Shown in pieces: positions 1 to 64,000 of a DNA stretch of 64,000 nucleotides (positions are counted from its first letter, which is position 1; every line of letters begins with the position of its first letter). The stretch is taken from positions 62,001 through 126,000 of the forward strand of contig JAHHHH010000004.1 in NCBI GenBank assembly GCA_019359415.1. Direction: 5' to 3'. The notes beneath the pieces were generated by a model. It had not been told where the DNA came from and did not search any database. It worked only from the letters and a program-made list of their open reading frames with translations. The translations under genes and the position numbers were made by a program. This DNA comes from Iphinoe sp. HA4291-MV1 (GTDB lineage Bacteria; Cyanobacteriota; Cyanobacteriia; Cyanobacteriales; Nostocaceae).

Positions 1-349
1 TGCCAAAGATGGTGTAGCGGTTATCCCGGATTTGTTCGTAAAAGCGATTGCCTGCCCATTCTACCCCAGGTAAAGCGCGATATGCATCTACAAATACACT
101 ACCTGAAGGCAACAGCTTCCCAATCTCAAGAGCAGCTACACTACCTTGCCAGCGTCTTTCTGGTGCATCTGCATCAATGAGAATCATACCTAACTCACAA
201 TCTTGGGGTGTTATTCCCCACTGTTGGAGAGTTAGCTCGTCTTGCATAGGGGCATAGCGAAAAAGTTGTCCCTTATCAAGAGTCTCCAGTATTTGCACTC
301 CTGTGACACAGAGATTGCAATTCCCATCGTAGATAACCAAGTAACTCAT
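1..349 (-). CDS. DCC-family (DUF393) thiol-disulfide oxidoreductase-like protein, partial
   Basis: The reverse strand from an ATG at 349 reads MSYLVIYDGNCNLC and stays open to the window edge, so the C-terminus is missing. The N-terminal DGxCxxC motif directly after a hydrophobic beta strand (LVIYDG) is the signature of the DCC/DUF393 family, small thioredoxin-like proteins with a presumed redox CxxC; their substrates are mostly unknown. The visible 116 codons continue with family-like blocks such as GSVAALEIGKLLP and WAGNRFYEQIRDNRYTIFG. It is divergent from the AraC-type regulator at 492, with about 140 bases of AT-rich DNA between them that could hold both promoters. The family assignment is firm; the function is inferred from the family only. 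Confidence 0.85.
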   Translation of the reverse strand, partial: MSYLVIYDGNCNLCVTGVQILETLDKGQLFRYAPMQDELTLQQWGITPQDCELGMILIDADAPERRWQGSVAALEIGKLLPSGSVFVDAYRALPGVEWAGNRFYEQIRDNRYTIFG

Positions 350-491
350 AGAATTTGCCTATCCTGTTTGAACACTTAGTGTGCTAACATTTATAACATA
401 ATTTTTTTTCTTTTGAAGACATTATCTCAGTTGTCTAAAAAAGTAAGTGTGGGAATCTACCTTAAAAGCGATCATCTATGGGGTGAAAGCA

Positions 492-1397
492 ATGCCAACA
501 GAGGAAATCATAAATGTTGATTTTGCTCAAGAATATCCATATTCACAAATTCTTCCGCGATCGCCCCTTGCAACCAGTTACCATGCCAATTGGGATGGTA
601 TTCGCCTGGATTATCATCAACAGCCAGGATGTGAAACACCAGAACATAGTCCTCAACAGCACGTCATCAGTGTCAGTCTTACAAAACAGCCTATTAACGT
701 AGAACGGGTGTTGAACGGACACGTCCAGCATGAGTGTATTCAATACGGTGACGTTGTAGTCATTCCAGAAAGCAGCTATCACAAATTAAGCTGGGAGATA
801 GAAGCTGAATTTTTAGTCCTTAGTTTAGAAAAAGCTTTCTTTGCTCGTGCTGCCTATGATTCAGTAGATTTGCAACAGGTGGATATTGTACCACATTTTG
901 CTGACTCAGATCCGTTGATTCAACAAATTGGACTGGCACTGCATTCAGAACTGGAATCAGATGGTACGGGTAGCCGTGTGTATATAGAATCTCTAACAAC
1001 AACTCTCTGCATTCATCTACTAAAACACTATTCTGTATCTTCCCCAAAGATTGTTAAACATGCAGAAGGACTTTCGCGTTTGAAGTTGCAGCGAGCTATT
1101 GAATATATCAATCAAAACTTAGAAAAAGATTTAGGATTAGCTGAGATTGCGACAGCAGTGGGGATGAGTATGTATCATTTCTCGCGCCTCTTTAAACAAT
1201 CCACTGGTTTTTCGCCGCACAAATATGTGATGAATTGCAGAATAGAGAGAGCGAAAAGGTTATTAACGAAAACAGAGGAAGCAATGGACGAAATTTATCA
1301 GCAAGTAGGTTTTCAGACCCAAAGCCACTTCACAAATGTCTTTCGCAAACTCATAGGTACAACACCTAAAGCGTATAGAAAACAGGTGAATATATAG
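492..1397 (+). CDS. AraC/XylS-family transcriptional regulator
   Basis: A protein of about 301 residues with a C-terminal AraC-type double helix-turn-helix over the last ~100 residues (IEYINQNLEKDLGLAEIA, then MSMYHFSRLFKQSTGFSPH and the second HTH with GFQTQSHFTNVFRK and GTTPKAYRK). The N-terminal ~190 residues look like the cupin-type sensing half found in many family members (HxxxW-like and GDVVVIPESSYHKL segments). The reading frame could extend to a GTG at 447, but the ATG at 492 has a GGGGTGA stretch just upstream and gives the usual length, so I chose it. The ligand and target genes cannot be read from the sequence. The next genes are on the opposite strand or separated by several hundred bases, so no operon is suggested. 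Confidence 0.9.
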   Translation: MPTEEIINVDFAQEYPYSQILPRSPLATSYHANWDGIRLDYHQQPGCETPEHSPQQHVISVSLTKQPINVERVLNGHVQHECIQYGDVVVIPESSYHKLSWEIEAEFLVLSLEKAFFARAAYDSVDLQQVDIVPHFADSDPLIQQIGLALHSELESDGTGSRVYIESLTTTLCIHLLKHYSVSSPKIVKHAEGLSRLKLQRAIEYINQNLEKDLGLAEIATAVGMSMYHFSRLFKQSTGFSPHKYVMNCRIERAKRLLTKTEEAMDEIYQQVGFQTQSHFTNVFRKLIGTTPKAYRKQVNI

Positions 1398-1486
1398 GTT
1401 TTGTAGCTTTCACATGGTGCGTTAGTGCTACTTGTAATCTACTATCAGCTTTTGAATTGAGGAGAGTGCAAATTCTTTTGCCCTGA

Positions 1487-1939
1487 CTATATTCTAAATA
1501 CTGGATAATCAGGATGTTCCGGATTTGAAATCAACCGCTGATTCTTACAATCTACCAGTAAATCTGATGATTCCAACACAGTCTGACCAATCAGCACCTC
1601 ATCGCCTGCAACCAAAGCAGATTCAGTCGTCTCACGTCCTTCTATCTCAATAATCACAGGTCCAGTCAATCCTACAGCTTCCTGTCTACCATCAGCGTAC
1701 TTTGCTATCTGCTGACCTCGTATTCTTAAACCAAGCTTTTCTACTATTTCCATAGGCAAAACAGTTCGTACTGCGCCAGTATCTACAAGTGCTTGTGTCT
1801 GGTGAACACGTAACTGATTGGGATTAAGTAGTCCTCGCTTGACTAATTCTTCATCCACTGCATTTATGAGTTTCACCTGTACTCTGACTTCTCCGATGTC
1901 CTCGCTAACCACACGCTCAGAACGATTAAAACTTAACAT
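1487..1939 (-). CDS. Retropepsin-like (clan AA) aspartic protease domain protein
   Basis: A 150-residue protein with the motif ALVDTGAVRTVLPMEIVEKLGL, in which D-T-G is the active-site loop of single-domain, retroviral-type aspartic proteases that work as homodimers. The second half has the hydrophobic strand pattern of the fold (VGLTGPVIIEIEGR, LIGQTVLESSDLLVDC). An ILE-GLN-rich hairpin (LIGQTVLE) replaces the usual LLGxxxL motif but fits it. A GGAGG ribosome binding site lies just upstream of the ATG (1947-1955 on the complementary strand). In cyanobacteria such proteins are common and of unknown substrate. It stands alone between the AraC-type gene and dps, transcribed away from dps. Confidence 0.8.
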   Translation of the reverse strand: MLSFNRSERVVSEDIGEVRVQVKLINAVDEELVKRGLLNPNQLRVHQTQALVDTGAVRTVLPMEIVEKLGLRIRGQQIAKYADGRQEAVGLTGPVIIEIEGRETTESALVAGDEVLIGQTVLESSDLLVDCKNQRLISNPEHPDYPVFRI

Positions 1940-2225
1940 ATAACCTGTACCTCCAAATTACCAGAGCATCTGCAACGCCTAAACGAAGTGAGTCAAATTG
2001 AGCTTGCTTTCCCTCACGACTTTTTGCAAAATGACACGATTCGCGATCGCCTTTACGGTGGTACATTCAGTACCATAGATAACCATCACAATTGAAAGAA
2101 CAACAAATAATTAATAAAAATTATAACTTTTTAAGCAAAAATTCCATCTGTCGGTAGAGAGTTTCCGACATCATAGTAGTGTCTGTAGACTTGTCTTGTC
2201 GTACCAATGAGCAGAGGCACCAACC

Positions 2226-2789
2226 ATGAGCGACAAAGCTTCATCACGTCTATATCCAACCCGTATTGATATTCCCGTTGAGGCACGCAAGCAGATTATT
2301 GCAATTCTCAATCAGACTCTAGCAGCTAGTTTGGATTTGAAAACCCAAGCGAAGCAAGCGCATTGGAATGTCAAAGGCAACGACTTCTTCCAGTTACACG
2401 AATTGTTTGATGAAATTGCAACTGAGTTAGAAGAGTTCATTGATTTATTTGCCGAACGCATCACGGCTTTAGCTGGCTATGCGCTGGGTACAGCGCGCTT
2501 AGCTGCTGCAAATTCAATTTTACCTGAATATCCTCTAGATATCGATGCAGGATTAGATCATGTCGCCGCTTTGGCAGACCGTTTTGCACCCTATGCCAAG
2601 CACCTACGCGAAGCGATCAACAAAACGACTGAATTAGGGGATGCTGACACCGCTGACCTTTACACCGAAGTGTCTCGCACCATTGACAAGCAGCTGTGGT
2701 TCTTAGAAGCCCACCTGCAAGCGTCTACCACACAAGGCGGAAACGGTGCAACAGCCACCAAAATTGGAGAAAAAGCTACTGTCAAATAA
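2226..2789 (+). CDS. dps: Dps-family ferritin-like DNA-protection protein
   Basis: A 187-residue four-helix-bundle protein of the Dps family. The block AKQAHWNVKGNDFFQLHELFDE followed by TELEEFIDLFAERI carries the ferroxidase ligands expected at the dimer interface (His of HWN, then His/Asp/Glu in the LHELFDE and ELEEF turns). Dps proteins form dodecamers in the cytoplasm, oxidise ferrous iron with peroxide and store it; some bind DNA. The C-terminal tail (after LEAHLQAS) is Thr/Gly/Lys rich and may be flexible. It is monocistronic by spacing, with a hairpin 54 bases after the stop. The family is certain; whether this paralogue binds DNA is not visible. Confidence 0.95.
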   Translation: MSDKASSRLYPTRIDIPVEARKQIIAILNQTLAASLDLKTQAKQAHWNVKGNDFFQLHELFDEIATELEEFIDLFAERITALAGYALGTARLAAANSILPEYPLDIDAGLDHVAALADRFAPYAKHLREAINKTTELGDADTADLYTEVSRTIDKQLWFLEAHLQASTTQGGNGATATKIGEKATVK

Positions 2790-2842
2790 GTCTCTTGTAG
2801 CTCATAGCTAATGGCGTTAATTTAGTCATATATTGTAGGTAG

Positions 2843-2867
2843 GCTGGGTTTCGTTTTTTAACCCAGC
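2843..2867 (+). terminator. Hairpin downstream of dps
   Basis: An 8-bp perfect stem (GCTGGGTT at 2843-2850 with AACCCAGC at 2860-2867) and a loop rich in T. No T-run follows the right arm, so it is a weak candidate for a rho-independent terminator. GTAGG-CTGGGTTTCG-type hairpins are also dispersed in cyanobacterial genomes. Confidence 0.4.
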
Positions 2868-2989
2868 TTATCTGTTAGGAAACACTTAGCTTAATTCAAC
2901 TTATATATATAGCAATCCTATATGAGTTGTAAAAATCGCTGGAGTCCAGAAACCGGGTTTCTAGTTTTTCACAAATGATTTATGACTGC

Positions 2990-3116
2990 TATAGGAATCC
3001 GGTTTGATTTGGTGAACTAACTCGTAGGGGGAGGGAACAGGGAACTCTTAACAGGGAACTCTTAAGAAGGAATAAAGGTGTACCTAGCTGAGCAAAAATC
3101 AAATAGGAATCCTATA
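2990..3116. repeat. Degenerate inverted-repeat (MITE-like) element
   Basis: The ends match as inverted repeats: TATAGGAATCC then GGTTTGATTT on the left (2990-3010) against AAAATCAAATAGGAATCCTATA on the right (about 3095-3116), roughly 20 of 24 positions by eye. The interior has no coding sequence. This looks like an old miniature transposable element. I see no clear target duplication, so the call is tentative. Confidence 0.4.
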
Positions 3117-3510
3117 TATTAGGTTATTGTTACATGAAAAGAAAATCCTTTAGCAATTTCCTTTTGGTAAGTACGGCACTTCCAAGTGCGTACTTTTCAT
3201 TTTATATATACGTGTTTTAAGATTGAGATAGTTGAAAACCAGACGCAATTCGAGAAATCTCAAGAAAAAGTTTCTTTCATCGTTATGTCAAAATCGCTGT
3301 TGTAACTTAGTATTCAATCAGACTCAAGTGGAGTATTTATTCACTAAAATTCCTAATTTTGCAATCAATTGAAGATAATCATTTCTGCACTATTGCCGCA
3401 AAGAGAAAGTTTGTTATTGCTGGCAAGTGTAACCAGAATTGATAACAGATAGCCAACAAGTATGCTTGATGTTTTTACTGCGATAAATCATTAAAATGGA
3501 GATACAATTT

Positions 3511-4227
3511 ATGACTCCCAATACCAAAACTCACCTCATTCATGATAGAAATGCACGTGGTCGTACTAAGCTAGGCTGGCTCGATAGTTACCACACATTT
3601 TCCTTTGGTGGTTTTTACGATCCAAACCGCATAGGATTTAGTGCTCTACGAGTCATTAACGATGACCGCGTTGTTCCCGGTGCTGGTTTTCCAACCCACG
3701 GACACCGCGATATGGAAATCCTCACCTATGTTTTGGAAGGAGCAATAGAACATAAAGACAGCTTGGGAAATGGTTCAGTCATACGTCCGGGTGAAGCGCA
3801 AATTATGAGCGCTGGTACTGGTATTATGCACAGCGAATACAATCCTTCTGAAACTGAACCAGTTCACCTACTACAAATTTGGATTCTTCCTAACCAGCAA
3901 GGATTGCAACCCAGGTATGAACAAAAAACGTTTTCCCTTGAAGAAAGACGTGGAAAACTGCGTTTAATTGGTGCTAAAGATGGGCGTGATGGTGCTATCA
4001 CTATTTATCAAGATGTTGACTTATACACATCTGTTTTGGAACCTGGTGATATTATAAGTTATCACGTCGAACCCAATCGTCATGCTTGGTTGCAAATCGC
4101 TCAAGGTATCGTCACCTTAAACGGTGAAGAACTTAGAGCAGGTGATGGAGTGCAAATAAGTGGCGAAGAACAACTTGAAATTAGCACTAACATCGGTGCA
4201 GAAATCTTGCTTTTCGATTTGGCGTGA
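3511..4227 (+). CDS. Pirin-family bicupin protein
   Basis: A 238-residue pirin. The N-terminal cupin has [19 protein letters not shown] and [15 protein letters not shown], which place the three His and one Glu ligands of the metal site. The C-terminal cupin ([30 protein letters not shown]) is the degenerate second barrel typical of the family. Bacterial pirins resembling YhhW can act as quercetinase-like dioxygenases in vitro; the physiological substrate is usually unknown. I prefer the ATG at 3511 to the one at 3496, because GGAGA at 3498-3502 sits at a normal distance only from the later start. It is followed by a hairpin at 4308. Confidence 0.9.
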
Positions 4228-4307
4228 GAAGTCGCTGAAGAAATGAAAATTCTTCGTTAGCAGCTGCTCATTCTCAATATTTTCTAGGGAGGTAGGAACT
4301 GCTAGCC

Positions 4308-4334
4308 TTGCTTCTAGGTTCAACCTAGGAGCAA
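4308..4334 (+). terminator. Hairpin after the pirin gene
   Basis: TTGCTTCTAGGTT (4308-4320) pairs with AACCTAGGAGCAA (4322-4334), 12 of 13 positions. It lies between convergent genes (pirin on plus, secreted protein on minus) and could end transcription from both sides, although no clean T-run follows. Confidence 0.45.
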
Positions 4335-4397
4335 GACTACCATTTAGCAAAGGTAATTTTTTTCGGGTTTTCCGTTATGCTCCGAAAGAAGTACTGA

Positions 4398-4886
4398 TTA
4401 ATCACGATACCAATTCACCTCTAATCCTTGATTTTGCCCTGAGTACATATCTTTGTATGAGTTATAGCCTACCATTTTCATCTGGTTTCCCTCAACTTTC
4501 AAAGAAAGAAATCGTTGAAAAAAGTTTATCTTTCCGGGGCTAGTGATTTGAATTGTAAAGTAAGTTCCATCAGTCACTTTAGTTATATTTTTGTAGCTCA
4601 GCTTTTTATCTTTACCATACTTTATTGTAGTTGGTGTAATTGATAGGGTTTCTCCTCTACCATTAGACCACTTACCAATGTATGGTTGCGAAGAATTTGC
4701 TAATAGTAAATATTTACTGGTTTGTTTGTCAAACTTAGTTATATGGCTATTTTCAAAAGCTAGTCCACGAACATCTGTTGCTGGATTTTGGGCAATTACC
4801 GGTGTTTGGGAAAGAGTATATCCACCAACTGAAGTAGCTATAAAAAGTCCTAAGGCAGTCAATTGCTTGTTGAAAAAGGTATACAT
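4398..4886 (-). CDS. Small secreted protein of unknown function
   Basis: A 162-residue protein with a typical signal peptide (KQLTALGLFIATSVGGYTL followed by a likely AQN cleavage region). The mature part has a beta-rich pattern (YIGKWSNGRGETLSIT, YFTIQITSPGK, FLSLKVEGNQMKMVGYNS) similar to small lipocalin-like or copper-resistance-type beta proteins, but I do not recognise a family. It is followed on the same strand, 120 bases upstream in transcription terms, by another small secreted protein (5006-5377), so the two may be expressed together, though the spacing allows separate promoters. Confidence 0.65.
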   Translation of the reverse strand: MYTFFNKQLTALGLFIATSVGGYTLSQTPVIAQNPATDVRGLAFENSHITKFDKQTSKYLLLANSSQPYIGKWSNGRGETLSITPTTIKYGKDKKLSYKNITKVTDGTYFTIQITSPGKINFFQRFLSLKVEGNQMKMVGYNSYKDMYSGQNQGLEVNWYRD

Positions 4887-5005
4887 AATTTTTCTTTTTT
4901 TTAGTTATTTTGAAAAAAATCATTTCTTTCCCTGACTACTGATTGTTAAAAAAAAGAAATTTAGCAAAGTTCAGAATCAAGATACGATTTCTTGTAGCCA
5001 TACAA

Positions 5006-5377
5006 TTACCGGATGATTTGCATCTTCGTAATTAAAGTTTCTAGTCGGGATTTACCGCAAGGCTCAGCACTTTGACAATCATTAACTGAAACTTGGTTAT
5101 AAGATAGCTGCACTTTCTTGTTTAGAAAACGTTTTTTATTTGCACAAGTCTCAAACGATGCACCGACACTGTTATACTGTTTTCCTTTGTCATCTACTAA
5201 GTTGACATAGCACATGATGTCACCATTTACCATGCTTTTTACTGTGGCAATTGTGGGTCTTGCAACTGGTTTCTTTGCTTGTACAGCAGTGTAGTTACCC
5301 AGCGAGCCAATAGCAGAGGCGGTAAAGACAGATATAGATAGGCATATAGCTTGGAAATGTATTTTTTTACCTTGCAT
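5006..5377 (-). CDS. Small secreted cysteine-containing protein of unknown function
   Basis: A 123-residue protein with a signal peptide (residues ~1-35, hydrophobic core ICLSISVFTASAIG, probable cleavage near VQAKK). The mature protein has four cysteines (MCYVNL, ETCANK, NDCQSAEPCGK), which could form two disulfides outside the cytoplasm. I recognise no family. An OB-fold-like strand order is possible (MCYVNLVDDKGKQYNSVGA). It is upstream of the other small secreted gene on the same strand. Confidence 0.6.
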   Translation of the reverse strand: MQGKKIHFQAICLSISVFTASAIGSLGNYTAVQAKKPVARPTIATVKSMVNGDIMCYVNLVDDKGKQYNSVGASFETCANKKRFLNKKVQLSYNQVSVNDCQSAEPCGKSRLETLITKMQIIR

Positions 5378-5705
5378 CGTTTTGTACTCCTTTGTCTTAA
5401 GCTGTCAGTCCATGCAGTGGCTCCTCGGCACTCAGAATTATTTTGGTTAGTAATAGCAAGATTAAAACATTTTTCGCAAGAACTGAAAAGACAACATGGG
5501 AACTTAGTATGTAAACTTACCTATATATAATCTTATTTGTAGCATTCCTCTTTAGATAGATTAGACGACTGAACGGAAAAAGTATATTGAAATGGAATAC
5601 TAAGTGGTTCAAGTAAGAGCTTTATGCTAGCTAAACAATTTCTCTATCAACGGCTCCCGTTTTGCTTCAGTTCCAGTTTATTTCTTCTTAGGTGCTTTGT
5701 AAGTC
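5378..5705. other. Divergent intergenic region before the RND operon
   Basis: About 330 AT-rich bases between the divergent secreted-protein gene and the RND adaptor gene. Both promoters should lie here. I see no confident operator, RNA gene or repeat. Confidence 0.5.
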
Positions 5706-7085
5706 ATGAAATCTCCTGAGCCTCAAACTCATCTTGAAGATAATCGCCAAGAGACCGAATTGGAAGAGCCACCCCGCAGATCGCGAAGGTGGCTTTGGCT
5801 ATTGTTAGCCCTAGTACTACTAGCAGGCGGAGGTTTTGCACTTTGGCGTTGGCTGGCTCCTCAAAGCAAAGCACCCGTAACTGCTAACGCTCAACCGCCA
5901 GCACCAAGAGTCAAGGTATCTACAGTACAAGCTGGTATTATTGAGGATAGTGAACAGTTCCTTGCGAGGTTGGAATCACGCCGCTCAGTGACTCTTCAGC
6001 CGAGAGTTCAGGGTCAAGTCGCACAAATATTTGTCAAGTACGGAGATACAGTGGCTGTGGGGAGTCCCATTATCCAAGTAGACGCCAGACAGCAACAAGC
6101 AGCGGTTAGTAGTGTAAATGCTGCTGCTGAAGTATCTCAGTCACAATTGGAGAATGCTCGTGCTAGCATCAGATCCCTAGAAGCTGAACGGTTATCTAAA
6201 TTAGCTGATTTGAAGTTGAATCAGCAGGAGTATCAAAGGTATACCAATTTGTCAGATCAAGGAGCTGTCTCTCGACAGACAAGGGATCAGTATGCCAACA
6301 GGCTGGAAACATCACAAGCTGCTGTCCGTGAAACAGAAGCTCAAATTAGAGCGCAGGAAGCTACCATTAGGCAATTTGAAAAATCTTTAAAGCAAGCACA
6401 AGCCAATATCAGAGAACAACAAGTCCAGCTTCAGTACTACAGAATTACCGCTCCCTTTGCTGGCACAGTTGGGAACATACCAGTGAAAGTTGGTGATTTT
6501 GTCAATACGTCTACACAATTAGTTACCATTACTCAAAACCAACCTTTAGAACTAAATGTTTATGTGCCTGTTGAGCGCGGCTCTCAACTCCGTGAAGGAA
6601 CGCCGGTAGAGGTTTTGGACGCACAAGGCAAGAGTATAGGTATGAGTCGAGTATCTTTTATAGCTCCTAGTGCTAATAATAGTGCTAATAATAATACTCA
6701 ATCTATACTCATTAAATCGCTCTTTGATAACTCAAAAAATCAACTACGTGCAGATCAGTTAGCTTACGCAAGAGTAATCTGGAGTAAGCGCCCAGGAGTA
6801 TTGATACCAGCAACAGCAGTCACTCGTGTGGCGGGAGAAACTTTTGTTTTTGTAGCAGTTCCAGCACCACCAAAATCTTCTCAAGGACAAAAAGCTCAAG
6901 GACAAAAAACACAAGAAAATCAGCAAGGAGCATTCCAACTGGTAGCTCGACAAAAACGCGTGAAGCTAGGCAACATCACAGGTAATAACTACCAAGTTCT
7001 TGAAGGATTAGAGCCAGGAGACAGAATTATTGTTTCGGGGCTACTCAATCTTAGGGATGGCGTTCCCGTTATTCCCGAGTCTTAG
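5706..7085 (+). CDS. RND efflux periplasmic adaptor (membrane fusion protein)
   Basis: A 459-residue AcrA/MexA-type adaptor. It begins with a charged stretch and one membrane anchor (residues ~29-48, LWLLLALVLLAGGGFALW), then a split lipoyl domain (SVTLQPRVQGQVAQIFVKYGD and later YYRITAPFAGTVGNIPVKVGDFV), a long alpha-hairpin of ~120 residues between the two halves, the beta-barrel and the membrane-proximal domain (QVLEGLEPGDRIIVSGLLNLRDG). A Gln/Ser-rich insert (SSQGQKAQGQK) near residue 395 is a linker expansion. It bridges the RND pump encoded 230 bases downstream to an outer-membrane channel that is not encoded in this window. The substrate is unknown. Confidence 0.93.
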   Translation: MKSPEPQTHLEDNRQETELEEPPRRSRRWLWLLLALVLLAGGGFALWRWLAPQSKAPVTANAQPPAPRVKVSTVQAGIIEDSEQFLARLESRRSVTLQPRVQGQVAQIFVKYGDTVAVGSPIIQVDARQQQAAVSSVNAAAEVSQSQLENARASIRSLEAERLSKLADLKLNQQEYQRYTNLSDQGAVSRQTRDQYANRLETSQAAVRETEAQIRAQEATIRQFEKSLKQAQANIREQQVQLQYYRITAPFAGTVGNIPVKVGDFVNTSTQLVTITQNQPLELNVYVPVERGSQLREGTPVEVLDAQGKSIGMSRVSFIAPSANNSANNNTQSILIKSLFDNSKNQLRADQLAYARVIWSKRPGVLIPATAVTRVAGETFVFVAVPAPPKSSQGQKAQGQKTQENQQGAFQLVARQKRVKLGNITGNNYQVLEGLEPGDRIIVSGLLNLRDGVPVIPES

Positions 7086-7313
7086 CAATAGGAGCAAGGA
7101 GAAAGGGACAAGACAATTCAAATTTCAAATTTCAAAATATGCCCTACAGGACATGTAGTGTGTCCTCTGGACGCAGCGATTACAAAATTTTCAAATCTCC
7201 CTTTACTCTACGGCAGTTGCTCCAACGGGGGGAACCCCTGCAGGCAACTTCTCTCCGCACCGCAGTGCCTCCCCTACTCTCTATTTCGTAATTCCCTATT
7301 ACTTTATTTTCCT

Positions 7314-10300
7314 ATGTTTGTTGACTTCTTCATCAAGCGACCTGTCTTCACGAGTGTTTGCGCGATCTTAATTTTGCTAGTTGGAGCAATTAGTATCCCT
7401 ACACTACCCACAGCACAGTATCCAGAAATTAGTCCAGTTCAAGTAAACGTTACTGCAAACTATGTTGGAGCCAATGCTGAGACTGTAGAAAACACTGTTA
7501 CAACTGTCTTGGAACGACAGATCAACGGTGTTGAGGGCATGAAGTACATGACCTCGAGTAGCACTAACACTGGTAATAGTACTATTACGGTCACTTTTGA
7601 CGCATCCCGAAACAAAGATATTGCAGCAGTCGATGTGCAAAACCGAGTGTCGTTGGCTGAACCGCAGTTGCCAGAACCAGTACAACGGACTGGGGTTACT
7701 GTGAGTAAGCAGTCCTCTAACATTCTGTTGGCAATAGGGTTATATAGTGAAAAAAACGAGTTCGACAACGTATTTTTAAGCAACTATGCCGACCTCTACT
7801 TAGTAGATGGTCTCAAAAGAGTTGAAGGTGTAAGTGAGGCGCGAATTTTTGGTGAACGCCGCTATGCCATGCGTCTGTGGCTTGACCCCAACCGCCTTGC
7901 CAGTCGCAACCTGACCGCCCAAGATGTGATTGATGCTCTTAACGAACAAAACATACAGGTGGGGGCTGGGCAAATCGGTCAGCAGCCAGCTCCCAAGGAT
8001 CAAATGTATCAAATAGACCTGAGAGCGCTGAGCCGACTCACGGAACCATCCGAATTTGAGGAAATGGTTTTGAAAACAGATACGAATGGCACGCTTATCA
8101 AGCTCAAAGATGTGGGTCGAGCAGAACTGGGGGCTGAGAATTATAGCACATTCCTGCGCTTTAAAGGTCAAGAGGGTGTGGGTATAGGAATATTTGCTAT
8201 ACCAGGAAGCAATGCTTTGGACGTTGCTAAGGCAGTTAAAGCTGAAATGGCGCAACTTGAAAGAGATTTCCCGCCTGGATTAGAATATAAGGTAGCCTTT
8301 GATACGACTTCGTTTGTGGAAGCATCCCTTGCCGAAGTCGTTAAGACGCTGTTTGAGGCACTTGTTCTGGTCATTGTGGTGATTTTTGTCTTCTTGCAGG
8401 ACTGGCGCGCCACTCTCATTCCCGTCGTAGTCATTCCTCTGACATTAATTGGGACTTTTGCCTTTATTAAAGTTTTTGGGTTTTCAATCAATACCTTAAC
8501 CTTATTTGGTCTGACTTTAGCGACTGGATTGGTTGTTGACGATGCAATCATCGTCGTCGAGGACATTTCTCGCTTGATTGAAAATGAAGAAATGTCACCG
8601 CGTCAGGCTGCTTCTTCAGCCATGCACGAACTTTTCGGCGCAGTCATTGCGACTTCTCTGGTGCTCATGGCTGTATTTGTTCCTGTTGCTTTCTTTCCAG
8701 GTTCTACAGGACAGATTTATCGCCAATTTGCGTTGACAATTGCCTTCTCAATGGCAATTTCTACCTTTCTTGCTATTACCCTAACTCCTTCGCTCTCATC
8801 TCTGGTGCTACGTAAGGGACAAAAACCAGGTGGTTGGCTAGGCTGGGTGTTTGCAAAATTTAATAACTTAATTGATTGGACGCGCAGGCAATACGAGCGA
8901 GCGCTTATCTTTTTAAATCGTTTCAGAGCAATCGTAGTGCTACTGTTTATCCTCTCTCTAGGACTAACAGGGTTGCTTTACACTCGCGTACCAACGGCAT
9001 TTATTCCTGAGGAAGACCAAGGCTATTTCATCACGATTATTCAAGCACCAGAAGGTGTTTCGCTCAACTACACCAGCAAAGTCATGCGTCAGGTAGAAGA
9101 ACAACTTCTCAAATTGCCTGAAGTTGAGGGAACTTTCGCTATAGGTGGCTTTGCTGTTAGCGGCGGCGGTACTGCCAACAGTGGTGGGATTTTTACAACC
9201 CTCAAGCCTTGGGAGAAGCGTGGAGAAGGTCATTCTGTAGAAGCAATTATTAACAATCTGCGAGCAAAGTTTTCTACGATTACAGATGCGCGAGTTTTGT
9301 CAGTTAATCCACCCGCAATTCAGGGTTTAGGCAGTTTTGGTGGTTTCCAATTTGAGCTACAAGACAGAAGAGGCAATAGTGGCTTGGAGACTATGGTGCA
9401 AGTTATGGGTCAGTTACTCCAACGGGGAAATCAGACGCCAGGATTGCAAGCTGTGTTTAGTACTTTTGCTGTAAACACACCTCAGCTTTTGATTGAAGTA
9501 GACCGCAATAAAGCCAAAGCGCTGCAGATTGATGTAGATACAATTTTTAATACTTTACAAAGTTACTTAGGTTCACAGTACGTCAACGACTTTAACTACC
9601 TCCAGCGGACTTACCGAGTTTACATTCAAGCTGATGCTCAGTTTCGCTCTAATCCTGAGGATATTGGTCGATTGTATGTTCGTTCTACTAACAACCAAAT
9701 GGTTCCCCTAAGCAATCTTGTGAAAATTGTCTCAACAACTGGGGCGCAAACAATTAACCACTACAACTTGTTTAGGTCTATTGAAATTAACGGTGGAGCT
9801 GCTCCGGGTTCTAGCTCAGGACAAGCTATTGAAGCGATGCAGCGAGTGGCAAAGGAAGTTTTACCGGCAGGTTATGGTTACGAATGGTCGGGAATCTCAG
9901 CTGAAGAGCAACAGTCCGGCGGTCAAGCACCTTTGATTTTTGGTTTGGGACTTGTCTTTGTGTTCCTAGTGCTGGCTGCTCAGTATGAGAATTACGTTGA
10001 CCCCTTAATTATTATGTTTTCAGTTCCCTTGGCTATCTTGGGGGCACTGTTGGCACAGTCTTTGCGGGGTCTGCCTAATGATGTATACTCTCAAGTCGGT
10101 CTAGTGATGCTGATTGGTTTGGCAAGTAAGAACGCCATTTTGATTGTAGAGTTTGCCAACCAACTACGTGACCAAGGGTGGTCAATCACTAAAGCAGCGA
10201 TAGGAGCATCTGAACAGCGCTTGCGACCAATTCTCATGACTTCCTTTGCTTTTATTTTGGGTGTTTGGCCATTGTTAAATCCCGAAGGAGCAGGAGCAGC

Positions 10301-10487
10301 AAGCAGAAAATCTCTCGGTACAGCAATTGTTGGCGGGATGCTTGTCTCTACTTTCTTGAGCCTATTTATAGTGCCAATTTTATACATCGTGATTGGAAAA
10401 ATTCGCGATCGCCTGACACGACGCCGTAAATCTCCACAGCTACAACCCGTTGAGGATGGTAGAGTTCCTACTGAAAGCCATCGATAA
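7314..10487 (+). CDS. RND-family multidrug efflux pump (AcrB/HAE1 type)
   Basis: A protein of 1057 residues starting MFVDFFIKRPVFTSV, the standard N-terminus of HAE1-family RND pumps. Twelve membrane segments flank two large periplasmic loops. TM4 carries GLVVDDAIIVVEDI, with the paired Asp residues of the proton relay; the motif LASKNAILIVEFANQLRDQG is the TM10 signature. An upstream GTG extension to 7158 is open but has no family similarity, and the ATG at 7314 gives the canonical start. It forms an operon with the adaptor gene and ends at a strong terminator (10495-10528). Drug or toxin specificity cannot be predicted. Confidence 0.95.
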   Translation: MFVDFFIKRPVFTSVCAILILLVGAISIPTLPTAQYPEISPVQVNVTANYVGANAETVENTVTTVLERQINGVEGMKYMTSSSTNTGNSTITVTFDASRNKDIAAVDVQNRVSLAEPQLPEPVQRTGVTVSKQSSNILLAIGLYSEKNEFDNVFLSNYADLYLVDGLKRVEGVSEARIFGERRYAMRLWLDPNRLASRNLTAQDVIDALNEQNIQVGAGQIGQQPAPKDQMYQIDLRALSRLTEPSEFEEMVLKTDTNGTLIKLKDVGRAELGAENYSTFLRFKGQEGVGIGIFAIPGSNALDVAKAVKAEMAQLERDFPPGLEYKVAFDTTSFVEASLAEVVKTLFEALVLVIVVIFVFLQDWRATLIPVVVIPLTLIGTFAFIKVFGFSINTLTLFGLTLATGLVVDDAIIVVEDISRLIENEEMSPRQAASSAMHELFGAVIATSLVLMAVFVPVAFFPGSTGQIYRQFALTIAFSMAISTFLAITLTPSLSSLVLRKGQKPGGWLGWVFAKFNNLIDWTRRQYERALIFLNRFRAIVVLLFILSLGLTGLLYTRVPTAFIPEEDQGYFITIIQAPEGVSLNYTSKVMRQVEEQLLKLPEVEGTFAIGGFAVSGGGTANSGGIFTTLKPWEKRGEGHSVEAIINNLRAKFSTITDARVLSVNPPAIQGLGSFGGFQFELQDRRGNSGLETMVQVMGQLLQRGNQTPGLQAVFSTFAVNTPQLLIEVDRNKAKALQIDVDTIFNTLQSYLGSQYVNDFNYLQRTYRVYIQADAQFRSNPEDIGRLYVRSTNNQMVPLSNLVKIVSTTGAQTINHYNLFRSIEINGGAAPGSSSGQAIEAMQRVAKEVLPAGYGYEWSGISAEEQQSGGQAPLIFGLGLVFVFLVLAAQYENYVDPLIIMFSVPLAILGALLAQSLRGLPNDVYSQVGLVMLIGLASKNAILIVEFANQLRDQGWSITKAAIGASEQRLRPILMTSFAFILGVWPLLNPEGAGAASRKSLGTAIVGGMLVSTFLSLFIVPILYIVIGKIRDRLTRRRKSPQLQPVEDGRVPTESHR

Positions 10488-10494
10488 ATTGACA

Positions 10495-10528
10495 CAATAG
10501 GTGGGATACACCCCACCTATTGTTTTTT
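10495..10528 (+). terminator. Rho-independent terminator of the RND operon
   Basis: An 11-bp perfect stem (CAATAGGTGGG at 10495-10505 with CCCACCTATTG at 10512-10522), a 6-base loop and TTTTTT directly after. It separates the efflux operon from the ABM-domain gene, whose open frame overlaps the hairpin; this argues that the true start of that gene is the later ATG at 10556. Confidence 0.88.
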
Positions 10529-10555
10529 ATGTCAATGAATTCAGGAGATAACGAG

Positions 10556-11191
10556 ATGCCCACGATTGCCAAAAACAACGATGTCATTACAGTGATTATT
10601 ATCTTCGTCGTAGAACCGGAACGTCAGCAGGAACTCATTGATACAATCATCGAATTCCTTGAAACAACAGTAAAGCACCAATCTGGTTTTGTTTCATCTA
10701 GCATTCATAAAAGTATTGATGGCGTCCGGGTTATGAATTATGCTCAGTGGAAAACACTGGAAGACTACAAAGCATTTATCAACAACTCTGAAGTGCAAGC
10801 CAAAGGAGCTAAACTTTCCCAGTTCCAGATTCACGAGTCGCATATCTACGAGGTGGTTGTTTCTCAGCCAGATAACGCTACACTCAAAATTTCCAAAGGC
10901 GGTTTGATTCACCTGGCGGAATTCCGAGTCAAGCCAGAAAATCAGATGCGCTTGGTGGAATTGGAGAGGCAATATGTAGGAGTAGGTTTGCAAAATTTAG
11001 GACTTCTTTCTGCTAATTTCCATCGTTCGCTTGATGGCGTGCATAATGTGAACTATGGACAGTGGCGCAGTTTTGCAGATTTTGAAGAACTGCTCAAAGA
11101 TCCAAAGTACAAACCCTTGAATGAATATTGGCAAGGTCTAGCTGAAAACGAGTTTCATCTTTATGAGGTAGTTTACACTCAGCCAGAATGA
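10556..11191 (+). CDS. Tandem ABM-domain (antibiotic biosynthesis monooxygenase-like) protein
   Basis: A 211-residue protein with two copies of the dimeric alpha/beta ABM fold, residues ~7-105 (VIIIFVVEPERQQELIDTI ... YAQWKTLEDYKAFI) and ~113-205 (LAEFRVKPENQMRLVELE ... YGQWRSFADFEELL). Such proteins include heme-degrading and quinone-forming monooxygenases, and many of unknown role. The tandem arrangement makes a pseudo-dimer. The ATG at 10556 is preceded by AGGAG, and earlier starts would run into the terminator. It is followed within 125 bases by an Old Yellow Enzyme gene on the same strand, which suggests a shared transcript concerned with quinones or reactive electrophiles; this is inference. 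Confidence 0.8.
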   Translation: MPTIAKNNDVITVIIIFVVEPERQQELIDTIIEFLETTVKHQSGFVSSSIHKSIDGVRVMNYAQWKTLEDYKAFINNSEVQAKGAKLSQFQIHESHIYEVVVSQPDNATLKISKGGLIHLAEFRVKPENQMRLVELERQYVGVGLQNLGLLSANFHRSLDGVHNVNYGQWRSFADFEELLKDPKYKPLNEYWQGLAENEFHLYEVVYTQPE

Positions 11192-11315
11192 TGAATTGGC
11201 TTTGTTTGCTTTCCTCGTTTTCCTCGTTCCTTGGTTCCAGCCAAGGAATGATGTCTTAGAGACTCCGCCTCCATTGTTAACAGGTGAGGCTAACAAGAAT
11301 AATGGAGATAACCCT

Positions 11316-12416
11316 GTGACTTCCAATATCAATCTTTTCACTTCCATTCAACTTGGTCCCTACACCCTACCAAACCGAATGGCGATGTCACCAATGACTC
11401 GTTTGCGAGCAATTGACAACGTCCCCAACTCATTGATGGCGACTTACTACGCGCAACGGGTAACAGCAGGACTCATCGTTACTGAAGCCACAATGGTTTC
11501 ACCCCTGAGTTTAGGCTACATTAACTGTCCGGGTATTTACTCAACAGAACAAGTAGATGGATGGCGGCGAGTGACAGATGCCGTACATGAAAAAGGGGGA
11601 AGAATTTTCTTGCAATTGTGGCACTCTGGAAGAATTTCTCATTCTTCTTTATTAGATGGACAATTACCCGTTGCACCCTCTGCTCTTGCTGCCCCAGGAG
11701 AACTGCACACTCCTATAGGGAAAGTAGCAATGGAAACACCTCGTGCTCTAGAAACGCATGAAATCCCTGAAATTGTTGAGCAGTTTCGCAAAGGTGCAGA
11801 AAACGCTCATGCTGCGGGATTTGATGGCGTGGAATTGCATGGGGCTTTTGGTTACATAATCGACCAATTTCTGCAAGATTGCACAAATAAACGCACTGAT
11901 GAATACGGTGGTTCGATAGAAAATCGAACACGATTTCTGCTGGAAGTTGTCCAAGCAGTCACCAGTGTGTGGGGTACAAATCGTGTTGGTATCAAACTTT
12001 CGCCCAGTAACACATTCTACGGGATGGGCGACTCGAATCCGCAAGAAACTTTTGGTTATGCAATAAATGCTCTCAATCGCTTTGGATTGGCATATCTCCA
12101 CCTACAGGAACCGAATGAGATTGATTTAGCATCCCGTGATGTGATGAACCCGGTAACACCTTACTACCGTAAAATTTACAAAGGAACTTTGATAACCAAT
12201 GGTGGCTACAACCATGCCAAAGGAGATAGCATACTGAAGAATGGTGATGCAGATTTGGTTTCTTTTGGACAGTTATTTCTTGCCAATCCTGACTTACCAA
12301 AACGTTTTGAACTGGATGCTTCTTTGAATGAACCAGATCCAAAAACGTTTTACGGCGCTGGTGAGAAAGGATACACAGATTATCCATTTCTTGCAGTTCA
12401 AGCAACAACCTCATAG
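11316..12416 (+). CDS. Old Yellow Enzyme-family NADH:flavin oxidoreductase (alkene reductase)
   Basis: A 366-residue TIM-barrel FMN enzyme. It starts with FTSIQLGPYTLPNRMAMSPMTRLRA and continues with LWHSGRISH, the VELHGAFGYIIDQFLQDCTNKRTDEYGGSIENR block and TNGGYNHAKGD, all typical of NemA/YqjM-like ene reductases that reduce activated C=C bonds of enals, enones, maleimides or nitro compounds. I chose the GTG at 11316 (preceded by GGAGA): the longer open frame to 11196 adds 40 residues of unrelated sequence, while this start gives the family length. It sits in a run of redox enzymes on the plus strand and probably serves electrophile detoxification. Confidence 0.92.
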   Translation: MTSNINLFTSIQLGPYTLPNRMAMSPMTRLRAIDNVPNSLMATYYAQRVTAGLIVTEATMVSPLSLGYINCPGIYSTEQVDGWRRVTDAVHEKGGRIFLQLWHSGRISHSSLLDGQLPVAPSALAAPGELHTPIGKVAMETPRALETHEIPEIVEQFRKGAENAHAAGFDGVELHGAFGYIIDQFLQDCTNKRTDEYGGSIENRTRFLLEVVQAVTSVWGTNRVGIKLSPSNTFYGMGDSNPQETFGYAINALNRFGLAYLHLQEPNEIDLASRDVMNPVTPYYRKIYKGTLITNGGYNHAKGDSILKNGDADLVSFGQLFLANPDLPKRFELDASLNEPDPKTFYGAGEKGYTDYPFLAVQATTS

Positions 12417-12582
12417 GAAACTTGCAAATGATACTCCGCCTGCTCCCATAACTAGTTTCCTGTTACGCCAACGCCACCTTCGTTCTGCCATATGAATTCT
12501 AACGTCTTGTTGGGCATGGTAGTTTTCTCACCTATGTCCACAATTCAATTCATAATGAATTCAATGCAAAAAAATAAATTGT

Positions 12583-13776
12583 ATGCAACCAACAAGCATC
12601 GATAATCAGCAAAAATCCCCAAAAAACCTGTACACGGATACAAATTTTTACATTATTTGTGCAGTTTCTTTGATGGCAGTTCTCGGAGTAGCCAGCGTGT
12701 CTCCGGCTTTTCCCAAACTAGCTCTATCATTAAACCTCGATCCTCAAAATATAGGATTGTTAGTTACAGTTTTTACATTTCCTACTGTCGTTTTAGGTCC
12801 TATTGTTGGTGTCCTTGCTGATAGATTCGGTAGGAAAAAAGTTATCATCCCTGCACTGTTTTTATTTGGTATTGCGGGGACAGCGTGTGCTTTTACCCAC
12901 AATTTTAACCTTTTACTCTTGCTGCGTTTTTTACAAGGAATCGGTGCTGCTCCTTTGCTATCTCTCAGTATTACTTTAATTGGAGATTTATACGTAGGAG
13001 ATAAACGCACTACAGCAATAGGTTACAATACTAGCGTCACAAGTACTGGTACAGCTATTTATCCTCTTATCGGTGGCATACTAGCAACTCTTGGTTGGTA
13101 CTACCCGTTTTTGTTACCCATTGTAGCAATTCCTGTTGGGTTGCTGGTGTTATTTGTATTAAAGAATCCAGAACCACAAGGAGAAAGAAATCTTCGGGAG
13201 TACTTGAAAAATGCTGTCAAAGCTTTGAAGAATCGTAAGTTGGCTGGACTTTTTATTGGTAGTGCTGCTAACTTTGTTCTTCTCTACGGAGCTTACGTCA
13301 CTTATTTACCTCAATTAATAAACGATACTTTCCATGCACCTGCTGCCATAATTGGATTCATACTCTCTAGTGTTTCTATAGCAATTGTCATTACATCTTC
13401 GCAACTAGGAAGACTGACTAAAAAATTTCATACCACGACTTTAATTAGAGTATCTTTTCTCTTATATGCTCTTGCTCTATTAACAGTTCCCCTAATACCA
13501 AATGTTTGGTTACTATTAATTTCAACCACTATTTTTGGCATTGGTATAGGGATTGGTGCTCCTAGTATCCAAACTCGTTTAACGGAGATTGCACCCAGAC
13601 AGTATTTGGCTACAATTCTCTCTGTTAACGGAACATTTTTTGGCTTAGGACAAACCCTTGGACCCCTACTGATGCTTGTAGCTTTTAGTTTAGGAGGTAT
13701 AAATAGCGTATTTTATGCAGGTGTAGGGTTTGCAATTCTTACTCTTGTGATTTTCAGGTATTGCACTTGCTTGTAA
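12583..13776 (+). CDS. MFS transporter
   Basis: A 397-residue major facilitator with 12 predicted membrane segments. The conserved loop 2-3 motif GVLADRFGRKKVIIPALF follows the second helix, and RFLQGIGAAPLLSLSITLIGDLY is the TM4 motif of drug:proton antiporters (DHA1-like). The N-terminal ~25 residues are hydrophilic. It lies in the same direction as the flanking oxidoreductase genes; 18 bases separate it from the SDR gene, suggesting cotranscription with it. Substrate unknown, but a drug or metabolite exporter role fits the context. Confidence 0.88.
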   Translation: MQPTSIDNQQKSPKNLYTDTNFYIICAVSLMAVLGVASVSPAFPKLALSLNLDPQNIGLLVTVFTFPTVVLGPIVGVLADRFGRKKVIIPALFLFGIAGTACAFTHNFNLLLLLRFLQGIGAAPLLSLSITLIGDLYVGDKRTTAIGYNTSVTSTGTAIYPLIGGILATLGWYYPFLLPIVAIPVGLLVLFVLKNPEPQGERNLREYLKNAVKALKNRKLAGLFIGSAANFVLLYGAYVTYLPQLINDTFHAPAAIIGFILSSVSIAIVITSSQLGRLTKKFHTTTLIRVSFLLYALALLTVPLIPNVWLLLISTTIFGIGIGIGAPSIQTRLTEIAPRQYLATILSVNGTFFGLGQTLGPLLMLVAFSLGGINSVFYAGVGFAILTLVIFRYCTCL

Positions 13777-13794
13777 TTAAGGAAAAGAAATGAC

Positions 13795-14511
13795 ATGAGT
13801 CAGTCAAAGATTGCAGTTGTTTTAGGTGTAGGTCCGGGACTGGGAGCCGCAGTTGCTCATCGGTTTGCACGAGAAGGCTTTGCTGTAGGATTAATGGCAA
13901 GAAATTCAGAGCAACTAACTCAAATTCAATCAGAAATTGAACAGTCTGGCGGAAAGGCATTGTCTGTTACTGTTGATGCGACTGACCCCACATCAGTAAA
14001 AGGTGCATTTGAGCAAGTATCCTCACAACTAGGTGCACCAGAAGTCTTTGTCTATAATGCAGGAGCATTTCACAGGGCTGGTATCCTAGAACTGACACCA
14101 GACCAGTTTGAGTCCTCCTGGAAAGTGAACTGTTTTGGAGCTTTTCTGGCGGTACAGCAGGTTCTTCCAGCAATGGTTGAGCAAGGTCACGGTACTATCT
14201 TGTTAACGGGAGCAACCGCCGCTGTGAGAGGTTCAGCCAAGTTTGCTGCTTTGGCGGTGGGCAAATTTGGGTTACGAGCATTGGCGCAGTCGTTGGCGCG
14301 AGAGTTTGGTCCTCAGGGAATTCATGTAGCTCATATCATTATTGATGGTATGATTAATACCCCAAGAGTGCGAGCAATGACGTCGGAAGCTGAAGAAAAT
14401 ACATTACTGGCACCTGAAGCGATCGCACAAACATATTGGCAACTCTATCAGCAGGATGTAACAGCATGGACTTTGGAACTTGATTTGCGACCTGCGGTGG
14501 AGAAGTTCTAA
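13795..14511 (+). CDS. Atypical short-chain dehydrogenase/reductase (SDR)
   Basis: A 238-residue Rossmann protein. The N-terminal cofactor motif is GVGPGLGAAVAHRFAREG, and VYNAGAFHRAG is the NAG-containing strand 4 region. At the active site the usual Tyr-x-x-x-Lys is replaced: the sequence reads AALAVGKFGLRALAQS, so the Lys is kept but Leu stands at the Tyr position. The block HVAHIIIDGMINTPRVR is shared by a known subgroup of SDR-like proteins that lack the tyrosine, so the loss is a family trait rather than a fresh mutation. The catalysed reaction is therefore uncertain. It is probably in an operon with the MFS gene. Confidence 0.82.
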   Translation: MSQSKIAVVLGVGPGLGAAVAHRFAREGFAVGLMARNSEQLTQIQSEIEQSGGKALSVTVDATDPTSVKGAFEQVSSQLGAPEVFVYNAGAFHRAGILELTPDQFESSWKVNCFGAFLAVQQVLPAMVEQGHGTILLTGATAAVRGSAKFAALAVGKFGLRALAQSLAREFGPQGIHVAHIIIDGMINTPRVRAMTSEAEENTLLAPEAIAQTYWQLYQQDVTAWTLELDLRPAVEKF

Positions 14512-14690
14512 CAGTCTCTTTGGTAACTTATTCAATGGTAAAACAATCTGAATTGACTTTATTTTTATAACGAACCGCAAAGGACGCAATCCAAAGCTAT
14601 CAAACAGTTCAACAAAAAAGAAGCAAGAAGTAAACGCTTTGAGCAACTTCGGTTGTTTTGAGTAGATTTTATGGAGCAGCAGAACACAAA

Positions 14691-15632
14691 ATGGCAACAA
14701 TGAAAGCAGTACGCATTCACACTCACGGTGGACCAGAAACCTTAGTTTATGAAGATGCACCGCGATCGGAACCAGCAGCGGACGAAGTTTTGATTCGCAT
14801 CTATGCAGCAAGTGTCAATCCGGTTGACTGGAAAATTCGTGACGGCTATGGCAAAGATAACTTCAAGCACCACTTACCTTTGATTCTTGGTTGGGATGTC
14901 GCTGGAACAATTGAAGCAACTGGTTCTCAAGTAGAGCAGTTCCAGCTTGGTGATGCAGTCTATGGCTATACAAGCTTAAACCGTGATGGTGCTTATGCCG
15001 AGTTTATGGTTGCGAAGACAACAGAGATTGCTTTAAAGCCTACCTCTGTTGATTTTGTCCAAGCAGCAGCTATCCCAGTTGGAGCACTGACCGCATGGCA
15101 AGCACTTTTTGATACAGCAGGTCTCACAGCAAATCAACGGGTACTAATTCATGCAGCATCGGGCGGAGTTGGTTCAATGGCGGTGCAGTTGGCAAAAGCG
15201 AAAGGTGCTTATGTCATCGGTACAGCCTCGGCACGTAATGCCGACTTTCTACGTGATTTGGGAGTCGATGAAATCATTGATTACCAGAAAACAAAATTTG
15301 AGACAGTTGTGCAGGATTTAGATGTCGTTTTTGATACTATTGGCGGCGACACTCAAGAGCGCTCCTTTGGTGTGTTGCGAAAAGATGGATTTCTTGTCTC
15401 TATTGTTTCTCCCCCATCACAAGAAACAGCAGCTAGTTACAGCGTCCGAAGCAGCATGGTTAGCGTTCAACCCAACGCAGCACAGCTGGACGAGATCACC
15501 GCACTCGTGGACTCCGGAAAACTCAAGCCCTATGTAGAAACAGTACTGCCATTAAGTGAGGCGCGACAGGCACATGAAATGAGTCAGAGCGGTCGCACAC
15601 GCGGCAAAATCGTTTTGCAAGTCGTTGACTGA
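14691..15632 (+). CDS. Zinc-independent MDR alcohol dehydrogenase/quinone reductase-like enzyme
   Basis: A 313-residue medium-chain reductase starting MATMKAVRIHTHGGPETL. The GroES-like domain (ILGWDVAGTIEATGSQVEQFQLGD) lacks structural zinc cysteines, and the nucleotide-binding domain has VLIHAASGGVGSMAVQLAKAKGA, the AASGGVGxxAVQ motif of NADPH quinone oxidoreductases. These enzymes reduce quinones or enones with NADPH. The TTG-initiated extension to 14658 is unlikely, so I used the ATG at 14691 (a second ATG is at 14700). It follows the SDR gene by 180 bases in the same direction, again in a context of electrophile handling. Confidence 0.88.
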   Translation: MATMKAVRIHTHGGPETLVYEDAPRSEPAADEVLIRIYAASVNPVDWKIRDGYGKDNFKHHLPLILGWDVAGTIEATGSQVEQFQLGDAVYGYTSLNRDGAYAEFMVAKTTEIALKPTSVDFVQAAAIPVGALTAWQALFDTAGLTANQRVLIHAASGGVGSMAVQLAKAKGAYVIGTASARNADFLRDLGVDEIIDYQKTKFETVVQDLDVVFDTIGGDTQERSFGVLRKDGFLVSIVSPPSQETAASYSVRSSMVSVQPNAAQLDEITALVDSGKLKPYVETVLPLSEARQAHEMSQSGRTRGKIVLQVVD

Positions 15633-15803
15633 GAAACGAAGATACTAAGGAGGGGTTAATGGGAACAGCACAATTCATGTATGCCGCTTGGTATGAAAAA
15701 CTATGACAGAAGAATGAGTTTTTTCTGCTAGTGGGTAAATGGGCAATGCCAACCATAAACCTATACTACCAAGCGCAGTAGGCAGTGAAAGCGAGTATTG
15801 AAC

Positions 15804-16775
15804 ATGGTAGAGTCAAAAGATGCACCTTTAAGCATTGTCATCACGGGCGCAGATAGTGAGCTTGGACTAGAAACCATACGGCAACTGATTGCCTGTGGAC
15901 ACCAAGTCACTGGACTTGCATTAAGTAAAGATGGTGCTACAGCAATACGCTCTGTTGGTGGAGTGCTTGCTGATGCCAACCTGACAAGCGCCGCCGAACT
16001 CAAAGATGTCTTCGCAAGAACCAAAGTTGATGTCGTACTGAACCTAGCGCCACAACTGGCGAATACACTGCTACATGATGGGCAGGACTGGAAAGGTTAC
16101 GACAAAGTACTTCCTGCCACAACTACCGCATTGCTAGAAGCAGTAGAGGTTACAAATGTCAAGTTTTTCGTTCATACTAGCTATACTTTCCTCTATGGCA
16201 ATACCACGGATGCTACGGAAAGCACTCCTCTCACTGCACCCAGTGATGATCCAATTTTTGCCACAGCTATCGATGCAGAAAAACGGGTTATGAACAGCAA
16301 GATTCCCACTTGCGTATTGCGAATGGGATATCTGTATGGTCCTCAATCTAAAGATTTGAAGCTGTATGTAAAATCATTCAAGCTGGGTCGTCCCTATTTT
16401 GCAGGTCGTCCAAACAACTTGGCAAACTGGCTACACTTTGAGGATGCAGCGATCGCCTTAGTGCAGATCACACAACAGCAACCAGCAGGTGCAGTGTTTA
16501 ACGTCGTCGATGGTACCCAGGTGTCCTTCGCTGATTTTATTGATCACTTTGCCTTCACCTTGGGAAGAAAGCGCCCTGGACATATTCCAATGTGGCTCAC
16601 GCCTCTGGCACTTTTGTTGGTCATCAAACCTCAACAGGTGGAGTTGCTCGAACTCTCGACTACCGTAAAGAATGACTTGATTCGTCAGCAGCTTGGATGG
16701 AGTCCTCGCTATGCCAATTACCGTGAAGGTTTAGAACAAACTGTAGAGCTATGGCGCAGCAATAATGAGGTTTAG
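15804..16775 (+). CDS. NAD-dependent epimerase/dehydratase-family (extended SDR) protein
   Basis: A protein of about 323 residues. The N-terminus has SIVITGADSELGLETIRQLI, a TGxxxxxG nucleotide-binding motif, and VNLAPQ plus FFVHTSYTFLYGN where extended SDRs carry the catalytic S/T and Y. VLRMGYLYGPQSKDLKLYVK and the later FNVVDGTQVSFADFIDHF match the substrate-binding half of NAD-dependent epimerases and related NmrA-like proteins. The YxxxK lysine is not obvious. I used the ATG at 15804, six bases inside a TTG-started frame. The substrate is unknown. It is the last of the plus-strand redox genes before a 330-base gap. Confidence 0.8.
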   Translation: MVESKDAPLSIVITGADSELGLETIRQLIACGHQVTGLALSKDGATAIRSVGGVLADANLTSAAELKDVFARTKVDVVLNLAPQLANTLLHDGQDWKGYDKVLPATTTALLEAVEVTNVKFFVHTSYTFLYGNTTDATESTPLTAPSDDPIFATAIDAEKRVMNSKIPTCVLRMGYLYGPQSKDLKLYVKSFKLGRPYFAGRPNNLANWLHFEDAAIALVQITQQQPAGAVFNVVDGTQVSFADFIDHFAFTLGRKRPGHIPMWLTPLALLLVIKPQQVELLELSTTVKNDLIRQQLGWSPRYANYREGLEQTVELWRSNNEV

Positions 16776-17105
16776 AAATAAGGAAAGATACCTGTTTATA
16801 GGGATATGGTGTTTCAGACGAACCGAACTGGCAGGGTGTGGTCAATCATTCGTTGGTTGACAATGGGCAATGGGCATTGTCCTCTTATCCATTCCTTTAC
16901 CAACAGGTTTTGACCACACCAAACTGGCATGACTCACAGCGGTTTTCGTTTGGGGTGCAACACATTCACAGGGCACAATGTTGTTCCCCTACAAAAACCT
17001 GTCTTTCACCCAATTGATAACCACCATATTGCAGTTGTCATCAATAATTAATAAAGGAATAGAACCGCAAAGATACAAAGGGCGCAAAGAAAAGGTACAA
17101 AGTTT
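16776..17105. other. Intergenic region with dispersed repeat
   Basis: No gene. It includes two ATGGGCA heptamers near 16863 and a 33-base sequence (16888-16920) that recurs at 28677-28709. The right part is AT-rich and presumably carries the promoter of the VOC gene. Confidence 0.6.
16888..16920 (+). repeat. 33-base dispersed repeat, copy 1
   Basis: Identical over 33 bases to 28677-28709: it begins TCCATTCCTTTACC and ends TTTTGACCACACC. In both places an ATGGGCA heptamer array lies shortly upstream, so the two together behave as one dispersed non-coding module. Confidence 0.8.
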
Positions 17106-17501
17106 ATGAAAGTTAGTCGCGCATATACAAGATTGCTTGTCAAAGATTGGAAGGCTTGCTTTTTGTTCTACAAAGATGTCATCGAATTTGACGTTGCTGT
17201 AGAAGATGAAGAAGCCGGATATGCTGAATTCAAAGCCGGAGATATGACGCTCAGTTTATTTCGGCGGCAAGAAATGGCACAAATGATTCACAATGCCTAT
17301 AAGCCCCCTCATGCAGAATGTCAAGATACTGTGGCATTGATTTTTACGGTGCATGATTTGGAGGAGGAATATCAGCGATTAAGACATAAGGGGGTGCAAT
17401 TTACCGTAACACCTATGAATAATCCTTACTATGGAATTAAAACAGCATATCTTCGAGATCCAGATGGCACTCTCATTGGTTTATACGAGTTTCTTGTGTG
17501 A
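17106..17501 (+). CDS. VOC-family (glyoxalase/bleomycin-resistance fold) protein
   Basis: A 131-residue vicinal-oxygen-chelate protein. It shows the paired beta-alpha-beta-beta-beta modules: YTRLLVKDWKACFLFYKDVIEFD, then AEFKAGDMTLSLF, and TVALIFTVHDLEEEYQRLRHKGV followed by GIKTAYLRDPDGTLIGLYEF, in which the terminal Glu is a usual metal ligand. The family includes glyoxalases, dioxygenases and drug-binding proteins; the function here is open. It lies 45 bases upstream of the receiver/reductase fusion on the same strand and could be cotranscribed with it. Confidence 0.85.
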   Translation: MKVSRAYTRLLVKDWKACFLFYKDVIEFDVAVEDEEAGYAEFKAGDMTLSLFRRQEMAQMIHNAYKPPHAECQDTVALIFTVHDLEEEYQRLRHKGVQFTVTPMNNPYYGIKTAYLRDPDGTLIGLYEFLV

Positions 17502-17546
17502 TATATAAAAAACCAAGTATTTAAAAAGGAAGGTTACCAAAGCGCT

Positions 17547-19211
17547 ATGGCTAAACCTGTCATCATAACGGTTGACGATGATCCAGAAGTTTTGCAAGCC
17601 GTGGCGCGGGATCTGCGCCAAGAATATGGCGATCGCTTCCGAATTATCCGCGCTGAGTCTGGTACTAGTGCCTTGGAAGCTTTGGAACAACTCAAACTCC
17701 GCAATCAGCCAGTGTCGCTGTTTCTTGTAGATCAACGAATGCCGCATATGTCCGGCGTGGAGTTCTTAGAACAAGCCATGTCAATGTTCCCAGATGCAAA
17801 ACGTGCTTTACTCACTGCCTACGCAGATACTGATGCCGCTATTCGTGCCATCAACAACACAAAAATCGATTATTACTTAATGAAGCCGTGGGACCCACCA
17901 GAAGAACGCTTGTATCCAGTGCTGGACGATTTACTTGATGACTGGCAAGCAAGCTTCCACCCACCGTTTGAAGGGATTCGTGTCATCGGTAACCGCTGGT
18001 CCCCTCATTCTCATCAAGTTAAAGATTTCCTGGCGCGAAATCAAGTGCCTTACCAGTGGTTGGATATCGAATTCTCAGAAGAAGCACAAAAACTAGCAGA
18101 ATACGCTGAATGTGATAGATTACACCTGCCTCTCGTTCTTTTTGGTGACGGTTCCCACGTCATGCAGCCAACTAACCTGCAAGTTGCTGAGAAAATTGGG
18201 CTGCGAACCCAAGCAGAAAAACCGTTTTATGACTTGATTATCGTTGGTGGCGGTCCTGCTGGTTTAGCAGCTGCGGTGTATGGTGCATCAGAAGGGCTAC
18301 GCACAGTGATGATTGAACGTGAAGCCCCAGGAGGACAAGCAGGGACGAGTTCACGTATTGAAAATTACCTTGGTTTCCCAATTGGTTTAAGTGGTGGCGA
18401 TTTAGCGCGACGTGCTGTCACCCAAGCAAGGCGCTTTGGTGTCGAAATTCTGACACCACAAGAAGTTAAGGGTATACGCGTAGAAGATCAGTATCGATTT
18501 GTGCAACTAGGAGACGGTAGCGAAATTAGTTGCCATGCTCTGATGTTGGCGCTAGGTGTATCATGGCGACGGCTGGATGTCCCTGGACTTGACCGTTTGA
18601 CAGGTGCAGGGGTTTACTACGGTGCTGCACAAGCTGAAGCCATGAGTTGCCAAGGTGAAGAAGTTTACATCATTGGTGGCGCAAACTCAGCAGGACAAGC
18701 GGCGATGTACTTTTCTAGATACGCCAACCACGTGACAATGTTAGTACGTGGCGACTCCCTTACGAAGAGTATGTCCCAGTATTTGATTGACCAAATTGCT
18801 GAAACACCAAATATTACAGTCAAGACACATAGCAGTGTGATAGAAGCAAAAGGAGAAACAAGTTTAGAAGCCATTACTATTCACAATTCTTTGACAGGTG
18901 AAACGCAAACCGTTCCTGCAACATCACTATTTATTTTTATTGGTGCTGTTCCCCGTACTGAATGGTTAGATGGAGTGATTGAACGAGACGATCGCGGTTA
19001 TATCATAACAGGTCCAGACTTGCAAAAAGATGGACAACGCATCAAAGGATGGACGCTAGAACGCGATCCCTATTTGCTAGAAACGAACATCCCCGGAGTT
19101 TTCGCAGTCGGTGACGTGCGTCATGGTTCGGTGAAGCGAGTTGCTTCGGGCGTTGGTGAGGGTTCAATCTGCGTTCAGTTCGTCCATCGATATCTCAGTA
19201 ACGTGTTGTAA
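17547..19211 (+). CDS. Fused response regulator / glutaredoxin-like / thioredoxin-reductase-like protein
   Basis: A 554-residue three-part protein. Residues 1-130 are a receiver domain (acidic DDD at 10-12, phosphoacceptor D62 in VDQRMPHMSG, K113 in LMKPWD). Residues ~143-220 form a thioredoxin-fold segment (IRVIGNRWSPHSHQVKDFL) in which serines replace the expected CxxC. Residues ~228-554 are a thioredoxin-reductase-type flavoprotein with FAD site VGGGPAGLAAA (~233-243) and NAD(P)H site IIGGANSAGQAA (~374-385). The canonical CATC redox pair is absent; the matching place reads YYGAAQAEAMSC. NCBI annotates such proteins as fused response regulator/thioredoxin-disulfide reductase. Two histidine kinases follow, so it is probably a phosphorylation-controlled flavin output protein. 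Its substrate is unknown. Confidence 0.9.
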   Translation: MAKPVIITVDDDPEVLQAVARDLRQEYGDRFRIIRAESGTSALEALEQLKLRNQPVSLFLVDQRMPHMSGVEFLEQAMSMFPDAKRALLTAYADTDAAIRAINNTKIDYYLMKPWDPPEERLYPVLDDLLDDWQASFHPPFEGIRVIGNRWSPHSHQVKDFLARNQVPYQWLDIEFSEEAQKLAEYAECDRLHLPLVLFGDGSHVMQPTNLQVAEKIGLRTQAEKPFYDLIIVGGGPAGLAAAVYGASEGLRTVMIEREAPGGQAGTSSRIENYLGFPIGLSGGDLARRAVTQARRFGVEILTPQEVKGIRVEDQYRFVQLGDGSEISCHALMLALGVSWRRLDVPGLDRLTGAGVYYGAAQAEAMSCQGEEVYIIGGANSAGQAAMYFSRYANHVTMLVRGDSLTKSMSQYLIDQIAETPNITVKTHSSVIEAKGETSLEAITIHNSLTGETQTVPATSLFIFIGAVPRTEWLDGVIERDDRGYIITGPDLQKDGQRIKGWTLERDPYLLETNIPGVFAVGDVRHGSVKRVASGVGEGSICVQFVHRYLSNVL

Positions 19212-19359
19212 TGCTCAACATGAGTTCACAAATTGTCTGGCAGATACATTCTCGATTTCTGTCAGACAAGTCAGCTTTTCCTGTGTTGCTGAAAACTTTA
19301 ATATTGGGAATATATTGGATTAGATGTCAATATTGATTTAGAACTCAGAGGTGACAATC

Positions 19360-19581
19360 ATGCAAGAAATAACTCTCGCTGAAGCATCTAAAAATCCGCT
19401 TGAATTAATTGAAGCAGCCATGAGTGGTGAAGAAATCGTGATTACAAAAGACAATCAGCCTGTTGTCAAATTAACCCCTGTATCCCCTGAACGTCGTTCG
19501 CTGTTTGGGAGTGCTAAAGGCTTGATTACAATATCAGATGATTTTGATGAACCGCTGGAAGACTTTAAGGATTACATGTAA
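19360..19581 (+). CDS. Phd/YefM-family antitoxin
   Basis: A 73-residue protein starting MQEITLAEASKNPLELIEAAMSGEEIVITKDNQPVVKL, the Phd/YefM DNA-binding fold in which the N-terminal half represses the operon and the C-terminal tail (SDDFDEPLEDFKDYM) wraps the toxin. The ATG at 19360 is preceded by AGAGGTG; the frame opens nine bases earlier with GTG. Its last base overlaps the first base of the PIN toxin gene, the usual translational coupling. It interrupts the signalling gene group at 17.5-23.6 kb. Confidence 0.9.
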   Translation: MQEITLAEASKNPLELIEAAMSGEEIVITKDNQPVVKLTPVSPERRSLFGSAKGLITISDDFDEPLEDFKDYM

Positions 19582-19967
19582 TGAGGCTGCTGTTGGATAC
19601 TCATACATTCATTTGGTTTTTTACAGGCAATACAAAAATCAGCAACCAAGTAAGGGTGCTAATTGAAAATGAGGATAATGAAAAGCTGCTAAGTACAGCT
19701 AGTGTCTGGGAGATGGCAATTAAACAAAGTACGGGTAAGCTGAGTTTTCATCTCCCATTTAAAATATTCATAGAGCAGCAACTCAAGCTTAATGACTTCA
19801 ATTTACTAGACATCAATCTTGACCACCTTTCTGTTGTTGCAACTCTACCTTTGTATCATCGAGACCCATTTGACAGACTTTTAATTGCACAGTCTATTGT
19901 AGAAAAAATACCGATTTTGAGTACTGATTCAGCCTTGGATGCCTATCCTATTGAACGGCTGTGGTAG
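19581..19967 (+). CDS. PIN-domain (VapC-like) toxin ribonuclease
   Basis: A 128-residue PIN domain. Acidic active-site residues are visible in LLLDTHTFIWFF (Asp), SVWEMAIKQ (Glu), HRDPFDRLLIAQ (two Asp) and LSTDSALDAY (Asp). It belongs to the PIN subgroup with the HRDPFDR motif that pairs with Phd-type antitoxins in cyanobacteria. PIN toxins cleave tRNA or rRNA when freed from the antitoxin. All catalytic residues are present, so it is likely active. The gene start overlaps the antitoxin stop. Confidence 0.9.
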   Translation: MRLLLDTHTFIWFFTGNTKISNQVRVLIENEDNEKLLSTASVWEMAIKQSTGKLSFHLPFKIFIEQQLKLNDFNLLDINLDHLSVVATLPLYHRDPFDRLLIAQSIVEKIPILSTDSALDAYPIERLW

Positions 19968-20006
19968 ATAGCAATTATTAAATATAATTAAATATAAGGA
20001 GTTGCC

Positions 20007-21392
20007 ATGTTGCACGACCCAAATCAAACGACGCTGTTTCCTAAATTGCCAGATGATGCTTTGGAGGAGATGAAGCAGTTTGGTACTGAAATACAACTTA
20101 ACACGGGCGATGTATTGTTTAGTGAAGGTGACTCAAACTATAACTTTTTCGTGGTCTTAGAGGGCGAAATTGAAATTACTAAGCAAGTTGGTGTTGAAAC
20201 GAAAGTGCTTATTATTCATCGTCGTGGTGATTTCATGGGCGAACTTTCAATTCTGACAGGTTCAGGTGCCATTGCTAATGCTCATGCGATCGCACGGAGT
20301 CGCGTTTTACAAATTGACGTTGAAACATTTAGACATATCCTTATTGAATGTTCACCTCTTGCTGAGGTGATTCTCTCTGCTATGGCAGGACGAACCAAAG
20401 AGGTGGAAGCGCAATTACGACAGCAAGAAAAGATGGCAGCGCTCGGTAAAATGTCAGCAGGATTAGCACACGAATTGAATAACCCAGGCGCAGCAGCGCG
20501 ACGGGCGGCTAGTCAATTGCGCGAGAATTTTCAAAACTTACAAACTCTAGCTTTACAACTCAATTTACTATCTAAAGAACAACTAAAATTTATTACTGAT
20601 ATTCAACATCAAGCAACAGAATACGCTACCCATTCACCTAAACTTGACCCTCTTACCTGTAGCGATAAAGAAGATGAAGTGACAGAATGGTTGGAAGACC
20701 ATGATATCAGTAATAGTTGGAAATTTGCTCCTACATTAGTTAATGCCGGACTGGATACCGAAAAGCTTGATACTCTTGCTGACAATATCCCCATTGACTG
20801 TCTAGAACATGTCCTCAAATGGCTTGACGCGACACTTTCATCTTTTGGGCTGATTCATGAAATTGAGCAAAGTACTGTTCGTATTTCTGAGTTGGTGAAA
20901 GCTATTAAAGGCTATTCTTACATGGATCAAGCGCCTCTGCAAGAAATAGATGTGCATGAGGGAATTGAAAATACTTTGCTTATCCTCCATCATCGCCTGA
21001 AAAAGGGAATTATGATTAACCGAGAGTATGATCGCACTCTGCCAAAAATTTGTGCTTATGCCAGTGAACTGAATCAAGTGTGGACAAATTTAATTGATAA
21101 TGCCATAGATGCAATGAAGAGCAAAGGCAATTTAACTATTCGTACTTATAGAGAGAATAATTGTATTGTTGTGGAAATTGTTGATACAGGAGTAGGTATT
21201 CCACCAGCTATTCAATCTCGAATTTTTGAACCATTTTTTACGACCAAAGGAGTAGGTAAAGGAACTGGCTTAGGTTTAGAAATTGCCTATCGCATTGTTG
21301 TTAACAAACATCATGGTGACATCCACTTTGAATCCCAACCTGGTAATACACGCTTTCGAGTGCGTTTGCCTATTCAACTTGTGAATCATTGA
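20007..21392 (+). CDS. Cyclic-nucleotide-domain histidine kinase (copy 1)
   Basis: A 461-residue soluble kinase. Residues ~15-130 are a CRP-like cyclic-nucleotide-binding domain (LFSEGDSNYNFFVVLEGEIEI, GDFMGELSILTG). A short coiled-coil linker leads to the H-box KMSAGLAHELNNPGAAARRA, with H155 as the phosphoacceptor. The C-terminal HATPase domain has ELNQVWTNLIDNAIDAM (N box), VDTGVGIPP (G1) and GKGTGLGLEIAY (G2). No membrane segment is present. The CRP-type phosphate-binding cassette is degenerate, so the ligand may not be cAMP. An SD (AAGGAG) precedes the ATG. It most likely phosphorylates the receiver domain of the fusion protein encoded 800 bases upstream. Confidence 0.9.
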   Translation: MLHDPNQTTLFPKLPDDALEEMKQFGTEIQLNTGDVLFSEGDSNYNFFVVLEGEIEITKQVGVETKVLIIHRRGDFMGELSILTGSGAIANAHAIARSRVLQIDVETFRHILIECSPLAEVILSAMAGRTKEVEAQLRQQEKMAALGKMSAGLAHELNNPGAAARRAASQLRENFQNLQTLALQLNLLSKEQLKFITDIQHQATEYATHSPKLDPLTCSDKEDEVTEWLEDHDISNSWKFAPTLVNAGLDTEKLDTLADNIPIDCLEHVLKWLDATLSSFGLIHEIEQSTVRISELVKAIKGYSYMDQAPLQEIDVHEGIENTLLILHHRLKKGIMINREYDRTLPKICAYASELNQVWTNLIDNAIDAMKSKGNLTIRTYRENNCIVVEIVDTGVGIPPAIQSRIFEPFFTTKGVGKGTGLGLEIAYRIVVNKHHGDIHFESQPGNTRFRVRLPIQLVNH

Positions 21393-21440
21393 TGTTAAGG
21401 GGTTTCTGAGTAGAATTTTACCAGGATTGACTGCAAGCTT

Positions 21441-21980
21441 ATGACTGAGATTTTTCAAACACAGCGCCTGATTGTCCGTGAGTGGATACTTGAAGTTGAT
21501 GCTGCACAAGCCTTTGAAATTTATGGCGATTCAGAGGTAGTGCGCTTTCTTAGTGGCAAACCCGAGGAGAATGAAAAAACTCAACGAGAAAGTCTCCAAC
21601 GACTGACTGAGCGCTATGCCCAGTTGAATAATGGTACTGGCTCCTGGGCAATTGTTGAAAAGCAAACCGGAGAAATTGTAGGAACTATCCTGTTAAAACA
21701 ACTACCTGATAACCAGGGCAAACCAACTCAAGATTATGAAGTGGGTTGGCATTTAAAGAAAGCAGCTTGGGGCAAAGGTTATGCAACCGAAGCTGGACGA
21801 GGTGCTATTGAATATGGATTTAATATTCTTAAATTATCAGTTATCTATGCGGTGGTAAAGCCTGAAAATCACGCTTCAATTCGGGTAACTCAACGGCTTG
21901 GCATGATACCAATGGGTCGCACTCACAAATATTATAGTGTTGAACTGGAGTTATTTAAACTAGATGCAGAACATAGATAG
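21441..21980 (+). CDS. GNAT-family N-acetyltransferase (RimJ/RimL-like)
   Basis: A 179-residue acetyltransferase beginning with QTQRLIVREW, the usual first strand of the RimJ/RimL subgroup. The acetyl-CoA site is in the VGWHLKKAAWGKGYATEAGRG segment (Q/R-x-x-G-x-G/A variant), and the final core strand NHASIRVTQRLGMIPMG is typical. These enzymes acetylate protein N-termini, ribosomal proteins or small amines; the substrate here is unknown. It lies between the two histidine kinase genes, 48 bases after the first. Confidence 0.88.
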   Translation: MTEIFQTQRLIVREWILEVDAAQAFEIYGDSEVVRFLSGKPEENEKTQRESLQRLTERYAQLNNGTGSWAIVEKQTGEIVGTILLKQLPDNQGKPTQDYEVGWHLKKAAWGKGYATEAGRGAIEYGFNILKLSVIYAVVKPENHASIRVTQRLGMIPMGRTHKYYSVELELFKLDAEHR

Positions 21981-22076
21981 ATTATCGTCAGTTTATAAGT
22001 TAATTATTTCAAACTCAAACATGATTTTTCATTAAAAAAGTAAAATTCTTACAAAAGTCTATTTTATGGAAATGAA

Positions 22077-22164
22077 ACCACAGATAAACCTTGCCCTAGA
22101 GCGAAGGGAAGGGATAGAGGCACACAGATTAATTATCTGTGTAAATCTTGTGTGCATCTGTGGT
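22077..22164. repeat. Nested palindromic repeat
   Basis: The outer arms ACCACAGAT (22077-22085) and ATCTGTGGT (22156-22164) enclose an inner hairpin ACACAGAT-TAATT-ATCTGTGT. All four arms share the core ACAGAT. Such elements are non-coding and dispersed in Nostocales genomes. It sits just upstream of the second kinase gene. Confidence 0.7.
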
Positions 22165-22232
22165 TCAAAATATCCAAAACCTGGATTTTTACAAAAAACA
22201 CTGTTCTAGCCATTCATTCAAAAGGTGTCATC

Positions 22233-23633
22233 ATGCTCGATATAGAAACTTTACGGCAAGTTCCTCTTTTTTCTAAGTTACCAAGTGAACAGTTGCAATG
22301 GCTACTTGAGCAGGGTGTTGAAGTTTGGCGAGAACCTGGAGAAATTCATCGCCGTGAAGGTGAGCCTGCTAACCATGTTTTTATACTGTTAGAAGGTCAA
22401 ATTCGGATTACGCAAAAAGTTGGCAATCAAGAAATTTTGTTGGCAATGTACGAATCAAAAACGCTGTTTGGTGAATTGCCTGTTTTAATGGGTCAGACAC
22501 ATTTTTGGGCTAGTGGTCGCGCTGTGACTCGCTGCCATATTCTAGAATTGCCAAACCAGGTATTTTGGGAAATGCTTTCAAGCTGTACTTGCGTCATGAC
22601 TGCGATTCTTCGCACAATGGCAGAACGGTTGCAAGCGGTACAGACGATGTCACAGCACAGAGAAAAACTAGTCGCATTAGGCACTTTGGCTGCAGGATTG
22701 GCACACGAGTTGAATAACCCTGCTTCCGCATGTCGTAGAGCTGTGGGACAATTACGCCAAACTAGGCAAGTGTTGCAGCCTCTCACTGTAAAGCTAAATC
22801 AAAAAGAAATGACTTGCGACCAAAAAGCGTTTGTTGCTAAATTGCAGCAAGATGCTATTGCCGATGCAAAAACAGCAGCCAGACTCGATCCACTGACGCA
22901 AAGCGATCGCGAAGATGAGGTGATGCAATGGCTAGAAGCACACAACGTTGGCAATAGCTGGAAACTTGCTCCCACACTCGTTACAGCAGGACTTGATATC
23001 GATTGGCTGGAGAATGTTAAGAAAAATGTAGGTGAATTATTACTGAGTAATGTCTTGACTTGGACAGAGATATCGCTACAAGAATGGGGTTTGTTAGACG
23101 AACTTGACCATTGTACAACCCGAATCTCTACTCTGGTTGATGCCGTCAAAGATTACTCCTACATGGATCGCGCACCCCTACAGGAAATAGATGTTCATGA
23201 GGGTATAGAAAGTACTCTTACAATGTTGAGTCACAAGTTAAAGCATAGTCATGTGGTAGTCACGCGAGAGTATGACTGTAAAGTACCACTTATCAGTGCC
23301 TACGGCAGAGAACTCAATCAAGTTTGGACGAATTTGATTGATAATGCTATTGATGCCATTAATGGGCAAGATGGTCAAATCTGTATTCGCACAAGTTGTG
23401 AAAGTGACTTTCTGCTAGTAGAAATTGCTGATAATGGACCGGGAATTCCTCCTGAGCTACAGTCTCACATTTTTGAGCCATTTTTTACAACAAAAGGAGT
23501 AGGTAAAGGCACTGGATTAGGTTTGCATATTGTCTACCGCACTGTTGTGGAACAGCATCAGGGCGATATTCGGGTGATGTCTCAGCCTGGAGATACTAGA
23601 TTTCAGGTGCGTTTGCCGATTAATTTGTCGTAA
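22233..23633 (+). CDS. Cyclic-nucleotide-domain histidine kinase (copy 2)
   Basis: A 466-residue paralogue of the kinase at 20007, with the same order: cyclic-nucleotide-binding domain (residues ~10-130, HRREGEPANHVFILLEGQIRI and LFGELPVLMG), H-box TLAAGLAHELNNPASACRRA with H158, and a HATPase domain (ELNQVWTNLIDNAIDAI, ADNGPGIPP, GKGTGLGLHIVY). The frame extends upstream to 22152, but the ATG at 22233 with AAAGGTG before it matches the length of copy 1. The two kinases keep the same unusual insert between H-box and ATPase domain (DREDEVMQWLEAHN in this copy). They arose by duplication and probably signal different inputs to one receiver. Confidence 0.9.
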   Translation: MLDIETLRQVPLFSKLPSEQLQWLLEQGVEVWREPGEIHRREGEPANHVFILLEGQIRITQKVGNQEILLAMYESKTLFGELPVLMGQTHFWASGRAVTRCHILELPNQVFWEMLSSCTCVMTAILRTMAERLQAVQTMSQHREKLVALGTLAAGLAHELNNPASACRRAVGQLRQTRQVLQPLTVKLNQKEMTCDQKAFVAKLQQDAIADAKTAARLDPLTQSDREDEVMQWLEAHNVGNSWKLAPTLVTAGLDIDWLENVKKNVGELLLSNVLTWTEISLQEWGLLDELDHCTTRISTLVDAVKDYSYMDRAPLQEIDVHEGIESTLTMLSHKLKHSHVVVTREYDCKVPLISAYGRELNQVWTNLIDNAIDAINGQDGQICIRTSCESDFLLVEIADNGPGIPPELQSHIFEPFFTTKGVGKGTGLGLHIVYRTVVEQHQGDIRVMSQPGDTRFQVRLPINLS

Positions 23634-24137
23634 AAAGTAATCTGCAATTAGACCTGATTTGCTATGACGATTAAGATGCAATACTTTTGTGATAGAGCAG
23701 TTTATGTCATGCTGTTAGCGTGAATATTATGTTGTTGCTCTCAATGAGGGTGAAATCACAAATTCACGCACTCAGAAAGACCTGATTAATGTAGCAGTGA
23801 AAATCAATTTCTTGGAGCGTTGAACGCTAGAAATCAGTTTTTTTGTCAAAAGTTAATTGTGAGAGCATCCCAAATGTGTAAATTTATTTTATTTTGTAGT
23901 GCGCACCGGACAGCCCGCTTTCAATTGAAGTAGGGAGCTTTCCGGCTCCCAAAACCCGTCCTTTTTGCATGCATTGGGATGCTCCCGTTATTTGTCCCTA
24001 ACAAGAACAAATGACTTTTACTAGGATAGCATTGCCTCAAAAAATGATAAAGCTAAACTTCGCAACACGGGTGCGCCTACTGCCATCTCTATTGCTTGCC
24101 CAGAGAGCGTTTCCTGCCTTATACTTGGTGCCTTTCT
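23634..24137. other. Intergenic region containing a short mobile element
   Basis: Between the second kinase and a convergent small gene there is no coding sequence. The recognisable content is a 126-base inverted-repeat element (23861-23986). Confidence 0.6.
23861..23986. mobile_element. Non-autonomous element, GGGAGCATCCC family, copy 1
   Basis: 126 bases bounded by GAGAGCATCCCAA on the left and TTGGGATGCTCCC on the right. The flanks GTTAATTGT (23852-23860) and GTTATTTGT (23987-23995) match at 8 of 9 positions, as expected of a slightly decayed 9-bp target duplication. The interior has an additional hairpin (GGGAGC...GGCTCCC) and no gene. The same ends and a perfect 9-bp duplication occur at 27198-27311, which supports the assignment. 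Confidence 0.8.
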
Positions 24138-24644
24138 TCAATTGAAAACTGTACTATTGGATGAATAGAGACGCAAGGAGTTTCTGTCATAAATTCCCTC
24201 TGACAACCTTTCGTCAGGATAGAAGTCTAACGAAACTTTTATCTCAAAATTTTCTGAACTTTTCATATTTGTAATTGACAGAGAATCAGATATATTCTCA
24301 TCATTCGTGGAAATAACTTGTTTGTTTGATGGAGAAAATTCTAAAGTGACTCTAATCTCAAGTTTGCCTTTTTGCTTACCACTATTATCAGACATAAGCA
24401 GTTCACATTGTATTCCTTGCCTGAGAGAAAATTGCCATTCAACTCGATTAAATATGCCTTGAATGTTCCTTTTTTTGAAATATTTTTTAATAAATTTGTC
24501 TTTGCATGATAAATTTAAATCATTTCCCTTCGGTTCAAAATCTCTAAGGACTTGGTTGACAATTTGAACTGCATTCAAAATGTTATCTTCTAAGAAAATA
24601 ACATTATTTTCTCGCTTCAATCGGTTCAATTGGTTAGTCAACAT
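24138..24644 (-). CDS. Hypothetical protein
   Basis: A 168-residue soluble protein without signal peptide or membrane segment. It has a helical N-terminus (NQLNRLKRENNVIFLEDNILNAVQIVNQVLRDF) and two parallel strand motifs of the same kind (LEIRVTLEFSP and FEIKVSLDFYPDE), suggesting an internal repeat of a beta element. I do not recognise the family. It may be specific to cyanobacteria. Upstream (toward 25.4 kb) lies the long regulatory region of dnaB on the other strand. Confidence 0.6.
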   Translation of the reverse strand: MLTNQLNRLKRENNVIFLEDNILNAVQIVNQVLRDFEPKGNDLNLSCKDKFIKKYFKKRNIQGIFNRVEWQFSLRQGIQCELLMSDNSGKQKGKLEIRVTLEFSPSNKQVISTNDENISDSLSITNMKSSENFEIKVSLDFYPDERLSEGIYDRNSLRLYSSNSTVFN

Positions 24645-25440
24645 ATTGAAATAACCTCCGTACTAATCCTGAGTTCTTGAGATTGTCTTATCAATCTCTG
24701 TGAAGAAATTGAATTTTTGTCAAATAGAGCATATGGTAGACGCTCGGAGGGCGACTTTCCGTAAACGTTTAGCAGCTTCCTGTAAAGTCCAATGTAAAGC
24801 TTTTTGGGCTTTACATAGACCCCAAAGAGGGCTTCACAAAGGGTAGATTAGGGTTGGATAGACAAATAATTTACTTTATCTATCTACGTAGACGACGTAT
24901 TGAAAACTACAATTTCTCAAATTCTACGACACTATTCAACTCGATTAAAGTATTGTGAGAAACAGATATTTGCATCGAGTTGATATTGTAAAAACGTTAA
25001 GACAGTTATTGTTGTAAAAGTTATAAGACACACTCAAATTTTTGTTTCAATTTTTTGCACTGAGGTAGCAACCATGATATATTCAAAACTCCCAAAAAAT
25101 AAGGAAAAACCATCGGTGGACATCTCAATGACGGATGTATGATCTACACAACTGCCAAAATACTTTGCGGTTCTTATTTAAAATAAGCACGTTAATAGCC
25201 ATTCTAGCAGTATATTTGAAATTATGTTAATTTTTGCGTCTTAACACATGACTAAAGTAATTCACTACACTACATTAACGCACCTTATGCCTTCAAAAGC
25301 CCACTTCTCAATCAATTCTTAATCTATATAGTGTAGAAACACTTCAAACAACATACATATAAATGTAGATTTGGTCTCAAAGGGTAATAATGAACCATAG
25401 TATAAAATCTAAAATATAAATTTAAAATATAAATTTACTT
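24645..25440. other. 796-base intergenic region upstream of dnaB
   Basis: No gene is visible. It holds an 8-bp-stem hairpin (TGTAAAGC at 24793-24800 with GCTTTACA at 24808-24815) and a tandem pair of the 13-mer AAAATATAAATTT (25411-25436) directly before the dnaB start, which lacks a clear ribosome binding site. The promoters of dnaB and of the divergent small gene should lie here. Confidence 0.6.
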
Positions 25441-26793
25441 ATGTCTGAAGAACTGAACTTTCAAAGTCATGGTATGGATCGCCTCCCTCCTCAAAACATT
25501 GAGGCGGAAGAAGCAATATTGGGAGGGATTTTGCTAGATCCAGAAGCGATAAGCAGAGTGGGCGATCGCTTGATTCCAGACGCTTTTTATGTTAGTGCTC
25601 ATAAAGACATCTATCAAGTCACTGTGAGGTTGCATAACCAAGGTAAGCCTACAGACTTGCTTGCGGTGATAAATTGGCTAACCGACCACGACATGCTAAC
25701 CCGTGTTGGCGGTAGAAATAAATTAGCAACGCTAGTAAACCGCACAGTGTCAGCCGTCAACATCGACGCTTTAGCAGATTTAGTCATGGAAAAATATTTA
25801 CGGCGTCAGTTAATCAAAGCTGGTCATGAAATTGTGCATCTGGGTTACCAAACAGAGATCGAGTTACCAAAGGTTTTAGACCAAGCAGAACAAAAAGTAT
25901 TCAGCATCACTCAAGAACGTCCTCAAGTTGGTCTGGTTCACATTTCCGACACCCTAATTAATACTTTCCAAGATATTGAAACTCTCAATCAAGGTGTCGC
26001 TCTACCAGGAATTCCCTGCGGTTTTTATGATTTAGATGCAATAACCAGCGGTTTTCAGCGTTCTGATTTGATTGTTGTTGCTGGTCGTCCATCAATGGGG
26101 AAAACGGCCTTTTGCTTGAATCTCGCTCATAACATTGCAGCTTCATATAAATTCCCAGTTGCTATTTTCAGCTTAGAAATGTCAAAACAACAACTGGTAC
26201 AGCGATTATTAGCAAGTGAGGCGGGAATAGAAACGACTTATTTGCGGAGTGGACGCATTAGTCAAACTCAATGGGAACCTTTAAGCCGTGCTATTGGTAT
26301 GCTCTCTGATATGCCAATTTATATTGATGATACGCCAAATATTACTGTCACAGAAATGCGTAGTCAGGCGCGGCGTTTGCAAGCAGAAATAGGGACAGAA
26401 TTAGGACTAATTGTTATAGATTACTTGCAATTAATGGAAGGAGCGGGCGATAATCGCGTGCAGGAAATATCAAAAATTACCAGAAATCTTAAAGGTTTAG
26501 CTCGTGAATTATGTGTTCCAGTGATTGCTCTATCTCAGTTGAGTCGGGGAGTCGAATCACGAACTAACAAGCGTCCCATGTTATCTGATTTGAGAGAAAG
26601 TGGAAGTATCGAGCAGGATGCAGATTTAGTCATCATGTTGTACAGAGATGACTATTATAACATCGACAGCCCTGATAGAGGAGTTACCGAGGTCATCATA
26701 GCTAAACACCGCAACGGTCCAACAGGTACTGTTAAACTTTTATTCGACCCACAATTTACCAAGTTTAAAAATTTCGCCAGACCGAATTATTGA
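25441..26793 (+). CDS. dnaB: Replicative DNA helicase DnaB
   Basis: A 450-residue hexameric helicase that unwinds DNA at the replication fork and loads primase. The N-terminal domain (RLPPQNIEAEEAILGGILLD) is followed by the RecA-like domain with Walker A VVAGRPSMGKTAFCLNLAHN, Walker B LGLIVIDYLQLM, the DnaB motif ALSQLSRGVESRTNKRPMLSDLRESGSIEQDAD and the C-terminal RNGPTG arginine-finger region. Many cyanobacterial dnaB genes contain an intein; this one is uninterrupted across the Walker A and H4 positions. It is monocistronic by spacing. Its position next to the repeat-rich region is not functionally informative. Confidence 0.97.
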   Translation: MSEELNFQSHGMDRLPPQNIEAEEAILGGILLDPEAISRVGDRLIPDAFYVSAHKDIYQVTVRLHNQGKPTDLLAVINWLTDHDMLTRVGGRNKLATLVNRTVSAVNIDALADLVMEKYLRRQLIKAGHEIVHLGYQTEIELPKVLDQAEQKVFSITQERPQVGLVHISDTLINTFQDIETLNQGVALPGIPCGFYDLDAITSGFQRSDLIVVAGRPSMGKTAFCLNLAHNIAASYKFPVAIFSLEMSKQQLVQRLLASEAGIETTYLRSGRISQTQWEPLSRAIGMLSDMPIYIDDTPNITVTEMRSQARRLQAEIGTELGLIVIDYLQLMEGAGDNRVQEISKITRNLKGLARELCVPVIALSQLSRGVESRTNKRPMLSDLRESGSIEQDADLVIMLYRDDYYNIDSPDRGVTEVIIAKHRNGPTGTVKLLFDPQFTKFKNFARPNY

Positions 26794-26819
26794 AATAGTC
26801 TCACCAAACAAGGCAAAAG

Positions 26820-26847
26820 TTAACCCTTCGGCTCCGCTCAGGGTTAA
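26820..26847 (+). terminator. Hairpin downstream of dnaB
   Basis: An 8-bp stem TTAACCCT / AGGGTTAA, 27 bases after the dnaB stop, with a GC-rich loop. No T-run follows. It may stabilise or end the transcript, or be a dispersed repeat. Confidence 0.4.
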
Positions 26848-27569
26848 AAGTTAAAAGGCAAAAGAAAGAAAGAAAAATAAATCGGTTGTGAGCCGCCTGA
26901 ATTTATTCATGGAAAAGAAGATGAAGATTTGTTTCCTTGACACGTAGTGCGTTCGCCCTTGGCGTCTCCCTTAGGAGACGCCAAGGGCGATGGCGGTTTC
27001 CGTCACGTAGACAAGGGAGCGGTGAGACAGCGCGAATGATGGCTTTCCCGACAGAGGCGACGGGCGTTCCCGTAAGCGCAAAGCGCAGGCTCCGCCAACG
27101 CTCCGCGTCTCGCTTAGGAGAAGGGCTTTCCCGACAGAGTAGGGGGACTGGCAACTGAAGCAGCCTCTGTTGAAGGAGACACAAGGGACGGAGCGTCGGG
27201 AGCATCCCAAATGTTCGCTCTTTATGTCAAATGCAGTGCGAGCATCTTGCTCGCATACCATGACAAGCGAGCAAGATGCTCGCACTACTTTCACAAAATT
27301 GGGATGCTCCCCGGAGCGTCCGCTTTAAATCCCCTCATTTTACAGCGCTTTTCAAGTAAATAAACCAGGCTGTAGGGGCAAAGGCTACCCGTGCCCCTAC
27401 GAAAATCTGTGGTTCAATTAACTGAAAATAGCTGTAATTATAGGGATTCTCTTTTTACTTTTTACTTTCACGAATAATGTAGAGACGTAGCATGCTACGT
27501 CTCTACAGCTACGTCTCTACAGCTGTGTATTGCACGCAACACCAGAAGCGCTATATTTTGTACCCATCC
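26848..27569. other. Repeat-dense intergenic region
   Basis: No supported gene. It includes a perfect 17-bp-stem hairpin with a 4-base loop (26953-26969 with 26974-26990, GGCGTCTCC-type REP), two direct copies of GGCTTTCCCGACAGAG (27041-27056 and 27124-27139), the complete short mobile element at 27198-27311, and a repeated GTAGAGACGTAGC stretch near 27478-27520. Short open frames across it are products of these repeats. Confidence 0.75.
27198..27311. mobile_element. Non-autonomous element, GGGAGCATCCC family, copy 2
   Basis: 114 bases with perfect 13-bp terminal inverted repeats (GGGAGCATCCCAA and TTGGGATGCTCCC) and a perfect 9-bp direct repeat CGGAGCGTC on both flanks (27189-27197 and 27312-27320). 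Inside is a second perfect 19-bp inverted repeat (27236-27254 with 27267-27285). There is no transposase, so it must be mobilised in trans. It is related by its ends and by duplication length to 23861-23986. Confidence 0.9.
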
Positions 27570-28100
27570 TTACTGAATTTTCAGCAACTCCACATCAAAA
27601 ACCAGAGTAGCGTTAGGTGGAATAACACCACCAGCACCACGAGCGCCATAACCTAACTCTGGAGGTATGATTAATTGACGACGCCCGCCTACTTTCATTG
27701 TGCTAAGTCCTTCGTCCCAACCTTTGATGACTTGTCCGACACCGAGTTTGAAACTGAAGGGACTGTTGCGATCGCGTGAACTATCGAACTTAGTACCATC
27801 TTCTAAGGTGCCAATGTAGTGAACAACAACCGTTTGTCCAGTTTTGGGAGTCGCCCCAGTCCCTTCTTTTAAATCAGTATACTTGAGTCCAGAGGACGTA
27901 GTGACAACATTAGCGTCAGACATAGTTTTGCTTGCAATTAGGGTATTGTTTTCTTGTACCTGGATGAGTGCTGGAGTTGTTTCGGTCAACTGGACAGCAA
28001 CGGCGCTATCCTGTTTGCTAGCACCAATTTGCGCCAACACTAAAACCACAACACAAACCAGCATGAAACCCACGCTGAGTAAAATCGCTTTCAAAATCAA
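27570..28100 (-). CDS. FKBP-type peptidyl-prolyl cis-trans isomerase, membrane-anchored or exported
   Basis: A 176-residue protein. Residues ~1-24 are a signal anchor ([20 protein letters not shown]), followed by a linker, and residues ~70-176 are a complete FKBP domain ([69 protein letters not shown]). It catalyses proline isomerisation during folding, here outside the cytoplasm, perhaps in the thylakoid lumen or periplasm. It is the downstream gene after 28175-28498 on the same strand. Confidence 0.94.
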
Positions 28101-28174
28101 TCCTCCCTACTTAGTATTCGAGGAATTTAAGATAACCAGTAGGACAAAACTTAGTTTAAATCAGAAAGCGACCC

Positions 28175-28498
28175 CTAACGCCAAAGCTTATTTTCTAAAT
28201 CGCGCACTTGACGCTCTAAACGGTCAATTCTACCCCGCAGTTCATCCATTTCCGACTGACGAGCTACCCCCAAATCCTGTAACATATTTCGCAGTTGTCG
28301 TTGCATACTTGATTCCCAACTTCCCTGCTCCGACTTCAACTGCTGTACCATATCATCCATAACCGCCTTAGCTTGGTCAGGATCAAGCTTACCATCCTTA
28401 ACAAGTTGGTCGCTCACTTCCCGCAGTTTGTCTGCTACTAAGGACGTTGTCCCAATACCTAACATGACTAACTGCTTCATCCAGTTGTTGTTATCCAT
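28175..28498 (-). CDS. Phasin/UbiK-like small helical protein
   Basis: A 107-residue all-helical protein. The N-terminal segment (WMKQLVMLGIGTTSLVADKLREVSDQLVKDGKLD) and the C-terminal coiled coil (LRGRIDRLERQVRDLENKLWR) resemble the PhaF/phasin-like or UbiK-like accessory families found widely in cyanobacteria. The exact role is not known; these proteins oligomerise through the coiled coil. It is upstream of the FKBP gene by about 75 bases on the same strand, so cotranscription is possible. Confidence 0.7.
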   Translation of the reverse strand: MDNNNWMKQLVMLGIGTTSLVADKLREVSDQLVKDGKLDPDQAKAVMDDMVQQLKSEQGSWESSMQRQLRNMLQDLGVARQSEMDELRGRIDRLERQVRDLENKLWR

Positions 28499-28581
28499 AA
28501 TGTCTTTCTATCACTTTTTTCAAATCAAATGCCCTTTTTCATAAATCTATCTTATAGACCTATGGTAGAAGGATAATTAAT

Positions 28582-28614
28582 ATGGGCAATGGGCAATGGG
28601 CAATGGGCAATGGG
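28582..28614 (+). repeat. ATGGGCA heptanucleotide tandem repeat
   Basis: Four full and one partial copies of ATGGGCA. This is a short tandemly repeated repetitive sequence of the type described in heterocystous cyanobacteria. The same unit occurs near 16863 and 56704. Confidence 0.9.
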
Positions 28615-28676
28615 AAACTGGATTCTTAATGCCGTACCTTATGAATGAGCGAATTTTGAATTGTCTTGTCCCCTTG

Positions 28677-28709
28677 TCCATTCCTTTACCAACAGGTTTT
28701 GACCACACC
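28677..28709 (+). repeat. 33-base dispersed repeat, copy 2
   Basis: Identical over 33 bases to 16888-16920. It lies 62 bases after an ATGGGCA heptamer array, the same association as in copy 1. Confidence 0.8.
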
Positions 28710-28764
28710 CAATTAATATAGACTACAGTTCTATTCTGACAGACACACACAAGGGATAAAAAGT

Positions 28765-29073
28765 GTGATAATCGAACTGCTTAAGGTGAAAGTTCCGCCC
28801 GAACAAAGAGAAAAATATATCCAAAAAGATGCGGAGATTTGGACAAAGGCGCTGGCTAAATATCCAGGATTTCTTGGTAAAGAGGTTTGGATTAATCCCA
28901 ATGATGCCACAGAAGTGGTTCTGGTCATTCACTGGGCGACAAAGGAAGATTGGAAAGCTATACCCCAAGCAGAACTGGACGCTATTGAGTACAAGTTCAC
29001 CCAAGCAATGGAAAAACATTATCCAATTGTGGAGTCAGGCGAGTATCAAGTGCGGAAATTTCCGCAGAAATAA
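28765..29073 (+). CDS. TIGR03792-family cyanobacterial protein (ABM-like fold)
   Basis: A 102-residue protein starting at GTG (read as Met), IIELLKVKVPPEQREKYIQKDAEIWTKAL, with FLGKEVWINPNDATEVVLVIHWATKEDWKAI. This matches the small cyanobacterial TIGR03792 family of dimeric alpha/beta-barrel fold. The function is unknown, and no catalytic residues are recognisable. An AAGGGATAAAAA stretch lies upstream of the start. It is a single gene between repeat-bearing gaps. Confidence 0.82.
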   Translation: MIIELLKVKVPPEQREKYIQKDAEIWTKALAKYPGFLGKEVWINPNDATEVVLVIHWATKEDWKAIPQAELDAIEYKFTQAMEKHYPIVESGEYQVRKFPQK

Positions 29074-29126
29074 GCAGCTAAAATTTTAATAACTATAGCG
29101 GTTCTCATTTGAATCACAAACACCTT

Positions 29127-29229
29127 CAGGACTTACGCAAAGAAACCCGGTTTCTACCAAAAATCGTCTGTTTTGCAACGAAAAACGAACAAAGAAACCG
29201 GGTTTCTGACAGATTCTGCGTAAGTCCTA
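29127..29229. mobile_element. Non-autonomous element, AGGACTTACGCA family, copy 1
   Basis: 103 bases with AGGACTTACGCA near the left end (29128-29139) and TGCGTAAGTCCT near the right end (29217-29228). ACCTT flanks it on both sides (29122-29126 and 29230-29234), one base outside each repeat, consistent with a 5-bp target duplication. Each arm carries one AGAAACC[C/G]GGTTTCT quasi-palindrome (29141-29155 and 29193-29207). There is no coding sequence. A second copy with the same ends and its own 5-bp duplication is at 39175-39336. Confidence 0.85.
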
Positions 29230-29241
29230 ACCTTAACAAAA

Positions 29242-29269
29242 AGAACTCAGAACTCAGAACTCAGAATTC
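29242..29269 (+). repeat. AGAACTC heptanucleotide tandem repeat
   Basis: Four consecutive heptamers of the form AGAACTC, the last one slightly changed. A cyanobacterial short tandem repeat, non-coding. Confidence 0.85.
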
Positions 29270-29440
29270 ACCAATTGAATTCTGTGCGACGCAAGGGATG
29301 AGTAAAGGGGTTTAAATCCCCACCGTCTACGGGGGTGTCTACAATTGGTTGGGATCAGCAATCTTGAGTCCAATTGATTCTGACTCGCACAATTGCTGAC
29401 GAATGATTCTTCTTCAATAAGTTTTAGGGGAAAACCAGTC

Positions 29441-30127
29441 ATGTTAGAGTTTAACCTGCCAAGGTACTTGCCTTCTGCCGAAGAATTACCCGACTCTGAC
29501 GATACCCCTGTGGATAATGAATTGCAAGAATTGATACCAGGCTTACTCAAAGCGATACTGCTGATACTATGGGCAGAACGCATGAACTGGTTTTTTGGAA
29601 TAGACATGGGTATCTATTATCACCCCGATAAACCGCCTATTGTGCCAGATGGGTTTCTGAGCTTAGGGGTAGAGCGAGTTTATGATGAGGAATTACGACC
29701 AAGTTATGTATTATGGGACGAAAACGTTGTCCCTACTTTGGTGCTAGAAGTTGTTTCTCAAAATTATCGCAAAGAATATAGCACTAAAAAAGAAGAATAT
29801 GCAGCGCTGGGTGTTTTGTATTATGTTATTTACTCTTCCCGGCGTCGCCGTAAACCACGTTTGGAAGTGCATCGGTTGGTTGATGACAAGTATGAATTGC
29901 AAGAGGGAAATCCTGTTTGGCTACCGAAAGTTGGTTTGGGAATTGGTTGCGATAGCCCTTTGGGCGGCTCCCTGCTGGAGCATCGCGGAACTTATGGAGG
30001 CGTAACGCGAGAGTGGCTTTATTGGTACGATGAGCAAGCCAAACGTTATCCTACGCCAGAAGAACGTATTAAAAGATTAGCAGACAAATTGCGTGAGTTA
30101 GGGATAGATCCGGAGAGTATTGGGTGA
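29441..30127 (+). CDS. Uma2-family (DUF820) putative endonuclease
   Basis: A 228-residue protein with the PD-(D/E)xK-like fold of Uma2 proteins: the block PPIVPDGFLSLGVERVYDEEL carries the conserved Asp, and VPTLVLEVVSQNYRKEYSTKKEEYAALGVLYYVIYSS carries the E-V-x-S ... K motif. The C-terminal third ends in a helix (TPEERIKRLADKLRELGIDPE). These proteins are greatly amplified in cyanobacteria and their biological role is unsettled. I used the ATG at 29441; the frame opens 48 bases earlier with TTG. It lies at the left border of the defence-like region. Confidence 0.88.
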   Translation: MLEFNLPRYLPSAEELPDSDDTPVDNELQELIPGLLKAILLILWAERMNWFFGIDMGIYYHPDKPPIVPDGFLSLGVERVYDEELRPSYVLWDENVVPTLVLEVVSQNYRKEYSTKKEEYAALGVLYYVIYSSRRRRKPRLEVHRLVDDKYELQEGNPVWLPKVGLGIGCDSPLGGSLLEHRGTYGGVTREWLYWYDEQAKRYPTPEERIKRLADKLRELGIDPESIG

Positions 30128-30289
30128 AGCGATTGCCCAAGGGGCACCAGCAAAGCTGATCGCGCAAAGCGTCCTTACGGGTATCGCATTTCCCTAGTTG
30201 TCATATTGCTAAAATTACCTGAAATTCAGGAAACATGACTGAGGCTAGTGTATATACTCTTAGTCAAAAGCTGAGCAGACACGAGTACT

Positions 30290-33200
30290 ATGGTGGAATG
30301 GTTCATTAGCGCTTTAGCAACAAATGCTGTCGGACTTCTTGTCAAGACTATTCTCAACGAAGAATTTGCTAAGGATTTAGCCAAGGACTACGCCAAAGAC
30401 TTCTTCAAAGACCGCTTCAACAACGTTACCACAGCGCTCTTTCAAAAAGAACCGCTTCAGAAAGCTATTGCTAAAGCGCTGAAAGAATTTTTGCAATTGG
30501 TGGAAGATGAGTTAAGGTTTCGCAGGCTTTGTGATGAGGAAATTAAGAAGTTTGCGAAATCTCTCAAGACTTTTATCTATGACAAGTCTGTTAAGGAAGT
30601 TCTGGGTAAAGCTTTTGATGCTGATTGTGATTCTCTAGATTATCAAACTCTACAAAAGACTTGGCAAAGTCTTAGGCTACCGCCTTTACCAGCTAAGTTT
30701 AACTGGCAATTAGTGTCGGATAATTATCTCAGGAAAGCTCAACAAATTCTCTTTGAGTCAGACGAGTTACGAAATATCTTGATTCTTCAGAAACTTGATG
30801 CGATCGAGAAAAGTGATCAAGAAAGGAGTGATATCCAACCCGATTTTAATTTACTTAAATATCAAGAGGTGATTCGCGAGCGCTACGCCAATCTCAAATT
30901 AGATAGTTTAGAAACCAGCGGTTACGCCTATAACGAATTGCGGTTATGGCGAATGTTTATCCCGCAAAAGGTGCGGAAGGTTCACCAAGTCCTACCACAA
31001 GTTCATGAACTTCCTAAAGAACATCTGAGACGATTGCGAGAAAGGAACGAACTGGAAGCAGAAGAAATTTTGCAGGAAGAGTTGGAACGTCAGAAGCGAG
31101 ATTATTTTGAACAGACTGTGCGTTCGGTGAAAGAGGTTGTCGAAGATAAGCAAAAGTATAAATATGTAGTTATTTTGGGTGATCCAGGTTCAGGTAAGTC
31201 TACATTATTGCAATACCTGGCGTTAGATTGGGTAGAACAAACTCTTGATAAGCTTGATAAGACAAAAAATTATCTGCCGATTCCCTTGCTGATTGAGTTA
31301 CGCGCTTATATGCGGCGACGGGAAGATAAAGAATGCAGTAATTTTCTGGAGTTTTTCCATAAATGTAGTGGCGCGATCGCTCATCTCAATCAACATAAGT
31401 TGCAGGAAGAACTAAGAGCCGGGAACGCCTTGGTGATGTTTGATGGTTTGGATGAAGTTTTTGACTCTGGAAAACGAGAAGATGTGATTACAGATATTCA
31501 CCGCTTCACGAATGAGTATCCTGATGTGCAGGTGATTGTGACTTCTCGTGTTATTGGTTACAAACCGCAACGGTTGCGAGATGCTGGGTTTAAACATTTC
31601 ATGTTGCAAGATTTGGAAGCAGAGCAAATTCAGGATTTCGTCAACTGTTGGCATTCTGAAACTTTTGTTGATAAGGTTGATGGAGAGAGGAAAAGAAAGC
31701 GACTGCAAAAAGCTATTGACACATCAAATTCGATTGCCGAACTTGCTGGCAATCCTTTATTGTTGACGATGATGGCAATTCTAAATCGTAACCAAGAGTT
31801 GCCAAGAGATAGAGCCGAACTTTACAACCAAGCATCGCGGGTGCTGTTGCATCAATGGGATGTGGAACGTGCTTTGGTGGAAGATAAGAGGTTAGACTCG
31901 AAAACAATAGATTATAAAGATAAGCAAGCAATGTTGCGTCAAGTTGCTTACCATATGCAAACCAGTGAAAAAGGTTTGGCGGGCAATTTGATATGTGCTA
32001 ATGATTTAGAAAGGATTTTGACTGGGTATTTAAAAACCATAGAAGTTGACAAAGCAAGAGTTGCTGCGAGGGTGATGATAAATCAACTGCGGACTCGCAA
32101 CTTTATGTTATGTTTCTTGGGTGCTGATTATTATGCTTTTGTTCATCGGACGTTTTTGGAATATTTTTGCGCTTGGGAGTTTGTCTGGCAGTTTAAAGAG
32201 ACGCAAACGCTGGAAATTGAAGAACTCAAAACGGAAGTTTTTGGAAAACACTGGTGGGATGAAACTTGGCACGAAGTCTTGCGGTTGATTGCAGGAATGA
32301 TTGAGCCGAAGTTTGTTGGCGAAATTCTGGAATACTTAATGGCGCAGAATGGGGAGGAAGAGAAATTTAGCAACTTGTTTTTGGCGGCTAAGTGTTTTTC
32401 TGAGGTGAGAAATAGGACGGTAATTGCAAAAACCGCTCAGGAATTGCTGAACAATATTAAAGACTTAACCAAATATGATTTAAATTACTATTACGATCCA
32501 AATCAAAATGAAGAAGAGATAAAACTCGTTCAAGAAATTCGCACCCAAGCAGTTGCAGCAATTGCAACAACTTGGGAAGATGACGCTGAAACTTTAGCCT
32601 TCCTCAAAACTCGCGCTACTGCTGATGATAATTCGTCTGTGCGAGGTGCAGCACTCCAAGCATTAGCCAGCAACTACAAAGATGACGCTGATACTTTAGC
32701 CATCCTCAAAACTCGCGCTACTGCTGATGATAATTCGTCTGTGCGAGGTGCAGCACTCCAAGCATTAGCCAGCAACTACAAAGATGACGCTGATACTTTA
32801 GCCATCCTCAAAACCCGCGCTATTGATGATAATTATTGGGATGTGCGATATGCAGCAGTCCAAGCAATAGCCAGCAACTACAAAGATGACGCTGATACTT
32901 TAGCCATCCTCAAAACTCGCGCTACTGCTGATGATCATTCGTCTGTGCGATATGCAGCAGTCCAAGCATTAGCCAGCAACTACAAAGATGACGCTGATAC
33001 AAAAGCCTTCCTCAAAACTCGCGCTACTGCTGATGATCATTGGGATGTGCGACGTGCAGCAGTCCAAGCATTAGCCAGCAACTACAAAGATGACGCTGAT
33101 ACAAAAGCCTTCCTCAAAACTCGCGCTACTGCTGATGATAATGAGTATGTGCGACGTGCAGCAGTCGAAGCATTAGCCAGCAACTACAAAGATGACGCTG

Positions 33201-34129
33201 ATACAAAAGCTTTCCTCAAAACTCGCGCTACTGCTGATGATCATTGGGATGTGCGAGGTGCAGCAGTCGAAGCATTAGCCAGCAACTACAAAGATGACGC
33301 TGATACAAAAGCCTTCCTCAAAACCCGCGCTACTGCTGATGATTCGTATGTGCGAAGTGCAGCAGTCGAAGCATTAGCCAGCAACTACAAAGATGACGCT
33401 GATACAAAAGCCTTCCTCAAAACTCGCGCTACTGATGATGATAATGAGTATGTGCAATATACAGCAGTCGAAGCATTAGCCAGCAACTACAAAGATGACG
33501 CTGATACAAAAGCCATCCTCAAAACTCGCGCTACTGCTGATGATGATTCGGATGTGCGAGGTGCAGCACTCCAAGCATTAGCCAGCAACTACAAAGATGA
33601 CGCTGATACTTTAGCCTTCCTCAAAACTCGCGCTACTGCTGATGATAATTCGTCTGTGCGACGTGCAGCAGTCCAAGCATTAGCCAGCAACTACAAAGAT
33701 GACGCTGATACTTTAGCCTTCCTCAAAACTCGCGCTACTGCTGATGATACTTGGGATGTGCGATATGCAGCAGTCCAAGCATTAGCCAGCAACTACAAAG
33801 ATGACGCTGATACTTTAGCCTTCCTCAAAACTCGCGCTACTGCTGATGATAATTCGGATGTGCGAGGTGCAGCAGTCCAAGCTTTAGGTAAAAATTTCCC
33901 CTATCAGCCTGAGTTGTTTGATATCTACTACAATTGCGCTGTCAATGATCCCTTTGAGCGCAAGGAAAGCTATGAAACCAATCCTCGGCAAGTTGCACTT
34001 GAGATCATTATCAAACAACATCCTCACCATCCCCAAACTTTACCACTGTTGCACGACAGAGCGGAGAATGATCCCGATGAGCAAGTGCGGGAATTTGCTC
34101 AGAAGAAGTTGGCAGAATTAGAGAAGTAG
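30290..34129 (+). CDS. NACHT NTPase with C-terminal HEAT-like repeat array (NLR-like)
   Basis: A 1279-residue STAND protein. Residues ~1-280 form a helical N-terminal region (LLVKTILNEEFAKDLAKDY) of the kind seen before NACHT domains in cyanobacteria. The NACHT ATPase spans ~290-600: Walker A GDPGSGKST (297-305), Walker B FDGLDE (384-389), sensor TSRVIGY, then the winged-helix part and FVHRTFLEYFCAWEF. Residues 764-1204 are 13 nearly identical 34-residue HEAT-like repeats, and two diverged repeats close the protein. Bacterial NACHT proteins of this plan act in anti-phage defence: repeats sense, ATPase oligomerises, N-terminus executes. The effector activity here is not recognisable. It sits between Uma2 and toxin-antitoxin genes. 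Confidence 0.9.
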   Translation: MVEWFISALATNAVGLLVKTILNEEFAKDLAKDYAKDFFKDRFNNVTTALFQKEPLQKAIAKALKEFLQLVEDELRFRRLCDEEIKKFAKSLKTFIYDKSVKEVLGKAFDADCDSLDYQTLQKTWQSLRLPPLPAKFNWQLVSDNYLRKAQQILFESDELRNILILQKLDAIEKSDQERSDIQPDFNLLKYQEVIRERYANLKLDSLETSGYAYNELRLWRMFIPQKVRKVHQVLPQVHELPKEHLRRLRERNELEAEEILQEELERQKRDYFEQTVRSVKEVVEDKQKYKYVVILGDPGSGKSTLLQYLALDWVEQTLDKLDKTKNYLPIPLLIELRAYMRRREDKECSNFLEFFHKCSGAIAHLNQHKLQEELRAGNALVMFDGLDEVFDSGKREDVITDIHRFTNEYPDVQVIVTSRVIGYKPQRLRDAGFKHFMLQDLEAEQIQDFVNCWHSETFVDKVDGERKRKRLQKAIDTSNSIAELAGNPLLLTMMAILNRNQELPRDRAELYNQASRVLLHQWDVERALVEDKRLDSKTIDYKDKQAMLRQVAYHMQTSEKGLAGNLICANDLERILTGYLKTIEVDKARVAARVMINQLRTRNFMLCFLGADYYAFVHRTFLEYFCAWEFVWQFKETQTLEIEELKTEVFGKHWWDETWHEVLRLIAGMIEPKFVGEILEYLMAQNGEEEKFSNLFLAAKCFSEVRNRTVIAKTAQELLNNIKDLTKYDLNYYYDPNQNEEEIKLVQEIRTQAVAAIATTWEDDAETLAFLKTRATADDNSSVRGAALQALASNYKDDADTLAILKTRATADDNSSVRGAALQALASNYKDDADTLAILKTRAIDDNYWDVRYAAVQAIASNYKDDADTLAILKTRATADDHSSVRYAAVQALASNYKDDADTKAFLKTRATADDHWDVRRAAVQALASNYKDDADTKAFLKTRATADDNEYVRRAAVEALASNYKDDADTKAFLKTRATADDHWDVRGAAVEALASNYKDDADTKAFLKTRATADDSYVRSAAVEALASNYKDDADTKAFLKTRATDDDNEYVQYTAVEALASNYKDDADTKAILKTRATADDDSDVRGAALQALASNYKDDADTLAFLKTRATADDNSSVRRAAVQALASNYKDDADTLAFLKTRATADDTWDVRYAAVQALASNYKDDADTLAFLKTRATADDNSDVRGAAVQALGKNFPYQPELFDIYYNCAVNDPFERKESYETNPRQVALEIIIKQHPHHPQTLPLLHDRAENDPDEQVREFAQKKLAELEK
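32579..33901 (+). repeat. 13 tandem 102-base coding repeats in the NACHT gene
   Basis: Each unit encodes 34 residues of the form DDADTLAFLKTRATADD-xxx-VR-x-AAVQALASNYK (unit 8 is one codon shorter). Most of the unit is unchanged even at the DNA level, whereas residues 18-20 (NSS, YWD, HSS, HWD, NEY, DSD, TWD, NSD and others) and residue 23 (G, Y, R, S) vary from unit to unit; positions 6 (L/K), 8 (I/F), 26 (L/V) and 27 (Q/E) alternate. DNA-level identity implies recent duplication or gene conversion. Confidence 0.93.
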
Positions 34130-34144
34130 AAGAGCCAGAAAAAT

Positions 34145-34375
34145 ATGAACAACATTACAATTCGTCAGCAAATCAACCAATATCTCGATGGATTATCTTC
34201 AGAACGCCTAGAACTGGTTGCTGATTTTCTCGCTTATCTAGCAGAGAAAGAAAGTGAAGAAGCTGCCCAAGAATTACTCGATATTCCAGGTTTTATAGAA
34301 TCTTTTGAGAGGGGTAAAAAAGATGTTGCTGAAAGTCGTGTGAAAAATTGGAGAACAATTCGCTCAGATGTATAG
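34145..34375 (+). CDS. Antitoxin-like protein paired with RelE-type toxin
   Basis: A 76-residue protein, helical at the N-terminus (TIRQQINQYLDGLSSERLELVADFLAYLAEKE), matching the small cyanobacterial proteins placed before RelE/ParE toxins. The C-terminal part (FIESFERGKKDVAESRVKNWRTIRSDV) is the likely toxin-binding tail. It begins 15 bases after the NACHT gene and overlaps the toxin gene by 8 bases, so the three may be transcribed together. The family is assigned largely by context. Confidence 0.75.
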   Translation: MNNITIRQQINQYLDGLSSERLELVADFLAYLAEKESEEAAQELLDIPGFIESFERGKKDVAESRVKNWRTIRSDV

Positions 34376-34628
34376 CGTTATTTTATCTGCTGAAGCAGAG
34401 GATATTTATGCTTCAGCAGACCAAGCCTTAGCAAAAAAGATTGCCAGATGCTTTGAACAACTAGAACAAAATCCTCGGTTTCACCCTAATATTAAACCCC
34501 TCAAAGGAGACTTGGCAGGCTATTACCGCTATCGCATCGGTGACTATCGAGTGATTTACCAGATTGATGATGACACAGATCAAGTTATTGTCAATACTAT
34601 TGCTCATCGACGAGAGGCGTATGAATAA
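34368..34628 (+). CDS. RelE/ParE-family toxin
   Basis: An 86-residue protein with the RelE fold sequence pattern: ALAKKIARCFEQLEQNPRFHPNIKPLKGDLAGYYRYRIGDYRVIYQIDDD and a final NTIAHRREAYE. The LKG-x5-YRxRxGDYRxxY block and the terminal His-Arg-Arg are typical of translation-dependent mRNA interferases. Starting ATG overlaps the antitoxin reading frame. Probably active, since key basic and tyrosine residues are kept. Confidence 0.9.
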   Translation: MYSVILSAEAEDIYASADQALAKKIARCFEQLEQNPRFHPNIKPLKGDLAGYYRYRIGDYRVIYQIDDDTDQVIVNTIAHRREAYE

Positions 34629-34660
34629 ACAGATGAGGAGTGAGAATATAGGCTGAGTAT

Positions 34661-34846
34661 ATGCCCAAGAAAATTAGAGAACTCAAAAACTTATTGCTGC
34701 AAGCAGGGTTTACTTACAAATCTGCCAAAGGTAGTCATAGTAAATGGATACATCCGAAATTATCTAAAGCTATTATCATTGCTGGTAAAGATGGTAGTGA
34801 TGCCAAACTGTATTTAGAAAAGCAAGTTAATGAAGCACTTGCATAA
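34661..34846 (+). CDS. hicA: HicA toxin
   Basis: A 61-residue protein, MPKKIRELKNLLLQAGF ... SAKGSHSKWIHPKLSKAIIIAGKDGSDAKLYLEKQVNEAL. The GSHxxW/H motif with the catalytic histidine, in a double-stranded-RNA-binding-like fold, defines HicA mRNA interferases. It is 32 bases after the RelE-type toxin and 41 bases before hicB, all in the same direction. Confidence 0.9.
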   Translation: MPKKIRELKNLLLQAGFTYKSAKGSHSKWIHPKLSKAIIIAGKDGSDAKLYLEKQVNEALA

Positions 34847-34887
34847 TTAAAGAAAATGGAAGAAGAGCAGACAGAGGAGATAGAAGA

Positions 34888-35112
34888 ATGAAATATACAA
34901 TCATTATTCAATGGTCAGAAGAAGACCAATGTTATGTGGTTTTCTTACCTGAGTTTACTGATGTCATGCAGCCTTGCACTCACGGAGAGACTTACGAAGA
35001 AGCTCTCGAAAACGCTCAAGAAGTCATAGAAATGTTAATTGAAACATCTTTAGAAATCGGTGAACCTCTCCCAAAACCTCAAACGCTAGCAAAATCCTGG
35101 AAAGTCGCATAG
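34888..35112 (+). CDS. hicB: HicB antitoxin
   Basis: A 74-residue partner of HicA: MKYTIIIQWSEEDQCYVVFLPEFTD then THGETYEEALENAQEVIEMLIE, the partial RNase-H-like fold of HicB. The C-terminus is short (GEPLPKPQTLAKSW) with no DNA-binding domain, so autoregulation must act another way or not at all. A GGAGATAGAAGA ribosome binding site precedes the ATG. Confidence 0.9.
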   Translation: MKYTIIIQWSEEDQCYVVFLPEFTDVMQPCTHGETYEEALENAQEVIEMLIETSLEIGEPLPKPQTLAKSWKVA

Positions 35113-35154
35113 AAGTACCATAGAAGTACAATAAGAAAAACGAGGAACAAACTG

Positions 35155-35409
35155 ATGAATACATCTACCCAGACAACAAAAGTTTACGACGAAATCATTG
35201 ACTTCATTGCTGCTGGAACCACTCCCCAAAGCGTCGTCAATTTTCAACTTTCAGATTCAGCAAAAGAGCGTTTAGAAGATTTAGTGTACGCACATAAAAT
35301 GGGAGAACTCACACCAGAGGAAAGAAGAGAATTAGACTATTTCCTGACACTAGAGCATATAATGCGATTAGCAAAAGCACGGGCTTATAAGTATATTAAT
35401 GCACAGTAA
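35155..35409 (+). CDS. Small cyanobacterial protein paired with HNH endonuclease
   Basis: An 84-residue helical protein (SDSAKERLEDLVYAHKMGELTPEERRELDYFLTLEHIMRLAKARAY). Proteins of this kind are repeatedly found directly before HNH endonuclease genes in cyanobacteria, which suggests a functional pair, possibly an antitoxin-like or regulatory partner. No domain with known activity is seen. It lies 9 bases before the HNH gene, so the two are surely cotranscribed. Confidence 0.75.
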   Translation: MNTSTQTTKVYDEIIDFIAAGTTPQSVVNFQLSDSAKERLEDLVYAHKMGELTPEERRELDYFLTLEHIMRLAKARAYKYINAQ

Positions 35410-35418
35410 GTATTTAAA

Positions 35419-35862
35419 ATGTCTCGTCCTTACGTTAATTTAGAACTTCGGCGTTTAGTTGCAACTCGCGCTGATTATCTGTGTGAGTATTGCGTGATTT
35501 TAGAAGTAGAATCACCATCGGGTTGTCAAGTTGACCATATAATTAGCGTGAAACATGGTGGAGCCACAACAGATGACAATCTCTGCTACGCCTGTGTTTT
35601 CTGCAATCTTCAGAAAGGAACTGATTTAGGATCAATTAATTGGCGTACTGGAGAACTTGTCCGGTTCTTCAACCCACGTAAAGATTTTTGGGGAGATCAC
35701 TTTCGACTAGATGAGGCTGTGATTCAACCGCTGACAGATATTGGAGAAGTTACAGTACGCATTTTAGATTTTAACAGTCATGAGCGGATTCTAGAGCGGC
35801 AAGCTCTGGTAGAAGCTGGTAAGTATCCATCTGCATCAGCTTTACAACGCATGACGAAGTAG
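35419..35862 (+). CDS. HNH endonuclease
   Basis: A 147-residue HNH nuclease. The zinc-binding cysteines CEYC and CVFC frame the catalytic block CQVDHIISVKHGGATTDDNLCYAC, with the DH of the first strand and the N of the middle. A C-terminal ~60-residue helical region follows. Standalone proteins of this type occur widely in cyanobacteria next to the preceding small gene; substrate unknown, possibly mobile or defensive. The catalytic motif is intact. Confidence 0.92.
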   Translation: MSRPYVNLELRRLVATRADYLCEYCVILEVESPSGCQVDHIISVKHGGATTDDNLCYACVFCNLQKGTDLGSINWRTGELVRFFNPRKDFWGDHFRLDEAVIQPLTDIGEVTVRILDFNSHERILERQALVEAGKYPSASALQRMTK

Positions 35863-36023
35863 AACAAGTCGGATGCAAACCGCCAGTATAAAAAGCGAAT
35901 ATTTTTATCTCTGCCTACAAGCAAGGAAGGGTAAGGGGTGAGGTTCTACATTTCACCCTACGGGAATCATATATTTAGCAAATATTGCTACTTCTTTACT
36001 AGTATTTACACGGTAATTTGACA

Positions 36024-36500
36024 ATGGTTTCTCAAAATATCAACGCTACCCTTTCGCCAGAAGATATTCAACAAATCAAAGCAGCAATACAAACAATTCA
36101 ACAAAAGCTGCCTTTTCTTATTAACCTAAGTACGGAAGAACGGCGCAAGTTATTTAAAATGGGCGATAAAAGCCTAGCTTTTGTTAACAATAGTCTCACC
36201 GCTGCTCAGTCAAACCCCGACATTTTACCAGCAACTTTTGACCTTCAGGAATTTGTCCGAGATTATCAATTAGCCGCTACACTCACGGAACTTTTAATTG
36301 CACTGCGGCAACTCAATGAACAGGTAGATGATACTCTACTAGCAGTGGGTAGTGAAGCTATGAGCAGCAGTTTGACGGTTTATGAGTATGTGAAAACTGC
36401 TGCTAAAAAGACTCCTGGTTTAAAAAGCCTTGCTGAACAACTAGGCGAACGCTTTAAAGCAATTAGAAACAAACCTGTGGAACCTGGTTCTGGTTCTTAA
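36024..36500 (+). CDS. Conserved-looking cyanobacterial hypothetical protein
   Basis: A 158-residue soluble helical protein (SPEDIQQIKAAIQTIQQKLPFLINLSTEERRKLFKMGDKS, LRQLNEQVDDTLLAVGSEAMSSSL). The pattern ISLTxEERRxLxKxGDKS is common to small cyanobacterial proteins of unknown function. No membrane segment or catalytic motif is seen. The ATG at 36024 is six bases inside a TTG-started frame. It is followed by an array of 21-base repeats. Confidence 0.7.
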   Translation: MVSQNINATLSPEDIQQIKAAIQTIQQKLPFLINLSTEERRKLFKMGDKSLAFVNNSLTAAQSNPDILPATFDLQEFVRDYQLAATLTELLIALRQLNEQVDDTLLAVGSEAMSSSLTVYEYVKTAAKKTPGLKSLAEQLGERFKAIRNKPVEPGSGS

Positions 36501-36534
36501 AATTAGCACGCACGAGGTGTCTCCTTTCGTCCAT

Positions 36535-36744
36535 GAGTGTTTGGAACTCACGCACGAGTATTTGCAACTCATCGATAAGTGTTTGGAACTCACGCACGAG
36601 TATTTGTAACTCATCAATGAGTGTTTGGAATTCACGTACGAGTATTTGCAATTCATCAATGAGTGTTTAGAATTCACGTACGAGTATTTACAACTCATCA
36701 ATGAGTATTTAGAATTCACGCACGAGTATTTGCAACTCATGGAC
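36535..36744. repeat. Ten 21-base tandem repeats (heptad-coding phase)
   Basis: Units of 21 bases begin at 36535 and every 21 bases to 36724; odd and even units alternate (GAGTGTTTGGAACTCACGCAC type and GAGTATTTGCAACTCATCAAT type), so the true period is 42. On the minus strand the frame reads LVREFQTLIDELQI, a coiled-coil heptad pattern, but several left-out units carry TAA at the CAA position, so only a short frame is open. It could be a decaying coiled-coil gene or non-coding repeat. Confidence 0.85.
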
Positions 36745-37133
36745 GAGTATTTAAGCTTTGTGAATGAATCTTGAAAACAGACGGATGAATATTTGGCGTT
36801 GCTGAACGTAAGAATGAATTGCCCTCATCCCCAACCCTTCTCCCAAAGGGAGAAGGGAGCCAAGATCTAGTTCCTCTCCCTTTGGGAGCTACGGTGTACA
36901 CACAAGTCATCGAATGACTCAAAATTCCTTCTCTACAAGACGCGTACACGGTAGCCTTCAAGGAGAGGGAAAGATGAACAATGACTACTCTTCCTCATCT
37001 CCATCATCTCATCTGATATCTTGCACCATTCTCAACAAGACCCAAAAAACCGGGTTTCTGAACCAGAAATTAAGGTTTCTACGAGCAAGCATTCTCAAGA
37101 AACCCGGTTTTTAACTCAGGTGCAAGATCTGAG
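36745..37133. other. Intergenic region with inverted repeats
   Basis: No gene. It holds a CCCTTCTCCCAAAGGGAGAAGGG palindrome near 36833-36857 and two oppositely oriented AAACC[G/C]GGTTT repeats (37047-37059 and 37098-37110) that could fold on each other, the same quasi-palindrome as in the element at 29127. Confidence 0.65.
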
Positions 37134-37757
37134 TCATTTCTTCGCCTGTATCACCTGCAAACTCCCACCTGCATACAATTTAGGTTCATTCACCTCAAAC
37201 CCAATTTCTGCCAATAACCCAGCTAAATCAGTTTTCAGCAACCGCCAAGCCGTCTCTGTCTCAAACAACAGCAAAAACACCCACAATCCAGGCAAAAACA
37301 AGGGATTCGTAGGATTGTGAAAATCTACGAGTGTAAACACCCCTTTTGGCTTCAACACTCGGTATACCTCTTGAAGAATCTGCTGTAGTTGCTGTTGCTC
37401 CATTTCATGGAGTGCCACACTTGTATGCACTATATCAAATTCATTATCTGCAAACGGCATCTCTTCAGCGAAAGCTTCTACATACTCGGCTTGGGGAACA
37501 TTCTGCTGTGCTCGTTTCAGGGATAATGGAGAGGCATCCAGCCCGGTGACATTTTGTGACAATTTCACCAAAAATTGCGTTGCTTGACCACTACCACAAC
37601 ATAAATCCAGAATTTTGGTGTCTGCATGAATCGTTATCCCTTGCAAAGCTAATTGCCGAAAACGCCCTTCACCACCTACACCCAGAGCCGCCACACGAGA
37701 TATGCCATCATATAGCCATTGGTAGCGGTAACTCCAATTCCTTAAAATTGTAGCCAC
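37134..37757 (-). CDS. Class I SAM-dependent methyltransferase
   Basis: A 207-residue Rossmann-fold methyltransferase. Motif I is [15 protein letters not shown], with [14 protein letters not shown] as motif II and [13 protein letters not shown] as motif [17 protein letters not shown] is the post-core strand. This is the UbiE/methyltransferase-11 type. Substrate unknown. It is divergent from hemH with about 95 bases between the starts, so a shared regulatory region is likely. Confidence 0.9.
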
Positions 37758-37851
37758 AATCTTTTCCCTTGTCGTTAACTTAGATATCTTTATTCAAGAT
37801 ATATTGTTAACATTAGTAAAAAAGCTGAAAAATTTTGGGGATTGTTCTGCT

Positions 37852-39015
37852 ATGGGTCGCGTAGGCGTCTTATTACTCAATCTGGGTGGTCCAGACAAGT
37901 TAGAGGATGTTGGACCGTTTCTGTACAACCTATTTTCTGATCCAGAAATTATTCGCCTACCATTTCGCTGGTTGCAAAAACCCCTAGCCTGGTGGATCGC
38001 CTCAAGGCGTACTAGAAAATCTCAAGAGAACTACAAGCAAATTGGGGGTGGTTCGCCATTGCGACGCATTACTGAAGCGCAAGGAGAAGCCTTGAGAGAG
38101 CAACTGCATGCCTTGGGACAAGATGCTAATATTTACGTCGGTATGCGTTACTGGCATCCCTACACCGAAGAAGCGATCGCCAAAATTACCCAAGATGACA
38201 TTGAACGTCTTGTTATACTACCGCTTTATCCCCAGTTTTCCATTAGTACCAGTGGTTCCAGCTTCCGGCTTTTAGACAGACTTTGGCAAGAAAACCCAAA
38301 GCTTGAGCTGATTGATTACACCGTTATTCCCTCCTGGTACAAACAACCAGGTTACCTCCAAGCAATGGCGGAACTTATCGCCCAGGAATTAGATCAGTGT
38401 CCCAATCCTGACGAAGTTCATGTTTTCTTCAGCGCTCACGGCGTTCCAAAAAGTTACGTTGAAGAAGCAGGCGACCCCTATCAGCAAGAAATTGAGGAAT
38501 GCACCTATCTGATTATGCAAACCCTCAATCGACCAAATCCCCACATCTTAGCTTACCAAAGCCGCGTTGGTCCGGTAGAATGGCTGCAACCCTATACAGA
38601 AGATGCTATCCCAGAACTAGGGGAAAAAGGCGTGAAAGATTTGGTTGTTGTACCCATCAGTTTTGTCTCAGAACACATTGAGACGCTACAAGAGATTGAT
38701 CTTGAGTATCGGGAACTTGCAGAAGAAGCGGGAATTCACAACTTCCGTCGTGTACCTGCACTCAACACACATCCGGTGTTTGTCAGAGCGTTGGCAGATT
38801 TGGTCGTTGATGCGTTAATATCCCCTAATCTGAAGCTCTCGCAAGTTGCCCAAATGAAGAAAAAGGTCAAAATGTACCCGCCAGAAGGTTGGGAGTGGGG
38901 TATGACCTCCAGTGCAGAAGTGTGGAATGGTCGTATTGCCATGCTGGGCTTCATAGCATTAATTATCGAACTGATTACAGGTCGCGGTCTACTGCACATG
39001 GTTGGGCTGTTGTAG
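37852..39015 (+). CDS. hemH: Ferrochelatase with C-terminal chlorophyll-binding-like helix
   Basis: A 387-residue enzyme that inserts ferrous iron into protoporphyrin IX to make heme. It starts [20 protein letters not shown]; the active-site region [22 protein letters not shown] holds the catalytic His, and [19 protein letters not shown] the conserved second His/Glu. The last ~45 residues ([22 protein letters not shown]) are the CAB-like transmembrane helix that cyanobacterial ferrochelatases share with high-light-inducible proteins and that mediates dimerisation and regulation. The longer frame to 37804 is not supported. It is a good marker for cyanobacterial origin. Confidence 0.96.
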
Positions 39016-39033
39016 TCAAGTCGCTATGCAATC

Positions 39034-39075
39034 ATTCGTCATTCGTCATTAAGTTGGTAATGACGAGTGATGAAT
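39034..39075 (+). terminator. Long hairpin downstream of hemH
   Basis: ATTCGTCATTCGTCATT (39034-39050) pairs with AATGACGAGTGATGAAT (39059-39075) over 17 positions with two mismatches, and TGTTTAATTTTAT follows. It is a plausible factor-independent terminator for hemH. Confidence 0.55.
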
Positions 39076-39174
39076 TGTTTAATTTTATATTGCTTCTGCT
39101 ACTCAGTAGCTTGACGACACTTTCTTTGTGGTTCCCTGTGAATGATTCTGATTGCAATGCACAAGGAATTTTGA

Positions 39175-39336
39175 TAGGACTTACGCAATAACTCTCTAAA
39201 ACTCTTATTCCTTCTCAGTCGCGGAGACGCTGCGCGTTCGCCCTTCTCCCAAAGGGAGAGGCTAGCGCCAAGGCGTCGCCCCTTGGGCGAATGCGTCCTT
39301 TGCGGTTCGTTTTTTCATTATTTTGCGTAAGTCCTG
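39175..39336. mobile_element. Non-autonomous element, AGGACTTACGCA family, copy 2
   Basis: 162 bases with AGGACTTACGCA (39176-39187) and TGCGTAAGTCCT (39324-39335) as ends. TTTGA flanks both sides (39170-39174 and 39337-39341) one base outside each end, again a 5-bp duplication. The interior differs from copy 1: it carries GC-rich palindromic repeats of the CCCAAAGGGAGAGGC type and no gene. Confidence 0.85.
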
Positions 39337-39527
39337 TTTGAAATCAACATCTGAAAAATACGAAGTGTATGCTACCAAGGTCGTTGTCTAGCCGTAGCGT
39401 GATGAACATCATGTTTCTGGAATCTTTATAGTATCCTGATCAAACTTGAGAACAATATAAAGTTTGGGGTACTATACCACGTTATGAACAAAACAAATCT
39501 CATAAAAGTGAGTATCAGATCTAATTA

Positions 39528-39830
39528 ATGAATCTAGCGGTTCAACAGCTTGTTAATCTGACAGGAAAAACGAGATCAGAAGCCAGAACAATACTTATCA
39601 ACCAAGGCTTTCAATTCAAAACCTGTACAAAAGGGGGATATGAAACTTACGAGCATCTAGATGGCAGTGTCATTCATATTAGACCAAATGGAGAAATTGT
39701 CCGCACCGGACCAAAAATTCGAGGTAATAATGGAAAATATTACCGTCGCAGGTACGACCAATTCGGTAACCAAATACAATTTATCCCTGGAGCAAATACA
39801 CATAGTACCGGAGAAATTGTGATTCCATGA
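39528..39830 (+). CDS. Small polymorphic-toxin-like protein
   Basis: A 100-residue protein. Its C-terminal half (HLDGSVIHIRPNGEIVRTG ... YYRRRYDQFGNQIQF ... NTHSTGE) looks like the small toxin domains found at the ends of polymorphic toxins, with conserved His, Asp, Arg and Gly-Glu positions that suggest an RNase-type site. The N-terminus (LAVQQLVNLTGKTRSEARTILINQGF) is a helical region of its own. The overlapping downstream gene is a candidate immunity protein. The assignment rests on motif resemblance and gene pairing, so it is tentative. Confidence 0.5.
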   Translation: MNLAVQQLVNLTGKTRSEARTILINQGFQFKTCTKGGYETYEHLDGSVIHIRPNGEIVRTGPKIRGNNGKYYRRRYDQFGNQIQFIPGANTHSTGEIVIP

Positions 39831-40228
39831 CTACAAGCATTGCCCAAAATATAACAACCTTCCTGGTAGACTTGAAAAGCGCTGACCTAGTTGGAATTTC
39901 TTTACTTCCTCAAAGTTTTGGATTGCGCCTTGACTTTACCTTTGGTCCCGAATCTGGTGATGCAAAGATTGAACTCTATCGAATCTTTCACCTTGTACTT
40001 TCCCAGCCTCTAAACTCAGATGATGAAGATTTTTGTTTTTGGGTAGGGGAAGTCGAGCTTAGAAAAGTCGAGGAAAGTGGGAATCAGATTTTATCAACCT
40101 TATCTTACCCATTTAAGAATCCAAATGGAAGCATTGAGACAGGTTCATCACTGATTTATTTTCGTTTGGAGGGAGATATCTGCCTAGAAGTCGTCTGTGA
40201 GAACTATAAAATATTTCAGGAAATTTAA
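39827..40228 (+). CDS. Candidate immunity protein for the preceding toxin-like gene
   Basis: A 133-residue soluble protein that overlaps the previous gene by four bases (ATGA), showing translational coupling. It is acidic and beta-rich (SFGLRLDFTFGPESGDAKIELYRIFHLVL, SLIYFRLEGDICLEVVCENYK). I do not recognise a family. Small acidic partners immediately after toxin-like genes are often immunity proteins; this is inference from context. Confidence 0.5.
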   Translation: MTTSIAQNITTFLVDLKSADLVGISLLPQSFGLRLDFTFGPESGDAKIELYRIFHLVLSQPLNSDDEDFCFWVGEVELRKVEESGNQILSTLSYPFKNPNGSIETGSSLIYFRLEGDICLEVVCENYKIFQEI

Positions 40229-40256
40229 TTCCATTGCTTAGAACTAAAAATTGATA

Positions 40257-41369
40257 ATGGTCCGCAAATTACAAAACAAAACAAGTAACGATAAATCTAA
40301 CTTAAACTGGTCACCAGAAACGGAACTCGTCGGGTTAGTATTTGAGTTCGTGACCAAAGCAGATGTTTCTATTTACCCTCAGTACACCATTGGACTGCAC
40401 GCTTGGTTTCTCGACCAAGTGCGATCGCATGACTTTGAACTTTCTGCCTACCTCCATGATGGCGAGTCAGAAAAACCCTTTACAATCTCTGCACTAGATG
40501 GAGAATTAGTCAGTAGTGGTAGGCAAGTGCAACTTACTGCCAACAACTCTTACCATTGGTATGTTACAGCATTGTCGGGTCGAGTTGTACAATGGATGGA
40601 GCAATGGTTGCAAAATCTACCAAAAGAACTGAACTTGCGGAATGCATCCTTGCAGATTCGCTCTTGCCATATTACCCATGCTCCCACAACTTATGCTCAA
40701 CTGCTCAATTCTGAACATGGAGAAACTGTTACCCTGAAGTTTCTCAGTCCTACTAGTTTCCGTCGTAAAGGTCATCACTTCCCTTTACCAATGCCAACGA
40801 ATGTCTTTCACAGTTATCTGCGTCGCTGGAATGACTTTTCTGGGATATCTGTTGACCAAGAGGCGTTTCTGTCTTGGGTGGACGATAATGTATTGATTAC
40901 CCGTCACCAATTGACCTCTGTGAAAGTACTAGCTGGTAAGAAAGGTGCGGTAACAGGATTTACAGGAGCGATAGAATTTGGTTTGACCAAAGAAGCATCT
41001 GTGCAACTAGACTTTTGCGAGCTATTTTATGCTTTAGGGAAGTTTGCACCCTACTGCGGTACTGGTCATAAAACGACGTTTGGGTTGGGTCAAACACGGA
41101 TAGGTTGGTCGTCGCAAGTAGCACCAGAGATGCCTGATGTGCAAAGCTTGCTGGCAAAACGTATTGAGGAATTGACAGAAATTTTTAAGACACAACGCAA
41201 ACGTACTGGAGGCGATCGCGCAGAAGAAACTGCAACGAAATGGGCGACTATCCTAGCGCGGCGGGAAATGGGGGAGTCGTTGCAGGCGATCGCACAAGAT
41301 TTGGAAATGCCTTATGAAACGGTGAAGACTTATGTAAAATTGGCGCGTCGGGCTTTAAAGTCAGGGTAG
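40257..41369 (+). CDS. Cas6-family crRNA endoribonuclease with C-terminal HTH
   Basis: A 370-residue RAMP protein. The Cas6 core (residues ~15-285) ends in the glycine-rich loop CGTGHKTTFGLGQTRIGW (~267-285) and includes VTLKFLSPTSFRRKGHHFPLPMPTNVFHSYLRRW, the usual Cas6 second-domain entry. Residues ~288-370 form an extension with a helix-turn-helix (EMGESLQAIAQDLEMPYETVKTYVKLARRALK), like sigma-70 region 4. Cas6 enzymes cut pre-crRNA inside repeats. It is encoded on the strand opposite the type III operon and converges on it, overlapping the end of the CARF gene by 9 bases. The first codon of the open frame is TTG; ATG is at 40257. Confidence 0.88.
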   Translation: MVRKLQNKTSNDKSNLNWSPETELVGLVFEFVTKADVSIYPQYTIGLHAWFLDQVRSHDFELSAYLHDGESEKPFTISALDGELVSSGRQVQLTANNSYHWYVTALSGRVVQWMEQWLQNLPKELNLRNASLQIRSCHITHAPTTYAQLLNSEHGETVTLKFLSPTSFRRKGHHFPLPMPTNVFHSYLRRWNDFSGISVDQEAFLSWVDDNVLITRHQLTSVKVLAGKKGAVTGFTGAIEFGLTKEASVQLDFCELFYALGKFAPYCGTGHKTTFGLGQTRIGWSSQVAPEMPDVQSLLAKRIEELTEIFKTQRKRTGGDRAEETATKWATILARREMGESLQAIAQDLEMPYETVKTYVKLARRALKSG

Positions 41370-41885
41370 TTTCATATGTTTTCTAAAACTCGTATCCACC
41401 AGTCGCGTCATCTCTCCCCGTTCCACCTTCACCAAGTTTTCTCTAGTTGCGGCGATAGTCAAATACAGAGAAATCTTACAATCAACCGCCGCCAACACCA
41501 AAGCAGCGGACAGGGTTTTTGTCCCGCCAGTGTAGTCAGCGAGAATTTCATCATCATCAGGTGCTTCTTGTTGAAGATGGCGAATGCACTGGTGGATTTT
41601 GAGATAGCATTCTGATAAATCGTCTGGATTTTGCACGAGAATTAAATCCCGTCCCAGTTGAAAGCGATCGCCCAATCCTACTTGTGTGGGAATATTTGGT
41701 AATTTTTCAATCACTTCGCTTCCGCGTCGGATTTCGCAAGGTGTTCCTTCACCGATGACTTGCGACTTGCTACCTTTGTCACCATCGGAGGCAATGAAAA
41801 TGATGCGATCGCTTTGTAGACTGTGAATGGCGGTGATGATGGGTTGGAAGGAACCGCCGACGGTGACGAGAAGAATTTTGGGCAT
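41361..41885 (-). CDS. CARF-domain protein (Cas02710-like), short form
   Basis: A 174-residue CARF (Rossmann-like) domain. LLVTVGGSFQPIITAI is the first strand/ligand loop, and ILADYTGGTKTLSAALVLAAVD is the second ligand-binding motif of the TIGR02710 group. Members of that group are commonly longer and carry a further C-terminal domain; here the protein stops after the CARF domain, with no HEPN or other effector. It may bind cyclic oligoadenylate, degrade it as a ring nuclease, or act as a sensor. It is last in the type III-A operon, 45 bases after the CARF-HEPN gene. Confidence 0.82.
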   Translation of the reverse strand: MPKILLVTVGGSFQPIITAIHSLQSDRIIFIASDGDKGSKSQVIGEGTPCEIRRGSEVIEKLPNIPTQVGLGDRFQLGRDLILVQNPDDLSECYLKIHQCIRHLQQEAPDDDEILADYTGGTKTLSAALVLAAVDCKISLYLTIAATRENLVKVERGEMTRLVDTSFRKHMKLP

Positions 41886-41930
41886 ATATTACATTCAATA
41901 AGCTGGTTCGATTTTTATTCAAAGAAATGA

Positions 41931-43187
41931 CTATATAGTTTCATCCTTCAAATTCCATACAGTAATAATGGTTTGGAGTTCTTTAATGATGGCTTCAGTT
42001 TGATGAAGAATATCTTTTGCATTTTTAGGATTTTTACGGAATCCTGCATGTAGAACATCATTACGTAGATTAGCTAAATTGAATTCCCCACCCCATAATT
42101 TGTTTAATTGCTTTTTCTTTTGTTTTGGAAGTTTCAACCATTCGTCCAAATATCTTGATTCTTTAATAGTGTTATTTTCCTTATCCTTAATTTTGCCTCC
42201 ATTTAGCAAAAGTTCCATCTCTTCTCTGCTTTCTTTCTCTAAAGGATCTAAGTTAAAGTGATAGCATAATAAGGAAGGCAGCCACTCTCTTGCCATAGAT
42301 AATGCTTGAACTGTTTGTCCTTTTGCTGCATACCATTCCACCATCTCCAATTGGCGCAATAAGGACGCTTGAGCGTTTTTCTGATAGTCAATTGGGTTTG
42401 CCAATCCAAAATCACAGTAATCTTTTTTTACACGCTCTAGCAAACTAACAAATGGTGGTACAGACTGAGAAATAATGGGTGCAGCCTCTGCAATATGTTG
42501 TGGTAAATTAGCGGCTTCTTGCATAACATCCATCGGTCGCAACAGTTGCAACCCTTGAGCAATCCCATCTATACTTCTTGCTAAATTCTCGGTTTTGGAG
42601 TTACTACTGTGCAGCAAGCTTGCTAACGCCTGTCCATTACCTGTTTTAATGAATTGATCAGTAGCGGTTGTCCACTCCAAGAGGCTAACAATAGGCAACA
42701 GGTCAAAAGTGGGTGTTTCATTAGTTGCCTTATTTTTAGCTTCAAAGGCACCGTAGAGAAGCCCCTCAATATTCACACTTCGCACGACTCGTAGATAACT
42801 GACGGCAATCAATGCCACCACAGGTACAGAGCGAAAGCTGTGTGTGATATCAAATATAACGGTATCTCCATGCTCTAAACAATTAGTTACCTGCTGAAAT
42901 ATCCACCAAATATCAGATGGGCTGTTTTGTTCAGGGATATTTTTGATTGGTTGCAAGTTTATCCTCTTATCCAATCGATTTTTGAGAGCATCCCAATTAG
43001 GTTCTGATGCTCCCTTTGGAGGAACTGTTTCTACTGTCTTGGTCAGCAAAACGTAGAGAGTTTCAGGCTTGTAAAACTCAACTAACGCCTCTTGAAAGAA
43101 AGGAGTTTTATATCCCCCAGAACCACGTGGATTGAGGTAAGTAGTCTCATCATAATTATTAAAGCCAAGAAACGAAATAATTTTCAT
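41931..43187 (-). CDS. CARF-HEPN ribonuclease (Csx1/Csx2-like, TIGR02221 type)
   Basis: A 418-residue type III accessory effector. The N-terminal CARF domain has IISFLGFNNYDETTYL and the ligand motif VIFDITHSFRSVPVVALIAVSYL (residues ~110-133). A helical linker leads to a C-terminal HEPN domain with the RxxxxH motif LRNDVLHAGF (R, then H five residues on, near residue 381), the RNase catalytic site. Such proteins are activated by cyclic oligoadenylate made by Cas10 and degrade RNA without sequence specificity. The active-site residues are present. It lies 12 bases after the operon cas6. Confidence 0.92.
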   Translation of the reverse strand: MKIISFLGFNNYDETTYLNPRGSGGYKTPFFQEALVEFYKPETLYVLLTKTVETVPPKGASEPNWDALKNRLDKRINLQPIKNIPEQNSPSDIWWIFQQVTNCLEHGDTVIFDITHSFRSVPVVALIAVSYLRVVRSVNIEGLLYGAFEAKNKATNETPTFDLLPIVSLLEWTTATDQFIKTGNGQALASLLHSSNSKTENLARSIDGIAQGLQLLRPMDVMQEAANLPQHIAEAAPIISQSVPPFVSLLERVKKDYCDFGLANPIDYQKNAQASLLRQLEMVEWYAAKGQTVQALSMAREWLPSLLCYHFNLDPLEKESREEMELLLNGGKIKDKENNTIKESRYLDEWLKLPKQKKKQLNKLWGGEFNLANLRNDVLHAGFRKNPKNAKDILHQTEAIIKELQTIITVWNLKDETI

Positions 43188-43199
43188 AGTTTACATCCT

Positions 43200-43967
43200 T
43201 TATTTTTCCAAATTGACTTGTGTTTGTCCCATTCCCAATCGCGTTTTCATCCCCGTACCCGAAAACCTTGAGTATTGAACCAATAAATGTGCCACATTCG
43301 CCAGCAAAGAATCAGCACGGTTGAAAACTTGTAGAGTCACATCACCAACAAACCCATTGACATAACCTTTATGTAATTGCCAACTTTGGGTTTTCATTTT
43401 GTGATGCTTAAGAAGAATTGCATTACTAAGATAGGCAATTAATTCATCGCTTCCCAAATAAACGGGAGCAAAGTGATTCCAACGTTCTAACCAACTGCGG
43501 AACATCAATGCAGGTACGGGTAAGGGTAATAGTGTGCTACCCTGTGCGAAAGCTGTTGGTGTGAGAAATTGCAAGTCAAATCGTCTGACTGGTTCTGGTT
43601 CATTTGCCACTAAAGTTGTGTATAGTTCTTCGTAGCTGGTGATTTCGTCTTCGCGGTTGATGATGTTAAATTTAGCTCCGAGAAATTCTAGAGATTCTGA
43701 TAAATTTAAAGCGGAAACAGTTTTCGCTGTAATATCTTGCAATCCACATAAAGATAATCGGTAAAACTCTTCTGGATGGAAAGTCAAAAAGTCTTTGGTA
43801 ATGGTTGATAATCCAAGAATTCCTGAGAAAGAAATTGCGGGAATGGTTTCGCCTCCCATTTCTAAGCCTAGTTCTTTGTGTAGTTGCTTAACGAGTTCTA
43901 AGCCGTAGGAACGGGGTAAAACTGTTGATTCGGATACGCTTAATATCCAGGTTGAACGAATTAGCAT
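43200..43967 (-). CDS. cas6: Cas6 pre-crRNA endoribonuclease (operon copy)
   Basis: A 255-residue RAMP protein with the pattern of cyanobacterial Cas6: MLIRSTWILSVSESTVLPRSYGLELVKQLH at the start, FDLQFLTPTAFAQGSTLLPLPVPALMFRSWLERW in the second ferredoxin-like domain and the glycine-rich loop FSGTGMKTRLGMGQTQV at the C-terminus. The frame opens ten codons earlier, but the ATG at 43967 overlaps the csm5 stop by 7 bases (ATGCTAA), fits the family start, and so is preferred. It cleaves pre-crRNA in the repeat to supply the Csm complex. The catalytic histidine cannot be identified with certainty. Confidence 0.9.
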   Translation of the reverse strand: MLIRSTWILSVSESTVLPRSYGLELVKQLHKELGLEMGGETIPAISFSGILGLSTITKDFLTFHPEEFYRLSLCGLQDITAKTVSALNLSESLEFLGAKFNIINREDEITSYEELYTTLVANEPEPVRRFDLQFLTPTAFAQGSTLLPLPVPALMFRSWLERWNHFAPVYLGSDELIAYLSNAILLKHHKMKTQSWQLHKGYVNGFVGDVTLQVFNRADSLLANVAHLLVQYSRFSGTGMKTRLGMGQTQVNLEK

Positions 43968-45340
43968 AAATTTGGTAATATTTCGAGTTTTACCCATCCA
44001 GGTGCAAATTCAATCTCTCCGTCCTGATTCATCACGGTACGTCTAGATTTAGGGGCTTCAAATCCTGGAGCACGGTTTTTTGGACTAGCACATTCATCAC
44101 AAATACCTCTTCTAGTGTCATCATGAAGATGTAAGCCAATAGTGGTTCCTAACATTCCACTTGCCCATCCTAGTCTCAAAGTAAAGGGACATTTAGTATC
44201 GCTATAAAAGTCCAGAATCTTATCCAAGTTAATATTAATTTCTTTGTTGCCATCCTTCTCTTTATTATTTTGAATTCTTTGCCAATACTTACGCTCATAG
44301 TTCCATTGAGCTTGAGCAAATTCTTTACATATATTTAAAATATCTTCAATTGTTTGAAATGGTATTTTTATCCCATCATTTCGAGTAAACCAGGATAGCA
44401 TACCTGTAATTCCCGTATTTTCATCTACAGTCTTATCTAGACTGAGCGTAAATTCAGTTTCAACCTTGTGAACCATTTCAGCATAAATAAAGCTCCGAAA
44501 TTTTGCAGGATTCTTATCTATACCTTTATAAAAACTAGATACAAGTACCTCAACCAAAACAGCCATGTTAATAGTGTCGTTAGGCAAGAGAGGATTACAA
44601 TCTGTAACTTTAACCGCTCTCATAAAGTCTGTATTGGATGCACTATTAGATTTTTTATCAGGAGTGAAGTCTCTCTCTTGATATTTCAGTAAACAATTAG
44701 AGAAGAAATCTTTCAGAAATAATTCATTACCTACATTTTTCTTGCTTCTGCCAATTTCTCCTTGTTTGTTCAATCTTTCGCGTAATGTTTGCTCAATATC
44801 ACTGACTCGTTGAGGTTCGTGGTTTAGCATATAATATGCTATTGCAGTTCTAATCGCTCCTTTGATTGATGAGCCGGGAATATACAACTGTCCAAAAGCA
44901 TTCCGAATCATTGGACGTAATTCATGATTAATTCTGTGTTTAAACCATTTCGGAATAATTCCAGACTCAGGAAAAATAGGTTTACCATGTTCATCTTGTG
45001 CTTTCCACCATTCTTTACCTAAAGCTTGCTCGATTATTTGCTCTACTTTTTGGTCACTCTTGTCTTGAATGGCTTGAATATATAGTGTTAAAGCTTTCCC
45101 TGATTCTAAATCTTTAATTCTTTCCCAAGGCTTCGGTTGCTGCAAATAGCCTCGCTTGTGTAAAGCTCTTGCTAAGGCTTCTTGATTAGGAATATAAATA
45201 TAATCGGTATTTTGCAAATATTCAAATGGATTTAACTTTTGGACTTCTGAACCAATATGTAATATTGAACTGGTTAACTTGATTCGTCGTAATTCTAATA
45301 ATTTGGGATGTTTGGTAATTATGTCAGATTGAGATTCCAT
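43961..45340 (-). CDS. csm5: Csm5, type III-A RAMP subunit
   Basis: A 459-residue Cas7-group protein at the 3' end of the crRNA in the Csm complex. The RAMP motif AFGQLYIPGSSIKGAIRTAIAYY is near residue 160, and the C-terminal AGMLGTTIGLHLH plus PKSRRTVMNQDGE and FAPGWVKLEIL are typical of Csm5. A cysteine pair DECASP and the insertion around residues 195-245 are longer than in small Csm5 proteins. It follows csm4 by 5 bases. Confidence 0.92.
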   Translation of the reverse strand: MESQSDIITKHPKLLELRRIKLTSSILHIGSEVQKLNPFEYLQNTDYIYIPNQEALARALHKRGYLQQPKPWERIKDLESGKALTLYIQAIQDKSDQKVEQIIEQALGKEWWKAQDEHGKPIFPESGIIPKWFKHRINHELRPMIRNAFGQLYIPGSSIKGAIRTAIAYYMLNHEPQRVSDIEQTLRERLNKQGEIGRSKKNVGNELFLKDFFSNCLLKYQERDFTPDKKSNSASNTDFMRAVKVTDCNPLLPNDTINMAVLVEVLVSSFYKGIDKNPAKFRSFIYAEMVHKVETEFTLSLDKTVDENTGITGMLSWFTRNDGIKIPFQTIEDILNICKEFAQAQWNYERKYWQRIQNNKEKDGNKEININLDKILDFYSDTKCPFTLRLGWASGMLGTTIGLHLHDDTRRGICDECASPKNRAPGFEAPKSRRTVMNQDGEIEFAPGWVKLEILPNLC

Positions 45341-45345
45341 AGTAC

Positions 45346-46461
45346 TTATTTATGAGGTAATTTGATGGGAAGACTCAGGCTAACACCACTACGGTAAATA
45401 TTGTGTGTATTTCTGTATTGCTTAAATTCATCTGGTGTAACATCTGCTAACTGTCCTATTGGTTGAGATGAAAAAACCGAGCCTTCAGTGAACATTTGAA
45501 TCGATTTACGCATGAGTTGACGACCGGAGGGAGATGAAATCCAACCGCCTCGCCTTTGAAGTTCATAGCTAGAATCTTTTTTTAGCGAGCCATCTGTTTC
45601 CAGTAAGTTTTCTGAAAGAGGCGATTCCCAAAACAAACTGATAAGTGCGCAGTGAGTCAATGGAGGAGAAGTCAAGACTTTCTGCCAAGTTTCAGTTAAT
45701 TTTGAAAAATCAAACCACTTTTCTTGAAATTGTCCTGCACCACTAGTACGTTCTCCTCCTAATCCTTCATCTCCTAAAAATCGCAAGGCTACCTTCAAAT
45801 TTGCTTCTAAGCTTTCATTTGCTTGGGGGAATTGAATTAAAAAATATAACCCCGATTGTCTCTGTTGTTCGTAATTAAACTGGACAAATCCTGTATGGTA
45901 TAAGTTTGTGGCTCTAGTAATTCTGTCTACACCAATTTTAGGATACAGTACCTTTTTGAACCCATCGCTATAGCTGAATACACCAGCTTCATATAGCATC
46001 CCGCTTGACCTTGACTTCTCTTGTGTTTTTTGGATCAATTGATAGCGATCGCTGTCAATACCAGAGGATGTAAAACCATCTCCTTGATACCAGCGTAGCC
46101 AAACTTCTACAGGCAAATATTTCAAGCTTTTATAAGTTTTGAAAAATTCTAAATCCTCAGATGGATAACCACAGGGAAATTGTAAAGGTTTAGGTAAATA
46201 GTCAATAATTTTACCTGCATCTTGCTGATATAGAAATGTGGAACTTAGGCGAAATGGCGGATTACCAGGTTGTTCTTTAAATTGCTCTAATAACGTTGTC
46301 ACTTCTTTAGAGCCAAATAACTGAGCATAGACTGTAATCAGAGCACTAAAAAGAGTATCCGAATGTACTCTTTCACTTGTTTCCTCAATTCCGATTCCCA
46401 ATTCTCCAAAGTGAGCACCGCTTTGCCCAAAATTGAGTCGGACAAGTTTCCAGATACTCAT
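45346..46461 (-). CDS. csm4: Csm4, type III-A Cas5-group subunit
   Basis: A 371-residue RAMP that binds the crRNA 5' handle with Cas10. It starts WKLVRLNFGQSGAHFGELGIGIEETSERVHSDTLFSAL, the usual Csm4 N-terminal strand and helix, and has the glycine-rich loop FLGDEGLGGERTSGAGQF in the middle. The C-terminal third (SQPIGQLADVTPDEFKQYRNTHNIYRSGVSLSLP) is the family end. Two bases separate it from csm3. Confidence 0.93.
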   Translation of the reverse strand: MSIWKLVRLNFGQSGAHFGELGIGIEETSERVHSDTLFSALITVYAQLFGSKEVTTLLEQFKEQPGNPPFRLSSTFLYQQDAGKIIDYLPKPLQFPCGYPSEDLEFFKTYKSLKYLPVEVWLRWYQGDGFTSSGIDSDRYQLIQKTQEKSRSSGMLYEAGVFSYSDGFKKVLYPKIGVDRITRATNLYHTGFVQFNYEQQRQSGLYFLIQFPQANESLEANLKVALRFLGDEGLGGERTSGAGQFQEKWFDFSKLTETWQKVLTSPPLTHCALISLFWESPLSENLLETDGSLKKDSSYELQRRGGWISSPSGRQLMRKSIQMFTEGSVFSSQPIGQLADVTPDEFKQYRNTHNIYRSGVSLSLPIKLPHK

Positions 46462-46463
46462 TT

Positions 46464-47492
46464 TTAACCTCCTGGCAAACTTTTTTGCTGCATTTGGTCA
46501 CTCAATGTGCCAAATTTTTTGAGCAGGTTAAATGTATCGTCTTCAGTATCTTCAACTGTAATGATTGGCTGTTTAAATTCAACTCCGTCTTCTGTCACCC
46601 GTCGATATTGCTCTATGTTACGCCAATAACATTTAAAATTTTTAAACCGAACTTTGCCATAACCACGAGAACCATGTCCCCCCAAAGCATCGTCTTCTAA
46701 TAAGGAAAGAGCAATAGCTATGTTCTGTAAATCTTTTACTGCTTGAGAAATGCTGGTTTGAAATTCTTCTTGAGTGATTTCTTCAGTTTGGTTGCTATCA
46801 GCTTCAACCGTGTAAACTAGTTCAAAATTAAATTCTGCTCCTGCTGGTACTCGCTCAATCTGGCGAGGATTAGCTGCTGCTGTCACTCTGTCTAATCCAT
46901 TTTCCCATTTCCATTCGGTCATGTACAAACCAGTGTCCACTCGTTTGAGTTTGTCAGCCGAGTCACGATGCAAGTGACAATCCCGTACAATCAGCCTTGC
47001 AGGAGAATTGCGACCCCTCTCCACTTTGCTATACTCTACTCCATCAATAGTGTCGATTATAAATTGTTCATGGTGCTTAACTCGCTCTAATTTTTCTTCT
47101 ATCGCATCTATCGTTTTTACCCAAAAATTTGAGCCGCCAGTAGAACCAAATAATCTACTAATCGGACAAGTTCGCGCTCCATGATAAAAAATTTTTTGTC
47201 CATAAATTTCTGTATAGCCATCTAGCAAATCATCACTTTCATAGCGATAGGTGTCACTACCACCTGGGCGATTCAAAGGCTTTTTATGGAATCGTTCTAA
47301 AATAGATCTGAGTTTGCCTTTAATTGAAGAACCAGGTAAATAAGGAAATAGAGTAATTGGATCGCGTGCTACAGGTTTATCCAAGCCTCCAATATCTAAA
47401 TTTCCACCACCACCTCCTATGTGTAAACCTGTTTCTAATACCAGAGTTGCTTCAAGGCGAAACTTACCTAGTAACTGTTTTTGTAGCAGCAT
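46464..47492 (-). CDS. csm3: Csm3, type III-A Cas7 backbone subunit and target-RNA nuclease
   Basis: A 342-residue Cas7-group protein forming the helical filament along crRNA. It starts with LRGKFRLEATLV-like strand and LETGLHIGGGGGNLDIGGLDKP, in which D38 aligns with the catalytic Asp of Streptococcus Csm3 (AIDSP), then FPYLPGSSIKGKLRSILERF, the RAMP motif, and GRNSPARLIVRDC. The C-terminal loop DDALGGHGSRGYGKVRF is conserved. The active-site Asp is intact, so the complex should cut target RNA at 6-nt intervals. It is longer than the minimal family size by a 40-residue middle region and a C-terminal tail. Confidence 0.94.
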   Translation of the reverse strand: MLLQKQLLGKFRLEATLVLETGLHIGGGGGNLDIGGLDKPVARDPITLFPYLPGSSIKGKLRSILERFHKKPLNRPGGSDTYRYESDDLLDGYTEIYGQKIFYHGARTCPISRLFGSTGGSNFWVKTIDAIEEKLERVKHHEQFIIDTIDGVEYSKVERGRNSPARLIVRDCHLHRDSADKLKRVDTGLYMTEWKWENGLDRVTAAANPRQIERVPAGAEFNFELVYTVEADSNQTEEITQEEFQTSISQAVKDLQNIAIALSLLEDDALGGHGSRGYGKVRFKNFKCYWRNIEQYRRVTEDGVEFKQPIITVEDTEDDTFNLLKKFGTLSDQMQQKSLPGG

Positions 47493-48014
47493 TTAATTTT
47501 TTCCTCCAGCAGCTTTGTGATAGGCAATTATGGATTCAATTAACTGTACTAAGCGATAAAAATCAGGTGTATCCTTAACTTTGTCTATCGCTTCTGAAAG
47601 TACATCACTTAGCGGCTTTACAGGATTAAGCTTGTTGCGCTCATCATCCTTACGAGCAGCTGCATAAGCTAGTTTCGGTTTAAGTAACACTATCTCAGTT
47701 TCAATTAGAGAAAAATTTTCGTCTTTATCCTGAGCTAATGTAACTTTAAGTCGATTCACTGTATCTAAAAATTTCCGGATTTGGTTGGTCTTTAAGTCGA
47801 TTTCTTTAAGATATCTACCCAATTCTTTCGCCTGATTTACCAAGTCCTTAATTTTGTATTCTTGCAGTCGCTCTAAGTTTTTAATAGTTTGTATTATCTT
47901 CTGGTCAGGACTAATTTCAGTCTTGGTTGCAGGCTGTTGTGGCGATATTTCAACCGTTTTACTTGGTTGTATAGATTTTTGTGGTTTAGGATTGAGCTTT
48001 GGTTGTTGTGTCAT
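47493..48014 (-). CDS. csm2: Csm2, type III-A small subunit (Cas11)
   Basis: A 173-residue helical protein. The first ~40 residues are Pro/Gln/Lys rich and probably disordered. The rest is the Csm2 bundle (LVNQAKELGRYLKEIDLKTNQIRKFLDTVNRLK, EIVLLKPKLAYAAARKDD, FYRLVQLIESIIAYHKAAGG), ending in the family signature. It lines the inner face of the Csm complex. Its start overlaps the end of cas10 by 29 bases and its stop abuts the csm3 start, so translation is coupled. Confidence 0.92.
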   Translation of the reverse strand: MTQQPKLNPKPQKSIQPSKTVEISPQQPATKTEISPDQKIIQTIKNLERLQEYKIKDLVNQAKELGRYLKEIDLKTNQIRKFLDTVNRLKVTLAQDKDENFSLIETEIVLLKPKLAYAAARKDDERNKLNPVKPLSDVLSEAIDKVKDTPDFYRLVQLIESIIAYHKAAGGKN

Positions 48015-50376
48015 TATTTTGAGGTCGATTTAGTAATTCCATCCAAGTTGCGATCGCCCGAAAATAAGGCGCATTGTATTGGTTAATTAAAGATTTACGA
48101 ATCGGGCTAAAATTGGCTTTTTTTAACACATCATTAGGTAGTCTTGCTAGAGTATAAGCTATCTTAGGCAAGTGTAGATAGTAACACAAATCGTCTAATT
48201 CTGTTGCGTACTGTTGTGCTTTTCTTTGATATTTAATCTCGTTAATCATCTGCTCCTGTATCTGAGCAGTATCTAGAAGATTGCGAATAAAGCTGCGAGC
48301 ATAATTTATTTCTATTTGCTGCTCTTGTAATTTCCTAACTAGAGGAAAGACGCCAAATAAATCAAGTTTGATTTCCGTTCCTAAATAATCTTTTCTTTCC
48401 TGAGTTAATACTTCAATATCAGATACATTTAGACTTTCTGCACCTAACCATTCATCCCACTTAAAGACTTGACCAAATAACCCTAAACTATCTCTACCAT
48501 TTCCTTTAGCAGCATCTTCAGCCTTACCTGACGATTCTGCAGCTTGATAAAGAGGAAATTTAATATCATCAATACTAATACCTGCCGATAGGGTAATATC
48601 TGGATGATTTCCAGTATAAGCGCGGAAGCACTGATAAACATCAAACGCGAACTCTACAATTTCATTCCACGCACCGCTGACAAAGACATCATCTCCACCC
48701 GCGTAAATGAAGAGTAAAGTTTTTTGTTCATTTTGAGTCAGAGATTTGGTGTTTTTTAAAACCTCAACTCTCTCTTGCTGTTTCAGAAAATTTTCCTGAC
48801 GGTTCTCGGCTAAACTGTTGAGATACACTTTAAAGAAATAACTCATTTGGCGAGATAGACCAGCCAGCTTAGGTAAAGTTTGATTATCACCCAACCCTTT
48901 TGCAAAAATTTGTCCCAACCTGTCTACATCCATTCGTAAACAGCCGACTCTCTCAATTCCTTGCGCTTTTCTCGCCATCTCGCCTGCGCGGATAATTGAA
49001 CCTGGTTCTTCCTCACTTTTTTGAGCGTAGTTACCAAGCAGCAGAGGAATGGTATTTTCTGCACGAGAATAGTTGTATATCATCCAGTCATTGACTAGAT
49101 AAATAGTTTCTGTGTCAGGAATTTGTTTTAAATCTTCAATGAGTTTGGACTTTTTTCTCGCTTGAAAGATATGATAATAAACAGGTTCAGGTTCAAGATT
49201 TAGTTTGATGGGTGTTGTTCCTGGAATTTTATCTCGCTGTGATCGCACAATTGCCTGTACTTTTAAAAGCTTGCCACCTAACTCAAACATCTGACGACAA
49301 GTAGGACAAGCTTCCACTGAAATTTCATCACTTAATGGTTGTAATTCTTCTACATCATCTCGATGACAAACTTTGCAGGGCGTGTGACTGTCGCGAGGTG
49401 TGAGGAAGTCTACAATTTGATTGGCAAATTTCCGCGATTTTTGTTCTGATAGTTTCTGCGTCACTTTTGACCAGTGCTTTGCAAATTTTTGAGTGGTAAT
49501 ATCTTCAATGGTAAAATCTACATGAGCTAAGGCTAGAAAGACTTTACCCTGAAAATCTTTTGCTAACCACTTATTTAATGTCTGACTGACTTGTTTCAGT
49601 TTATCTTCTGTCTCATCTATAGGTGCAAGCAAATATAAATTACCGCCGCCAGCATAAATCACATTGGTACGCGGTAATTCTAGTTTTTGCAGTAGTTGTT
49701 GAACGACTTCCTCTGTCACTAACTCTAAGTAAAAGCTTCTCGCACGCAGGGACTTAAGCGCACCCGCAGAACTAATTGTGTAGATAAATTTTTGAATACC
49801 TGATAAATCTCCAGCAATTAGCCTAAGTTGTTTAGCTTCAATATTATTTGCTAACGCCGCCGCTACAGCACCAGTTGCCCTTACCATATCAATGAGGGCA
49901 ATATCTGAATGATTCAAGCTAACATAGGAGCCAAATTTCTCTAGAATTAGGGTGAGTAGCGATAGATTCTTCCAATTTTTCTCGTCAAATTTTTCTAAAG
50001 TGAGAACTCGTCGGATACGTCGTTTGAGTAATTCAAAATCTTCTTTTGGTGGTTCCCCTTTTCGGGGATAGGGAATTTGTGGATAGAGTCCTTTGATGTA
50101 GATTGCTTCCCAGTAATGTTGTTTATCTTGATTGTGCGATAGTTGTACTTGGTCAAACAACAAGCGTAAGGGAGTCAGAGTATTTTTTTCTTTCTCTTTA
50201 GACCATAGAATATCTGGTTTATTACACCATAAGATACACTTTGCTCGTTGGACTGCTTTTGAATCTTCTGGGTACTGACATTTACTGGGTAATTGTACAT
50301 CAGCTATTTGCGCTAAAACCCACACAGCTTGTTGCGCAACTTGCAATGCAGCTTTGGTAGCGTTTGAGTTAGTCAT
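47986..50376 (-). CDS. csm1: Cas10/Csm1, type III-A signature subunit
   Basis: A 796-residue protein. The two palm domains are visible: the first with NVIYAGGGNLYLLAP (degenerate) and the second with IYAGGDDVFVSGAWNE, GGDD at residues 560-563, the cyclic oligoadenylate synthase site. A four-cysteine zinc site lies between (C334, C337, C357, C360). The first ~130 residues lack the HD motif of the usual N-terminal DNase: no His-Asp pair in a helix is seen. So this Cas10 should signal but probably does not cleave DNA. It heads the operon, with the csm2 start inside its 3' end. Confidence 0.93.
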   Translation of the reverse strand: MTNSNATKAALQVAQQAVWVLAQIADVQLPSKCQYPEDSKAVQRAKCILWCNKPDILWSKEKEKNTLTPLRLLFDQVQLSHNQDKQHYWEAIYIKGLYPQIPYPRKGEPPKEDFELLKRRIRRVLTLEKFDEKNWKNLSLLTLILEKFGSYVSLNHSDIALIDMVRATGAVAAALANNIEAKQLRLIAGDLSGIQKFIYTISSAGALKSLRARSFYLELVTEEVVQQLLQKLELPRTNVIYAGGGNLYLLAPIDETEDKLKQVSQTLNKWLAKDFQGKVFLALAHVDFTIEDITTQKFAKHWSKVTQKLSEQKSRKFANQIVDFLTPRDSHTPCKVCHRDDVEELQPLSDEISVEACPTCRQMFELGGKLLKVQAIVRSQRDKIPGTTPIKLNLEPEPVYYHIFQARKKSKLIEDLKQIPDTETIYLVNDWMIYNYSRAENTIPLLLGNYAQKSEEEPGSIIRAGEMARKAQGIERVGCLRMDVDRLGQIFAKGLGDNQTLPKLAGLSRQMSYFFKVYLNSLAENRQENFLKQQERVEVLKNTKSLTQNEQKTLLFIYAGGDDVFVSGAWNEIVEFAFDVYQCFRAYTGNHPDITLSAGISIDDIKFPLYQAAESSGKAEDAAKGNGRDSLGLFGQVFKWDEWLGAESLNVSDIEVLTQERKDYLGTEIKLDLFGVFPLVRKLQEQQIEINYARSFIRNLLDTAQIQEQMINEIKYQRKAQQYATELDDLCYYLHLPKIAYTLARLPNDVLKKANFSPIRKSLINQYNAPYFRAIATWMELLNRPQNNDTTTKAQS

Positions 50377-50755
50377 TACACTTCACGGTTGTTGTGCTCA
50401 ACTGCGTATAATTATTACCTGTAGGTGGAATAGGGGTCTTCCAATCCTACCTTTGAGCAAATACGCTAGTTCTCAATCTTGGTAAAACACAAAGTTTTGT
50501 AGAGGCATAACATTGTTGTACCTCTGTAGCGCGTTGTATCTAAACGAGAACCACTATACATATCGGCTTGAATTTATAACCAGATTAAGTTATCTCTACC
50601 GAAAAATACTGAGATTTCATCATAACTTCAAAGTTGTGAAGTTTGCTTAATGGAGAAGTCATGAGACACAGTACGTTATGCAACTTCAATGCCGATTAGC
50701 TTACCATAGCACGCCGCCTACGGCTGCATCCGAGATAGATCGTGAGTTGCTGAGG
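50377..50755. other. Intergenic region upstream of cas10
   Basis: No gene and no CRISPR repeats. It holds the divergent/converging non-coding DNA between cas10 and the anti-sigma gene, with one loose inverted repeat (AGAGG ... CCTCT near 50502-50528). The cas10 promoter must lie in the left half. Confidence 0.6.
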
Positions 50756-51502
50756 TTAGATCTTGGTAGGTGAGTTACTCTGCATCACGATAGTTCCAGT
50801 GGGATAACGGCTAGTTTCAGACGATTCCAACGTCACAAATAATCCAGAGATACCTGTGTCATAAAAGTCGGCAGGCATCCAGAATTTATCTAGCACCTTT
50901 CCCTGGGGATTAATTTTCACAGTGCCACAGGGAATTTTTTCGCCATCAGCGATCGCCCAAAGTCGATAAACCTTACCTGTGGGTGGAGCCACCAGATTTT
51001 GCACGGCTAGAATCCCCTGCCGTTGTCCTAGATTCACAACAAAGCTACCCCCAGCAGTATCCAATGCATTCACAGCCTTGAGAGAGAAAAGTTGTGTCTG
51101 GGACTGTTGCAGTAGGGTATTGATATCTTGAGCCATGCGGTAATCCTGTCGCAAGCGGTAGTTATCTACTCCTAAATACAGAATCAGGAGTGCCGCGACA
51201 CTGCCCATGACGGTGAGCCAAGTGAACCGAGGCTGTTTGTGTCGGGAGGTCAGTTGAGTGGTAGTAGCCCTTGCCAGAATGGCAGACCGGAGGTGGGGAG
51301 GGGGTTCAACGCTGTTTAAGTCACCAGCCACCTGGTCTAAAACCTCTCGCAACTGATTCACTTGTGCCACCAATGCCGGATTTTCTCTCAGCAGTTGCTC
51401 GAAAGCTGCGACTTCAGTACGTGAGAGGTCGCCCAGTACATAGCCTGCTGCTAAGGTTTCGATTGCTTGAGGGGTGAGAGGTTCAGTCATAACCTTAGTC
51501 AA
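50756..51502 (-). CDS. RskA-like anti-sigma factor
   Basis: A 248-residue membrane protein. The N-terminal anti-sigma domain (QAIETLAAGYVLGDLSRTEVAAFEQLLRENPAL) holds the cytoplasmic sigma-binding part, one transmembrane helix is at ~95-113 (LTVMGSVAALLILYLGV), and the extracytoplasmic domain (FVVNLGQRQGILAVQNL, VYRLWAIADGEKIPCGTV, GLFVTLE) is the RskA fold. No Zn-binding HxxxCxxC is seen. The start overlaps the end of the sigma gene by 8 bases, as is usual for an ECF sigma/anti-sigma pair. Confidence 0.9.
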   Translation of the reverse strand: MTKVMTEPLTPQAIETLAAGYVLGDLSRTEVAAFEQLLRENPALVAQVNQLREVLDQVAGDLNSVEPPPHLRSAILARATTTQLTSRHKQPRFTWLTVMGSVAALLILYLGVDNYRLRQDYRMAQDINTLLQQSQTQLFSLKAVNALDTAGGSFVVNLGQRQGILAVQNLVAPPTGKVYRLWAIADGEKIPCGTVKINPQGKVLDKFWMPADFYDTGISGLFVTLESSETSRYPTGTIVMQSNSPTKI

Positions 51503-52169
51503 TGGAGTCCCGTAAAAGTTGCTTCAGTTTCAGAAGTCCCTGGCGAGTCCAGCTTTTCACAGTTCCCAGGGGTTTATTCAGTTGTTGGGCGATTTCCGAT
51601 TGGCTCAGTCCGGCATCATACGCTAGTTCAATCGCCTGCCGTTGCTGAGCGGAAAGTTGAGCTAATGCTTGTCGTACTTGCTGCGATCGCTCATTGAAAA
51701 CAGCCTGCTCAACCGGAGTATGCGCGGGGGGTGCAGCAGTGACGTTCTGCCCCCAACGTTGCACCAAATTAAGGGTGCGACTGTGCGATCGCAGTTTGTC
51801 GATCGCTCGTGTTCGAGTCATGGCAATCAGGTAGCGCATCAAATGACCATGTTTAGTAGGGTCAACCGGGTGCTGCCATAACGACAGAAAAATTTCTTGG
51901 GTCAGGTCTTCGGCTTCTGGCTGGCTGTGCAACACTTTCAGTGCCACTCCATACACCACACTACCATAGCGATCATAGAGACACCCTAACGCCGCTGGTT
52001 GCTTTGCCTTCAGATCATTCAAGAGTGCGGCATCGCTGGAGGATGACGGTTCTGATGAATGGCGATCAGGAGAACTTAGATCCATAGATTCAGGTGAATA
52101 GACCGAGGCTAATTTCTCTGCAAAAATGCCCAATGCATCTTGTAATGTGAGTGCCAATCCTGATTTCAC
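51495..52169 (-). CDS. ECF sigma factor (sigma-70 family)
   Basis: A 224-residue sigma factor. Region 2 is ALGCLYDRYGSVVYGVALKVL and AEDLTQEIFLSLW, and region 4 is LSAQQRQAIELAYDAGLSQSEIAQQLNKPLGTVKSWTRQGLLKL. The first ~45 residues (with SSPDRHSSEPSSSSD) are a low-complexity extension; an internal ATG at 52085 would shorten it. It recruits RNA polymerase to promoters released when the neighbouring anti-sigma is inactivated. The facing gene set at 52.7-54.9 kb is a likely regulon. Confidence 0.92.
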   Translation of the reverse strand: MKSGLALTLQDALGIFAEKLASVYSPESMDLSSPDRHSSEPSSSSDAALLNDLKAKQPAALGCLYDRYGSVVYGVALKVLHSQPEAEDLTQEIFLSLWQHPVDPTKHGHLMRYLIAMTRTRAIDKLRSHSRTLNLVQRWGQNVTAAPPAHTPVEQAVFNERSQQVRQALAQLSAQQRQAIELAYDAGLSQSEIAQQLNKPLGTVKSWTRQGLLKLKQLLRDSID

Positions 52170-52684
52170 AACTTCTTTTGAGTATAGAGCAAACTTACTC
52201 TCATCTCTAAAACGATTGGTGAAGCTAATTGGATGAGTCTAGCGTCGAAATTTTGTAGAAGTGGGTTATTTCATTGTGATTGGTTAACACTGTTTGAGTG
52301 CCTCAAACCGAACGAACCGTGAACATCAGTCTAGCAAGGGCATTTGAAGAGTTTAAATCCAAAATTGGTTTTCAGTCGTCTTAAAGGTAGAGAAAAGCAA
52401 GTAACCCAGTTAGCATTCTTTTCAGGCATAAGTTGCAACTAGATTTCTGAAATCACGCTAATTGCTTACCTGCCCACTCCTACAGCTTTTAAAAGTGGGC
52501 ATTGCAGTGCAATGTCCCGACGAAATTTATATCGTCAATTCGCAACGCCCTTCTTTGGCATGTCATAATTTTGCACCTTTGGCAGTTTGGATTCAACCAA
52601 TTTGCTTGAAAGTTTGTGCTGCATCCAAGCATTGAAGGTCAGTAAAACCGCTGTAGCCAAATAACCGATCCGAGAGGTAATTCT
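52170..52684. other. Divergent intergenic region with nested hairpins
   Basis: No gene. Two adjoining inverted repeats occur: TGCCCACT (52471-52478) with AGTGGGCA (52494-52501), and GGGCATTGCA with TGCAATGTCCC (52497-52518); they share bases, so the two folds are mutually exclusive. The promoters of the sigma gene and of the secreted-protein set should lie here. Confidence 0.6.
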
Positions 52685-53050
52685 ATGCGACGCTCTATTT
52701 CTGGGCTGTTAACAACACTGCTTCTGTCTGCCGCCATTTTGCCTGCTGCGGCGCAGGCTCAAACCACCGAGGCAGAACCAACCAGCCTCAATCCCTACGT
52801 GGCAAATCAACCCTCTGCAAAACATCTCAAGCCTTTTAATCTGGCTTATCTGGCGTATCAAGGCTACTTAAAAGACCAAGGCATTCCCAGCAATAGTGCA
52901 TTGATCGGTGCGATCGCGTCTGGAACAATCACGGCTCAAGACATTATTCAAGCTGCTGTCAAGGCGAATCGACTACCTGAGCAAACGCTAAGCGATCAAG
53001 GCTATCGCCATAACCTTGAAGATCAACTGCAAGGATTTACAGGAGACTAA
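52685..53050 (+). CDS. Secreted protein of unknown function
   Basis: A 121-residue protein with a clear signal peptide (RRSISGLLTTLLLSAAILPAAAQA, cleavage after AQA). The mature part is helical and polar (NLAYLAYQGYLKDQGIPSNSALIGAIASGTITAQDIIQAAVKANRLPEQTLSDQGYR). I know no family for it. It is the first gene of the set facing the ECF sigma pair and may be part of the same stress response. Confidence 0.65.
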   Translation: MRRSISGLLTTLLLSAAILPAAAQAQTTEAEPTSLNPYVANQPSAKHLKPFNLAYLAYQGYLKDQGIPSNSALIGAIASGTITAQDIIQAAVKANRLPEQTLSDQGYRHNLEDQLQGFTGD

Positions 53051-53234
53051 AAAACTGGCGTTGCTGAATCAATCATGACTCAGGTGTGAAACAACGCCGC
53101 GATTCAACTTACATGGGAAAGCATTCGGGCATTCATCGGGAGCATCCTTTCCAGCACTTGATTACCCAATGCTTTACCTCTACCGATCAAATGTTGATGC
53201 CGGACAGTAACATCCTTACAAGAATACTCAAACG

Positions 53235-53525
53235 ATGAAAAACACATTTCGCAAGTACCATCGGCTAATTGCTACACTCTTTTGTTTGCCGTTACTCTTT
53301 ACTGCTGTGACTGGCATTAGCTTTGCCATCGCCGATAAATGGTTGCATCAAGAAGAGCTTACTGCATTTTTAATCACTGTTCACACCTTCCAAATCTTCA
53401 AACTTGATGCCATTCTGCCAGTTTTGAATGGGCTAGGTCTGATTGGCTTAGTAGCTACCGGACTCTCGCTGACCGGACTGTTTGCTAAACGCCATCAACC
53501 AAAGCGGATAGGAGAACGCTCATGA
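53235..53525 (+). CDS. Small PepSY-associated-type membrane protein
   Basis: A 96-residue protein with two membrane helices (residues ~10-31, LIATLFCLPLLFTAVTGIS, and ~60-82, LPVLNGLGLIGLVATGLSLTGLF). The N-terminal KYHRLIATLFCLPLLFTAVTG pattern is that of PepSY-associated transmembrane proteins, which occur with heme or copper uptake and respiratory genes. It overlaps the cupredoxin gene by 4 bases (ATGA), so the two are translated together. Confidence 0.75.
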   Translation: MKNTFRKYHRLIATLFCLPLLFTAVTGISFAIADKWLHQEELTAFLITVHTFQIFKLDAILPVLNGLGLIGLVATGLSLTGLFAKRHQPKRIGERS

Positions 53526-53941
53526 AATACATTTCTTATTTTTTCATAGCGATCGCCAGTGCCTTCTTGGTCATCCTGTTGTCGTTGTCATCCTGTAGTC
53601 CGAACCATAAGGTAACGACTAGCCAACCAATGGTGATGAAAGATCAACCCAAGGAGCAACCCCAAACTAGCCAACAAACTGCCGATGCTACTGTCAAAAT
53701 TCGTAATTTCAAATTTGAGCCAGCGAATTTGGCGATCGCTGTTGGTAAAACTGTTCAATTTATCAATGTCGATGAAGAACCCCACACGGCTACAGCTACG
53801 GATGGTACTTTTAACTCTAAAGCACTGGATACCAATCAAACCTGGAACTACACCGCCACTAAACCGGGTACTTATCCCTATATTTGCTCAGTTCATCCCT
53901 TTATGAAAGGGACGTTGACGGTAACACAAGAGAAAAACTAA
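53522..53941 (+). CDS. Cupredoxin-domain lipoprotein
   Basis: A 139-residue protein. The signal peptide ends in a lipobox (LSLSSC), giving a lipid anchor on Cys23 or so. A Gln/Thr-rich linker leads to a cupredoxin fold (VKIRNFKFEPANLAIAVGKTVQFINVD) with copper ligands His in EEPHTATA and Cys, His, Met in YICSVHPFMKG. It is an electron carrier or copper-binding protein on the outer face of the membrane. The type 1 site is complete. Confidence 0.9.
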   Translation: MKYISYFFIAIASAFLVILLSLSSCSPNHKVTTSQPMVMKDQPKEQPQTSQQTADATVKIRNFKFEPANLAIAVGKTVQFINVDEEPHTATATDGTFNSKALDTNQTWNYTATKPGTYPYICSVHPFMKGTLTVTQEKN

Positions 53942-53955
53942 CCAGAGGAATACCA

Positions 53956-54867
53956 ATGGAACGCAGAAAATTTATTGAACACGTGGGCTGGACAGGACTC
54001 GGTATTGTGTGGGCTGTTGGTGCAAATGGCTTATTCACTGCCTGTCAGGTGGGAGAACCAAATGCTCAAAAATCATCGACAACCTCACCGTTTTCCTTCG
54101 TTCAAATTAGCGATACGCACATCGGTTTCAAAAAACCTGCAAATGAACATGTGACCGATACGCTTCAGAAAACGATCAATGCGATCAATGCCTTACCCAC
54201 TCCACCCGCCTTTGTCATTCACACCGGAGACATCTCCCATTTGTCTAAACCAGAAGAATTTGATCAGGCAAAACAACTGCTTTCCCAATTGAAAGTTCCA
54301 CTGTTTACCCTACCAGGGGAACACGATACGATTGGCGATCGCGGCAAAGCCTATGAGGAAGCCTTTAACCGAAAGGATGTCAAAGAAGGCTTACAGGTTT
54401 GGGATCAGGCGGGAATACACTTTGTCTCCTTGACCAATGTGCTGGACTTTGGGGCAACAGGTACGGGCAAACTGGGTCAGGCGCAATTGGACTTGGTGGC
54501 AAAAGATTTAGCAGCGCAGAAACAGGATAAGCCTCTAGTTGTTTTCAGCCATATTCCCCTGTATGACCTTTATCCTAAATGGGGATGGGCAACTGCCGAT
54601 TCTGCTAAATTGCTCTCAGTGCTATCTCGCTTTGCGTCGGTCACAGTGTTAACGGGGCACATCCATCAAGTGATTTCGCACAGCGAAGGCAATATTCGCT
54701 TCCATACCGCTACGACGACTGCCTATCCCCTCCCCGCTCCAGGTCACGGTGATCAACCTGCTCCCGTCAAGCTAAGCGAAAATAATCTATTGGCGGTGCT
54801 CGGATTCCGCACAGTTGAGGTAATTTCCGGGAAGGATACTAGAGTTGACCAACATGCTCTGGGGTAG
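53956..54867 (+). CDS. Tat-type exported metallophosphoesterase lipoprotein
   Basis: A 303-residue calcineurin-like phosphoesterase. The N-terminus RRKFIEHVGWTGLGI matches a twin-arginine signal with a following lipobox-like FTAC. Metal-binding motifs are visible: QISDTHIGF (D-x-H), HTGDISHL (G-D), GEHDTIGD (G-x-H-D; Asn of the usual GNHD replaced by Glu) and SHIPLYDL and TGHIHQVIS (His ligands). It follows the cupredoxin by 14 bases. The longer frame to 53884 overlaps the cupredoxin gene and is unlikely. Substrate unknown; paired exported cupredoxin and phosphoesterase genes suggest an envelope role. Confidence 0.88.
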   Translation: MERRKFIEHVGWTGLGIVWAVGANGLFTACQVGEPNAQKSSTTSPFSFVQISDTHIGFKKPANEHVTDTLQKTINAINALPTPPAFVIHTGDISHLSKPEEFDQAKQLLSQLKVPLFTLPGEHDTIGDRGKAYEEAFNRKDVKEGLQVWDQAGIHFVSLTNVLDFGATGTGKLGQAQLDLVAKDLAAQKQDKPLVVFSHIPLYDLYPKWGWATADSAKLLSVLSRFASVTVLTGHIHQVISHSEGNIRFHTATTTAYPLPAPGHGDQPAPVKLSENNLLAVLGFRTVEVISGKDTRVDQHALG

Positions 54868-55083
54868 AAATATAGTTCAACAACTGTCTGGTGCGATACG
54901 CGCCCGGGCGTCTGCTTTCCCTTGCAATCGCATTCTGGGCGCATACCCGTTAACAGGTCACCTCGATACTGTTTTTTTCATGTATTACGGATGGCTGTAG
55001 CCGCCAGTGGGTCGCTTTCAAGAATTATCGTCTCTTGCAGGAGACTGGGGATAAAGTCAGTTCATTATGATGTCAATATAATT

Positions 55084-55113
55084 TTTAAGAACGTTTAAGA
55101 ACGTTTAAGAACG
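55084..55113. repeat. Three TTTAAGAACG tandem repeats at the dnaA 3' end
   Basis: Three perfect 10-base units (55084-55093, 55094-55103, 55104-55113). The dnaA stop codon (TAA on the complementary strand, 55105-55107) lies in the third unit, so the array starts in the gene and runs into the flank. Confidence 0.9.
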
Positions 55114-56478
55114 GCTAGCCATGTTAATGCGATCGCTCAATTGGCGTAGCGTTTGTACTAAATTTTGATCTGTTTCGCGCAGTTGGGTAATTTTTTTACA
55201 GCTGTACATGACTGTTGTATGGTCTTTTCCACCAAATTCTTCTCCTATTCTTGGCAAACTTAAATCCGTGTGCTGTCGCATAAGATACATTCCGATTTGA
55301 CGTGCCCAACTAATCTCTCGTCGCCGCGAATTCCCTTTAAGGTCTTCTATTAATACATCAAAAGCCTCTGTTACCACTGAGAAAATTGCTTCTGGTGTGG
55401 CTTCTACTTTCTCAGTTGGTGGTTCTAAAATAGGTGCAATATTTTCTACTGTCATGGGTAAACCCCAAATAGAAATATATGCTAATGCACGAATCAATGC
55501 TCCTTCCAACTCTCGAATATTAGAAGTATAGTGACAAGCAATATACTCAACAATTTCCCTTGGTAGACGGATATTCTCATACTCAGCTTTTTTTTGTAAA
55601 ATTGCCATTCTCGTCTCTAAATCTGGTGGTTGGATATCAGCAATTAAACCCATAGAAAATCGGGAACACAGACGTTCTTGCAACCGAGGAATTTGGTTGG
55701 GAGGACGGTCAGAAGCTAAGACGACTTGCTTACCAGCTTCATGTAAAGTATTAAAAGTATGGAAAAATTCTTCTTGAGTATATTCCTTTCCTTCAATAAA
55801 CTGAATATCATCCACTAAAAGGACATCAGCAGCACGGTAATGCTCTCGGAAACTTTGCATACTGTCCTTGCGAATAGCAGTAATGAGATCATTAGTAAAT
55901 TGCTCAGTTGAAACGTAAAATATCCTTGAATCTGGACTAATTTCCCATCGATAGTGACTGATCGCCTGCATCAGGTGAGTTTTTCCTAAACCCACGCCAC
56001 CGCACAAAAATAAGGGGTTAAACTCTCTTCCAGGATACTCAGCAACTGCTAATGCAGCAGCATGAGCCATACGATTGTTAGCACCGACGACGAATCGAGA
56101 GAAAACATATTTGAGGTTTAATTCTGTCGTTTTTAGTCCTCGGTTTGGAGGAAGCGTTTCTGAAGGACTGGTTTGAGCTGGAAATTCCCAAGAAACTTCT
56201 TGTTCATTGACAGGAGAAACTTCATCACCTTGAGTCACAGTTATATGAATATCTATGGGATAACCAAGAATATCTTGTACGACATTAGCGATCGTTTTTA
56301 TGTAGTATTTCTGTAACCAATTGCGAGCAAACGGGTTGGGAGTACAAATCACCAAGCAATTATTTTCCAATCGCTCTGCACTCGCAGTTTTGATCCAAGT
56401 TTCAAAGGTGGGACGGGATAGCTCTAGTTGTAAGCGCTCCAGTACCTGACTCCACAGACTTTCTATGGGCATTTCCAT
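55105..56478 (-). CDS. dnaA: Chromosomal replication initiator DnaA
   Basis: A 457-residue AAA+ initiator. Domain I is at the N-terminus ([25 protein letters not shown]), a variable linker follows (residues ~85-120), and the AAA+ core has Walker [17 protein letters not shown], Walker [15 protein letters not shown] and sensor/box VII blocks. Domain IV ends in [15 protein letters not shown], the DnaA-box-binding helix. Two Met codons (56478 and 56472) are possible starts. I saw no dense cluster of DnaA boxes in the flanks. Confidence 0.97.
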
Positions 56479-56654
56479 AATTTACCACCAATGCTCAGCA
56501 ATCGTCACAATAATAATGAAGATATGAGCAAGCACCAATCTAGCAAATAATACTCTAGACCTGAAAACTTGCCTTTGAGTTGTCATCGTTCTTGGTCTCC
56601 CCCCGGTAGCCAAGATTTTATCACCCATAGATTCATACGGAGAAGCAAAAATAA

Positions 56655-58088
56655 ATGAAGACTACAGACCATGACTTTCAGCCCAGAAAAGGACAAGGAA
56701 AAATGGGCAATGGGCAATGGGCAATGGGCAAAAGGGGCAAAGGGCAAGGGGCAAAGGGCAAGGGGCAATGTTCGATTAAGAGTTCCCAATTTCCAGTTCC
56801 CAATTTCCAGTTCCCAATGCCCAATGCCCAATTTCCAGTTCCCAATTTCCAGTTCCCAATGCCCAATGCCCAATTTCCAGTTCCCAATGCCCAATGCCCA
56901 ATTCCCAATTTCCGCGTTTCCGTAAATAGTATTCTAGTCATGCTGCTTAGCAGTGCAGCAGTGATATCTATTGGGGGTTGTTCCACACCGGCTGGTACCC
57001 TTGATACTGGCAGAACAAATACTCAGCAAACGCCAGTTAGCAAGACAACAGATAACACTTCCCCAAAAATTTTACCCGTTACCTCTTCGTCCAATAATCC
57101 GAACTTTGTCGTTGGAGTCGTCCAAAAAGTAGGACCTGCAGTTGTTCGCATTGACGCTGCAAGGACTGTCGTTTCCGACGAGTTTGATGATCCAGTTTTT
57201 CGGCGCTTTTTTGGCTCACAGCCAAGAGAAAGAGTAGAGGGTAGCGGTTCTGGGTTCATTATTAACTCTGCTGGTCAGATTTTAACTAATTCTCATGTGG
57301 TGAATGGTGCTGAAAGCGTGACAGTAAAATTGAAGGATGGTCGCTCTTTTAAGGGACGTGTACTGGGTGAAGACCCGGTCACAGATGTTGCTGTTATTAA
57401 AATAGAGGCAAATAATCTGCCAACTGTTTCTATAGGTAACTCTGAAACCTTACAACCAGGAGAAGCTGTTATTGCGATCGGTAATCCTCTTGGTTTAGAT
57501 TATACGGTCACATCTGGAATTATCAGCGCGACTGGTCGTTCTAGTAGTGATATTGGTGTCACAGATAAACGGGTTGATTTTATTCAAACTGATGCTGCTA
57601 TTAACCCTGGTAACTCTGGTGGACCACTATTAAATGCTCGCGGAGATGTTATTGGTATGAATACTGCCATCATTCGCGGCGCTCAAGGGTTAGGATTTGC
57701 TATTCCTATTAGCACGGCGCAGCGGATTGCTCAGGAATTAATAGCAAAAGGTAAGGTTGATCATCCTTATTTAGGTATTCAAATGGTGACTGTGACTCCA
57801 GATGTGAAGGAAAAAGTTAATTCTAGATTAGGTCTTAATTTGGCAGCAGATAAGGGGGTTTTGTTAATTGATATTGTGCCACGTTCTCCAGCCGCCTCTG
57901 CTGGACTGAAAACAGGAGATGTTATTCAAAGTATTCGTAATCAACCAGTCACTAAAATAGAAGAAGTGCAAAAGATAGTAGAAAATAGTAAAATAGGATC
58001 TCCTTTAGAATTGCAAGTACTACGTAATGGGCAAACAACACAAATAGCTGTTAGACCTGCTCCTTTACCAAGTAGACGTGGAAGCTAG
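56655..58088 (+). CDS. HtrA/Deg-family serine protease with repeat-invaded N-terminus
   Basis: A trypsin-like protease with one PDZ domain. The triad is intact: His in ILTNSHVV, Asp in [10 protein letters not shown], Ser in [11 protein letters not shown]; the PDZ is near the end ([36 protein letters not shown]). It is exported to the periplasm or lumen to remove damaged proteins. Before the export segment ([18 protein letters not shown], lipobox-like) lies an in-frame stretch translated from ATGGGCA and TGCCCAA repeats (residues ~16-90, [18 protein letters not shown]). Starting at ATG 56940 gives a shorter, plausible lipoprotein; the repeat extension may not be translated. I give the longer frame because it is open. 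Confidence 0.85.
56703..56911. repeat. Inverted blocks of heptamer repeats in the protease 5' region
   Basis: The first block (56704-56731) is ATGGGCA units; the second (from ~56797) is TTCCCAATTTCCAG and CCCAATG units, the reverse-complement family. The two blocks could form a long cruciform. They lie within the open frame of the HtrA-type gene. Confidence 0.9.
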
Positions 58089-58180
58089 ATTAACAATTAT
58101 GAAGTATGAATTATGAATTCAAAAAATATTCTTGATTCATATTTTATATTTCATAAATCTTATCTATGAGAGTTATTATT

Positions 58181-58714
58181 ATGAGTGAATTACTACCAAT
58201 TATCCAATTAGGCAATTCGATACTGCGTCAAAAAGCCTCCTTGGTTGAAAATATCAACGATGAGCGTATTCAAAAACTCATTGATGACCTCATGACGACA
58301 GTTGCTAAGGCTAACGGTGTCGGTATTGCTGCACCTCAAGTTGCCCAATCCTGTCGTTTATTTATTGTAGCTTCCCGCCCTAATCCCAGATATCCCAATG
58401 CTCCGGAAATGGAACCTACTGCTATGATTAATCCCAAAATCGTTGCCCATTCAACGGAGGTAGTCAAAGGATGGGAAGGTTGTTTGTGTGTTCCAGGGAT
58501 TAGAGGACTCGTTCCCAGATATCAAGAAATTGAGGTAGAATATACCGACCGAAATGGCAAACTGCAAAAGCAAGAATTGACTGATTTTGTCGCTCGTATC
58601 TTTCAACACGAGTATGACCACCTTGATGGTATCGTCTTTTTAGATAGGCTAGAAAGTACTCTGGACATAATCACAGAGCAGGAATATCAAAAACAAGTTA
58701 TTAACAATACTTAA
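58181..58714 (+). CDS. def: Peptide deformylase
   Basis: A 177-residue metalloenzyme that removes the formyl group from nascent proteins. The three motifs are intact: GVGIAAPQVA (motif 1), EGCLCVPG (motif 2, Cys ligand) and FQHEYDHLDG (motif 3, His ligands and Glu). The open frame starts at ATG 58166, five codons earlier; the ATG at 58181 (MSELLPIIQLGNSILRQ) fits family N-termini better. It follows the HtrA-type gene by about 90 bases on the same strand. Confidence 0.94.
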   Translation: MSELLPIIQLGNSILRQKASLVENINDERIQKLIDDLMTTVAKANGVGIAAPQVAQSCRLFIVASRPNPRYPNAPEMEPTAMINPKIVAHSTEVVKGWEGCLCVPGIRGLVPRYQEIEVEYTDRNGKLQKQELTDFVARIFQHEYDHLDGIVFLDRLESTLDIITEQEYQKQVINNT

Positions 58715-58892
58715 TCATAAATAATTCTAAAGAGTGATAGTTTACCCAGAGTATTAAGGTATTCTTAATGGATTTTTAACAGTTACTTAATTATAAATAA
58801 TTCTAAAGAATGATCATTTACCCGAAATATTAAGGTACATTTAACCTATTGTTAACCTTTTGGTTTGAGGCATCTATCGGGTAAATGACCAA
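58710..58892 (+). promoter_or_regulatory. Duplicated upstream element with TTTACCC boxes
   Basis: Two 59-base direct repeats (58710-58768 and 58786-58844, about 48 matching positions) each contain GATNATTTACCC-like boxes (GATAGTTTACCC, GATCATTTACCCG), and an inverted box CGGGTAAATGAC overlaps the ATG of the HMA_2 gene (58878-58889). Box spacing of about 76 bases matches an integral number of helical turns. A regulator-binding region is likely. Confidence 0.55.
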
Positions 58893-60057
58893 AACTATCA
58901 GTAGTCGCGAGAAACTAAGTCCTCAGGAGAAAAAGCCTGTGGATTTATTTTCGTCTCAGCAACAAAGCGATGAATCAAGTGAAACTACCAGGAAATCTGT
59001 TGCACGCTCACCGATGCAACCACCCATAGGTAAGTTGCAAATTGTCCATGCAACGACAGGGCGCGTCCGAATCCGTGCTACTGACGGTAGTCATAACTCG
59101 ATACTTAATACTATCTCTCAAAATTTACGAAAGCAAGATGGGGTGAGGGAAGTATCCGTCAATCAGGAGACAGGCAGTTTAGTTGTTAACTTTGATGAAA
59201 AAAAACTGCCCTTACCCCAAATGTTGGAGCGACTCCAACAATTTGACATACATCAATTACAAGCTTCTCAGGCAAAGAGCAAACAAGACCCTTTTGCTGC
59301 ATGGAAATCTCTTGATTTTTGGAAGGAGCAAGGCATTTCGTTTATTCCCTTATTTACGGGATTGGCAGTAACGGGAGGGCTGGGAATCAGTGGTTTAGCA
59401 TCGATCCCGGTTTACCTGATTACAGCAAATGCCACTCGTCGGGTAATTGATGAACTCCAAACGTCGGAATCACAAACAAGTACAGTTCCCTCTTCCCAAC
59501 CAGCACCGAACGATAAAAAATCTTCTACAAAACGCAATACAACTGACCAACCTTCGTTATCAAAAGTGGAGCATAAATCTGTTGAAACCACAGCCCAGCC
59601 TGCAAAAATTGCCTATAGCGTTGTTCATGCCATTCCAGGGCGTATCCGGTTGAATGTGCCTCGAGTTGCACGCGATCGCGCCTATGCGCGAAGACTCGAA
59701 AGGTTACTGAAAACAGAATCTCAAGTAACAAATGTACGCATTAATTGCGATGCTGCATCCATTGCTATTACCTATGGATCAGGTAAAATCCCAATGTCCC
59801 ATTGGGTTGGTCTGATGCAATTAGCAGACCAAACAATCCCGCAAACAAAGCCCATCAAGACAACACCCATAAAGACAACAATAGAGCAACCGCTTTGCGA
59901 GCCAGTTCATCAGCTTAAAGAACCAGCACCAATCACAACGGTAAAAGAGCAACCCACAGTAGAAACAGCCAGTATATGGTCTGATTTCAAGTCTCCAGCT
60001 CTCGGTGCGGCTCTATCTTTCATGGCGAATTTTCCATTAGACCCGGTTCCATATTAA
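58885..60057 (+). CDS. HMA_2-domain membrane protein (two domains)
   Basis: A 390-residue protein with two HMA_2 modules: residues ~45-115 (LQIVHATTGRVRIRATDG) and ~245-315 (YSVVHAIPGRIRLNVPRVARDRAYARRLERLL). Between them lie a hydrophobic segment (residues ~150-180) and a Ser/Gln-rich linker. The family is a ferredoxin-like fold related to heavy-metal-associated domains but without the CxxC. The C-terminal ALGAALSFMANFPLDPVPY is a further hydrophobic stretch. No enzyme activity is expected; it may be a scaffold or metal-sensing partner of the ATPase gene 590 bases downstream. Confidence 0.8.
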   Translation: MTKTISSREKLSPQEKKPVDLFSSQQQSDESSETTRKSVARSPMQPPIGKLQIVHATTGRVRIRATDGSHNSILNTISQNLRKQDGVREVSVNQETGSLVVNFDEKKLPLPQMLERLQQFDIHQLQASQAKSKQDPFAAWKSLDFWKEQGISFIPLFTGLAVTGGLGISGLASIPVYLITANATRRVIDELQTSESQTSTVPSSQPAPNDKKSSTKRNTTDQPSLSKVEHKSVETTAQPAKIAYSVVHAIPGRIRLNVPRVARDRAYARRLERLLKTESQVTNVRINCDAASIAITYGSGKIPMSHWVGLMQLADQTIPQTKPIKTTPIKTTIEQPLCEPVHQLKEPAPITTVKEQPTVETASIWSDFKSPALGAALSFMANFPLDPVPY

Positions 60058-60076
60058 GGAACACTGGAGGACAAAA

Positions 60077-60463
60077 ATGGCTGGTTTAACAACGCAATTG
60101 GCACTCCACCTAAACAAAAAATCTCAGGTAGTAGAGGAAGAGACTGGTCATCTAATAGTAAAGCCACACTCTGCGGTCATTTACAGCATGATCCATGCGC
60201 TTAGTAGCAGAGTGGAGTTTTATATTCCTCGGATATCCTTAGATTCCAGATATATGCAGCGCTTGCTGACTTTGTTTGCTTGTGAGCCTTGGATCATAAG
60301 TCAGCAAGTCAATGACATCGCAAGGTCTATTGTCATGACCTACAAATCTGCAACAATGCTGAATTCCCAAAAGCGTTCTTTGAGTCTTTTGGAACAAGCC
60401 ATATCGTATTTATCCAGTCCGATTCAATCTGCTGCTAGCGATAGTGTTGTTCCCATAAGTTAA
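60077..60463 (+). CDS. Small HMA_2-like protein
   Basis: A 128-residue protein with a single diverged HMA_2 module (residues ~40-95, VIYSMIHALSSRVEFYIPRISLDSRYMQRLLTLF). The characteristic PGRxR loop is changed to SSRVEF. It starts 20 bases after the previous gene stop and ends 95 bases before the ATPase region, so the genes are probably cotranscribed. Function unknown; the context links it to the ATPase. Confidence 0.72.
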   Translation: MAGLTTQLALHLNKKSQVVEEETGHLIVKPHSAVIYSMIHALSSRVEFYIPRISLDSRYMQRLLTLFACEPWIISQQVNDIARSIVMTYKSATMLNSQKRSLSLLEQAISYLSSPIQSAASDSVVPIS

Positions 60464-60645
60464 CTAGAAGATAGGCAAGCCCTCCTTTGGAAATAGGGTG
60501 TTTAGGTGTTAGGAAATAGGGTAGTTTTAAACTGCTGCTATCCACCTACACCCTTCTGGTGCACCCTATCTGGCTCTTGCTGAGCAGGCTTTTGAATAGG
60601 CTTTTGAAAATCCAATTTGAAGCAACTTTGTATGAGAGAGAAGAA

Positions 60646-62901
60646 ATGGCAAAACTTAGTGTGCAATTACCACCTTCCGGAGGTCATGTATCCCAAGTAG
60701 CTGTAGTGGCAAAAAATGGGATTTCTATAGTTGAGAGCAATGGACACTCACAGATCCAGTCTTCCAAAGTTCCATACAGCCTTGTGCATACGATCCCAGG
60801 AAGAGTCAGGTTGCGAGTACCTCGTTTGCGTCGCGATGCAGACTATGCACAGCGCCTTCAAGTGTTGTTGGAGGCTGACGCCCTTGTGACAAGTGTCCGT
60901 ATTAAACGTGCAGCAGCGTCACTGACAGTGACTTATAAATCCAGCAAAATTTCAGATACTAAAATACGTTCGCATCTGGGCTATTTGATCCAAGCAGCCA
61001 GTGAAGTCATCGTTCTTAAACCCTCCAAGCAACAACCTGCATCTGATGCAGAAGAGAAATCTTGGCCTGGGATGCAACTTTCAGCTTTGGCTACGGCTTT
61101 AGCTGTATTGGGTGGACCATTCGGATTATCTATTCCGCCTATTATGGTTGCAGGAACTATAGCCCTTGCCACATTACCTGTTGTCAAACGAGCTTGGGAG
61201 GGGATCAAGGATGAGCGAAAACTGAATATTGATTTTCTGGATTTTATGGCTATTGCCATTACCACAGTTCAGGGTCAATTTCTCACACCTGCGCTGATGC
61301 TGAGTTTAATTGAAATTGGCGAGAACATACGCGATCGCACGGCTCGTTCTTCGGCTCAGCAAACTTTGGATTTGTTGAGTTCTCTCGGACAGTTCGTCTG
61401 GGTGGAACGTGATGGGGAAAAAGTGCAAATTCCCATTCAAGACGTGCAGCCAGGGGATACAGTCATTGTTTACCCTGGCGAACAAGTCCCGGTGGATGGT
61501 ACTATCCTGCGGGGTAACGCACTGTTGGATGAGCAGAAACTGACTGGTGAGTCTATGCCAGTATTGAAGAGAAAGGGACAAACCGTTTATGCCTCAACTC
61601 TCATGCGGGAGGGACGAATTTACATTGCGGCGGAACGGGTAGGTAACGACACCTGTGCCGGACAGAGCATTCGGTTGATGCAAGAAGCTCCCGTTCACGA
61701 TACCCGTATGGAAAACCATGTTCTGAAAATTGCTCAAAAAGCAGTCTTGCCAACATTGCTACTTGGTGGGGCTGTATTTGCCACAACTCGCAACCCAGCA
61801 CGAGCAGCCAGCGTCCTGACTCTAGACTTTGCCACTGGTATTCGCGTATCAGTTCCCACAACAGTTTTGGCAGCGCTTACCTATGCAGCGCGGCGCGGTG
61901 TTCTTATCCGTAGCGGACGAGCGCTAGAAAAACTTGCAGAGGTTGACACCATTGTGTTTGATAAGACAGGCACACTAACTAAAGGTGAAGTAGCTGTTGT
62001 TGGTGTCAAAAGTCTCAATGGAGCAACGTCAACAACACGAGTGCTGGAACTCGCTGCGGCTGCTGAACAGCGTCTGACTCACCCAGTGGCAGAGGCGATC
62101 GTGCGCTATGCTCAAGAACGGAAAATAGAAGTGCTTCCCCGTGCCAAGTGGGATTACCAACTTGGTCTAGGTGTGCGAGCAGAGATTGACGGAGAAACCG
62201 TTTACGTCGGTAGTGAGCGCTATCTGCGTCAAGAAGGCATTGAGATGAATCTCAATGGACACCAAAAGCAGGCAACTTCAGTCATTTATGTTGCTAGCAA
62301 TGGTCAACTTCAAGGTAGAATAAAATACAGTGACATACTCCGTCCAGAAAGCCAAGAAGTGATCACAGCACTGTTGACAGTTGAAGGTGTGGAAGTTCAC
62401 ATGCTGACTGGAGATAACAGACGAACTGCTAGCGCTGTGGCTGCTCAACTTGGAATTCCTCCAACGCATACCCACGCAGAAGCTTTTCCTGAGCAAAAAG
62501 CAACTGTTGTCCGCGAACTGCACGAACAAGGCAAGACAGTTGCATTTGTTGGTGATGGAATCAATGATTCACCAGCTTTAGCCTATGCTGATGTTTCTGT
62601 TTCCTTCGCCAACGGTTCTGAAATTGCTCGCGAAACAGCGGATGTAGTGCTGATGCAGAATGACTTGCATGGTCTATTGGAGGCAATTGAAATTGCCCGT
62701 AATGCTAGGCAATTGATTCACCAAAACACAGGTCTGATTGCTGTTCCTAACATAGTAGCATTAGCGATCGCAGTTTTGTTTGGTCTTAACCCCCTAGCAG
62801 CGACGATGGTTAATAATGGCTCAACAGTCGTTGCAGGAGTTAATGGTTTGCGCCCAATTTTCAAAAGCCGCAAGCAAAAATCTCTACCATCAGCAGGATG
62901 A
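60646..62901 (+). CDS. P1B-type ATPase-like heavy-metal transporter without CPx motif
   Basis: A 751-residue P-type ATPase. The N-terminus carries an HMA_2 module (residues ~38-105, VPYSLVHTIPGRVRLRVP). Actuator motif TGES is at 300-303, phosphorylation site DKTGT at 439-443, HP motif in LTHPVAE, and hinge motif GDGINDSPAL at ~636-645. At the membrane helix that normally holds the CPC metal motif it reads LDFATGIRVSVPT (~393-405), so both cysteines are absent (F and T in place). Relatives with a D-F-x-C pattern are known in non-classical groups. The metal specificity is unclear; Mn or other ions are possible. Start at ATG 60646; the longer frame to 60559 adds a hydrophobic stretch. Confidence 0.88.
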   Translation: MAKLSVQLPPSGGHVSQVAVVAKNGISIVESNGHSQIQSSKVPYSLVHTIPGRVRLRVPRLRRDADYAQRLQVLLEADALVTSVRIKRAAASLTVTYKSSKISDTKIRSHLGYLIQAASEVIVLKPSKQQPASDAEEKSWPGMQLSALATALAVLGGPFGLSIPPIMVAGTIALATLPVVKRAWEGIKDERKLNIDFLDFMAIAITTVQGQFLTPALMLSLIEIGENIRDRTARSSAQQTLDLLSSLGQFVWVERDGEKVQIPIQDVQPGDTVIVYPGEQVPVDGTILRGNALLDEQKLTGESMPVLKRKGQTVYASTLMREGRIYIAAERVGNDTCAGQSIRLMQEAPVHDTRMENHVLKIAQKAVLPTLLLGGAVFATTRNPARAASVLTLDFATGIRVSVPTTVLAALTYAARRGVLIRSGRALEKLAEVDTIVFDKTGTLTKGEVAVVGVKSLNGATSTTRVLELAAAAEQRLTHPVAEAIVRYAQERKIEVLPRAKWDYQLGLGVRAEIDGETVYVGSERYLRQEGIEMNLNGHQKQATSVIYVASNGQLQGRIKYSDILRPESQEVITALLTVEGVEVHMLTGDNRRTASAVAAQLGIPPTHTHAEAFPEQKATVVRELHEQGKTVAFVGDGINDSPALAYADVSVSFANGSEIARETADVVLMQNDLHGLLEAIEIARNARQLIHQNTGLIAVPNIVALAIAVLFGLNPLAATMVNNGSTVVAGVNGLRPIFKSRKQKSLPSAG

Positions 62902-62972
62902 GATAGCTGTCTTAACGACAGTATAATTAGAAAATTTGTAAAAATTTTTCAAATCACAGGAGGAAAATAATC

Positions 62973-63281
62973 ATGGCACCTAAAATTACTGATTTTGTTG
63001 AAGACGCTGGCGCACCTGGCATTATAGCCGGTATTGGAGCAGTACTCCTAGCACCTGTCGTGATTCCAGTTGTGGCAGGCGTTGGTAAACCCATTGCCAA
63101 GTCAATCATCAAGGGCGGACTTGTTCTTTTTGAAAAAAGCAGGGGAGCCGTTGCAGAACTTGGTGAAACTTGGGAGGACATGGTAGCTGAAGCAAGAGCA
63201 GAACTTGCAGAAGGAAGACAGCTACCAGCAGTGGATGTTGCGAGCACCTCTGTGGACAATGGACCCGATAATGGTGCATAA
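62973..63281 (+). CDS. DUF5132 glycine-zipper-type membrane protein
   Basis: A 102-residue protein with one hydrophobic, Gly/Ala/Pro-rich segment (residues ~11-42, PGIIAGIGAVLLAPVVIPVVAG) and an amphipathic acidic tail (EKSRGAVAELGETWEDMVAEARAELAEG). This fits DUF5132, found beside HMA_2 and P-type ATPase genes. It resembles in design the mycobacterial PacL proteins (DUF1490) that scaffold CtpC; this is analogy, not homology. An AGGAGG ribosome binding site lies close before the ATG. Confidence 0.85.
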   Translation: MAPKITDFVEDAGAPGIIAGIGAVLLAPVVIPVVAGVGKPIAKSIIKGGLVLFEKSRGAVAELGETWEDMVAEARAELAEGRQLPAVDVASTSVDNGPDNGA

Positions 63282-63293
63282 TTCTCAGTCCAT

Positions 63294-63326
63294 TTGGCGT
63301 TCCTTGGCTTAGCTAGGGAACACCAA
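63294..63326 (+). terminator. Hairpin after the DUF5132 gene
   Basis: TTGGCGTTCC (63294-63303) pairs with GGAACACCAA (63317-63326) at 9 of 10 positions. There is no T-run; it may be a weak terminator or a processing structure before the next gene. Confidence 0.4.
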
Positions 63327-63344
63327 GGGAATTCGTAATTCTTA

Positions 63345-63390
63345 ACAGTTATCAGTTATCAGTTATCACTGTTCATTGTTCACTGTTTAA
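63345..63390 (+). repeat. CAGTTAT heptanucleotide tandem repeat
   Basis: Three CAGTTAT heptamers, followed by degenerate ACTGTTC/ATTGTTC units. A short tandem repeat of the cyanobacterial type, non-coding. Confidence 0.8.
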
Positions 63391-63423
63391 GAATTACAAT
63401 TTCTAAATTAGGAGGGTAGTTAA

Positions 63424-64000
63424 GTGTCAAGAAATGGTTATATTAATCTCACTCAGATGCCACAGATTATTGATGAAAAATCTATAAAAAAAGCTTTTCA
63501 ACCTATATCTACACGGGTTGTCAGTTCTACCCCAGGAAGGCTACGTTTGAGAGTTGCACAGCCTCACCGTCAATCTAGGGACATGCAACGGATTGCCAAT
63601 GTGCTACAAGCAAATCCTAATATTAATCAGGTACGAACTAATATTCAAAATGGCAGTATTGTCATAAATCACGATGCTCAAGATGGAAGTCTTGACGATG
63701 TTTACGCGACGTTGCGCGATTTAGGTGTTATTTTTGGTGATGTTGCATTAGGAAAATCTGAAGCAGCAGCAGAAGTATCAAATGCAGTTGTTGACTTGAA
63801 TAAACGAGTTAAACAAGCGACGAATAATGCTGTTGATTTGCGCTTTCTTTTTCCTTTAGGACTCGGTGTCCTTTCTATTCGGCAGTTAGTTGCTAGGGGA
63901 TTGCAGTTAGAAATTATTCCTTGGTATGTGTTGGCTTGGTACGCTTTTGATAGTTTTATAAAACTGCACGGTACGAGTCAAGTACACTCAAGTAAAGAGT
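63424..64000 (+). CDS. HMA_2-domain protein, partial
   Basis: From a GTG at 63424 preceded by GGAGGGTAG, the frame stays open to the window edge (192 codons visible). It has an HMA_2 module near residues 28-95 (VVSSTPGRLRLRVAQPHRQSRDMQRIANVLQ), then a helical segment (AAAEVSNAVVDLNKRVKQATNN) and a hydrophobic stretch (FLFPLGLGVLSIRQLVARGL). It repeats the domain of the previous genes and belongs to the same cluster. Its C-terminus lies outside the window. Confidence 0.8.
   Translation, partial: MSRNGYINLTQMPQIIDEKSIKKAFQPISTRVVSSTPGRLRLRVAQPHRQSRDMQRIANVLQANPNINQVRTNIQNGSIVINHDAQDGSLDDVYATLRDLGVIFGDVALGKSEAAAEVSNAVVDLNKRVKQATNNAVDLRFLFPLGLGVLSIRQLVARGLQLEIIPWYVLAWYAFDSFIKLHGTSQVHSSKE

Follow-up and report, generated by a model that had tools for sequence, protein, structure and literature searches.

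Gene and Protein Architecture

The window, the whole stretch of 64,000 nucleotides from Iphinoe sp. HA4291-MV1 analysed here, carries an open reading frame (30290..34129, + strand) encoding a protein of 1279 amino acids, which was assigned to the NLR-type STAND proteins by its Pfam matches to NNH2, NACHT, and HEAT_2. From the N-terminus to the C-terminus, it comprises an NNH2 helical domain, a NACHT ATPase, 13 HEAT repeats, and a C-terminal cap. The gene occupies a conserved chromosomal position, since its relatives have in common an upstream flank (25441..30127) with genes for a dnaB helicase (25441-26793, + strand; named from its sequence), an FKBP (27570-28100, − strand), a phasin-like protein (28175-28498, − strand), and a Uma2 protein (29393-30127, + strand).

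The protein begins with a hydrophobic stretch at residues 2-21 (30293..30352, + strand), which has a mean Kyte-Doolittle hydropathy of 1.34; the same residues average 1.05 over 76 proteins aligned from residue 1, including that of the window, while the N-terminal part outside them averages −0.44. This stretch might possibly be a membrane-active helix, a function that is a guess from the sequence. It is followed by the NNH2 domain at residues 26-209 (30365..30916, + strand; PF22734, E 2.2e-58), which is presumed to be an effector or adaptor, and for which a sequence search of the PDB gave no convincing relative (best E 0.092). The NACHT NTPase domain occupies residues 292-457 (31163..31660, + strand; PF05729, E 9.8e-13) and contains Walker A, GDPGSGKS, at residues 297-304 (31178..31201, + strand) and Walker B, VMFDGLDE, at residues 382-389 (31433..31456, + strand). 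In an alignment of 35 rows, G297, P299, G300, G302, K303, and S304 of Walker A as well as the whole of Walker B are invariant (35/35). A Foldseek search with a model of the N-terminal part (pLDDT 69.8) gave NLRC4 and NLRP3 as top matches with E values of about 1e-9 but TM-scores of only about 0.3, and also retrieved NOD2 and NAIP5. With a NACHT domain whose Walker A and B are intact and a tripartite NNH2/NACHT/HEAT layout, the NLR-like architecture that had been predicted from the letters alone is supported.

The C-terminal cap (33902..34126, + strand), recognised from the sequence, has a last HEAT-like unit (PQTLPLLHDRAENDPDEQVREFA...) at its end, and many homologues close with a similar unit. 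PADLOC returned only weak generic ATPase matches for the gene (PtuA, mad8). The sole NCBIfam match, CpcF, reached 27.5 bits where the cut-off is 220, and was read as general HEAT similarity, so that a phycobilin-lyase function was rejected.

The Repeat Array of the Window

The array (32579..33901, + strand) consists of 12 repeats of 34 amino acids and one of 33, the eighth, which lacks position 18. TRF described it as 102 bp × 12.9 with 92% matches and a score of 2062, and the repeats have a mean pairwise identity of 91% at the DNA level and 82% at the amino acid level; repeats 1 and 2 differ at only 2 of 34 residues. The original prediction of 13 nearly identical, homogenised HEAT-like repeats of 34 residues thus holds, with one repeat a residue shorter. 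Compared with the identity of more than 85% over at least 100 amino acids used to define arrays of the fungal HNWD kind, the window's amino acid mean is lower, with some repeat pairs higher.

Positions 18-20 and 23, which had been singled out as differing between copies, do so: their mean pairwise amino acid difference is 0.70, against 0.12 for the other 30 positions. Further variation, not listed in the prediction, lies at positions 6 (L/K), 8 (F/I), 26, and 27. At the four variable codons, a minimum of 13 nonsynonymous and 0 synonymous changes was counted, where 3 synonymous changes would be expected under neutrality; taken alone, this count is only suggestive of selection.

An AlphaFold2 model of the array (mean pLDDT 91.4) shows a HEAT solenoid with helix A at about residues 3-15 and helix B at about 19-32 of each repeat, which places the variable residues in the intra-repeat turn and the first turns of helix B. 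Across the family, W, Y, S, D, N, G, R, H, and T together account for 80% of the residues at these positions and aliphatic residues for 7%; in the core of helix B, the aliphatic share is 79%. Judging from helix boundaries and residue composition, positions 18-20 and 23 are predicted to be surface-exposed.

Variability and Selection across the Family

From 499 loci, 80 were kept, all cyanobacterial by title and many of them from filamentous genera, a distribution that is biased by the cyanobacterial query. Among 292 genomes of the phylum, 28 have an NNH2 match above the cut-off, and none of 14 control genomes does. Phage-borne relatives were sought in a single scan of viral contigs, which gave 33 pattern matches, none of them a relative. 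With the window, the set comprises 81 proteins, of which 62 have arrays with at least four usable repeats and 19 do not; ten rows, belonging to nine loci, were excluded for insertions in the repeat. Five of the 14 clade D arrays, along with some other arrays, at first had the C-terminal cap counted as a repeat; the main counts are unchanged without the caps.

Because positions 18-20 and 23 were supplied by the original prediction, they were not chosen from the family data. Over the 62 arrays, mean variability is highest at positions 18, 19, 20, and 23 (0.67, 0.74, 0.75, and 0.67; ranks 1-4 of 34), followed by positions 8 (0.61) and 7 (0.56), and the mean of the four exceeds that of the other positions in 62/62 arrays. 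Taken singly, only 2/62 arrays have exactly these positions as their top four, and in 6/62 the top four include none of them. Altogether, 446 repeats contain 275 distinct four-residue codes.

In the 29 arrays that qualify as homogenised under a limit of 0.20, which was our choice, pooled dN/dS is 2.55 (CI 1.93-3.65) at the four positions and 0.64 (0.55-0.77) elsewhere, as obtained by pairwise counting rather than a site model and with bootstraps in which related arrays count as independent. On this pooled value, the family shows positive selection on a small number of positions, as do receptors of the fungal HNWD kind. Taken over whole-repeat dS, dN is 1.92, 4.35, 3.36, and 3.84 at positions 18, 19, 20, and 23, 3.57 at position 8, and 1.45 (1.03-1.96) at control position 7. 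With local dS, ω is about 1 at positions 18 (1.09) and 19 (0.88), and exceeds 1 at positions 11, 17, 24, and 27 as well, so that the signal extends beyond the four positions; synonymous differences are uneven along the repeat for an unexplained reason, which inflates the local ω at 20 and 23. The nonsynonymous excess at the named positions therefore stands in the pooled comparison, but not for 18 and 19 measured against local dS.

Rewritten and Conserved Arrays

Two clades, D and F, were picked after viewing the tree and the repeats. Clade D consists of 14 of the 19 rows of its branch (L094, L100, L111, L130, and L132 were left out; 17 usable rows give the same result) and includes L085, which has N runs and one in-frame stop and whose removal leaves the result unchanged. 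Its arrays, with 7-14 usable repeats, are rewritten between genomes whose N-terminal parts are about 93% identical: in 32 pairs with N-part pS below 0.15, a mean of 0.02 of the repeat code is in common. Exceptions are L076 and L095, which share 0.86 of the code, and the pairs L075-L079 and L077-L078, which keep 6 and 8 codes, respectively. At least 1 kb of flank is common upstream in 70/91 pairs, downstream in 36, on both sides in 30, and on at least one side in 76/91.

Clade F, in which 14 of 15 branch rows were used (L106 is without a usable array), behaves differently. All 14 loci have 12 repeats; the residues at positions 18-20 and 23 change from one repeat to the next within an array but are kept between species, with order and residues held among close members. 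Six pairs at pS 0.15-0.40 have 0.75-1.00 of the code in common, while pairs at pS 0.4-0.6 keep a mean of 0.37. Among eight core loci, ω is 0.022 (0.006-0.034) at the four positions and 0.090 (0.076-0.107) at the rest, and position 7 changes freely (pN 0.311); over all 14 loci, the values are 0.112 and 0.119, and in the six non-core loci the four positions show no stronger conservation than the others (0.158 vs. 0.122). The flanks of clade F have 1 kb in common on either side in only 15/91 pairs. Turnover of repeat number and order between close relatives, a further mark of the fungal HNWD kind, is thus present in clade D and absent from clade F. Orthologues that keep order and number with no excess of change had been named as the observation that would count against an evolving surface; clade F is such a case, in number throughout and in order among close members, whereas clade D and the window's kin keep neither.

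The kin with the common upstream flank have 4-13 usable repeats, and segmental duplications are present in some arrays, in agreement with the predicted gain and loss of repeats. Between the window and six relatives, 0-1 code is common in order at an N-part pS of 0.41-0.61. Because these relatives are distant, and clade F pairs at such divergence also keep only 0.37 of their codes, turnover is best shown by clade D and not by the window.

Five genomes carry a clade F copy together with a second copy, and the second is more homogenised in 5/5 compared, which disfavours a genome-wide difference in mutation or repair as the cause of the two regimes. In genome G032, L048 (mean DNA difference 0.30) is hardly more homogenised than the clade-F-like copy L033 (0.36). 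A clade F copy and another copy also occur in Atlanticothrix CENA357, Nostoc TH1S01, and Trichormus M33_DOE_039, where one or both lack a usable array.

Proposed Mechanism and Alternative Explanations

The family comparison favours a recognition surface, and we consider it reasonably probable, with considerable room for doubt, that the gene encodes an NLR-type receptor with a defence role, whose HEAT solenoid serves as the sensor and has been rewritten in clade D and kept in clade F. Residues 18-20 and 23, with position 8 and weakly 27, would form a row at the turns of the solenoid that recognises a protein ligand. Once bound, the ligand may release the NACHT module for ATP binding and oligomerisation, which in turn would assemble the NNH2 helical domains; these would arrest or kill the infected cell, possibly by acting at the membrane. 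Recombination between repeats (gain, loss, and homogenisation) would act in clade D, and probably in the window lineage, together with selection for amino acid change at the contacts. Rewriting of the array is expected if the ligand keeps changing, as proteins of phages or other parasites may do, and retention of the surface in clade F is expected if the receptor watches a conserved molecule.

If the array were instead a structural spacer homogenised by gene conversion, the four positions would be loosely constrained loop residues, in keeping with their place at the helix A/B turn, with a local ω close to 1 for positions 18 and 19 of homogenised arrays, and with the non-core loci of clade F. 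The pooled dN/dS in homogenised arrays argues against such neutral variation, as does purifying selection in clade F (most strongly in its core) on residues that nevertheless differ from repeat to repeat, while the free position 7 changes readily there; we regard this explanation as unlikely. Recognition might also serve kin discrimination between filaments or programmed cell death, rather than defence against phages, much like the role of the fungal HNWD proteins in heterokaryon incompatibility. The cyanobacterial origin of all kept loci, many of them from filamentous genera (with the query bias given above), the absence of NNH2 from the 14 controls, and the fact that the nearest published regimen is fungal allorecognition are consistent with this idea. 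A clade conserved across genera fits it poorly, because allorecognition presumably needs polymorphism; the data separate neither reading from the other, and we hold a self/non-self or developmental role to be unlikely, if worth keeping in mind.

Short-read assemblers can collapse or scramble near-identical repeats, in which case repeat number and order would mean little; 7 of the 80 named loci run off a contig end, 4 hold N runs within the gene, and the window genome is in 140 contigs. Contigs of 6.28-8.48 Mb, however, carry homogenised arrays (L032 with 16 repeats, L034 with 12, and L056 with 9) as well as a clade F code (L033), and collapse would hardly yield the observed diversity of codes or the same repeat number in every clade F assembly, so that an artefact appears very improbable. 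Mutation of the variable codons from a template repeat, as in the target of a diversity-generating retroelement (DGR), would agree with the restriction of differences in the window's variable codons to bases 1 and 2 (base 3 share 0). Against it, the genome itself (95% complete, 140 contigs) holds no second DNA copy of the array (next match 23 bases), the repeat contains many constant adenines, and base 3 varies elsewhere (21% of differences in non-F arrays); we give a DGR hardly any credence.

A more specific form of the sensor reading draws on TALE and PUF repeats, in which the order of repeats spells specificity. By analogy, each 34-residue HEAT repeat might contact one unit of an extended ligand through positions 18-20 and 23, recombination would write new words, and clade F would hold a single word of 12 repeats that matches a conserved target, which might be a host protein under guard. 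This is a speculative idea with a rather small chance of being right; if true, the family would be a naturally edited and decodable bacterial receptor.

Comparison with Known Systems

Our literature searches, which had most subscription journals outside their coverage, found no description of such a bacterial NACHT-HEAT family. Among bacterial proteins, the anti-phage bNACHT proteins likewise have a central NACHT in a tripartite STAND protein, with the difference that bNACHT25 carries a nuclease effector together with an NCH1 domain (PMC12169576). HEAT repeats occur in other bacterial conflict proteins (PMC7159879, PMC8195603). The highly repetitive WD40 proteins of prokaryotes, enriched in Cyanobacteria, have similarly homogenised repeats with high internal identity and diverse predicted interaction hotspots; they differ in the repeat type, and a comparison of repeat turnover between orthologues is absent from that account as available (PMC5587647). 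In multicellular bacteria, NACHT/STAND proteins carry putative sensors diversified by DGRs (PMC10907252); there, a lectin domain is diversified by a retroelement, whereas here repeat recombination is at work and no template was found in the own genome. A screen for TALE-like tandem repeats of 30-43 amino acids, alike except at few positions, had HEAT repeats among its matches, set such known types aside, and, in the available part, named no NACHT protein (PMC5472282); the likeness lies in the repeat pattern.

Among plant receptors, LRR/NB-ARC proteins include diversifying and conserved relatives in one family, a contrast interpreted in terms of direct as against indirect recognition (PMC8226289). 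Both regimes are alike here, in a HEAT and NACHT protein and between species, whereas there they were compared within species. With the two-clade contrast, direct versus guard-type recognition can be put to the test in bacteria, and the one 12-repeat surface that clade F conserves could be used to search for a ligand.

The regimen itself is already known from fungal NLRs. The HNWD/NWD proteins of Podospora (het-d, het-e, and het-r) and its ANK, TPR, and HEAT NLRs combine a NOD with tandem repeats of high internal conservation that are polymorphic in number, evolve in concert, and are under positive selection at a few positions of the binding face (PMC4986451, PMC12222747); Pa_6_7270, a sesB-like/NACHT/TPR(HEAT) protein, has 3-12 repeats (PMC4986451). 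The present family likewise joins a NOD to homogenised repeats, and differs in being bacterial, in its NNH2 N-terminus, and in a clade with a fixed number of 12 repeats and conserved codes. It thus provides a bacterial case of a regimen known in immune receptors of fungi and plants, and the comparison is built in, since the residues that one clade rewrites are those that another conserves, and both kinds occur in single genomes.

Architecture and Neighborhood of the NNH2-NACHT-HEAT Gene

The NNH2-NACHT-HEAT gene (30290-34129, + strand) is an ORF encoding 1279 aa, in which Pfam detected an NNH2 domain (residues 26-209, E 2.2e-58), a NACHT domain (residues 292-457, E 9.8e-13), and HEAT_2 (E 3.8e-61). 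Together with the model of the N-part (the protein before the HEAT array; mean pLDDT 69.8), which matched NLRC4, NLRP3, NOD2, and NAIP5 (E 1e-9 to 1e-5; TM-scores to the model 0.27-0.38), these domains support the NLR-like NACHT architecture of the original prediction. The HEAT array (32579-33901, + strand), recognized by TRF as 102 bp × 12.9 copies (92%), contains the 13 repeats that had been predicted, 12 of them with the predicted 34 residues, but the eighth has 33 and lacks position 18. From the array to the stop codon runs a cap that ends in a last HEAT-like unit, and a similar terminal unit occurs in many homologues. Besides one strong NNH2 protein, the window's genome contains two weak matches under the cut-off, and a search for a donor copy of the array elsewhere in this genome found none.

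Directly downstream, after a 76-aa ORF without a Pfam match (34145-34372), lies a ParE-type toxin gene (34368-34625, + strand), followed by genes for a HicA toxin (34661-34846, + strand) and a HicB-like antitoxin (34888-35109, + strand). A 42-bp tandem array of five copies (36533-36740, 91%) is located just past an ORF at 36018-36500.

Distribution of the Family

Matches at E ≤ 0.001 were present in 52 of the 60 genomes searched (own genome included), many of them to the NACHT part only, while NNH2 scored above the cut-off in 28 of 292 sampled genomes of the phylum and in none of 14 control genomes. A genome-collection scan of 84,980 species yielded 499 related stretches, the best 80 of which, all cyanobacterial by title, were taken as loci L066-L145. 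These and the window gave 81 proteins, including 62 with arrays of at least four usable repeats. In the tree of the 81 N-terminal parts, two branches, clade F (14 of 15 rows) and clade D (14 of 19 rows), were picked after the data had been seen. N runs or contig ends fall inside the gene, in or near the array, at L066, L085, L106, and L130, and others are open-ended (e.g., L070 and L097), with the result that public assemblies often contain a broken copy of the gene.

Variability and Selection at Four Repeat Positions

As predicted, residues 18-20 and 23 differ between the window's repeats (0.70 of repeat pairs vs. 0.12 at the other 30 positions), giving 12 different four-residue codes in 13 repeats when the gap at position 18 is counted as one letter. 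In the average of the 62 arrays, variability is highest at positions 18, 19, 20, and 23 (0.67, 0.74, 0.75, and 0.67), followed by positions 8 (0.61), 7 (0.56), and 17 (0.53). In all 62 arrays, the four have a higher mean than the remaining positions; within single arrays, they are the exact top four in 2, and three, two, one, or none of them rank there in 23, 19, 12, and 6, respectively.

At the four codons of the window's array, the minimum changes are 13 nonsynonymous and 0 synonymous (3 synonymous expected), and at the other positions 16 nonsynonymous and 6 synonymous (6 expected), an excess which, coming from one array, is suggestive only. Pairwise counting within the 29 homogenized arrays (mean DNA difference <0.20) supported a nonsynonymous excess, with a pooled dN/dS of 2.55 (1.93-3.65) for the four positions against 0.64 (0.55-0.77) for the others, the bootstraps resampling arrays (repeats for clade F) and ignoring relatedness. 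The corresponding values are 1.62 (1.14-2.34) and 0.50 (0.42-0.62) in clade D, and 0.52 and 0.17 in the older arrays of clade F. With local dS, omega is 8.8 at position 20, 20.9 at 23, 2.5 at 8, 1.09 at 18, and 0.88 at 19, and is also >1 at 11 (2.9), 27 (2.9), 17, and 24 (the last two with hardly any synonymous difference); local omega is inflated because synonymous differences are unevenly spread, being very few at 17, 20, 23, and 24 and many at 2, 19, and 31-33. With whole-repeat dS, omega is 1.92 (18), 4.35 (19), 3.36 (20), 3.84 (23), 3.57 (8), 1.49 (27), 1.45 (7), 1.09 (24), and 0.74 (17). At codons 17, 20, 23, and 24 of homogenized and non-F arrays, the first two bases vary and the third hardly does; among arrays with three or more kinds of first two bases at a codon, those with an invariant third base number 24 of 43 for position 20 and 26 of 44 for position 23. 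Two-fold codons of the N-part carry T at 0.71-0.84, and codon bias accounts for part, not all, of the uneven synonymous spread.

Kept and Rewritten Repeat Codes

The original prediction expected repeat order and number to change across relatives; neither is kept in clade D, but in clade F the number is fixed and codes (residues at variable repeat positions) are kept among close members. All 14 clade F loci have 12 repeats, and in the 15 pairs with N-part identity ≥0.90, in-order identity is 98% at the four positions (53% after shuffling) and 91% at the others. The five-residue code (17-20, 23) is 0.75-1.00 common in order to six pairs at pS (N-part synonymous difference) 0.15-0.40, and mean sharing is 0.37 at pS 0.4-0.6 (56 pairs) and 0.11 above (29 pairs). 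Orthologous repeats of the eight core members give an omega of 0.022 (0.006-0.034) for the four positions, where pN is 0.008 (18), 0.027 (19), 0.012 (20), and 0.000 (23), against 0.090 (0.076-0.107) outside them; position 7, which likewise varies within arrays, is free to change among these members (pN 0.311). The two classes are alike over all 14 loci (0.112, 0.058-0.181, vs. 0.119, 0.106-0.134), and the six loci outside the core give 0.158 and 0.122. Judged from these omegas, purifying selection acts on the four positions in the whole of clade F, and only among the core loci is it stronger on them than on the remaining positions.

Arrays of clade D contain 7-14 usable repeats, one L090 repeat having been excluded for its insertion. 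In its 78 pairs with N-part identity ≥0.90, identity at the four positions is 24% in the best order and equally 24% when shuffled, against 73% for the rest of the repeat (caps excluded); in the 32 pairs at pS <0.15, exact five-residue codes (17-20, 23) shared in order make up a mean 0.02 of the array. At least 1 kb of flank (some flanks being too short for this) is shared upstream by 70 of 91 pairs, downstream by 36, on both sides by 30, and on either by 76 in clade D, and by 13, 3, 1, and 15 of 91 in clade F. Clade D is therefore largely one locus, while clade F may be regarded as one locus on the basis of the tree and the upstream genes common to the window's lineage and F loci. As an exception, L076 and L095, from different genera, have 0.86 of the code in common, which may reflect recent transfer or retention; their 14-repeat arrays are nearly the same, and other pairs of that clade share little. 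Other small clades are intermediate (L075-L079, 6/14 codes; L077-L078, 8/13).

Both kinds of array can sit in one genome. In five of the five genomes compared, within-array DNA identity is 0.61-0.67 for the clade F copy and 0.79-0.88 for the other, which argues against a genome-wide difference as the cause of the two regimes. Between Nostoc FACHB-110 and FACHB-280, 7 of 12 codes are common to the clade F copies at pS 0.52 and 0 of 11 to the other copies at pS 0.22. Genome G032 has a weak contrast, with mean DNA differences of 0.36 (L033) and 0.30 (L048). Chromosome-size contigs show the same patterns (L032, L034, and L056 homogenized; L033 with the clade F code).

In the window's lineage, the upstream genes dnaB, FKBP, phasin-like, and Uma2, not all in every locus, adjoin the homologue in L041-L044, L066, L067, L069, L070, L073, and L074 (L041, L043, and L044 coincide with L070, L073, and L074), as well as in clade F loci L103, L109, L123, L125, and L126. 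Usable repeats at this position number 13 in the window, 13 in L042 (with one in-frame stop), 9 in L069, 4 in L067 and in L073, and at least 5 in L070 (contig end). With six relatives at pS 0.41-0.61, a range in which sharing is also much reduced within clade F pairs, the window has 0 or 1 code in order in common; less distant pairs on its branch share 0/5 (L069-L070, pS 0.33) and 0/4 (L068-L071, pS 0.12). Within the genus, L038 (genome G006) and L039 (G004) are decayed, and the stop-carrying L042 is in G002, all with the upstream flank kept, a pattern as for a dispensable accessory gene.

Predicted Structure of the Array

The AlphaFold2 model of the C-terminal 573 aa (mean pLDDT 91.4) places helix A at repeat positions 3-15 and helix B at 19-32 in most repeats; the model therefore puts the four positions at the turn within the repeat and in the opening turns of helix B. 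Foldseek matched the array model to HEAT solenoids, among them karyopherins and the PP2A A subunit (6iur_B, TM 0.52). The latter binds small t antigen and B56 via a ridge of intra-repeat loops (PMC1945078), and by analogy we infer that the variable positions may lie on the same ridge. In 48 arrays outside clade F, W, Y, S, D, N, G, R, H, and T make up 80% of the residues at the four positions and I, L, V, M, and A 7%, while helix B core positions are 79% aliphatic, a make-up that suggests exposure. Position 7, not a proposed contact, is polar too (71%), so polarity alone is no sign of binding.

Proposed Function and Comparison with Known Systems

The protein is most likely an NLR-type receptor, in which the edge of the HEAT solenoid would contact a putative protein ligand, NACHT would act as an ATP switch, and NNH2 would serve as an effector or adaptor. 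Action at the membrane may be guessed from the hydrophobic first 20 residues. From the changes in repeat number, the homogenization, and the segmental duplications (of three repeats in both L076 and L095 and of four in L110), we infer that arrays probably change by unequal exchange between repeats.

The literature searched contained no account of this regimen in a bacterial NACHT-HEAT family. The regimen itself was known before from fungal NLRs, which include a NACHT protein with HEAT-type repeats (PMC4986451). Among plant NLRs, variable receptors stand beside conserved paralogues (PMC8226289), and prokaryotic WD40 proteins combine high internal identity with diverse hotspots (PMC5587647).
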